Positions 1 through 31,258 of a stretch of 31,258 nucleotides of DNA are shown piece after piece. The DNA lies in the IMG/VR virus record IMGVR_UViG_3300003323_000545, positions 1-31,258 of that record. The stretch is one strand, 5' to 3'. How positions within the stretch are numbered: position 1 is the first letter of the stretch; each line of letters begins with the position of its first letter. The notes beneath the pieces were generated by a model. It ran no database searches. It had not been told where the DNA came from and was given only the letters and a program-made list of their open reading frames with translations. Position numbers and translations under genes: made by a program. The stretch comes from a virus.

Positions 1-2
1 TT

Positions 3-50
3 GCTTTGGCCGCTCTCATAGCAGTGTGCTTGGTCGCGTTCGCAAATTAA
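3..50 (+). CDS. 3' end of an upstream gene, probable membrane protein (partial)
   Basis: The window opens inside a possible reading frame that ends in TAA at 48-50. The last 15 residues (ALAALIAVCLVAFAN) are strongly hydrophobic, as at the end of a transmembrane segment. Nothing more can be said without upstream sequence. The frame starting at base 2 also stays open, to a TAG at 80-82, so the assignment is tentative. Confidence 0.35.
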   Translation, partial: ALAALIAVCLVAFAN

Positions 51-94
51 CCTTAGCGATTTTCAAAGGCGGCTTCTTTTAGCTAAGGGCCGCC
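51..94 (+). promoter_or_regulatory. Interlaced inverted repeats in the leader of the first gene (pseudoknot or switch)
   Basis: CCTTAGC at 51-57 is complementary to GCTAAGG at 82-88, and GGCGGC at 68-73 to GCCGCC at 89-94. The arms alternate a-b-a'-b', so the two helices either form a pseudoknot or exclude each other. The 3' arm ends 18 bases before the ATG at 113. There is no T-run after either helix, so a plain terminator is unlikely. Function is unknown. Confidence 0.45.
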
Positions 95-112
95 CCTGAA
101 AGAAAGAATTAT

Positions 113-361
113 ATGGAAATACCAGCAACGTCTTCGGACGAAATGGAGGAGATAACATCTCATACCATACCCGAAGACCCGTATGCTCTAACAAAATGTT
201 CCTCTTGCAGGCGTCCGCTCCACAGAACGGACAGCAAGAAAATCGGTACCTGTTGTGCGTGCCGCGGCGAATCGTTCACTGACAATAACAAGAATTACCG
301 CTTCGGTGACGACTTTCGAGAAGACGAATACAACCTTAAAAGGAATAATCCTCGCTACTAG
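113..361 (+). CDS. Small zinc-ribbon-like protein
   Basis: An 82-residue protein of no family I recognise. CSSC at residues 29-32 and CCAC at 47-50 are spaced like the two knuckles of a zinc ribbon. The N-terminus is acidic and the C-terminus mixed-charge, with no membrane segment. It is the first complete gene of the early cluster and ends one base before the next start. The purine-rich GAAAGAAAG lies upstream of the ATG. A small nucleic-acid-binding or adaptor role is inference only. Confidence 0.6.
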   Translation: MEIPATSSDEMEEITSHTIPEDPYALTKCSSCRRPLHRTDSKKIGTCCACRGESFTDNNKNYRFGDDFREDEYNLKRNNPRY

Positions 362-362
362 C

Positions 363-557
363 ATGAAAGAAATAAATTACTTCGACACTCCGTATTCCCG
401 CAGAAAGGGTGGCGCAGGGATGGCCGACTTCATGAAAGGTGTTCTCAATGATCGTGCTAAAGATCGAGAACACATCGTACAGACACTGAAAAACACAAAA
501 AATAAGTTTATACCGTTACAAGAATTAACTATAAAAACAAATGAAAAACATAGCTAA
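363..557 (+). CDS. Small basic hypothetical protein
   Basis: A 64-residue, lysine/arginine-rich protein starting at the ATG one base after the previous stop. A longer in-frame extension back to 255 exists but overlaps the preceding gene and is rejected. The 3' end overlaps the ERF-like gene by 17 bases, which suggests translational coupling. No motif is recognised. Confidence 0.55.
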   Translation: MKEINYFDTPYSRRKGGAGMADFMKGVLNDRAKDREHIVQTLKNTKNKFIPLQELTIKTNEKHS

Positions 558-981
558 ATCACTCGCAAAATTCCATGAACTCATGGGAAACGTTGCAAAA
601 GACGCAGACAACCCGTTCTTCAAAAGCAAGTATGCTCCGCTTGAGAATATCTTGCCTGCTATTAAAGGCCCGCTTAAAGAAGCAGGACTTGTGTTTTTTC
701 AAGCTCCGACATTTCTAAGTGAAGATAAGCCTGCCCTTGGCACTATACTCATTGACATCGAAAGCGGAGAAGAAATCAAAACAGTTGCCCCGCTCATTCT
801 CGCCAAGCAAGACCCCCAAGGTGTAGGTTCGGCAATCACTTACATGCGCCGCTACGCTCTTGTATCTATCCTCGGCCTGAATTGTGACGAAGACGACGAT
901 GGTAATGCCGCAAAGAAACACGACGAACCCTCTGTACAGATCGGCGAAACCACTACCAAACCATCTAACCGCAGAATCTAA
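541..981 (+). CDS. erf: ERF-family single-strand DNA annealing protein
   Basis: A 146-residue protein of the ERF recombinase superfamily (P22 Erf type). Such proteins bind single-stranded DNA and anneal complementary strands in phage recombination and genome circularisation. The family signature is clear: an N-terminal helix followed by NPFFKSKYAPLENIL near residues 24-38, then DPQGVGSAITYMRRYALVSI near 90-110, and an acidic DEDDDGN stretch just after. It is shorter than P22 Erf, keeping the core annealing domain and a short polar tail. Its stop shares a base with the next start (TAATG), so it is probably translated together with the small protein behind it, whose C-terminus resembles an SSB tail. 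Confidence 0.9.
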   Translation: MKNIAKSLAKFHELMGNVAKDADNPFFKSKYAPLENILPAIKGPLKEAGLVFFQAPTFLSEDKPALGTILIDIESGEEIKTVAPLILAKQDPQGVGSAITYMRRYALVSILGLNCDEDDDGNAAKKHDEPSVQIGETTTKPSNRRI

Positions 982-1280
982 TGGAAAAAATATTTGCAGA
1001 CGGATTGATTTGGCAAGACCCTCACGAGAAAGCACCTGACTTCATTAAAGGATCGCTTGTAATCAATGCCGAACGTTTTAACGACTTCCTGAAGAACAAC
1101 ATGCAGTACGCATCTGCAAAAGGCTGGCTCAAAGTGACCATGAAAGAATCCAAAGGAAAGACTATCTACTTTGAACTGGACACCTACAAGCCCGCCCCGA
1201 AAGAAACACCCCAGACCACTACGACAAGCGTGCAGCCTGACGGAAGCGACCCGATAGACGTAAACAATATCCCTTTCTAA
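981..1280 (+). CDS. Small protein with SSB-like acidic C-terminal tip
   Basis: A 99-residue protein. The first 70 residues look like a compact beta-rich domain, followed by a threonine/proline-rich linker. The C-terminus, DPIDVNNIPF, resembles the DDDIPF tip with which bacterial SSB recruits partners. It lies directly behind an annealing protein and ahead of a replication organiser, where phages often keep their SSB. I do not see a clear OB-fold signature, so a single-strand-binding role is inferred from the tip and context. Similar short proteins are, as I recall, found as uncharacterised proteins in phages of uncultured bacteria. Confidence 0.6.
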   Translation: MEKIFADGLIWQDPHEKAPDFIKGSLVINAERFNDFLKNNMQYASAKGWLKVTMKESKGKTIYFELDTYKPAPKETPQTTTTSVQPDGSDPIDVNNIPF

Positions 1281-1290
1281 CAACGTATGT

Positions 1291-1911
1291 ATGAAATGGT
1301 TTAAACATGAGTCCGACGCTCATATGAACCTAAAGCTCCAGGCCGTGATCGAAAGATACGGCCTGGAAGCGTATGGGTACTACTGGGCGCTCGTCGAATT
1401 GGTCGCAAAGGAGGGCAAAAACTACATGATCTCATCAGACAAGGAATGGCACATATATTTCTCAAAATTCTTAAATATCGAAACATCGAAGCAAAAAAAG
1501 TATCTTGCATACCTTGCAGAAAAATCCTTGATAAACAAGGATGAATTGCTTAAAGGGAATCTCTATATCCCTAAACTGGAAGAGCGTTGTGATGAATATA
1601 CAGAGAAAGTCCGGAGAAGGTCGGGACATGGTACGGACAATGTCGGCCTAGAAGAGAATAGAACAGAAGAGAATAGAACAGATAACAAGAGAACATACGG
1701 CGAACTTAAAAAAGTTCGCTTGACGGACGAGGAGTTTAAAAAGCTTAACGAAAAACTAGGGGAGAAGAATACTAGTTTCCTCATAGGCGAATTGGATGAG
1801 TACGTAGCTTCAAAGGGTAAACGCTATCCAAGCCACTACGCCACAATCCTAAACTGGGCCCGTCGAAAGATACAAGAGCATAACAAGCCGAAAGGCAAAG
1901 CAATCGTATGA
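1291..1911 (+). CDS. Replication organiser with Lin1244/Lin1753-like N-terminus
   Basis: A 206-residue protein. Its N-terminus (MKWFKHESDAHMNLKLQAVI, then RYGLEAYGYYWALVELV) matches the Lin1244/Lin1753-like (DUF4373) winged-helix domain of phage replisome organisers. These act in loading the replicative helicase at the phage origin. The C-terminal part (KVRLTDEEFKKLNEKLG followed by KGKRYPSHYATILNWARRK) is the usual tail of such proteins. The two halves are joined by a low-complexity linker containing EENRTEENRT, encoded by an exact 15-base tandem repeat at 1651-1680. Repetitive AT-rich DNA in the organiser gene is where an origin may lie, but no clear iteron array is seen. Confidence 0.75.
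   Translation: MKWFKHESDAHMNLKLQAVIERYGLEAYGYYWALVELVAKEGKNYMISSDKEWHIYFSKFLNIETSKQKKYLAYLAEKSLINKDELLKGNLYIPKLEERCDEYTEKVRRRSGHGTDNVGLEENRTEENRTDNKRTYGELKKVRLTDEEFKKLNEKLGEKNTSFLIGELDEYVASKGKRYPSHYATILNWARRKIQEHNKPKGKAIV
1651..1680 (+). repeat. Two exact copies of a 15-base tandem repeat
   Basis: GAAGAGAATAGAACA occurs twice head to tail inside the replication-organiser gene, encoding EENRT twice, with a degenerate third copy (GATAACAAGAGAACA) following. It is either a linker expanded by slippage or a small iteron-like site. Two copies are too few to call an origin. Confidence 0.6.
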
Positions 1912-2207
1912 GATTCTACAAAGTCTACCTTTCCGTATCAAAAGTGGACATCGAACTTGACCAAGAGGATTTTGAGAAGCTGTCCCAAAACATCCAAAGC
2001 GGTAATCTTATCAAAGTAAAACAGGCGATCATAAATCCTTCTTTTGTTGTCGCAATCGTCCCGTTCGAGAAAGAAGCTCCTAAAAAAGTCACCGGATATG
2101 TGAAAGACGGAAAATTTATTGTAACAGAAGAAAAGACCGCCACACTGCCTGACGCTTTCGCAGAGGAATCTAAACTCTTAGCAGATAAGTTCAAAGTAAA
2201 ACCATGA
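1908..2207 (+). CDS. Hypothetical protein
   Basis: A 99-residue protein whose start overlaps the preceding stop as ATGA. The first 55 residues alternate as in a small beta-sheet domain (YKVYLSVSKVDIELDQEDFEKL, later NPSFVVAIVPFE). The second half is charged. The opening resembles small phage proteins that carry a structural LTEEQ-like segment after the replication organiser, but I cannot name a family. No cysteines or membrane segments. Confidence 0.6.
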   Translation: MRFYKVYLSVSKVDIELDQEDFEKLSQNIQSGNLIKVKQAIINPSFVVAIVPFEKEAPKKVTGYVKDGKFIVTEEKTATLPDAFAEESKLLADKFKVKP

Positions 2208-2401
2208 GCGCAAATAATTTCCTTATGGTATCAAAACTGATTGACGAAGGCTTGGGCTATGCCGTTGACGAGCGCGATATAGAGACTGGGGAAATAATCG
2301 GAATCGTCGGTCAGAGAAAGACATTAAAATCAGCGATTTATCTAGCACAGGAATACCAGAATGAAAATGAGGTCGAGTATGGTATCCAATTCGATATATG
2401 A
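2204..2401 (+). CDS. Small hypothetical protein
   Basis: A 65-residue acidic protein coupled to its neighbours on both sides by four-base ATGA overlaps. It includes a DIETGEIIGIVG beta-hairpin-like stretch. No recognisable motif. Confidence 0.55.
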   Translation: MSANNFLMVSKLIDEGLGYAVDERDIETGEIIGIVGQRKTLKSAIYLAQEYQNENEVEYGIQFDI

Positions 2402-2592
2402 AAATATCAGCAAATTGCATATGCGACCTTGAAGGAGACTTTGATGTTGCTTGTCCTTTTCACGGTCAAGAAGCCATGTGGAATAAAACAGGATATTATG
2501 CGCCGCCAAAATGCCAAACATGCGGAGACTCAAAATATTCTCGGCAAAATAATAAAAAGTTTCCTGTTATCAGGTGTCCATTCTGTACATAA
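2398..2592 (+). CDS. Cysteine-rich mini-protein, probable zinc binder
   Basis: A 64-residue protein with C7, C9, CPFH at 19-22, CQTC at 39-42 and CPFC at 60-63. This gives one C/H cluster and a pair of CxxC knuckles, as in a double zinc ribbon. It overlaps the previous gene by ATGA. One of seven such proteins in the early region. Function unknown. Confidence 0.6.
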   Translation: MKISANCICDLEGDFDVACPFHGQEAMWNKTGYYAPPKCQTCGDSKYSRQNNKKFPVIRCPFCT

Positions 2593-2593
2593 A

Positions 2594-2767
2594 ATGAATC
2601 TATTAGACGAAAACCTAAATAAAAAGATTGAAAATTTGGCAAAAAGAAAAGCCGAACAATCTTCATCGAAGAAAAAAATTACTGACGCGGAGTACCTAGA
2701 GAGAATTAAAAACAAAGACAATACTAAAAACTTTTACGCACAAGGATTTGACCCGAATGATAACTAA
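2594..2767 (+). CDS. Small charged hypothetical protein
   Basis: A 57-residue lysine/glutamate-rich helical protein, chosen to start at the ATG one base after the previous stop. A longer in-frame version from 2429 would overlap the zinc-binding gene almost fully and is rejected. It is the last gene before the non-coding RNA region. Confidence 0.5.
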   Translation: MNLLDENLNKKIENLAKRKAEQSSSKKKITDAEYLERIKNKDNTKNFYAQGFDPNDN

Positions 2768-2807
2768 AAGTCGATTTAGTTTCCGAATGTGAAGAAATAG
2801 TAACTAA

Positions 2808-2986
2808 CGTGCAGAAATGTGGGGTAGTGCTTGTATGTCTCCTGCTGAAAGCCCACAGAGGACACATAAGTATCTTGTATCTTACGCCCACCAAGGAATA
2901 CAAGCATTTTGTACCGCCTGTACCACGAGTACAAACAGCGACGCGGCGCAATAAAATCCCGACCGAGTACCCCACATTCCTGCACG
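2808..2986 (+). ncRNA. Candidate structured RNA 1 (about 180 nt)
   Basis: No credible gene lies here, but the stretch is closed by a 19-base arm at 2808-2826 (CGTGCAGAAATGTGGGGTA) complementary to 2968-2986 with a single A-C mismatch. Inside are: GCTTGTAT 2829-2836 pairing with ATACAAGC 2898-2905; TGTCTCCTG 2836-2844 pairing with CAGAGGACA 2856-2864, with one G-U pair and one mismatch; and TTTGTAC 2908-2914 pairing with GTACAAA 2929-2935. CTTGTAT recurs at 2874-2880, so ATACAAG has two possible partners, which is how a switch could work. It is preceded by TAGTAACTAAC, shared with RNA 2. It matches no RNA family I can recall. Strand is assumed from the neighbouring genes. Confidence 0.55.
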
Positions 2987-3008
2987 GTAGATTCATTAAT
3001 AACTAACA

Positions 3009-3135
3009 GGGGGCGAGTGCTGTGCGGAGGTTCGTCTAAAGGCGATTAATCGCTAGCAAGGACGTTGGGCGCGCGGGTAACATAGACCCATCATGAAAGA
3101 GTAATGCCTTTCACCTCCGCGCAATGCTCGCTCTC
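3009..3135 (+). ncRNA. Candidate structured RNA 2 (about 127 nt)
   Basis: Bases 3009-3030 pair with 3114-3135 over 22 positions: 16 Watson-Crick, 5 G-U and 1 mismatch. G-U pairs preserve an RNA helix but not a DNA inverted repeat, so selection appears to act on RNA. The enclosed 83 bases can form GCGA-TTAA-TCGC (3042-3053), GGGT/ACCC (3075-3078 with 3086-3089) and TGAAAG/CTTTCA (3094-3099 with 3108-3113), giving a four-way junction. TAATAACTAAC directly precedes it. The next gene starts 12 bases after the helix, so it could instead act as a 5' leader. No known family recognised. Confidence 0.6.
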
Positions 3136-3146
3136 TAAATAACTCT

Positions 3147-3299
3147 ATGACAGAAGAAATTCATGCTGGTTGTGGTGGAGTGATTGTCTCGATTGTTAAA
3201 ACATCTTATCCGCCAATTGCTTGCAAAAAGTGCTCAAAATGCGGCGCAGAAACTTGCGAGCCGCGCCAAGAAATAAAGCAAGTTGAAGTAACTCTATGA
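3147..3299 (+). CDS. Cysteine-rich mini-protein, probable zinc binder
   Basis: A 50-residue protein (MTEEIHAGCGG...). C9 is followed by a cluster, ACKKCSKCGAETC, which looks like a zinc knuckle. It starts 12 bases after structured RNA 2 and ends in an ATGA overlap with the next gene. No family recognised. Confidence 0.5.
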   Translation: MTEEIHAGCGGVIVSIVKTSYPPIACKKCSKCGAETCEPRQEIKQVEVTL

Positions 3300-3466
3300 A
3301 ACAAAAACCAATCATATGCTGGGCGGTGATGTATAAGTCCCAAGATAGCAAAGAGCAATACTTTCCGACCTTGTTTAAATCAAGAAGTGACGCACGAAAA
3401 TGGGCGACAGGTGTGTCACATAAAGGCACTGTCCACAAGGTAAAGATAGTCCCGATCAAGAAGTAG
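3296..3466 (+). CDS. Small basic hypothetical protein
   Basis: A 56-residue protein (MKQKPIICWAVMYKSQ..., ending VKIVPIKK), lysine-rich, with an alternating pattern suggesting a small alpha/beta fold. It is tied to the preceding gene by an ATGA overlap, and the tight packing supports it as real. Confidence 0.5.
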   Translation: MKQKPIICWAVMYKSQDSKEQYFPTLFKSRSDARKWATGVSHKGTVHKVKIVPIKK

Positions 3467-3469
3467 GAC

Positions 3470-3613
3470 ATGAAATATTTAGTAAATGGTGTATTGCTAA
3501 TAATTTATTGGGTCATCACTTTAATTCTTGTTGTTACATTAATAGGGTTGTTTGTTGTATCGGAAACTGAATGGCTAGATATTGGTGGTTACTTAGTAAA
3601 CAACTTGAAATAG
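3470..3613 (+). CDS. Single-span membrane peptide
   Basis: A 47-residue protein with one clear transmembrane segment (residues 4-30, rich in L, I and V) and a short acidic/polar C-terminus. TAGGAC before the ATG may act as a ribosome site. Small early phage membrane proteins can serve in superinfection exclusion or lysis timing, but nothing here decides its role. Confidence 0.5.
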   Translation: MKYLVNGVLLIIYWVITLILVVTLIGLFVVSETEWLDIGGYLVNNLK

Positions 3614-3616
3614 ACA

Positions 3617-3943
3617 ATGAAAGAAATATCTCTTACCGCACGGATCAAGAGATACTTTCAAGCACACCCGAATGACTGGATAAACGGCGGCGCAATCGAA
3701 GAAATGGCTATGAAAGTAGTCCGTGCTAACGGTGCGCATTACAAGGCATCACACGCATCAAGAAGGCTGCGCGAAGCAGAAAGCGGCATAGGTTCCAACG
3801 GAAAGCCATGCGAGAAGTTTCTTATAAACAAGATAGAAAACGGCTCCGTCTGGTACAAATATTTGCCCACTGAAAAAATCATTACTAACTATCACTTCTC
3901 CGACGGCAAGATGATTGCCAGAGAGGAGAAAGTCTATGGGTAA
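3617..3943 (+). CDS. Winged-helix-like DNA-binding protein
   Basis: A 108-residue protein of a type common in phages. The N-terminal helices (SLTARIKRYFQAHPNDWINGG) and GAHYKASHASRRLREAE, followed by a short wing (SVWYKYLP), match the winged-helix pattern of small phage proteins that test for missing residues between a helix and a recognition helix. A regulatory or accessory DNA-binding role is inferred. Its C-terminus overlaps the next gene by 8 bases. Confidence 0.6.
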   Translation: MKEISLTARIKRYFQAHPNDWINGGAIEEMAMKVVRANGAHYKASHASRRLREAESGIGSNGKPCEKFLINKIENGSVWYKYLPTEKIITNYHFSDGKMIAREEKVYG

Positions 3944-4097
3944 AATCCTATTCTGGCTTTTCGTCGGAATCATTGCTTTACTCTCCGTCATTCACATCCT
4001 CCGCGAACTACTGACCAAAGATGCCCTGAAGAAGATACACTGCGAGATTAAAAACCCACCATTGAAACATAATGAGCGAAGCATTACGAAGAAGTAA
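3936..4097 (+). CDS. Single-span membrane protein
   Basis: A 53-residue protein. I start it at 3936 because GAGAGGAGAAAG lies just upstream, a good ribosome site. The in-frame ATG at 3915 would sit deeper in the preceding gene. Residues 4-24 (ILFWLFVGIIALLSVIHIL) form a transmembrane helix and the C-terminal 28 residues are basic, so the tail probably faces the cytoplasm. Function unknown. Confidence 0.55.
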   Translation: MGKILFWLFVGIIALLSVIHILRELLTKDALKKIHCEIKNPPLKHNERSITKK

Positions 4098-4098
4098 A

Positions 4099-4563
4099 AT
4101 GGCAAAAGCACAAGTGCAATTCTCAAAGGATAATGAATATTACACGCCTAAATCTTTTGTAGATAGGTTCGGAACATTCGATTATGATCCTGCAACCACA
4201 AAAGAAAAGGCAGAGGAGTTTGGTATTGATGAGTATGACACGGTCGAGACGAACGGCCTCACGAAAGATTGGACTGTGTATAAACGTATATGGATAAATC
4301 CGCCATTCACTCGCAAGCATGAGTTTCTACAAAAAGCATGGGACACATACCAGAAAGCAAAAAATGAGATCTATATCCTATTTCCGATTGAGTTTGTAAC
4401 CACAGCACGGTTCCATAATTCCGTTGGAGGGGGTCGGCTCTATATCCCTAACGGCAGAATTAACTTCGAGAGCGGACTTGGAAAAAAAGGAAAATCACCA
4501 GCGTTCGGAAGTGTCGTAATGAAATTACAAGATAAATGGGAAATTGAATTAATTGAAAAATGA
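4099..4563 (+). CDS. dam: DNA N6-adenine methyltransferase (phage Dam type)
   Basis: A 154-residue protein of the phage DNA N-6-adenine-methyltransferase family. It transfers a methyl group from S-adenosylmethionine to adenine in DNA, often protecting phage DNA from host restriction. The N-terminal DNEYYTPKSFVDRFG, FDYDPATT near residues 27-34, and the catalytic NPPF at 67-70 in the context RIWINPPFTRKHEFL match this family. Length is normal for the short phage type. An alternative ATG at 4072 would add nine residues and overlap the previous gene by 26 bases. I prefer 4099 because GAAGAAG precedes it and it lies one base after the upstream stop. A second, cytosine-type methylase is encoded at 6699. 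Confidence 0.85.
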   Translation: MAKAQVQFSKDNEYYTPKSFVDRFGTFDYDPATTKEKAEEFGIDEYDTVETNGLTKDWTVYKRIWINPPFTRKHEFLQKAWDTYQKAKNEIYILFPIEFVTTARFHNSVGGGRLYIPNGRINFESGLGKKGKSPAFGSVVMKLQDKWEIELIEK

Positions 4564-4913
4564 GCACAAAAATCACACTGCCAGCGATCCTCAATCCCAT
4601 ATCCCGACGGAAAGACAAGAGTGTAAAACTCTCTCTTGAAACCCGCGAGCTTGGACATGATGAAATCTTGACCCTCATGTCATTAGAGGGAAGCGAGGGA
4701 TGGATAGCTTTCGCCCCAAACGCCGAACAGTTGGAAATTCCCGACACGCCCGCCGAACTCGATACCAAAAGCCCTTCAGAACGCCTCAAAGCCGTTCTTT
4801 TTATTTTGTGGAAGCAACAACAGTCAAAAGGAAAGTACGCCGCCCCATTCGAGACGTTCCGACTAGAACACATGGACAAGATAATCGAGTATGTCAAAAA
4901 GAAACTCGACTAA
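4560..4913 (+). CDS. Hypothetical protein
   Basis: A 117-residue protein coupled to the methyltransferase by an ATGA overlap. The first 50 residues look like a small beta-sheet domain. The rest is helical (SERLKAVLFILWKQQQ and EHMDKIIEYVKKKLD). I do not recognise the family. Its last 23 bases overlap the next start. Confidence 0.6.
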   Translation: MSTKITLPAILNPISRRKDKSVKLSLETRELGHDEILTLMSLEGSEGWIAFAPNAEQLEIPDTPAELDTKSPSERLKAVLFILWKQQQSKGKYAAPFETFRLEHMDKIIEYVKKKLD

Positions 4914-5058
4914 GCTCTGCCTCTACTGCGGCAACAAACTCTACGGCCAGAGATGGAGATACTGTAATTCAATCTGTATGAACGCTGATTATAAAACAAC
5001 CTATTACCCTAAAAATGGCAGGAAACCAAGGCGTAGAAAAGAAATACACAAAACATGA
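4891..5058 (+). CDS. Cysteine-rich basic mini-protein, probable zinc finger
   Basis: A 55-residue protein (MSKRNSTKLCLYCGNKL...) with C10xxC13 and C25xxxC29, a treble-clef-like four-cysteine set, followed by a very basic tail (PKNGRKPRRRKE). It overlaps the upstream gene by 23 bases and the downstream nuclease start by ATGA. The basic tail suggests nucleic-acid binding. It may assist the NinG-like nuclease behind it, but this is inference. Confidence 0.55.
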   Translation: MSKRNSTKLCLYCGNKLYGQRWRYCNSICMNADYKTTYYPKNGRKPRRRKEIHKT

Positions 5059-5552
5059 CGAAACAAGTAAAAGATTACATCAAAGCGAATCTTCCTTACT
5101 ACGGAGCGATTGGGCCATCGAAGGGACGCTATAAGGGGGTCAAAGGCAAGGCATGGGACATCTTGAGTGACTATGTACGCTGTCGGGACTTCTATCTCTA
5201 CCACGGGGCTTGTATAAGCTCAGGGAGGCGTTTAGGACACTGGAAGGACGGTGACGCGGGGCATTACATCTCAATGGCGGGGCATGGGGCGTATCTAGGC
5301 TTCCTGCCTGAAAACATCCATCTCCAAAGCAAGAATGAGAATCAGATAGGGTCAATGGACACAGGCGCACGGTTCCGCGATACGCTTGATGCCCGTTACG
5401 GGGAAGGATTTGCCGCCGCGCTCGAACTTGGAAAACAGAAAACCGTCAAAGCGGACGACTGGTACTTTATCCAGCGCATAGAGGATGTGTACGCCCGCTT
5501 CAAAGAGCTTAAAAAGGATTATCCATTCGGAGATTTCCCGAAGTATGTATGA
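5055..5552 (+). CDS. ninG: NinG/Rap-like recombination endonuclease
   Basis: A 165-residue protein related to lambda NinG (Rap), a structure-specific nuclease that cuts recombination intermediates. The signature region is C53-ISSGRRLGHW, D67-AGH70-Y, then ENIHLQSKNENQIG, followed by a helical C-terminus including KQKTVKADDWYF. In typical members the first motif is CxxCG and the later one CxxCN. Here the second cysteine is serine (CISS) and the later cysteines are gone (LQSKNEN), so the usual zinc site looks lost while the DAGH nuclease motif is kept. It is preceded by a four-cysteine mini-protein. Active versus degraded status cannot be judged from sequence alone. Confidence 0.7.
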   Translation: MTKQVKDYIKANLPYYGAIGPSKGRYKGVKGKAWDILSDYVRCRDFYLYHGACISSGRRLGHWKDGDAGHYISMAGHGAYLGFLPENIHLQSKNENQIGSMDTGARFRDTLDARYGEGFAAALELGKQKTVKADDWYFIQRIEDVYARFKELKKDYPFGDFPKYV

Positions 5553-5800
5553 AGCACATCCGAGACGTAGACACTGACGACATCGTGCAGCATCCTGGCG
5601 GCAACAAATATAAGGTACTATACGCCACCAAATACATCGTCCACCTTTCCGAAAGTTACGACTGGAACCTCGCCCACTACCGCCCCTTCACCCGCCACGA
5701 ATTGGAAAAGGACAACTGGAAAGTCCTCACAGAGAACGGAAAGACCCCGATGACCAAGAAAGAATTAGAAGAATTGATGCCTAATGTAGAAATTATATGA
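5549..5800 (+). CDS. Hypothetical protein
   Basis: An 83-residue protein in an ATGA overlap with the nuclease gene. The N-terminal half (VDTDDIVQHPGGNKYKVLYATKYIVHLS) reads like a small SH3-type beta-barrel, as seen in phage proteins of the HNH neighbourhood. The rest is charged. No firm family assignment. Confidence 0.6.
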   Translation: MKHIRDVDTDDIVQHPGGNKYKVLYATKYIVHLSESYDWNLAHYRPFTRHELEKDNWKVLTENGKTPMTKKELEELMPNVEII

Positions 5801-5985
5801 AACCCTGGTCACTTAAAAGCGCAATACAAAAACAGGTAGACATAGAAGATCGCCACGCCTGGGCAACCTCAAAGACAAAGGTAACTCTGCCGGAATACCA
5901 GAAGCCCCAACGCATGAACCTAACCTTATTCTTTAAGAACTCCGTGGAAATGATACGGAACGGAGTGTTAGAATTAAGACCATGA
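5797..5985 (+). CDS. Small hypothetical protein
   Basis: A 62-residue basic protein, coupled to both neighbours by ATGA overlaps. No recognised motif. Confidence 0.5.
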   Translation: MKPWSLKSAIQKQVDIEDRHAWATSKTKVTLPEYQKPQRMNLTLFFKNSVEMIRNGVLELRP

Positions 5986-6161
5986 AGCCGTCACAACGTA
6001 TAAAAGAAATACACCAAAAATTAGTAGAAGAAAATCCTATCGGGGAACTTCTGAATATTGGCGGTGCGTCAGATGCTGCAATAAAAGCAATCAATGTCTA
6101 CCTCGACGAACAGTATGAGCAAGAGAAGAAATTAGCAGAAAATCCTTATACGCCTGAGTAA
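5982..6161 (+). CDS. Small acidic hypothetical protein
   Basis: A 59-residue helical protein (MKPSQRIKEIHQKLVEE..., ending ENPYTPE). It starts in an ATGA overlap and ends four bases before the next ATG, so the spacing leaves no room for another gene. No motif recognised. Confidence 0.5.
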   Translation: MKPSQRIKEIHQKLVEENPIGELLNIGGASDAAIKAINVYLDEQYEQEKKLAENPYTPE

Positions 6162-6165
6162 CTAT

Positions 6166-6702
6166 ATGGAAGAACAAAAGAACCAATGCGATGGATGCCA
6201 GCGAAAGCTTGAAATAAAAGACGGATTCCACTACAAAGGAAAGAATATCGTTATGGGCTGCACTGCTGATCGCTACACACCAGAAGAAAGACATTGGTGC
6301 TCGGACGCTTGTGATAAATGTCGCGGTACTGGCTGCAAAACTTGCAAAGGAAAGGAATGTGACCACGAACGTATATCCTCCCCAGACTCTACGGATGTGG
6401 ATGAAGTTATAAAAAACTGTATGTATTCTAAGGATATTGACTTCTCGATGTCACTTGAAGATGATTCTGTTATATATCAAAAATCCTATCAGCTTTTCGG
6501 AAAAATAAAGAAAGCTCTCATTCGCACCGCCTCCCAAGAGTACAAGAGAGGTAAACAGGAAATGGCAGAAGCACTAATTATAAAAGCAGATTGGGGAAAC
6601 CAAGATATGATACGCGATGTATGTAATGAATATATTAAATCCAGAGCTAAAGAACTTGGTGTTTCCCTCACTGAATCCGGTCGAAAGGAAGTAGAGCGAT
6701 GA
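6166..6702 (+). CDS. Zinc-binding N-terminal domain protein
   Basis: A 178-residue protein. The N-terminus carries CDGC (8-11), C32, C45xxxC49xxC52, C57xxC60 and C65xH67, about ten potential zinc ligands in 70 residues. The CRGTGCKTCKG stretch resembles half a DnaJ-type CxxCxGxG repeat. The remaining 110 residues are helical and charged, ending in a basic tail. I do not recognise a family. The start lies four bases after the previous stop and the end overlaps the next gene by ATGA. Confidence 0.6.
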   Translation: MEEQKNQCDGCQRKLEIKDGFHYKGKNIVMGCTADRYTPEERHWCSDACDKCRGTGCKTCKGKECDHERISSPDSTDVDEVIKNCMYSKDIDFSMSLEDDSVIYQKSYQLFGKIKKALIRTASQEYKRGKQEMAEALIIKADWGNQDMIRDVCNEYIKSRAKELGVSLTESGRKEVER

Positions 6703-7304
6703 AAACGATACTCCATTTATGCGCTGATACTGGCTCGGACACGAAACCGTGGCGCGATGCTGGGTACGATGTAATTCTTGTCGGCAGCAAAATTGGAGTA
6801 GAGAATTACCATCCGCCCAAAGACGTATATGGCGTGATCGCGAATCCGGTATGCTTGGAGTTCTCGACGGCCCGCTCAAGCGGAAAAGCTCGCAACCCCG
6901 AAGCTGGGATGTTTCTAGTAAAGGAATGTCAGCGAATTATTGCAGAATGTAGTCCGAAATTTTGGGTTATAGAAAATCCAGCAAAGGGCGTACTCAAAGA
7001 TTTTCTAGGCATTCCGACATACGAGTATGAGCCATGGTGGTATGGAAGTCCGTGGACTAAGCGCACGGCATTATGGGGGAAGTTCAAAATCCCGCCCCGC
7101 GCGTTTGAAAAATGGGAAGACGTGCCGAAAATACCAAAACTGTATACTCGTCCGGGCAGAGGCAAGCCATCACTCGCATTTATGCATAAAAGCGCGGCGA
7201 AACTGATACCAGAGTTCTCGTGTTTTAATCCCGACAGCGATATGGAGTTTCGGTCATTGTGTTCGCAAAAGTTCGCGGAAGCGTTTTATCAAGCTAACAA
7301 ATAA
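6699..7304 (+). CDS. Small C5-cytosine-methyltransferase-like protein
   Basis: A 201-residue protein with the layout of short phage cytosine-5 methyltransferases, which would methylate or otherwise modify cytosine in phage DNA. Visible motifs are: HLCADTGSDTKPWRDAGYDV at residues 6-25 (SAM-binding motif I); ANPVC at 48-52 in place of the usual PPC (motif IV, with the catalytic cysteine kept); FWVIENP at 88-94 (motif VI ENP); and SPWTKRTALWG, typical of the family. There is no separate target-recognition domain of normal size. The second proline of PPC is valine, so activity is uncertain. It sits in the modification/accessory cluster. Confidence 0.7.
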   Translation: MKTILHLCADTGSDTKPWRDAGYDVILVGSKIGVENYHPPKDVYGVIANPVCLEFSTARSSGKARNPEAGMFLVKECQRIIAECSPKFWVIENPAKGVLKDFLGIPTYEYEPWWYGSPWTKRTALWGKFKIPPRAFEKWEDVPKIPKLYTRPGRGKPSLAFMHKSAAKLIPEFSCFNPDSDMEFRSLCSQKFAEAFYQANK

Positions 7305-7310
7305 TCCCCC

Positions 7311-7664
7311 ATGCAACACCAAGAAATAAGAGAGAAGTGGAATAAATGCCGTCATTCAATGCGTGCAATGAAAGGATTTACTGTTTGTTGTGTCTATTGC
7401 AAAAAATCTCTTGATGAAATGTTTGAAGAAATGCTTGCATATGCCGACATCTGTGTCTCTCAAGCAGTAGCCGAGGAACGGAACCGTATAGCGAAGGAGC
7501 TTCTTAATTTACCAAGACAGCAAATGGTATTTCGTCCCAAAGACGACATATCAAAAGAGATGCTTCATCCTGAAACGGTTTTGTTTGAACATGTAAAAAG
7601 TTTAGCCGCCCAAATCGTCCGCGGCGACGGTAAATCCAGTCCACTAGAATTAGAAAGTCGCTAA
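7311..7664 (+). CDS. Hypothetical protein with an N-terminal CxxC
   Basis: A 117-residue protein. C13, H15, C26, CVYC (27-30) could bind one zinc. The middle is helical (DEMFEEMLAYADICVSQAVAEERNRIA), a pattern I associate with small phage proteins of unknown function that begin with a zinc finger and continue with an EERxRI helix. The stop codon lies inside an 11-base perfect inverted repeat. Confidence 0.55.
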   Translation: MQHQEIREKWNKCRHSMRAMKGFTVCCVYCKKSLDEMFEEMLAYADICVSQAVAEERNRIAKELLNLPRQQMVFRPKDDISKEMLHPETVLFEHVKSLAAQIVRGDGKSSPLELESR

Positions 7665-7671
7665 TTCTAGT
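7643..7671 (+). repeat. Perfect 11-base inverted repeat across a stop codon
   Basis: ACTAGAATTAG (7643-7653) is exactly complementary to CTAATTCTAGT (7661-7671), with a 7-base loop. The TAA stop (7662-7664) sits in the 3' arm. As RNA it makes a stable hairpin that could protect the transcript end; as DNA it could be an operator. Confidence 0.6.
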
Positions 7672-7687
7672 CGAAGTAAAGAATAAT

Positions 7688-7707
7688 GAGGCTTTTGCCT
7701 TTATTTT
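7688..7707 (+). terminator. Possible weak intrinsic terminator
   Basis: GAGGC-TTTT-GCCTT followed by TATTTT, 5 bases before the next ATG. The stem is only five pairs including a G-U, so termination may be partial. Together with the preceding inverted repeat it separates the dense early operon from the gene at 7712. Confidence 0.4.
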
Positions 7708-7711
7708 CCAA

Positions 7712-8266
7712 ATGAATTATAATCAATATATGGAAATTGCTGCACGCTATGCTGATATATTCATTCCACTGGCCGTATCGGCAATCGGTGCTCTAATATC
7801 TTTTTACGTATATAAAAGCAAGGTTGACCGCCTAGAAACCGACGTAAAAGAAGTAAAGATTGAAATCAGGGAGATAAGGGACAAGGTAATCTCTTGCGAG
7901 ACATCACTGCGCGAACGTGCCCCGCTTAAAAAAGCTAAAAGCCCCGTCAGTCTCACTGAACGCGGAGACAAAGTGCTTGGAGAAAGCGGCGGCAGGTTCT
8001 TCGTGGAAACAAACTATGAAGAACTGAAAAAGAGCGTCGAAGACCAGAATCCGAATAATCCGTACGATATTCAGGAAGTCTCACACAAGGTATCTATGGA
8101 GCTTAAGACCGATCCGCGCATCAACACGATCAAAGACTACGCATTCAAAGAGGGACTTGAACTAGACGACATTCTCGACATTATGGGAATCTATCTTAGA
8201 GATAAAATCCTGAAAGATCGCAACATCTCTGTTGAAGCGATTGACGGACACACTCCAAAGGCCTAA
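7712..8266 (+). CDS. Membrane-anchored coiled-coil protein
   Basis: A 184-residue protein. Residues 14-34 form one membrane segment (YADIFIPLAVSAIGALISFYVY) near the N-terminus. A coiled coil follows (about 36-65, KVDRLETDVKEVKIEIREIRDKV), then a soluble C-terminal domain beginning SPVSLTERGDKVLGESGG. That SPVSLTE..G...GG opening and the DDILDIMGIYLRDKIL end occur, as I recall, in uncharacterised proteins of many bacteria and phages. Holin or sensor roles are possible but unproven. It is bounded by hairpins on both sides, so it is probably its own transcription unit. Confidence 0.6.
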   Translation: MNYNQYMEIAARYADIFIPLAVSAIGALISFYVYKSKVDRLETDVKEVKIEIREIRDKVISCETSLRERAPLKKAKSPVSLTERGDKVLGESGGRFFVETNYEELKKSVEDQNPNNPYDIQEVSHKVSMELKTDPRINTIKDYAFKEGLELDDILDIMGIYLRDKILKDRNISVEAIDGHTPKA

Positions 8267-8284
8267 TCAAATAAGTTTCTCACC

Positions 8285-8312
8285 GACCGTCTCCTCCAGG
8301 CGGTCTTTCTTA
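8285..8312 (+). terminator. Intrinsic terminator after the early region
   Basis: GACCG (8285-8289) pairs with CGGTC (8301-8305), followed by TTTCTTATT. It lies 19 bases after the stop of the membrane protein and marks the end of the early half. Confidence 0.6.
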
Positions 8313-8346
8313 TTCTGGTGCTCATTAACAAGTAAAAAACCAATAA

Positions 8347-8541
8347 ATGTCAGAAGTCTTTAAAGCTGTATGTGTTAAATGTGGCCAAGAAGAAGAACGC
8401 ACAAATCACTGGACGCATGTCGTTTGTGAAAAGTGTAAACAATTAGCGGCTCGGGAAAGAGCCTTGAAATATAAGGATTATTTAAGGAAACTCAAAAAGA
8501 GGCATGAAGAGTTACGCACATTAGACGATACCAATAACTAA
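8347..8541 (+). CDS. Small zinc-ribbon protein
   Basis: A 64-residue protein with CVKC at 9-12 and CEKC at 27-30, a textbook four-cysteine ribbon, followed by a very basic helix (ARERALKYKDYLRKLKKRH). Such proteins often bind nucleic acid or the transcription machinery. Its 3' end contains the first copy of the repeated promoter-like element (8510-8550), so its coding sequence and the element overlap. Confidence 0.6.
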   Translation: MSEVFKAVCVKCGQEEERTNHWTHVVCEKCKQLAARERALKYKDYLRKLKKRHEELRTLDDTNN

Positions 8542-8550
8542 TCACATAAT
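8510..8550 (+). promoter_or_regulatory. Late-promoter-like element, copy 1 (chaperonin operon)
   Basis: AGTTACGCACATT at 8510-8522, one base different from the other three copies, with CATAAT 35 bases from its first base (8545-8550). The ATG at 8559 follows the hexamer by 8 bases, so the predicted transcript starts at or next to the start codon. No -35 TTGACA is present at the normal place. Confidence 0.6.
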
Positions 8551-8558
8551 AAAAATAT

Positions 8559-8831
8559 ATGACAATCGAAACAACTACGGTTCTCAAAAACTTCGAGGGC
8601 GAATCATTTAAGGACGGGGAAAAGGACCTTACTCTCCGCAAGGTAATCTGTGCAATTATTTCGACAACAAAGTCACCAGATCCGCTTCTTTCATACCTCT
8701 TGACCGAGCGGATTGCTAAAAACGATGAGGTTGAACTCACTTCGGAGGAAGTAGTTTTCATTAAATCTCTCGTCAAAGAATCAACTTATCTGCCATACAT
8801 ACAGGGAACTATCCTTAATTTGCTTGGCTAA
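8559..8831 (+). CDS. Small helical protein upstream of the chaperonin
   Basis: A 90-residue protein. After an N-terminal beta-like stretch (TVLKNFEGESF) it has DLTLRKVICAIIS and helical segments ending in a short hydrophobic tail. Its length is close to that of GroES, but it shows none of the GroES mobile-loop or barrel features, so I do not call it a co-chaperonin. It resembles small phage proteins of unknown function with the DLTLG...VL pattern. It ends two bases before the GroEL-like start and is probably cotranscribed from the element at 8510. There is no ribosome site before its ATG, which fits a leaderless message. Confidence 0.6.
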   Translation: MTIETTTVLKNFEGESFKDGEKDLTLRKVICAIISTTKSPDPLLSYLLTERIAKNDEVELTSEEVVFIKSLVKESTYLPYIQGTILNLLG

Positions 8832-8833
8832 AA

Positions 8834-10351
8834 ATGGATAAAATCTCAATCACTGGTATTGAGGCCAGAAAAAAAGCTATTAAGGGAATGTCATATGTCG
8901 GTGATGCCGTAAAAAGCACCATTGGACCATTTGGGCTTAATTTCTTGCTTGAGAAGGGGAATAAAAACACCAATGACGGTTACATAATCGCTTCTGAACT
9001 TTGTCCTACGATCAAGGATGAATATGAGCGTCGTGGTGCACTGGTAGCCCACGAAGCCAGTTCAAGGACCAACGAAGAGGTTGGCGATATGACTAGCGGC
9101 GCGTGGGCTTTGACAACAGAAATTACCAAGGCAGTCTCTCGTCTGCTTCCTGACGAAAACCGCATAAAAGCTCTGAAAACCCCTGCAGAAATTAAGAAAA
9201 TGCTTGAAACTTCTAAAAACGAGGTTATCTCCATTCTTGAACAGTCCGCAAAACCTATCACAGACAAAGAAACGCTTATAAAATCTGCTCTTGTTTCTGT
9301 AGAAGACGAAGAAATTGCAGAAATGCTCGGCTCTACTCAATGGGAGCTTGGACCAGAAGGCGTGATTATCGCAGAAGAGGTCAATGACACCGAAAGTTCA
9401 ATTGAAATAGTAAAGGGTATCCGCTTGGATAATGGCTTTGCATCTTCGCAGGTTGTAACAAATCCTGAGAAAAATAGCCTTGAAGTATCTGATGTTCCGG
9501 TATTGCTGACCAATTACACGATCGGAAAGGATGAGCTTTTGGCACTTAAAAAGTCAGTGTTTGATCAGCTCGTTGCCCAGAAAAAATGGGGAATTGTCAT
9601 TATCGCACGGGCGTTCACATCAGATGCTATTCAGCTCTGCATGGATACTACACGCGCAGGTTTTGCTATCTTCCCAGTAAATGCAGCCTATACAGACCAG
9701 ACACAGATAATGAAAGACATTGAAGCTGTTGTCGGTGGACGGTATATCGACACTGAAGAATCTCGTCTTGATGAAATCTACATCTCGGACATTGGTTTTG
9801 CTAAGCGTTTCGTAGCTCAGCAGTTCTCTTCAGTCATCACAGGAATCGACGACGATCAGTCTAAAGTCCGCGTAGAAAAGCGCCTTGAATTTCTTAAGTC
9901 TAAACTCACCGGAGAAAAGTCAGACTTCTACAAGAAACTATTGGAACAGCGCATCGCTCAGCTCACGACAGGTTTCGGAATACTCAAGGTAGGCTCCCAT
10001 TCAGCAAACGATCGCAAGCGTCTCAAAGATAAATGTGACGATGCAGTCCAGTCTGTCCGCCTCGCTCTCAAAGGCGGAACGGTTAAAGGAGGTGGACTTG
10101 CTCTAAAGGAAATCTCCGAAATGATGACCGACGACAACATCCTCAAACGTCCACTCACCTGCATCTACGACCAAATCATCTCAAGTGCCCCAGAAGGCTT
10201 TGAGATTGAAGATTGGGTGCGTGATCCGTTTCTTACAGTAAAGTCCGCTCTAACTCACGCTTGTGCTACTGCAGGGACATTTGCCAACACGAACGGTATC
10301 ATCACCACGAAGAACAAGAAGGAATGTAACTGCAATGAAAAAGCCGATTAA
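8834..10351 (+). CDS. groEL: Phage-encoded GroEL-like chaperonin
   Basis: A 505-residue group I chaperonin, against about 548 in E. coli. GroEL folds proteins in an ATP-driven double ring, and phage versions are thought to help fold capsid or other virion proteins. ATP-site landmarks persist: STIGPFG at residues 28-34, DG 48-49 (cf. KDG), GDMTSG at 84-89 for GDGTTT with Asp85 kept, Asp403 sixteen residues before the GGG at 419-421 (cf. Asp398), and DPFLTVKSAL near the end. The apical substrate/GroES surface is altered: E. coli DRGYLSPYF reads DNGFASSQV here, so Tyr203 and Phe204 align with Gln and Val. The C-terminus is CNCNEKAD, not a GGM tail. No GroES gene is seen. It stands upstream of the terminase and head genes. 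Confidence 0.93.
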   Translation: MDKISITGIEARKKAIKGMSYVGDAVKSTIGPFGLNFLLEKGNKNTNDGYIIASELCPTIKDEYERRGALVAHEASSRTNEEVGDMTSGAWALTTEITKAVSRLLPDENRIKALKTPAEIKKMLETSKNEVISILEQSAKPITDKETLIKSALVSVEDEEIAEMLGSTQWELGPEGVIIAEEVNDTESSIEIVKGIRLDNGFASSQVVTNPEKNSLEVSDVPVLLTNYTIGKDELLALKKSVFDQLVAQKKWGIVIIARAFTSDAIQLCMDTTRAGFAIFPVNAAYTDQTQIMKDIEAVVGGRYIDTEESRLDEIYISDIGFAKRFVAQQFSSVITGIDDDQSKVRVEKRLEFLKSKLTGEKSDFYKKLLEQRIAQLTTGFGILKVGSHSANDRKRLKDKCDDAVQSVRLALKGGTVKGGGLALKEISEMMTDDNILKRPLTCIYDQIISSAPEGFEIEDWVRDPFLTVKSALTHACATAGTFANTNGIITTKNKKECNCNEKAD

Positions 10352-10526
10352 CCACCCAGCTCTCGGAGGAGACATAATCGATCCCCGAAAGCCTATGCCT
10401 CAAAGGAAGCCAAACAAGACTATGTCCGGCGCGCAGCTTCTCAACAAGGCAGTATTAGGAACCCATAACCCTCCAACTGAACAAGAGAAACGGGATAGGG
10501 AATGGGAGAAAGTAACAAAGAAATAG
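10335..10526 (+). CDS. Small basic proline-rich protein
   Basis: A 63-residue protein (MKKPINHPALGGDIIDP...) starting 17 bases inside the end of the chaperonin gene. A longer in-frame start at 10263 is rejected for its deep overlap. It is proline- and lysine-rich and probably unstructured. Possibly a small virion or packaging accessory, by position only. Confidence 0.55.
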   Translation: MKKPINHPALGGDIIDPRKPMPQRKPNKTMSGAQLLNKAVLGTHNPPTEQEKRDREWEKVTKK

Positions 10527-10564
10527 TTGGCATACTCTGTCTCTAGGAAACTGGAGGCAGGACT

Positions 10565-11029
10565 ATGGAAACTAAACACCCAGGAGGAAGACCAACCACA
10601 TATACACCTGAACTTGGACAGACAATCTGCGAGCGTATTTCCCTTGGAGAAAGTCTGAGAAACATATGTAAAGAAGAAGGTATGCCTGCTTTGTCTACTG
10701 TTATGAAGTGGAACCTTGACGAAGACAAAAAAGAGTTTTCGGAACAATACGAAAAAGCTTGCAATACAAGGGCAGAATTGTTATTCGAGGAATTGCTTGA
10801 AATTGCCGATACAACAGAAGAGGGAATTGAAGAAACGATCAAAGGAGACCTGATTGAGACAAAGAAAGGAGACATGCTTGGTCACCGTCGTCTTAAGATT
10901 GATACCCGCAAATGGTATCTCTCAAAGGTTATGCCCAAGAAGTATGGCGACAAGATGGACGTAACCAGTGACGGTAAAGCCATTAAAGGAAATGGGATAG
11001 TGTTCACTAATTTTAAAGATGAAGAATAA
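10565..11029 (+). CDS. terS: Terminase small subunit
   Basis: A 154-residue protein. Small terminases recognise phage DNA and start packaging. The N-terminus GGRPTTYTPELGQTICERISLGESLRNICKE carries the helix-turn-helix. The C-terminal IDTRKWYLSKVMPKKYGDKMDV is a recurrent signature of phage small terminases. A good ribosome site (GGAGGCAGGAC) precedes the ATG, unusual among these genes. It is followed by a small overlapping gene and then the large subunit. Confidence 0.85.
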   Translation: METKHPGGRPTTYTPELGQTICERISLGESLRNICKEEGMPALSTVMKWNLDEDKKEFSEQYEKACNTRAELLFEELLEIADTTEEGIEETIKGDLIETKKGDMLGHRRLKIDTRKWYLSKVMPKKYGDKMDVTSDGKAIKGNGIVFTNFKDEE

Positions 11030-11234
11030 TCTTGTTGAATCACCGTTTCCTTATGTGAATGTTGACCAAACTGACTTGGAGTTTTTAAAGTCTAAGTATG
11101 AAGCTGAAGCTGTAATGATTGTTCTATGTTATGGAGATAAATGCTACCATCGAGGTCTTAATTTTGACGGTAAACGAGTTGGCGTGACTCATTCCTATTC
11201 AGAAGACGAAATAGATGAAACAGACAGTCAATGA
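11019..11234 (+). CDS. Small hypothetical protein between terminase genes
   Basis: A 71-residue acidic protein overlapping the small subunit by 11 bases and the large subunit by 20. Double overlap in different frames supports translational coupling across the packaging genes. No motif recognised. Confidence 0.5.
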   Translation: MKNNLVESPFPYVNVDQTDLEFLKSKYEAEAVMIVLCYGDKCYHRGLNFDGKRVGVTHSYSEDEIDETDSQ

Positions 11235-12474
11235 AGTCTATAAACCGCTCTTTACTGAGAACTTCCGTTATGGAATCCTCATGGGAGGACGCGGTGCTGG
11301 GCGTTCGACCGTTGCGTCTCAATATGCCAATGCAAAACTTGTAGCTCCTGAGTACTTCCGCTGTGCGATCATGCGTTACGTCCTTGGAGACATACGCAAC
11401 TCGATCTATCGAGAAATTACCGACCGTGCGGAAGAAAATGGCATCTTAGGATCACTGGACATAAACGAGTCCATGATGACCGTCGCCTATGGCGCTAACA
11501 GTATTAACGCCGTTGGTTTCAAGAAGTCATCAGGTGAGCAGAAAGCCAAGCTTAAATCCCTAGCCAACTATACCCACGTCATTATCGAAGAAGCGGACGA
11601 AATCGCAGAAGAGGATTTCAGGCAACTAGACGACTCACTCCGAACTCTTAAGAGTGATATACGCATCGTATTGCTCCTAAATGCGCCGCCAAAGAACCAC
11701 TGGATCATTCAAAGATGGTTCAATTTGCTTCCTTCAGAGGCAAAGGACTTTTACATTCCCGAGTTAAAACCAGAGTGCAAGGATACGTTGTTTATTCGCA
11801 CTTCTTACCATGACAACATCAAGAACATGGCCAAGGCCACGATTCATAACTATGAGAGCTACCGAACGACCAATCCTGCCCACTACTGGACGATGATCCG
11901 CGGCTATATCCCTGAAGTCGTAAAAGGCAAGATATATTCAGGATGGAAAGAGGTTGATTTTATACCCTTTGAGGCACGCCTAGAGCGTCGAGGACTAGAC
12001 TTTGGCTACACAAACGACCCTACAGCTCTTGTGGCAGTTTATTACTACAATGGGGGATATATTCTTGACGAGGAGTGCTATCGAAAGGGGATGACCAATG
12101 GTGTTATAGCTAGCACGATTAGCAATCAACCAGCCAGTCCCGAAGCTTTGGTCATAGCCGACAGCGCAGAGCCAAAGAGTATAGATGAGCTTAAACTCTA
12201 TGACATCAATGTACTGCCAGCAGTCAAAGGCACAGGCTCAATCAAGACTGGCATTCAATTTGTTCAGGGCCTAAAGATTTCATTTACCAAGCGCTCGGTC
12301 AACCTCAAAAGGGAATATGAGAACTACGCTTGGTTTGAGGACAAAGACGGTATAACGCTTAACGAACCGAAACCTGGCGAAGATCACTGCATGGACGCGA
12401 TCAGGTATGCTCTCAATTCGATACTCGCACCGCAGGGATTCGTTCAAGGAGTCACCGTGACTTATCACGAATAG
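11215..12474 (+). CDS. terL: Terminase large subunit
   Basis: A 419-residue packaging motor and nuclease of the terminase_3 kind. The ATPase half has Walker A GGRGAGRST at residues 24-32 and Walker B VIIEEADE at 122-129. The RNase H-like nuclease half has its metal ligands at Asp262 (RRGLDFGYTNDPTA), Asp316 (IADSAEP) and Asp394 (HCMDAIRYAL). Length is normal. It drives DNA into the head through the portal encoded next, and cuts it. The last two bases of its stop begin the promoter-like copy at 12473, so the portal probably has its own transcript. Confidence 0.93.
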   Translation: MKQTVNEVYKPLFTENFRYGILMGGRGAGRSTVASQYANAKLVAPEYFRCAIMRYVLGDIRNSIYREITDRAEENGILGSLDINESMMTVAYGANSINAVGFKKSSGEQKAKLKSLANYTHVIIEEADEIAEEDFRQLDDSLRTLKSDIRIVLLLNAPPKNHWIIQRWFNLLPSEAKDFYIPELKPECKDTLFIRTSYHDNIKNMAKATIHNYESYRTTNPAHYWTMIRGYIPEVVKGKIYSGWKEVDFIPFEARLERRGLDFGYTNDPTALVAVYYYNGGYILDEECYRKGMTNGVIASTISNQPASPEALVIADSAEPKSIDELKLYDINVLPAVKGTGSIKTGIQFVQGLKISFTKRSVNLKREYENYAWFEDKDGITLNEPKPGEDHCMDAIRYALNSILAPQGFVQGVTVTYHE

Positions 12475-12513
12475 TTACACACATTTAGAGGATTGAACCT
12501 ATGTCACTACACT
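12473..12513 (+). promoter_or_regulatory. Late-promoter-like element, copy 2 (portal)
   Basis: AGTTACACACATTTA at 12473-12487, then CTACACTTTAA at 12507-12517 with the hexamer TACACT at 12508-12513. Both blocks recur with exactly the same 34-base offset at 28156. The GTG start of the portal begins 8 bases after the hexamer, so the message would be leaderless. Confidence 0.65.
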
Positions 12514-12520
12514 TTAATCA

Positions 12521-14551
12521 GTGATAAGTGGCATCGTAACAGACGCAGATGGCAATCCGGTAGACGGCAATGGAAACAAACTTACGCCGTCTAATTACGT
12601 GCCTTCACCAGAAATAATGAAGTTGTTTGTCCAGTGTCAGTCTGATTTTCAGGTCAACTGGGCATTACAGAATCGCTCATTCGATGAGTTTGATGGCTAC
12701 TCTCTTTTACAGCGCACCAAGCTAGATCAGCAGACATTCGGTGCATATGTGGGCGCAACCTACGTCTCAGCTCAGAATAAATGGCGCTGGAAGGGTCGTA
12801 AGAACACCGCACGCAATAATGTCATAGGCATCCTTGCGCATGTCATCTCAGGCATGCTCTTCCCGTATGTAGCTGCTTACAACGACGAGAACGAGGAAGA
12901 CAAGATGACCGCATCCGTCATGCGCATTCTCGTCGAGAACCATCTTAAGAAGGCGGACTACGAGATGAAGTTTCTGTACATGATGACATCGGCATTGGTC
13001 AACCCGGCAGTGTTTGTCGAGATCGAGTACATCGAGGCAATGCAGCGTATTAAAACAAAACTTGCCGACGGTACATATAAAGTCGAAGAAGCAGTTGATG
13101 AACTTCTTTCAGGAATCAATCTAAACATTGTCCCTATCGATCAGATTCTTCTTGGAGATTTCTTCACTAACGATAACCAGAAACAGCCGAATATCATTCG
13201 TCTACGCCGTATTTCGTACGATCAGGCTCGCTCTGAATTTGCCGGTAAGTACATATTCGATGGTAAAGATCAGTTTGATTACGTTACGGCTGGAAAGACC
13301 CGTGTCTTCCTTGCTGGCAATTCTAACCAAACGTTGTACGACATCGACTGGACGGAAGGCGACAGAAACATGGTTCAGGTGGCAACATTCTACTACCGTC
13401 CTGAAGACTTAGAGGTTACTTTTGTTGGTGGTGTGTATATGGGATCACAAGATGATGTCTACAACTCCAATCCTTTTAAACATCGCCGCATGTCCATGAT
13501 TGGAAACGAGTGGAAGTCCATTCCGATCTATCCCTTTGCTAAATCAGGCTTTGAACCCCTCGATCCTCAGGGACGTTTTGCATATTACAAATCCGCTTGT
13601 TTTAAGCAGTTCTGGGACGCGATGGGCGATGACAAAGCATTCCAGCTTGCCTTTGATGGTATGTCCCTCGATGTTATGAAGCCGGTATTCCTTTCAGGTG
13701 TAGCGAAGATTGATTCTACTGTCATGGTGCCTGGAGCAACTATTGGTATGCCGCAAGGGGCATCTGTCACTCCGTACCAGCTCGGTCCCAATCTGGCCGC
13801 AGCGTTGAACATGATGCGTACAAACCAAGAAGACATGTCTTTCTCCACTCAAGATCAGCTTCAGTCTGGCATTGCACAGAAGGGTGTTACAGCAACGGCA
13901 GCGCTCAAAGCAGAGCAAAACGCAAAGGTTATCCTGTCCGTTTTTGGTGTGATGATCGCAGACCTTGTGAGGCAGATCGGTGATCTCACAGTAGACGAGA
14001 TAATCATGCACACAACAGTTGGAGAGGTTGATGCAACCGTACCGAATGCATTGAACATGAAGTACAAGCAGATTCTTGCTCGCGGTAAAGATGGCGGTAA
14101 AGACATCACAAACAAGATCGAGTTCTCCAGCGATCTCATGGGAAACAACATGTCTAAAGAAGATTTGAACGCTATGGAATGGGATATGTTCTTCAAATCT
14201 GGTGGCATGGATGCAAGCATGCGTCACTATAAAGTGAATCCGTACAAGTTCGCACGTCACCAGTTCTCTATCTATATCGATCCTGACATGATCGTTTCCC
14301 GCTCTATGGGAACAGATCAGCTCAAGAAAGAGCGCGCTTTCAACATTCTGACTGACCCTCGCGTTGCTCCGTATGTAAACCAGGAACGTGTCATCGATAA
14401 GTTTGTCCTTGAAGAATACTCCGATGGTGATCCTGACGAGTTTAAAAACACTCCTCAGCAGACCCAAGACATGTTGAATCAGGTCATGGCGAGCGGAGGA
14501 ATGCAGCAGAGGCCTGATGTCGGTCAGCCTCAATTACAAGCAGTGCAATAG
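12521..14551 (+). CDS. Portal protein
   Basis: A 676-residue portal, the dodecameric ring through which DNA enters and leaves the head. It is placed by position after the terminase, by length, and by sequence features: aromatic and basic N-terminal region (KWRWKGRKNTARNN), long central domain, GVTATAALKAEQNAKVILSVFG helical stem, and a glutamine-rich C-terminus as in podovirus portals. I start it at GTG 12521 because the frame opens only at 12518. The ATG at 12501, with AGAGGA before it, belongs to another frame that stops after seven codons. N-terminal DADGNPVDGNGN recalls repeats in the protein at 23453. Confidence 0.8.
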   Translation: MISGIVTDADGNPVDGNGNKLTPSNYVPSPEIMKLFVQCQSDFQVNWALQNRSFDEFDGYSLLQRTKLDQQTFGAYVGATYVSAQNKWRWKGRKNTARNNVIGILAHVISGMLFPYVAAYNDENEEDKMTASVMRILVENHLKKADYEMKFLYMMTSALVNPAVFVEIEYIEAMQRIKTKLADGTYKVEEAVDELLSGINLNIVPIDQILLGDFFTNDNQKQPNIIRLRRISYDQARSEFAGKYIFDGKDQFDYVTAGKTRVFLAGNSNQTLYDIDWTEGDRNMVQVATFYYRPEDLEVTFVGGVYMGSQDDVYNSNPFKHRRMSMIGNEWKSIPIYPFAKSGFEPLDPQGRFAYYKSACFKQFWDAMGDDKAFQLAFDGMSLDVMKPVFLSGVAKIDSTVMVPGATIGMPQGASVTPYQLGPNLAAALNMMRTNQEDMSFSTQDQLQSGIAQKGVTATAALKAEQNAKVILSVFGVMIADLVRQIGDLTVDEIIMHTTVGEVDATVPNALNMKYKQILARGKDGGKDITNKIEFSSDLMGNNMSKEDLNAMEWDMFFKSGGMDASMRHYKVNPYKFARHQFSIYIDPDMIVSRSMGTDQLKKERAFNILTDPRVAPYVNQERVIDKFVLEEYSDGDPDEFKNTPQQTQDMLNQVMASGGMQQRPDVGQPQLQAVQ

Positions 14552-14554
14552 GAT

Positions 14555-14689
14555 ATGCCGTTAGCAAAAGGTAAATCTAAAAAAGTCATTAGCAAGAATA
14601 TCGCTACTGAGATGCGCGCAGGTCGGCCACAGAAACAGGCTATTGCGATAGCTTTCTCTAAAGCGGGTAAATCAAAAAAGAAGAAATAA
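14555..14689 (+). CDS. Small basic protein, DUF6496-like
   Basis: A 44-residue protein ([20 protein letters not shown]...) with about one third Lys/Arg and the [16 protein letters not shown] core seen in small head-region phage proteins (DUF6496 type, as I recall). Probably binds DNA or acidic virion surfaces. It starts three bases after the portal stop. Confidence 0.65.
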
Positions 14690-14690
14690 T

Positions 14691-14828
14691 ATGGCAAAAG
14701 AAACAAAAGCAAGTTTGAAGAACAGCAAGCCGAAGCAAGGGATGACCCTCCATAAATGGATTGCGACTGGTGGTGACCCGAAGAAGCGTCAGAACTGTGC
14801 GCCTAACGCAGTAGCGAACAAGAAGTAA
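14691..14828 (+). CDS. Small basic protein
   Basis: A 45-residue lysine-rich protein containing MTLHKWIATGGDPKKRQNC, of a type common next to head genes in phages. It begins one base after the preceding TAA and ends two bases before the next ATG. Function unknown. Confidence 0.6.
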   Translation: MAKETKASLKNSKPKQGMTLHKWIATGGDPKKRQNCAPNAVANKK

Positions 14829-14830
14829 CT

Positions 14831-15094
14831 ATGTACTCTTGGGTAGTAAACAAAACTAAATACGACCGTGCTTTAGCAATGGCTAAAGGAGGTGATGAAG
14901 AAGCTGTAAAGCAGGCTTATATTTCTTTAGGAGGTTTGGTGGCTAATACGGAAAAGACATTTGTTGGCGACACGCTTACTAACATTGACGTTCCTCCTAT
15001 AGAGGACCTAGGAACATTGGAGGTTCAAATTGAAGAGCCGACAGTAGTTAAGAAGCGCGGCCGTCCTGCCAAAAATGCAAAATCTACTAGCTAG
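14831..15094 (+). CDS. Hypothetical protein with AT-hook-like tail
   Basis: An 87-residue protein. The C-terminus KKRGRPAKNAK contains the GRP core of an AT-hook, a minor-groove DNA binder. The N-terminal part is helical (YDRALAMAKGGDEEAVKQAYISLGG). Possibly a head-associated DNA-binding protein. It overlaps the next gene by 20 bases. Confidence 0.55.
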   Translation: MYSWVVNKTKYDRALAMAKGGDEEAVKQAYISLGGLVANTEKTFVGDTLTNIDVPPIEDLGTLEVQIEEPTVVKKRGRPAKNAKSTS

Positions 15095-15461
15095 GCTCTG
15101 TATAAAACTTCTCCGAAGTAAGAAACTTAAAGGAGAGAATAAAACCCTTATTTTAAACGCTCTTTTAGACAATATTGGAGCTTTGCCAATCAAGAAAATC
15201 ATCACTTTCGATGTTGAGGGGGCGATGCTCATAAACGGTAAACGATTGGAGATTGAACAAGCAATCAGCCTCAAACAGAGTGCTCAAGCGTTCAGGGATA
15301 ATACATTTCGTAAACTCGTTGAAGAACAGATCGCCTACATGGCGGTGGAATATGCAATCCATAACGGACTCTCACCAGAAACGATCATGTTCTCAAAGGT
15401 AGCTTTTTGGATTCAAGAAGAAGTCAAAAAGTTACACACATTAGTGGCTTCTGAACAGTAA
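15075..15461 (+). CDS. Hypothetical protein
   Basis: A 128-residue, mostly helical protein of no recognised family, between the portal and the scaffold. Its first 22 residues are very basic. Its 3' end (15430 on) contains the third copy of the promoter-like element, so the LHTL near its C-terminus doubles as a DNA signal. Confidence 0.55.
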   Translation: MQNLLARLCIKLLRSKKLKGENKTLILNALLDNIGALPIKKIITFDVEGAMLINGKRLEIEQAISLKQSAQAFRDNTFRKLVEEQIAYMAVEYAIHNGLSPETIMFSKVAFWIQEEVKKLHTLVASEQ

Positions 15462-15471
15462 TATTTATACT
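15430..15471 (+). promoter_or_regulatory. Late-promoter-like element, copy 3 (scaffold/capsid)
   Basis: AGTTACACACATT at 15430-15442 inside the end of a gene, with TATACT 36 bases from its first base (15466-15471). An ATG at 15480 follows by 8 bases but opens only nine codons. The scaffold starts at 15542, so this copy would give a 60-base leader that includes the small CGCTG/CAGCG hairpin at 15518-15534. Confidence 0.6.
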
Positions 15472-15541
15472 TATTACATATGGTAGCGGACGCCAAAAGT
15501 TCCGTTTAATCACGCAACGCTGGCTATAACAGCGAAACAAT

Positions 15542-16156
15542 ATGGACGAAACAAAGGAAGACATCGTAGTAGACGCAACCTCAACTTCCGAGGCTGCAGA
15601 GGTGGAGACAACTGTCGAAACCGAACAAGACCCTTTAAAAACAGAACTTGAGAAAATTAAGTCGAAAGGGGAAGGCAGGACGGAACTAGAAAAGCTTCGC
15701 TATAAAAAGCAGCAGCTTGAGAAGCGTGAGAAAGAGCTTCTGGGTGACGATTCTGAGCCTATTTCTGAAGAGGATGACGATAGCGCACCAGTAACAGTCG
15801 GCATGCTGAAGAAAATTCAGGCGCAGACTGCCGCAAAGACCGCACTGCAGATGACGGATGAAATCCCGAACGAAGTAGAGCGCGAACTCGTCAAGTACCA
15901 TCTCCAGAATACTATTCGCTCAACCGGCAATCCGTCGGAAGATGTGAACCTTGCACGAGCCATTGTGAATGCTGCTAAAAACAAGCAGGTACTCGAAATG
16001 GTTACCAGTAAGCCTACGGCCAAATCTGCATCATCTGCCTCGTCAGCAAACGCGAAAGTTGAAGAAAAACCAACCCTCACAACTGAGGAAATGGAGTTCA
16101 AACGAGCTTTTGGATTGAGCGACGAACAGATACTCAAGTCACGACCTAAAGAATAG
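15542..16156 (+). CDS. Probable head scaffolding protein
   Basis: A 204-residue acidic protein with an N-terminal disordered acidic region, a coiled coil (about residues 30-70: LKTELEKIKSKGEGRTELEKLRYKKQQLEKREKELL in pieces) and an alanine/serine-rich linker before the helical C-terminus (TLTTEEMEFKRAFGLSDEQIL). This composition, and its position just before the decoration and capsid genes, fit a scaffold that guides head assembly and leaves before packaging. No sequence-level family match is claimed. Confidence 0.65.
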   Translation: MDETKEDIVVDATSTSEAAEVETTVETEQDPLKTELEKIKSKGEGRTELEKLRYKKQQLEKREKELLGDDSEPISEEDDDSAPVTVGMLKKIQAQTAAKTALQMTDEIPNEVERELVKYHLQNTIRSTGNPSEDVNLARAIVNAAKNKQVLEMVTSKPTAKSASSASSANAKVEEKPTLTTEEMEFKRAFGLSDEQILKSRPKE

Positions 16157-16177
16157 GTCCTCTGTCAAAAAAGAGTC

Positions 16178-16199
16178 TTGTAATTAATCCTAATTACAA
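16178..16199 (+). repeat. Perfect 9-base inverted repeat before the decoration gene
   Basis: TTGTAATTA-ATCC-TAATTACAA: a nine-pair AT-rich stem with a four-base loop, ending five bases before the ATG at 16205. It would occupy the normal ribosome-site position. It may act as a translation or operator signal. Confidence 0.6.
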
Positions 16200-16204
16200 A
16201 ACTC

Positions 16205-16687
16205 ATGGCTCTTACTCAGAACAACATCACAATCCTGAGCGAACTCGATCCGCGCTTTTCAGCTACGCCGATCGTCGCTTCAGGTGGTGCTACCACGATC
16301 GTTCGCGGCAACCCGACCAAGGCTGGCTCTGCTGGCGCAGTCGCAACTATGGTTGACGGCGACGGTACGACCTCTCAGGTATTTACTGGTATTGCTAAGT
16401 CTGACTCTACGGACACCGCAGCAGCAGCAGGTAACGTTACCATCTGGCTCCCGCTTCCTGGTTACATGTATGCCTCGAAGGCAAAGTCCGCAACGGCCGC
16501 AGACACGCAGGCTGAAATTGACGCGCTCTTTTACAAGCGTGTTGTTTTCGATCTTACCTCGTCTCTTTGGACGATCGATACCGCAGCAGCTTCTGCTTCT
16601 ACCAACTGTGTCGTCATTGTCGGTGGCGATTACCGCACCTCGACCATCTACTTCATGTACGGAGTATCTGGCTCGTTGATCTCTTAA
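16205..16687 (+). CDS. Probable head decoration/stabilisation protein
   Basis: A 160-residue alanine-, threonine- and glycine-rich beta protein directly upstream of the major capsid protein, the usual place for head decoration proteins (lambda gpD, HK97-type cement). The pattern of alternating hydrophobic and small residues and the absence of charged helices fit a beta-sandwich. GC-rich codons resemble those of the capsid gene. Assignment is by position and composition. Confidence 0.55.
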   Translation: MALTQNNITILSELDPRFSATPIVASGGATTIVRGNPTKAGSAGAVATMVDGDGTTSQVFTGIAKSDSTDTAAAAGNVTIWLPLPGYMYASKAKSATAADTQAEIDALFYKRVVFDLTSSLWTIDTAAASASTNCVVIVGGDYRTSTIYFMYGVSGSLIS

Positions 16688-16705
16688 TCCTAACCCTTAA
16701 TTCCT

Positions 16706-17644
16706 ATGGATAATAACTCAGGTCCGAGTCTGATTCTTGTAAAGACGGCACTCGACAAACTCTTCGACGAAGCAACCATTGAAATGGCAGTCGTCGGCAA
16801 GGCCCGCGCAACCGATGCGATGGTCTTCACCCAGGACACGGCTACTAACGCAGCTGTAGTTAGCTCGGTTATCGGTGGCGGCGGCTACTTCGGCCAGACC
16901 ACTGACGATGTTGCTCCGACAAACGAAGCAACCGTTGCAGCAGCGGCTCCGCTTACCAGCTTGGTCATTCAGTTCAAGAAGAACATGCCGATCTCGCGCA
17001 CGTTCATGGCTGACCAGCAGCTCTCCGCAGTGTCCAAGGCAGTTCGCCAGCAGGCACTTACCTGGGGCGCAACGCAGGATCGCAACGCGTTCAGCATCTA
17101 CGGTAACGGCTTCACGGCTGGCACCAACACGACGACGGTTGACGGCGTAGCCCTCTTCTCGAACTCGCACATCAACCAGAACGGCGACACGGTTGACAAC
17201 CTTGAGACCGGCGCCCTTACAGACCCGAACCTCAACATCGTCATCAACAGCCTCCGCACGCAGCTTTCCCAGACTGGCGTTGTCCTTGGCTACGAGCCGA
17301 AGTTCCTCCTTACGCCGTCCATCCTTCACCAGACGGGCATGAGCGTTGCTAAGTCGGTTCTCCGCGCAGGTACTGGTAACAACGACCTCAACTACTTCTC
17401 GGAAATGTACCCGGGTATGAAGGTGGTCTACTCGCCGTTCCTGGACTCGTTCTCGACGACTGCATACTTCGTTGGTTCCCAGACGCATGGCGTGTCCCGC
17501 TTCGAGCGCGAGGCGTTCTTCACGGACCTCGTTGACTGGAAGTTCTCGATCAATGACCAGTACATGTACAAGATGCGCGCACGCGAAGTCGTTGCAGCTA
17601 TCGAATACTCGGGTCTCGTCGGTTCCCAGGGTACGACAGCGTAG
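16706..17644 (+). CDS. Major capsid protein (HK97 fold)
   Basis: A 312-residue protein that fits the HK97-fold major capsid family, of the type related to Mu-like head subunits. Key stretches are FKKNMPISRTFMADQQ near residues 92-107, GVALFSNSHI near 146-155 (as in LFSxxHp motifs), and GYEPKFLLTPSILHQTG near 194-210. Third codon positions are strongly C/G-ended compared with neighbours, as expected for the most abundant virion protein. That bias also opens a 313-codon antisense frame, which I reject. The preceding gene lacks a hairpin separator and is probably cotranslated at high level. Confidence 0.85.
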   Translation: MDNNSGPSLILVKTALDKLFDEATIEMAVVGKARATDAMVFTQDTATNAAVVSSVIGGGGYFGQTTDDVAPTNEATVAAAAPLTSLVIQFKKNMPISRTFMADQQLSAVSKAVRQQALTWGATQDRNAFSIYGNGFTAGTNTTTVDGVALFSNSHINQNGDTVDNLETGALTDPNLNIVINSLRTQLSQTGVVLGYEPKFLLTPSILHQTGMSVAKSVLRAGTGNNDLNYFSEMYPGMKVVYSPFLDSFSTTAYFVGSQTHGVSRFEREAFFTDLVDWKFSINDQYMYKMRAREVVAAIEYSGLVGSQGTTA

Positions 17645-17648
17645 TCCT

Positions 17649-17676
17649 CTGTTGGTCAATTATTACTAATCAACAG
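17649..17676 (+). repeat. Inverted repeat after the capsid gene
   Basis: CTGTTGGT pairs with ATCAACAG over eight positions including one G-U, with a 12-base loop. No T-run follows, so it is more likely an mRNA end-protecting or processing hairpin than a terminator. It ends five bases before the next ATG at 17682. Confidence 0.5.
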
Positions 17677-17681
17677 AAAAT

Positions 17682-18359
17682 ATGGCTCAGCAAAACGCTA
17701 AAATGACGAACTATAACGGTGTGCAGTTCAATGGCATCACCGAGTCCGTCAACTCTGTCACGATCACTGTTCTCCAGGCAGATTCGAATGGCGACATTCT
17801 TGTCTGTTCTGGCACGACTGTTCCGACAGATGGAAGCTCTGGGTACTCGAAAGGTTCCACGTTCCTGAAGACTGATGTAGCAACCGGAACTTCTGGCCGC
17901 TACGACAACATCGGAACGAGCACTTCGTCTGTATTCGTTGCCTCAAACGACAATACTTCATCCCTTCAGCGCCTCTCGACGCAGGTATCGGTATCGTCAG
18001 CTGACATCTTGGCACTAAATGCTACTCCGAAGACACTTGTCGCTGCTCCTGGAGCAGGAAAGGTAATCGTGGTTCGTGGCATCACGCTCAAGATGGTCAC
18101 TACCGCAACCGCATATGCGAACGGTGGAGCACTTGAGTTCCGCTACACGGACGGTTCTGGTGCAAAGGTAACGGCTGATATTGCCGCCGCTGTTGTGACG
18201 GCAGGTGCCGGTACTTCCTACACCTCTGTGGCTGGCGTTACGACGTCCCTTACGAACGTAGCGAATGCTGCGATTGTCATGGACAACGCGACTGCCGCCT
18301 TCATCACAGGTACGGGTACCGCAGTGGTCACCGTCGACTACGAGATCATTACCCCGTAA
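17682..18359 (+). CDS. Virion structural protein, beta-rich
   Basis: A 225-residue protein, rich in threonine, alanine, valine and glycine with few charges, following the capsid gene. The ADILALNATPKTLVAAPGAGKVIVVRGITLKM region in pieces resembles a beta-domain found in head fibre or decoration proteins. The N-terminal 90 residues form a second domain. Probably an outer head protein; no specific family is claimed. Confidence 0.55.
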   Translation: MAQQNAKMTNYNGVQFNGITESVNSVTITVLQADSNGDILVCSGTTVPTDGSSGYSKGSTFLKTDVATGTSGRYDNIGTSTSSVFVASNDNTSSLQRLSTQVSVSSADILALNATPKTLVAAPGAGKVIVVRGITLKMVTTATAYANGGALEFRYTDGSGAKVTADIAAAVVTAGAGTSYTSVAGVTTSLTNVANAAIVMDNATAAFITGTGTAVVTVDYEIITP

Positions 18360-18403
18360 TGTCCCTCCTCAGGCCCTTCTGGGGCTTGAGATAAGGACAT
18401 TAC
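18356..18403 (+). repeat. Nested hairpin at the end of the structural gene
   Basis: GTAATGTCC (18356-18364) pairs perfectly with GGACATTAC (18395-18403). Inside it CTCAGGCCC (18368-18376) pairs with GGGCTTGAG (18382-18390) through one G-U. The TAA stop of the previous gene lies in the first arm. It is not followed by a T-run. It is a strong RNA structure between two virion genes and a candidate mRNA-stability element. Confidence 0.7.
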
Positions 18404-18424
18404 TTATCAGATAACAAAAATCAT

Positions 18425-18724
18425 ATGGCAGGATACTCATCACTCGAAAGCGTTCGTCAGTATGGACTCAACAAAAATATTTCAGCAAGCGGACTTGTCG
18501 CTACTGGAACAGGTACGGTGCAGGCTATCATCGTTGCTTCGCACACAAACGGAACGATCAAACTTTGGGACAACACCGCAGGATCGGGAACCGTTCTCGT
18601 GAATACCTATACCTACGCTACTGGTTCACAAACGATTCCTCTCTGGGGGGCAAAGTTCCTCACTGGCCTCTACGCGGATATGAATAGCACGACGCAGGAT
18701 ATAACGATCATCTACAACGTATAA
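18425..18724 (+). CDS. Small virion structural protein
   Basis: A 99-residue protein with an alternating pattern ending in TTQDITIIYNV and the IKLWDNTAGSGTVL stretch typical of a small beta-sandwich. Its shape and place suggest a head or head-tail decoration protein. The last base of its stop begins the next gene (TAATG). Confidence 0.5.
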   Translation: MAGYSSLESVRQYGLNKNISASGLVATGTGTVQAIIVASHTNGTIKLWDNTAGSGTVLVNTYTYATGSQTIPLWGAKFLTGLYADMNSTTQDITIIYNV

Positions 18725-19944
18725 TGGCAAACCTCCATACAGTCGCAAATCTTAAAGACAGTGTTGCTGGAATCCTATCAGGGATTGATATTAACAATGT
18801 AGACAATCTGTATGGAGCGTTTGAGCGTGCAGCGCGAGTGACGTGTCAGAAGGCTGACATCCCCGAAGCATCGGGACTACAAAATATCACTCTTTACAAA
18901 GGAGTGTTTGATTATGCGTGTGATCCGACTGTATTCGGCACTGCAATAACTGACATTCGGCCGCAAGGAATTTCCCGTCCGCCAAATAACTTCGTTTTCA
19001 AAAGAGATGCGGATGATTTTGACAGGACCAAGAACTTTATTGCAAACGGTACGATGGCGACATTTGCCTATGCAAATGGTGTACCGATCATACGAATTGC
19101 ATCGTCAAACCCACAGTACCAGTCTGTGATTGATTCAATGACCCAAGTAGGAAATTGGGTTGCTGGTGGTTCTGCGTCAGGCCTTGTGCAGGATCGAGCG
19201 GTGTTCTATCAGTCTCCTGCATCCCTTCGCTTCACTTTGACTGGAGCTTCTTCAGGAACGCTTACAGAGACTCTTACAAGCGCTACCGATCTATCTTCCT
19301 ACCAGGGCGTTGGAGTAGCATTTCTTGCCATCGACATCACTGGCACTGCATCTGATCTTACCTCTATTCAGCTTAAACTCGGTTCTGATAGCGGCAACTA
19401 CACTTCTCTCACTAAAACTCAAGGATTTCTCGGAGCGTGGACATCGGGAAACTGGCTTTTGGTAGCTTTTGATTTCGCATTGGGAAATGATACTGGTACA
19501 CCGAACTGGTCTTCGATTGCATATGTACAACTCACATTCAATCATTCGGGAACTCTCACTAATTTCCGTGTGGGTGACCTTTTTATATCTCAACCAAGCC
19601 CGGCTCAGATATTGTTTCAGTCTGCCGCAATATTCGTTCCGAGTGCTTCTTCCACTGCTTCTGAGTCCATAACTGCAGATACGGACACAATTGTTTTGAA
19701 CAATCCGGCTTACTCGATCTACGAATATGAATCCGCTCTGTCCGTCCTCCAGCAGACAGGGGCTGGTTCCTCTGATTCTTCCTATATCCGCATCGACAAA
19801 ATACTAAACGGGACCCTGAACACGGATGACCATGGACTTTATGGATTCTTTCGAGGTGATAACCCAAGTCAAGAGTTGCGTTCAAGCGGATCGTATTACG
19901 ACTCTGGTTATCCAGATTATGGAGATTATTGCAACAACAATTAA
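18724..19944 (+). CDS. Virion protein with beta-jelly-roll-like middle
   Basis: A 406-residue protein. The helical N-terminus (about 1-70) resembles head-tail connector adaptor proteins. The central part (about 140-290: RAVFYQSPASLRFTLTG..., SYQGVGVAFLAIDITG, QLKLGSDSGNYTSL) reads like a carbohydrate-binding or jelly-roll domain. The last 30 residues are tyrosine-, glycine- and asparagine-rich. It sits between head proteins and the nozzle-like protein, so it may be a head-tail adaptor carrying a surface domain. Function is inferred from position. Confidence 0.5.
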   Translation: MANLHTVANLKDSVAGILSGIDINNVDNLYGAFERAARVTCQKADIPEASGLQNITLYKGVFDYACDPTVFGTAITDIRPQGISRPPNNFVFKRDADDFDRTKNFIANGTMATFAYANGVPIIRIASSNPQYQSVIDSMTQVGNWVAGGSASGLVQDRAVFYQSPASLRFTLTGASSGTLTETLTSATDLSSYQGVGVAFLAIDITGTASDLTSIQLKLGSDSGNYTSLTKTQGFLGAWTSGNWLLVAFDFALGNDTGTPNWSSIAYVQLTFNHSGTLTNFRVGDLFISQPSPAQILFQSAAIFVPSASSTASESITADTDTIVLNNPAYSIYEYESALSVLQQTGAGSSDSSYIRIDKILNGTLNTDDHGLYGFFRGDNPSQELRSSGSYYDSGYPDYGDYCNNN

Positions 19945-22095
19945 ATGGCCGACCAATCTCTAGCAAAAATCTTTAACTTCCCAAATATAATCCAAAATTT
20001 TGCTGGATATGACTCTTGCCGTGATAAAACGAACATCAACGAGGCATATATGGTCCTCGGTTCACAGAACATCTACAAAAAGCTTTCCGGTAATCTTGCG
20101 GTCCGACCAGGATTGAAACGTATCGGTGATGCAAACAGTGCAGCAAGTGGTGTCTCAAGCGAGTTCGTTTGGAATACGTCTTGGGGAACCACGTATCCTA
20201 TGTGGGTTGCTGATTCAAAGCTTCAGGTAAGTATTTCAAACGTTTGGTATACGCTCCTCACTACAACTTTTACCCGTTATGTGTTCGACAAGTGGTGGGA
20301 CAATACGAACAAGCGAGACCTAGCTCTCTTTGTGAATGGAAACTCATACATCCAGTACTGGACAGGTGGCTATGCAATGCTTTCCTCTGCTGCCGCAAGC
20401 ACAATAACAAAGACTGGTACAACAACATGGCAGCAGGAGCACTTCGATTCTTCGTCTTTGACAACGATTGGAAGTTCCTCAACTCAATTCGACATCACCA
20501 ATCCGAGCGGAACAACTTTCCGATACACTTGGGATTCGACAGGAACCGACCCGCTCATCAGTGCGACTACAGTTCCGGTTGGTTCTTATATCCTTCTCGG
20601 TGCACAGAATTTTACAGCCGCAAATAACGGCTTGTTTGTGGTGACTGGATCGGGAACAAACTATTTTGAGGTCACTAACGCCTCAGGCGTGGCAGAGAAC
20701 AATAAGACGATCGGAACGGGATACATCTACACAAACTTTAAGAAAGTCTTGATCATTTCTGGTACTGCGTACGCTTATACCGGAGGAGAGACAACGACAA
20801 CTTTGACTGGGGTTACACCTAATCCGTCTGCGATCACTGCAAATACAGTGATTCTTCAGGCAGTTATAACGATCTTTAATTCACCAGCAACGTCATTTAA
20901 TAACGATTTTATAAAGGTCATAAACAACCAGGCATATGTCGGATCATATACTTCGAGACTCTGCTACATCTCAAGTAACACCGACTTCACTAATTATGTG
21001 GTCCCATCGCCACGTTCTGCTGGTGATCCTGAACTTTTGACCCTAGATGGAACACTTAACGGCATTGGTGTTCGTCTAGGCAATGCACACATTGCGTTTG
21101 GTTCCGGTTCATGGGCAGAAATATCGTTTACTGACATTACAGTTGGAACGACCCTAACTCAACAAACAAAAGTCGACGTCAAACCCGTTGCTCTTCTCCA
21201 GTCAGCATATGCACACGAATTCATAGACAACACTGGAGACAACATCATCTATCTTGCAAAAGATCAGCAGGTTAGAACAATCGGCAGTTCAAACAACTCA
21301 TTCACGACAGTGTACCCTTCTTTTTCCCAGGAAATTGCATCCGAACTTTCTGCAGAAACTTTCACAGGAGGTGGATTGCGATGTATCGGTGAATTTATCT
21401 ACCTTACGGCACCAAATTCAGGAAAGACATATTTGAGACAGGAGCGTCAAAGTGTCGACCCGAACGGTCAGGTTGTTGCCGAGCGTCTTTGGCATTCTCC
21501 ATTTACGTGGGGTGCGACCCGAATAGATGAGATCAATGGAACCGTCGTGGCGTTCTCTAATTCAAATCCGCAAGTGTATCAGGTATGGGATACAGATCAG
21601 TGGCATGACGATTCTCCGAGTGATGAGCCACTTCCATATATCTGTATGCTTTCGTTTGCATACAGGACTAGCGGCAGACGGCAGGGGATGACTGCCTTCG
21701 ATAAAGTGTTTTCCGAAGGCTATATAACGCAAACGACTCCACTCAATCTCACAATCAACTACAACTATCAAGGTTCACTCGGGTCTAATACCTCAGTAGT
21801 TAATAGCATACAACGGTCAGCCTATCTCTTTACTCCAAATGCATCTGATCCAGATTCTCTCGGAGATTCTTCATTGGGAGAAGAAACACTCGGTGAAAGT
21901 GATGACGAGACTGGATCGCCGCCACTACCAAAATTCAAAGTGATCAACTCTCTACCGCTTCAGAACTGTTTTGAATATCAACTCAACTACTGGTCAGATA
22001 CGGCAGATGCGCAATGGGAACTACTTGCCACAGCAACGAACGCAACGATAGACCCAGATCAGAATCCAACATTTATCATAAACAAACAAAGGTAA
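19945..22095 (+). CDS. Probable tail nozzle/hub protein, beta-propeller type
   Basis: A 716-residue protein that starts at the base after the previous stop. The N-terminal region (INEAYMVLGSQNIYKKL then LAVRPGLKRIG) matches the opening of podovirus nozzle/stabilisation proteins, which read like A-D-x-x-N-V-x-x-R-x-G-x-x-x-R. The body has many repeated beta-blades with NxxxVGSY- and W-containing motifs. P22 gp10-type proteins form the hexameric tail nozzle below the adaptor. Assignment is by this resemblance and by position after the head genes; confidence is moderate. Notably long insertions (residues 150-270) may be an added domain. Confidence 0.55.
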   Translation: MADQSLAKIFNFPNIIQNFAGYDSCRDKTNINEAYMVLGSQNIYKKLSGNLAVRPGLKRIGDANSAASGVSSEFVWNTSWGTTYPMWVADSKLQVSISNVWYTLLTTTFTRYVFDKWWDNTNKRDLALFVNGNSYIQYWTGGYAMLSSAAASTITKTGTTTWQQEHFDSSSLTTIGSSSTQFDITNPSGTTFRYTWDSTGTDPLISATTVPVGSYILLGAQNFTAANNGLFVVTGSGTNYFEVTNASGVAENNKTIGTGYIYTNFKKVLIISGTAYAYTGGETTTTLTGVTPNPSAITANTVILQAVITIFNSPATSFNNDFIKVINNQAYVGSYTSRLCYISSNTDFTNYVVPSPRSAGDPELLTLDGTLNGIGVRLGNAHIAFGSGSWAEISFTDITVGTTLTQQTKVDVKPVALLQSAYAHEFIDNTGDNIIYLAKDQQVRTIGSSNNSFTTVYPSFSQEIASELSAETFTGGGLRCIGEFIYLTAPNSGKTYLRQERQSVDPNGQVVAERLWHSPFTWGATRIDEINGTVVAFSNSNPQVYQVWDTDQWHDDSPSDEPLPYICMLSFAYRTSGRRQGMTAFDKVFSEGYITQTTPLNLTINYNYQGSLGSNTSVVNSIQRSAYLFTPNASDPDSLGDSSLGEETLGESDDETGSPPLPKFKVINSLPLQNCFEYQLNYWSDTADAQWELLATATNATIDPDQNPTFIINKQR

Positions 22096-22098
22096 TAT

Positions 22099-23433
22099 AT
22101 GTCAACATATCACACAGCGGGCGGCCAGACATACACACTGGGGTCATCCATAAGTTCGACTCAGACGACAATTCTTTTGTCTTCCTTTACCGAACCAGTA
22201 TCAGGAACGCCGTACACGATGGTGCTTCTGAACACGGACATCGCGTACGGAACGATCGCTCCGAAGACATCTCAGTCGGAATTCATCTCCTTCACTGGTA
22301 TCACACAGAATGCAAACGGCAGCGCTACGCTTACTGGTGTTACTCGTGGATTGGCGAAGAAATATCCATATACGACAGATGCTACGTTTAAACTACCTCA
22401 TAGTGGTCAGACTTCCTTCATTCTCTCCAATGCTCCGCAGGTATTCGAGAAAGATGCAAGACTTGAAAATGATCAGACATTTACTGGAGTAAACACGTTT
22501 AGTCAATCTCCAATCGTCCCGACTGGTGGCACAGGAACACAGGCTGCAAATAATCAAGACATCGCAAATGCTGTTACTGGCGCGAGTGGTACTGCGACGA
22601 ATACTACATTTGGGACCACAAAACTTTCGGTCGCCGCCGATTCGGTTCCAAACCCTATCGTGGTGGGAGACAATGATCCCCGTGTTCCCACTCAAGGAGA
22701 GAATGATGCTCTTGTCGGAGATAACACAGATATTGCAGTTGGTTCCGGTAACAAATTCGTTACTCAGACAGGTCTTCAGCACAATGCAGAGAAATATGCC
22801 GTTGACACTTCTGGTTCGTCTACTGCATACGTAATTACACTGTCTCCTGCACCGACATCACTTACTGCCGGGATGCACATTTATGCAAAAATCATAAACG
22901 CAAACACGACCACTACACCGACCTTGAATGCAAACGGTCTGGGTGCAAAGACGATAGTTAAAGGAGTAAATACGGCCCTTGTACCAGGAGACATCGCAGC
23001 AAACATGTTCTGTGATTTCGTATACGACGGCACAAACCTTGTTCTCCAGATTCCTACGGCAGTTGCGCCGACAGTATGGCACACAGTTGCAAGCACTCAG
23101 GTCCTTACAAATGGATCGGCTTCAAGCTTTACAGATATTGACCTTTCTTCGATTGTCGGAGCTAACGAATGCTTGGTTATGCTTTCGGGAACAGTTCAGG
23201 CTAGCTCTGGTATCGCTGGTCTATGGGTTCGTACTAAAGGCAGCTCGGTTGATTACCCAGGAGTAATAACGGATGCAGCTACATACGGTGCAAACGGAAT
23301 TTCTAATCACTCCCTCTCTACTGATTCAACTGGAATACTAATGGTCTCCACTGATACAAGTGGGTTCATTCAATACAAAGCTATTGGAACGGGTCCCGCT
23401 GCTCAATTGTATGTGCTTGGGTACATTAAATAA
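22099..23433 (+). CDS. Tail fibre / appendage protein
   Basis: A 444-residue protein, few charged residues, rich in T, S, G, N. The N-terminus (TLGSSISSTQTTILLSSFTEP, then SEFISFTGITQNANGSATLTGVTRGL) is a virion-anchoring module that I associate with fibres of many uncultured phages. The ENDQTFTGVNTFSQSPIVPTG connector and a repetitive shaft follow, and the C-terminus ends in a beta-rich tip. Probably an appendage that contacts the host. No chaperone gene is adjacent. Confidence 0.6.
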   Translation: MSTYHTAGGQTYTLGSSISSTQTTILLSSFTEPVSGTPYTMVLLNTDIAYGTIAPKTSQSEFISFTGITQNANGSATLTGVTRGLAKKYPYTTDATFKLPHSGQTSFILSNAPQVFEKDARLENDQTFTGVNTFSQSPIVPTGGTGTQAANNQDIANAVTGASGTATNTTFGTTKLSVAADSVPNPIVVGDNDPRVPTQGENDALVGDNTDIAVGSGNKFVTQTGLQHNAEKYAVDTSGSSTAYVITLSPAPTSLTAGMHIYAKIINANTTTTPTLNANGLGAKTIVKGVNTALVPGDIAANMFCDFVYDGTNLVLQIPTAVAPTVWHTVASTQVLTNGSASSFTDIDLSSIVGANECLVMLSGTVQASSGIAGLWVRTKGSSVDYPGVITDAATYGANGISNHSLSTDSTGILMVSTDTSGFIQYKAIGTGPAAQLYVLGYIK

Positions 23434-23452
23434 TAATGTTTCCTAAAAAATA

Positions 23453-25603
23453 ATGACTTCAAATACTTATCAAGGACAGCTCGTAAACGGTTTCGCACCA
23501 GTTCCGGGATACTCAAATTCCATGCCCGGAACAACTACCAATTCAAATGGAAATCCGATCAACACATCCACGTCAAACGGAGTAATTTACGATTCTAACG
23601 GAAACATCCAGCAGAATGACTACTCGAATTGGGTAACTCAGACTCGATACGATGGAAATGGGGGGGCATATACAGTTCGGGTGCCAAATGGAACACCTCT
23701 TCCAGTGTCTTCTACCACGCTTTCAAATGTGAACAAAATGAATCAGGTACCCCAGATTCAGCAGACAACCAATTCACTTTCGGCGAATGGAATCACCACC
23801 GATGCAAATGGCGTCGCAAAATATGCCGATGGTAGTCTTGTTCCTCAGCCTCAAGTGAGTCAACCAACTGATCCTAATACACCCCCACAGACAAAAACAA
23901 CGACTGGAGGATATAATGGCGATTTCTATGTTCCTCCAGGTAGTGATGTCCCGCTTGATGCGAATGGTAATCCAGTACAACTGACAGACTATTCACCAAC
24001 CGATCAGAGAATTATCGACAGCATTAATCAGATGAAAGCTCAAGGAGATGCGGCAACCGCTGCTCTTATGGACTCTATTCACCAGAAATATGCTGCATTG
24101 ATTTCTCAACAGCAGCAAACGAATGCTGCACAACAAAAAATTGTTGACACATCTTTGTTGATGGGTGGAGCTACAGGACAGGGAAGTGCATCACAATATG
24201 CACCTATTTCCTCTGCAGGTATCAGCGCGGCACAGACAAGCTACGGCATCCAACAGATAGCAAACCTCCAAGCACAGGAAAACTCGGCTATTATTGCAGC
24301 TCAACAGGCAGGACAGAATCAGGACTTCAAACTGCAAGATGAACTTAACCAGAAAATAGCAAGCATTCGTGATGAAAAAGTCGCAGCTGCAAATAAATTG
24401 AACGACAAACTCTTGGAGCAGAAACAGAAGGCTGATGAAGCAATGAGACAGGCCTCTAGAGATAATGCTATCGCGGACCTTTATTCTCAGGGTGTTACTG
24501 ATCCTAAACAACTTCTGGATTACCTTAACTATGATGATAAAGGAAAACAGATCGGTGACTTCACGTCAAAAGAAATTACAGATACTCTGAAAAATATTTC
24601 GAACACTGATGATATAAATAAAGTTCTTACAGAAGCTGCTAAAAATGGAGCAACTCAAGATGTTTTAGCAAAAATTGGTAGATCAAAAGATCTTACTGAA
24701 GCACTCACAAATGCAGGTCAATTTATGTCATCTCCAAGCACTGAAATTCTTAAACTTGGAGATAATCAGGCATATTTGATTGATAAAAACACAGGAAAGA
24801 TAATCAAATCATTTGGAGGTGGGGGAATAGGAGGAACTGGAAATGGAATTTCGACAGCTAGTCCCTATGCCGGAGTGATTAATACGATTCTTGCTTCAGG
24901 TAAATTTACTAAAGATCAAGCAACTGCAATTAGGCAAGGTATTAATAATGGAGAAGATCCATTTACAGTGGTAAAGAACAACGCAAAAAATATCATGGGT
25001 CAGACGGAAGCAACAAATCTTACAAAATTTGAAACTGCAAAATCTGCTGTTTCTGATCTGCAAACGGCTCTTAAAGATTATTATGCAAAAGGTGGAAAAA
25101 CAAATATCTTTTCAGGAAAATATGAAAAAGTAATCAACAATCTTGGTAGGGTAAATAATCCTGATCTCGTTGATCTTGCTACTCAAATCCAAGCAAGCCT
25201 CCAAATTTACCGAAACGCTGTATCAGGTACAGCATATTCTGCTCAGGAAGGTGCTGATATTGCTTCTATCTTTCCGGGTATAAATAAAACACAAGGTTTG
25301 AACGATGCTATCCTTAAAGGACGCTTAAAGGCTTTTGATTCGACAATAGATTCAACTTACCGAACAGCTTTAGGTTCTGCATATGACAAATTGAAAGCAG
25401 CCGAAAATTCCACAGTAGTTTCAAAAGGGAATATGACCGATCGTGATTTTGTGGCGAAAGCATTTGAAAAAACAAATCAAAAATACGATCAGGTTATCAA
25501 TAATGTCCCTGAGGGGCAGATTCCTGTGGTAGACAATGAATCAGGTCAGATTGGGTATATCCCATACACTGAATTTACTAGCAATAAGTATACAAAACTC
25601 TAA
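23453..25603 (+). CDS. Large virion-associated protein, possible ejection protein
   Basis: A 716-residue protein. The N-terminal 200 residues are low complexity with repeats of an xDxNGN/GxP type (NSNGNPI, YDSNGNI, DGNGGAY, TDANGVA, PLDANGNPV). Residues about 200-350 are glutamine- and alanine-rich and coiled. A helical C-terminal half includes RNAVSGTAYSAQEGADIAS. As the first of two large late proteins after the nozzle, it could be an internal protein expelled with DNA, as in podoviruses. This is inference from position, size and helical content. No lytic transglycosylase motif is visible. Its stop shares its last base with the next start. Confidence 0.45.
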   Translation: MTSNTYQGQLVNGFAPVPGYSNSMPGTTTNSNGNPINTSTSNGVIYDSNGNIQQNDYSNWVTQTRYDGNGGAYTVRVPNGTPLPVSSTTLSNVNKMNQVPQIQQTTNSLSANGITTDANGVAKYADGSLVPQPQVSQPTDPNTPPQTKTTTGGYNGDFYVPPGSDVPLDANGNPVQLTDYSPTDQRIIDSINQMKAQGDAATAALMDSIHQKYAALISQQQQTNAAQQKIVDTSLLMGGATGQGSASQYAPISSAGISAAQTSYGIQQIANLQAQENSAIIAAQQAGQNQDFKLQDELNQKIASIRDEKVAAANKLNDKLLEQKQKADEAMRQASRDNAIADLYSQGVTDPKQLLDYLNYDDKGKQIGDFTSKEITDTLKNISNTDDINKVLTEAAKNGATQDVLAKIGRSKDLTEALTNAGQFMSSPSTEILKLGDNQAYLIDKNTGKIIKSFGGGGIGGTGNGISTASPYAGVINTILASGKFTKDQATAIRQGINNGEDPFTVVKNNAKNIMGQTEATNLTKFETAKSAVSDLQTALKDYYAKGGKTNIFSGKYEKVINNLGRVNNPDLVDLATQIQASLQIYRNAVSGTAYSAQEGADIASIFPGINKTQGLNDAILKGRLKAFDSTIDSTYRTALGSAYDKLKAAENSTVVSKGNMTDRDFVAKAFEKTNQKYDQVINNVPEGQIPVVDNESGQIGYIPYTEFTSNKYTKL

Positions 25604-27294
25604 TGCCTTTCACCCCAGCATCACAGGTCATCAAAAAGAACCAGCCGCCAGCAAAAACCGGCTTCACTCCTGCATCAGATATCCTCATTCAAAAATATGA
25701 GTCGGGAAAAAAACAGGCTGCTGGTAACCAAGCATCTGAAAACAATGTAAATCCTCTCGCTAGTCCTATTGGATCAGTGAATGGCCTAGACTTGGCAAAA
25801 AGCTTCATAAACACCTTTAAAGAAGGTGGCAAAAATGTTACCCAAGACATATCAAACAGCAAAAACATCGCTAATGAAGTCGATGCAAGCAACATCAATC
25901 TCCCTCAGGGAGAACAGTACCAGGGTAAAAATTCACTTGGCGCAAAGATTCTTGCTACGGCTGCTACGGCAGGTCATGTGGCAGGAGACGTAGCTGAAAC
26001 CGCTGGTGGTCTTCTTGGAGACGCTCTCGCTCCGTTGATACCACAGAGTCTCAAAGAGGGGATAGGTGGTGTAGTACATAAAATAAATGACAAGATCAGT
26101 CAAATTCCAGGAATGACGCCTGAGATTCATAAATCGATTGGAGATGTGGTTAACACAGCTCTTCTTGAAGGCGGAGTAAAGGCAGAAGCACCTGTTAAGG
26201 CGGGTATAGAAGCAGGTGCAGAGGCTACAGGGAATACTCTAGAGAAGGGTGCTCAAGTAGTTAAAAACACAATTGAGGATGTTAAGGCTACTCGTACAGC
26301 AAAAAAAGCAGTGACTTCATTCGATAGTTCCGTTCAGGATGTTATGCCTTTGCAGAATAAAAATGTTCGCATAGACGAACTTAGGAATGCCTTGCCTGAT
26401 AGTAAGAAAGGCACTGGTGGTGTAACGAGAAAAGGTTTATTGGGTAAATCTGCGCCTCAAGCAACACCCAAAGATTTGGAAGTTGCACAGACAGCACATC
26501 CATACATATCTGTCACCAGAGACCCATTGAAGAAAATTCAGAACGTGAACAAAGGTATTTCAGACATATCGTCTAAAACGAATGGCTTTCTTGATGCCAA
26601 TCCTACGAAAGCAAACTTTGAAGATATGAAGACATATATGGATAGAAACAAACCCACTCAAAGTCTTCAAAAGGATCCCGGAGCATCTGAGGCGTATAAA
26701 AATTCTACAGAAAATGCATTGAATACTCTTGCAAGTACTCTTAAAAAGTCAACGAATCCTGAAGTTTCTGGGGCAGAGATTCGACAAGCGAGAATAAAAA
26801 TAGATCAGCAAATTGCAAAGGAACTTGGAGAAACTACATTCGATTCTCCTCAGTATAAGGGCATAAAAGCAGCAGAAGTCGATACTAGAAACATGCTCAA
26901 TCGTATGAATGAGGACATGCTTCGTTATCCTGGCCAACTAGACAAAGTAAATAGGATGAACGAATTCATTGATGCAGCCAAGGGACGTGGAATAGAGGTT
27001 GACATGAATAATCCTGAAGTCAGAGAAACCATAGAAAAGCAGTTCAATCTTGAAAAAACACCTGAAAGTGAATCAGCTGCAAAAAATCTATCTGACAGTC
27101 ATAAAACAATGAGTAACCTTTACCAGGCTCGTGACAATATGATAGACAAATATCAGAGCAAGGTTGGAGGAAATAAGGTTAAGGAGTGGGCAAAAAATAA
27201 TCCGACCAAAGCTAAAATTCTATTATATGGTGGTGGCACATTAGTGACCGACAAAGTTCTAAAAATTCTTACTGGAGGCGAAGTTGGGTTCTAA
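25603..27294 (+). CDS. Large virion-associated protein, possible ejection protein
   Basis: A 563-residue protein. After a disordered N-terminus containing two FTPAS repeats comes an alanine/glycine-rich stretch (GAKILATAATAGHVAGDVAE and GGLLGDALAPLI, about residues 108-145), which could form membrane-active amphipathic helices. Long helical segments follow, and a hydrophobic C-terminal segment (AKILLYGGGTLVTDKVLKIL) ends the chain. This suits an internal protein that passes through the host envelope during DNA entry, but the call is inferential. It ends in TAA overlapping, on the other strand, the stop of the minus-strand peptide. Confidence 0.45.
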   Translation: MPFTPASQVIKKNQPPAKTGFTPASDILIQKYESGKKQAAGNQASENNVNPLASPIGSVNGLDLAKSFINTFKEGGKNVTQDISNSKNIANEVDASNINLPQGEQYQGKNSLGAKILATAATAGHVAGDVAETAGGLLGDALAPLIPQSLKEGIGGVVHKINDKISQIPGMTPEIHKSIGDVVNTALLEGGVKAEAPVKAGIEAGAEATGNTLEKGAQVVKNTIEDVKATRTAKKAVTSFDSSVQDVMPLQNKNVRIDELRNALPDSKKGTGGVTRKGLLGKSAPQATPKDLEVAQTAHPYISVTRDPLKKIQNVNKGISDISSKTNGFLDANPTKANFEDMKTYMDRNKPTQSLQKDPGASEAYKNSTENALNTLASTLKKSTNPEVSGAEIRQARIKIDQQIAKELGETTFDSPQYKGIKAAEVDTRNMLNRMNEDMLRYPGQLDKVNRMNEFIDAAKGRGIEVDMNNPEVRETIEKQFNLEKTPESESAAKNLSDSHKTMSNLYQARDNMIDKYQSKVGGNKVKEWAKNNPTKAKILLYGGGTLVTDKVLKILTGGEVGF

Positions 27295-27434
27295 GAATTG
27301 GATAGTCTGTCAATATAATTTGACACAAAGAAACAACATGCAGCATATATTGCGGCAATTATAATTCCATAGGCGAACAGAAAATAAACGATACTACCCC
27401 ACAAAATTATTTTAGACACGATGTTTAAAAACAT
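27291..27434 (-). CDS. Small membrane peptide on the minus strand
   Basis: A 47-residue frame on the minus strand: start codon at 27434-27432, TAG at 27293-27291. It opens MFLNIVSKIILWGSIVYFL and continues with a long hydrophobic run (about residues 8-38) ending NYIDRLSNS. It would form one long or two short membrane spans. The start is preceded by AAGAAG on the minus strand, a fair ribosome site. It is the only minus-strand candidate gene and points against the late operon. Chance cannot be excluded at this length, but hydrophobic continuity makes it worth listing. It could be a lysis, exclusion or toxin peptide. Confidence 0.4.
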   Translation of the reverse strand: MFLNIVSKIILWGSIVYFLFAYGIIIAAIYAACCFFVSNYIDRLSNS

Positions 27435-27491
27435 ATATTACTTCTTAATTAAGACCGCTTATAATAAATAGTTAAAACGTATCGTATAGCG

Positions 27492-27506
27492 AATCTGTGA
27501 CAGATT
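27492..27506. repeat. Operator-like dyad
   Basis: AATCTGT-G-ACAGATT: a perfect 7-1-7 palindrome upstream of the minus-strand peptide. AATCTGTG occurs again at 28119-28126, near a second CTGTG...CACAG arrangement before the tail-fibre gene. A repressor or activator site is possible. Confidence 0.4.
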
Positions 27507-27533
27507 ATCTGGCCAACAAATGATCGTGTTTCT

Positions 27534-27572
27534 ATGCATTTTTACCTTGATAAATAAGGGTAAAATAGGCAT
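27534..27572. repeat. Hairpin in the 27-kb island
   Basis: ATGC (27534-27537) and GCAT (27569-27572) bracket TTTTACCTT pairing with AAGGGTAAAA. It can form an AT-rich stem of about nine pairs with one G-U, closed by a short internal loop. No T-run is positioned as in a terminator. Role unknown. Confidence 0.4.
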
Positions 27573-27643
27573 TACTACCGAAAAATAACCTGTTAATCAC
27601 ACCCTACATCTTAGGCTGCACGCTGTCAATAGGTACGAAAAAG

Positions 27644-27704
27644 CCCTAAACAGATGACTCGGTACACATTGCAAGTAGACCGAGACCCTGTTTAGGGTTC
27701 TTTT
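27644..27704. terminator. Bidirectional terminator with inner stem
   Basis: CCCTAAACAG (27644-27653) pairs with CTGTTTAGGG (27688-27697). An inner stem CTCGGT (27658-27663) pairs with ACCGAG (27679-27684). On the plus strand TTCTTTT follows, and on the minus strand CTTTTTC follows, so it can stop transcription from both sides. It ends the late operon that includes the ejection-type proteins. The loop takes part in a second, interlaced pairing, described separately. Confidence 0.65.
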
Positions 27705-27716
27705 GTTGCAATGTGT
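27664..27716. repeat. Interlaced 11-base inverted repeat (pseudoknot with the terminator)
   Basis: ACACATTGCAA (27664-27674), which lies in the loop of the terminator hairpin, is exactly complementary to TTGCAATGTGT (27706-27716), just beyond the T-run. The order of arms makes this a pseudoknot, or an alternative that would break the inner terminator stem. Confidence 0.6.
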
Positions 27717-27751
27717 TTAATTAAATTGTCATTAAACTATAGCACACAAAC

Positions 27752-27775
27752 AAAAAAGCCGCCATTTCTGGCGAC
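27752..27775 (-). terminator. Minus-strand intrinsic terminator
   Basis: Read on the minus strand: GTCGCCA-GAAA-TGGCGGC followed by TTTTTT. The stem has seven pairs, one of them G-U, with a GNRA tetraloop. It is a textbook terminator for a transcript that comes from the tRNA. Confidence 0.8.
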
Positions 27776-27971
27776 TCTCTTGCTAGCGTCCTTTTCCGAG
27801 TTAGAAATGACTCGAAATTTTGAATTGAGGAAGGTTCAAAACTCCTTAAAGACCTCAAAGAAGGAAACTAAAGGCTTATTAGACCTAACGACAGTATTTC
27901 TACTGTGCCTGAAGGGGCATATTTAGTCTACTGCAACTGTCACGGACAAGCAAGTAGTTTGTTAATAACTG
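27776..27971 (-). ncRNA. Structured minus-strand RNA between tRNA and terminator
   Basis: About 195 bases with no credible frame. On the minus strand it contains: ACAGTA-GAAA-TACTGT (27906-27891); GAGG..AAGG...CCTT.CCTC (between 27856 and 27827), a stem with a 5-base bulge; and TTTCGAGT with ACTCGGAAA (between 27817 and 27793), with one bulge. A CTACT/AGTAG pairing lies near 27930-27957. GNRA loops on the minus strand agree with the terminator direction. It could be a trailer of the tRNA transcript or an independent small RNA. No known family recognised. Confidence 0.45.
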
Positions 27972-28060
27972 TGGAGGGTGCGGGATTCAAACCCGCGAGG
28001 CCCCTTCAGAAGCCTTCCGAATTATAAAGTCGGCGCATTAAGTCACTCTGCCAACCCTCC
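27972..28060 (-). tRNA. tRNA with long variable arm, anticodon reads UAU
   Basis: On the minus strand GGAGGGT pairs with ACCCTCC (acceptor). A D-arm GCA/TGC has loop GAGTGACTTAA. The anticodon stem CCGAC/TTCGG shows a C-U mismatch at the loop end, with loop TTTATAA. A roughly 20-base variable region can pair GGC with GCC, and the T-arm is GCGGG-TTTGAAT-CCCGC. CCA is not encoded. A 7-base loop with U33 and A37 puts UAU in the anticodon, reading AUA (Ile), yet a long variable arm is typical of Leu, Ser or Tyr tRNAs. A73 as discriminator would suit Leu. The D-loop has GA where GG is usual. Isotype is therefore uncertain, and it may be degenerate. Confidence 0.75.
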
Positions 28061-28155
28061 AGTCCAAACGTTTTATTTTCACACGTTAGGATATAGGAGT
28101 CAATTTAAATTGGGAATAAATCTGTGCGTTACGCATTCACAGTTTCTAAAATATA

Positions 28156-28196
28156 AGTTACACACATTTAAGAAATCCCATTGAAAAACCTACACT
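28156..28196 (+). promoter_or_regulatory. Late-promoter-like element, copy 4 (tail fibre)
   Basis: AGTTACACACATTTA at 28156-28170 and CTACACTTTAA at 28190-28200 with the hexamer TACACT at 28191-28196. Block order and the 34-base offset match copy 2 exactly. The ATG at 28203 begins 7 bases after the hexamer, at the expected transcription start, and no ribosome site precedes it. Confidence 0.65.
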
Positions 28197-28208
28197 TTAA
28201 GAATGGGA
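28176..28208 (+). promoter_or_regulatory. Inverted repeat covering the tail-fibre start codon
   Basis: TCCCATT (28176-28182) is exactly complementary to AATGGGA (28202-28208), which contains the ATG. If the transcript began upstream, the start codon would be hidden. If transcription begins at the ATG, as the promoter-like element predicts, the hairpin cannot form. Confidence 0.45.
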
Positions 28209-30320
28209 TACACCCCGCCTATTCGCGGTAAATTTCTGAAAAAGAAGCCAGAACCAGTAAAAATACCTGATCTGGCGGGTTCTGTTGACGGGATCATAAA
28301 CGCGACTAAAGACCTTCGTTATCTTAAGGAAACGGTTGTCAATACCTTGGATGATAAGATTCAAGAAGTAGATTCGACATTGGACAAAGCCACTGCCTTT
28401 TTAAATGATTCAAAAGAAATACTGCTTGCAACACGTGACGAAGCAATCCAAGTCATAAAAGACATCAAGCAGGGTGAGCCGGGAAAAGATGCTGATGAGA
28501 AAGCTATCGAAGATCGTGTTCTTTCGCGCATTCCGGTTCCGAAAGACGGTATTAGCGTGGATGAAAAAAGTGTTGTTGAAAAAGTAGTTGCACTGACAAA
28601 GATAGACGAAAAAACTCTCGCAAAAAAAGTACTTGAAATTCTTCCTAAAAACAAGGCTTCGCTTAAGGTTATTACAGAAAATATAACAACCGATCCCATG
28701 TCTGTCATAGACAAGATCATGGAGCTTGCGCGAGACGGGAAATTCAAACTGAAAACTGACAACGTTGACGGGCTTGATCAGACCATTGCATCACTACGTA
28801 ATCAGTTTGCTAACGGTAAAGGCTATGTACACGGAGGTGGATTTTCAAACATATACGAATCAGGAATTCTCGTAAGTAATGGACTTACGGGCTTAAATTT
28901 TACAGGATCAGGCGTAAACTCAGTCACTAAAAATCAAACTACTGGGATAATAACGGTAGATATTTCAGGAGGAGGAAGCAGTATCGAGCTTGAAACAAAT
29001 GGCACCCCGAATGGCAACCAATCACTCCTAAACCTTGTTCAAGGCACCAATATGACCATTACTGACGATGGTCTAGGTAACATCACTTTTGATTCATCAG
29101 GAAGCGGGGGGGATGGTACACCCTATGCAGAGACTCCATCGGGAACGATCAACAGTTCAAACAAGGTATTCACTCTTGCCCATGCTCCTTCTGCGGCTGC
29201 GAATACGATCGTCATTCTTGATGGCGTAACCCAATATGAGGGTATTGATTACACTGTTTCGGGATCAACAATTACGTTTGTTACCGCACCAGCAACAGGT
29301 TCAACCATCTTTTGTTATTACAATACTATCTTGGGAGGTAGCCTTGTTCTTGAGACCAATGGAACTCCAAACGGTTCCCAGATTCTCTTAAACCTTGTTC
29401 AGGGAACAAACATTACTCTTACGGATGATGGGCTGGGTAACATAACAATCGACGCTTCCGGTGGTGGAGCAGTCTCATCGGTTGCAAACTCTGACGGTAC
29501 ACTCACCATCTCTCCGACAACAGGTTCAGTAGTGGCTTCTTTGAACCTTGCCCATGCAAACACATGGACAGGACTTCAGACAATGAGCATCACTGGTACA
29601 GCAGGTGCTGCTGGCCAGGACTATGGCTTCAAACTCACTCCTACGTATAACCAGACATCAACTGCTGCTGCTACTGACTTCCTCATCAATCGTACCCAAA
29701 CTGCCGTGGGTAGCGGTAACCAATTCTTCCAGGACATGCAAGTTGCCGGGTCACCTAAGATTCAGATGTCTACCGCAGGTAGCATTTCTATGACCGGTGG
29801 CCTATTCACAGGTCTCAATGGTGCAAGTGACGGACGTGTAACCTTCGGCTCCACAGGTGGAGGCTTCATGCGTATCATCGCTCCGACGGGTGGTTTCTCG
29901 CCAAGCTATGACTGGACGCTTCCTTCAGCGCAAGGCGGATCAAATACGTTCCTGAAAAATAACGGTTCGGGTACTCTTTCCTGGGCATCAGTCACCACAG
30001 GTTTGGTGGAACAGTGGGGAGGAAACGACATAAACTCATCAATCGGAAACAATACCTACACGATTATGCTCTATGCCGAGTATGGCATGACGATTAACGA
30101 ACTGAAGATTATTTCAGGTTCGGGAACGTGTACTGCGGCAGTGAAAATCAACGGCACGAATGTGACAGGTATCTCTGCGGTGTCTGTATCTTCGACTATC
30201 GCAACAGGAACAGCAAGTGCGGCAAATACGGTCTCAACAGGAGATACGGTAACGCTCGTGCTTTCCTCGACCTCATCCCTGAACAACCTCCAGTGGACGC
30301 TTAAAACAACGAGAACATAG
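28203..30320 (+). CDS. Tail fibre / receptor-binding protein
   Basis: A 705-residue protein. The N-terminal 210 residues are helical and charged (coiled coil near 20-100). An asparagine/threonine/glycine-rich beta shaft and tip follow. A 35-residue module beginning LETNGTPNG occurs twice (263-297 and 383-417), separated by an Ig-like domain (VFTLAHAPS...TIVILDG). The ANTWTGLQTM stretch opens a beta-helical shaft segment, and NELKIISGSGTCTAAVKINGTNV belongs to the tip. It is typical of a phage fibre. It begins a new unit after the island at 27295-28202 and is followed by a glycine-rich adhesin, like gp37/gp38 pairs. Confidence 0.7.
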   Translation: MGYTPPIRGKFLKKKPEPVKIPDLAGSVDGIINATKDLRYLKETVVNTLDDKIQEVDSTLDKATAFLNDSKEILLATRDEAIQVIKDIKQGEPGKDADEKAIEDRVLSRIPVPKDGISVDEKSVVEKVVALTKIDEKTLAKKVLEILPKNKASLKVITENITTDPMSVIDKIMELARDGKFKLKTDNVDGLDQTIASLRNQFANGKGYVHGGGFSNIYESGILVSNGLTGLNFTGSGVNSVTKNQTTGIITVDISGGGSSIELETNGTPNGNQSLLNLVQGTNMTITDDGLGNITFDSSGSGGDGTPYAETPSGTINSSNKVFTLAHAPSAAANTIVILDGVTQYEGIDYTVSGSTITFVTAPATGSTIFCYYNTILGGSLVLETNGTPNGSQILLNLVQGTNITLTDDGLGNITIDASGGGAVSSVANSDGTLTISPTTGSVVASLNLAHANTWTGLQTMSITGTAGAAGQDYGFKLTPTYNQTSTAAATDFLINRTQTAVGSGNQFFQDMQVAGSPKIQMSTAGSISMTGGLFTGLNGASDGRVTFGSTGGGFMRIIAPTGGFSPSYDWTLPSAQGGSNTFLKNNGSGTLSWASVTTGLVEQWGGNDINSSIGNNTYTIMLYAEYGMTINELKIISGSGTCTAAVKINGTNVTGISAVSVSSTIATGTASAANTVSTGDTVTLVLSSTSSLNNLQWTLKTTRT

Positions 30321-30321
30321 C

Positions 30322-31167
30322 ATGACTAACGTACTTATAACAGGAACAAGCATTTCTCCAACCCTCTGGGCGCTTGTCGTTGGCGGAGGCGGTGGTGGCG
30401 GGTATTTCGTATCTGGCGGAGGGGCAGGTGGAGATGTAGAAGAAAATACTGCATATACTTTTACTATCGGTACAACCTACAACATAACAGTCGGTGCGGG
30501 AGGAGCAGGCGGTCAGGGTACAGCACTGACCCATGCACAAAATGGCTCTAATAGTATTTTTGACACGATTACCGCATACGGCGGTGGCGCAGCAGGTGAC
30601 TATGACGGTTCGTATATAGATCCTATGTCTGGTGGCCCAGGAGGTGGCGGGGGTTCTTCGGGTGCGTCAAATAGTATCGGTGCAGCAGCGGGTTCAGGGA
30701 CGAATGTGTTTAAAGGTGGTGACGGCCACGCAGCACCTTACGGAGGAGGTGGAGGAGGTGGAGCGGGCGGAGCAGGAACAGACTGTTCGACAACTTCACC
30801 CGGAGCGGCAGGCAATGGAGGAGCTGGTTTTGCTTCAGCTATTACCGGTTCGACCGTTCGATACGGTGGAGGTGGTGGTGGAGGCGGATACATCCCTTCA
30901 TTAATCACCGCTGGTACCGGAACAGACGGAGGAGGAAATGGCAGCCAAATTGCCGTAGGCGGTGATGGAACTGCAAATACAGGTGGTGGTGGAGGTTCCG
31001 GAGGTGCTGCGCAAAACGGTGGCAGTGGCGGAAGTGGGGTAGTCATCGTTCGTTTCCCCTCGACCCATGCGTACAACGCAACAGGAACATTTAGTACCAC
31101 TACCGTTAGTAGTGATACGGTAATAACTTGGACTACGTCAACAGGTACTCTGCAAATAACAAGCTAA
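30322..31167 (+). CDS. Glycine-rich tail-fibre adhesin (gp38-like)
   Basis: A 281-residue protein dominated by glycine runs (GGGGGGG near residues 21-27 and at several later places), separated by short hydrophobic stretches. Polyglycine strands alternating with variable loops are the mark of the polyglycine-sandwich adhesins of T4-like phages (gp38), where the loops contact the receptor and decide host range. It starts one base after the fibre stop, as gp38 follows gp37. A beta C-terminal strand (SSDTVITWTTSTGTLQITS) closes it. The glycine-rich composition also appears in unrelated cell-surface proteins, but phage context makes adhesin the best call. Confidence 0.7.
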   Translation: MTNVLITGTSISPTLWALVVGGGGGGGYFVSGGGAGGDVEENTAYTFTIGTTYNITVGAGGAGGQGTALTHAQNGSNSIFDTITAYGGGAAGDYDGSYIDPMSGGPGGGGGSSGASNSIGAAAGSGTNVFKGGDGHAAPYGGGGGGGAGGAGTDCSTTSPGAAGNGGAGFASAITGSTVRYGGGGGGGGYIPSLITAGTGTDGGGNGSQIAVGGDGTANTGGGGGSGGAAQNGGSGGSGVVIVRFPSTHAYNATGTFSTTTVSSDTVITWTTSTGTLQITS

Positions 31168-31258
31168 TGGAAACACTAATCGCAACAATTCAAGAGACTA
31201 TTCCTACAACAAATCAGAATCCAGCAATTTTGGACGTGATACTTACCCTGTCTAAAAA
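31167..31258 (+). CDS. Start of a further gene, cut by the window edge
   Basis: ATG at 31167 shares a base with the previous stop (TAATG) and opens METLIATIQETIPTTNQNPAIL..., 30 codons without a stop before the sequence ends. Too short to identify; tight spacing supports it. Confidence 0.5.
   Translation, partial: METLIATIQETIPTTNQNPAILDVILTLSK

Follow-up and report, generated by a model that had tools for sequence, protein, structure and literature searches.

A serine-type class II tRNA gene with a UAU anticodon in a tailed-phage record

The DNA analysed here (the window), a virus record of 31,258 nt with tailed-phage genes, contains a single tRNA gene in which body and anticodon disagree. 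Judged by its sequence the body is of the serine type, neither leucine nor tyrosine, while the anticodon is UAU. The explanation that we prefer, giving it somewhat less than an even chance, is that the gene specifies an AUA-reading tRNA of serine descent that would lean towards isoleucine and be kept as a folded RNA. Disagreement between body and anticodon in tRNAs tests the strictness of the genetic code, and this tRNA, with its A73, would be a natural test of the re-assignment of a serine tRNA to isoleucine. The features of the gene and its surroundings are as follows.

27972–28060, minus strand: class II tRNA gene, Ser-type body, UAU, A73, CCA unencoded (ARAGORN, Rfam, fold, body comparison)
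28024–28026, minus strand: anticodon TAT (34–36) within the loop TTTATAA (32–38) (ARAGORN, anticodon at gene position 35; covariance-model alignment)
27998–28015, minus strand: variable arm AGGCTTC-TGAA-GGGGCCT, 7 bp (fold, geometry table)
28043, minus strand: A19, usual base G19 (sequence; A19/U56 found as well in the phage tRNA-Ser(UGA) of L077–L079)
27989, minus strand: U56, usual base C56, pairing with A19 (sequence; comparison with L077–L079)
28021–28029, minus strand: anticodon loop with flanking C31·U39 mismatch (28029, 28021) (fold; 4/5 stem pairs)
28075–28103, minus strand: candidate promoter TTGACT-17-GAAAAT with a TG preceding the −10, ending 14 nt upstream of the gene (promoter scan)
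27909–27918, minus strand: GCCCCTTCAG, lying in the 3′ trailer and exactly complementary over 10 nt to a section of the variable arm (fold of 27740–28060 minus, z −4.9)
27752–27775, minus strand: candidate terminator hairpin GTCGCCA-GAAA-TGGCGGC followed by TTTTTT, closing the minus-strand unit (sequence, fold)

ARAGORN calls a tRNA-Ile (tat) at 27971–28060 of the minus strand, and the Rfam model RF00005 (cut-off 29 bits) matches 27972–28060 on the same strand over its full length with 50.5 bits (E 3.5e-8). The program and the covariance-model alignment agree in placing UAU at the anticodon, and the other frames (UUA, AUA) were picked by neither. A preliminary description of a minus-strand tRNA with a class II arm, a UAU anticodon and an A73 discriminator is confirmed by these calls, by the fold and by the sequence itself, which reads GGAGGGT TG GCAGAGTGACTTAATGC G CCGAC TTTATAA TTCGG A AGGCTTC TGAA GGGGCCT C GCGGG TTTGAAT CCCGC ACCCTCC A; A73 is followed by CAG, hence CCA is not in the gene. 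The minimum-energy fold is a class II cloverleaf with 26 of 27 stem positions paired (acceptor 7/7, D 3/3, variable 7 bp, T 5/5, anticodon stem 4/5), C31·U39 being the sole failure. As only 6 of 200 shuffles folded as well (z −2.2), the cloverleaf is not due to chance. The features of functional tRNAs are present (7/5 acceptor branch, U8, A14, G15-C48, G18, A21, U33, A58), with the exceptions of C31·U39 and of A19-U56 in place of G19-C56. The G19-C56 contact is universal in tRNAs. Since the A19-U56 pair also occurs in the ordinary phage tRNA-Ser(UGA) of L077–L079, the contact seems to have been replaced rather than lost. This replacement and the intact stems make decay, the fallback of the preliminary description, unlikely, and the gene is real and probably maintained.

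Besides terminase subunits, a head protein and tail proteins, the window encodes methyltransferases, an Erf-like annealing protein and a GroEL-like protein. Two of the tail-region genes are separated by 900 nt of intergenic DNA, and it is here that the tRNA gene lies, on the minus strand. Promoter-like sites are as frequent in this region as in shuffles (3 versus 3.3), and it is only the position and strand of the candidate promoter that are suggestive. The candidate terminator, about 200 nt downstream of the tRNA, was missed by the scanner, its pairing running into the A/T tract. The complement to the variable arm found in the trailer may be a chance match (estimated probability ~0.02). In our preferred explanation the gene would probably form its own minus-strand transcription unit between the tail genes, and the tRNA would be expressed and receive its CCA by addition.

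The preliminary description allowed a Leu-, Ser- or Tyr-type body, and of these the Ser type stands. Against the class II tRNAs called by ARAGORN in the fetched loci, the best canonical body match was Ser (32.5), then Tyr (23.5) and Leu (15.5). The D-arm is of the Ser type, and the stem of the variable arm is preceded by one unpaired nucleotide and followed by C48 alone, a geometry found in 21/26 annotated Ser tRNAs, 0/19 Leu and 0/13 Tyr. A Leu or Tyr origin is ruled out by D-arm, arm geometry and scores. With tRNA-Leu the gene shares only A73 and the long arm, the Leu-type D-arm, A15-U48, G19-C56 and A20a being missing; compared with tRNA-Ser, it has UAU and A73 where a Ser anticodon and G73 are required. 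Among deposited phages, near-full-length matches were restricted to the tRNA-Ser(GCU) of Streptococcus phage Javan1 and Maribacter phage Panino (weak, E 0.8; 71–72% over nearly the whole gene, with a similar D-arm), which differ from the window tRNA in their anticodon, in the usual G19-C56 and, in Javan1, in G73. The Ser-GCU loop, TTGCTAA, is two bases away from TTTATAA. The tRNA thus most likely derives from a phage tRNA-Ser(GCU) by changes at 34 and 35, and the single change at position 36 of a Leu UAA loop proposed earlier is not supported. No exact relative of the tRNA turned up in viral contigs, and deposited phages showed nothing similar to the tRNA region.

IleRS needs an A73 discriminator. 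When the bacterial identity sets for Ser, Ile and Leu given in a review (PMC9976931) were applied, as the preliminary description had advised, the answer was divided. The strong Ile set is complete (A73, A35, U36, A37, A38), whereas the minor set (C4-G69, U12-A23, G16, C29-G41) is absent, with G4-C69, A12-U23, U16 and G29-C41 in its place. The Ser determinants C72, G2-C71, R4-Y69, C11-G24 and the long arm are retained; from the Ser set only G73, present in 23/26 Ser tRNAs of the sample, and G30-C40 are missing. Positions 15-48, 19-56 and 20a depart from the Leu set. SerRS ignores the anticodon (PMC9976931). Taken together the tRNA looks dual in identity. Our preferred explanation holds that A73, A35, U36, A37 and A38 would lead to charging wholly or mainly with isoleucine, that the change of G73 to A73 would weaken serine identity, and that AUA decoding would be supplied without the lysidine step required by the usual CAU tRNA. 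Bacterial tRNA-Ile2 (CAU, lysidine) and tRNA-Ile(UAU), which resemble the window tRNA in A73, A37 and A38 and in that it would read AUA, are class I tRNAs, whereas the window tRNA has a class II body.

Which residue is inserted at AUA codons is a real question, as had been noted at the outset, yet the insertion of a residue other than isoleucine is not borne out by the proteins of the phage. AUA accounts for 23% of its Ile codons (132/579), against 36% predicted from composition. At the 93 AUA positions aligned with the relatives L002, L003, L004 and L012, the relatives hold Ile 55, Val 15, Phe 5, Leu 4 and Ser 0, and Ile is conserved there as at AUU/AUC (p=0.81). AUA is therefore Ile in this phage, its reassignment to Ser is ruled out, and there is no sign of reassignment or of routine misincorporation. 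Efficient placement of Ser at AUA would harm the phage's own proteins, which favours Ile charging or weak activity. In the capsid and adjacent head/tail genes none of 35 Ile codons is AUA; other rare codons are shunned there too, and the capsid gene of L003 is also devoid of AUA, so that the avoidance was rejected as a mark of mistranslation, and no adaptation to the window tRNA is visible in the AUA usage of these genes.

The window tRNA belongs to a scattered, little-known group of Ser-bodied UAU tRNAs, whose other members come from seven viral contigs and from about 18 loci in bacteria. Among 2.9 million viral contigs the pattern searched for, a Ser-type D-arm followed by the UAU loop, turned up in 7, all confirmed as class II. 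A set of 84,980 bacterial and archaeal genomes gave 19 occurrences, of which ARAGORN confirmed 16 (L015 and L031 are tRNA-like by eye, L027 is not). A control scan of the viral contigs with 16 non-Ser anticodons gave 23 confirmed cases for GUU, 10 for GAU, 7 for UAU, 2 for CAC and 1 for CUU, GUU and GAU being each one change away from Ser GCU. G73 is an Asn determinant. The 20 distinct Ser-like class II tRNA-Asn(GUU) of phages keep G73 and have G1-C72/G2-C71 in 3/20, versus 12/12 of the UAU tRNAs with an intact acceptor, the window counted (p=2e-6, uncorrected for shared phage ancestry); 10 of these 12 have G73. By this contrast in the acceptor pairs the GUU tRNAs look reassigned from Ser to Asn, while most UAU tRNAs look serine-accepting still, and the window tRNA, having A73, would be intermediate between the two groups. 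Class II tRNAs thus seem able to change identity in phages.

The window tRNA resembles the allo-tRNAs (Mukai et al. 2017, via PMC7609411), in which a non-Ser anticodon is likewise combined with a class II body of Ser-like type. According to PMC7609411, UAU is among their commonest anticodons and they are tied by their authors to transposons or toxin-antitoxin loci; their acceptor branch is 8/4 or 9/3, whereas the window tRNA, in a phage, folds as 7/5, with U8 opposite C65, and has A73. Among side observations, L032–L071 are the loci of the phage tRNA-Asn(GUU) genes whose class II bodies are Ser-like. One phage, L011, has two mismatched tRNAs: adjoining its UAU Ser-bodied tRNA is a Leu-bodied tRNA (9206–9293) with the Ser anticodon GGA and C33 for U33. 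A GAU version, annotated as tRNA-Ile, is found in an E. coli lambdoid prophage (L153, NZ_CP032237.1, 2729400–2729491) in opposite orientation to its neighbours; its acceptor end is broken and is immediately followed by a terminator. The GAU version is present in 11/5,426 E. coli genomes.

Some of the bacterial relatives lie beside defence genes, at loci picked by the tRNA pattern and not by a tested enrichment of such genes. In five Flavobacteriaceae loci (L017, L018, L021, L022, L151) the UAU tRNA, its acceptor mismatched at 1:72 and 2:71, has a small YodC-like gene on one side and, on the other, a repressor of the S24 type with which CBASS operons begin; these operons are of two different kinds. 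In L028 and L030 a UAU Ser-bodied tRNA is found among type I cas genes, with no CRISPR array assembled in the fetched contigs of either. The L028 tRNA (2729–2816, minus strand) lies between cas3 and the next cas operon genes, with the GSU0053 family nearby and degenerate 24-nt repeats, 75 nt apart, upstream. The L030 locus is 7600–8000, minus strand, of PLDF01000284.1, a Bryobacterales MAG. Here the promoter and the tRNA are followed in turn by a repeat-like stretch that ends in GGGGACTGAAAC, a spacer, a second partial repeat and cas3. The spacer opens with the 13 nt CTTGATCGTGCGG, which overlap the repeat-like stretch by one base (their first C is its last base) and recur without a mismatch immediately upstream of the −35 box of the tRNA. 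In this one locus the layout is CreTA-like, with the tRNA seemingly in the place of the toxin. CreTA is a CRISPR-regulated RNA toxin whose known CreT are mini-ORF RNAs sequestering a tRNA, one of them also acting through AUA decoding (PMC8501985). The likeness, an RNA gene that precedes cas3 and has behind it a repeat-like guide matching its promoter, holds for L030 only: no cas family was found among the window proteins scanned, no guide-like repeat lies beside the window tRNA, and beside its promoter there is no shared word of at least 11 nt. Other UAU tRNAs are near transposases, an integrase, a recombinase, an OLD-like nuclease or a methylase. The defence-linked relatives hint, by analogy, at mistranslating tRNAs as toxins, and those at CBASS and CRISPR loci raise the testable idea that a tRNA misreading a rare codon could be an addiction toxin. 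In its broadest form, which we consider very doubtful, Ser-bodied AUA-reading tRNAs would be mobile mistranslation toxins silenced by defence-linked repressors (the CRISPR guide in L030, possibly the S24 repressor by CBASS in Flavobacteriaceae), and phages would carry their own version as a weapon or counter-measure, that of the window shifted towards Ile by A73.

An isoleucine-leaning tRNA is supported by the 26 of 27 cloverleaf pairs, A19-U56, A73, the complete strong Ile set, Ile or Val at AUA positions in relatives, the identity change in the phage GUU tRNAs and the candidate promoter and terminator that flank the gene; the unmet minor Ile set, the Ser determinants kept, C31·U39 and the want of AUA adaptation in the capsid, head and tail genes speak against it. 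Those same Ser determinants, which include most of those of the acceptor and core and would be read by a synthetase blind to the anticodon (PMC9976931), would also suit a missense tRNA that is charged with Ser (or Leu) and puts the wrong residue at AUA, perhaps as a toxin or late weapon akin to the defence-linked bacterial UAU tRNAs. The G1-C72/G2-C71 and G73 of the UAU relatives, the L030 tRNA in the creT position, and the Ser that allo-tRNAs with non-Ser anticodons insert in E. coli (PMC7609411) point the same way. We nevertheless hold this to be unlikely, if worth keeping in mind: the window has A73 and not G73, its 132 AUA codons are conserved as AUU/AUC are, the Leu version lacks A15-U48, G19-C56 and A20a alike, and the window tRNA has no guide element. 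In nematodes, nev-tRNA-Ile(UAU), which also combines a long variable arm with UAU, is mature and leaves no detectable mistranslation in the proteome (PMC4300185); it is eukaryotic and of leucine identity, whereas the window tRNA is Ser-bodied and from a bacteriophage.

The RNA could also act outside elongation, either as a decoy that draws off an anticodon nuclease or toxin or as an element in the processing or regulation of the minus-strand transcript. The 1:72 and 2:71 mismatches that recur in Bacteroidota UAU and phage GAU versions, the truncated 3′ acceptor directly before a terminator in other relatives, the trailer complement, and the failure of UAU allo-tRNA genes in E. coli translation (PMC7609411) would fit such a role, but the intact acceptor of the window, with G1-C72 and A73, and its stems and core contacts suit a working tRNA, and we judge the role improbable. 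Decay of a tRNA-Ser from the host or another phage, with chance changes in the anticodon, would account for C31·U39 and for the rarity of the pattern among viral contigs, and the tRNA is not in the relatives' partial contigs, which do not span the region. Against it stand the 26 paired stem positions, the joint change of A19 and U56 and the candidate promoter just upstream, and it is, if anything, more improbable still.

Two further observations concern the window outside the tRNA gene. This small phage has a GroEL-like chaperonin gene (8834–10351) with at most about 28% identity to the GroEL proteins of deposited phages. A 32-nt intergenic stretch at 27537–27568, carrying the inverted repeat CCTTGATAAATAAGG, is 91% identical to 13608–13639 of L012; the stretch is common to the window and the otherwise distant phage MW202577.1, and is possibly a regulatory site.
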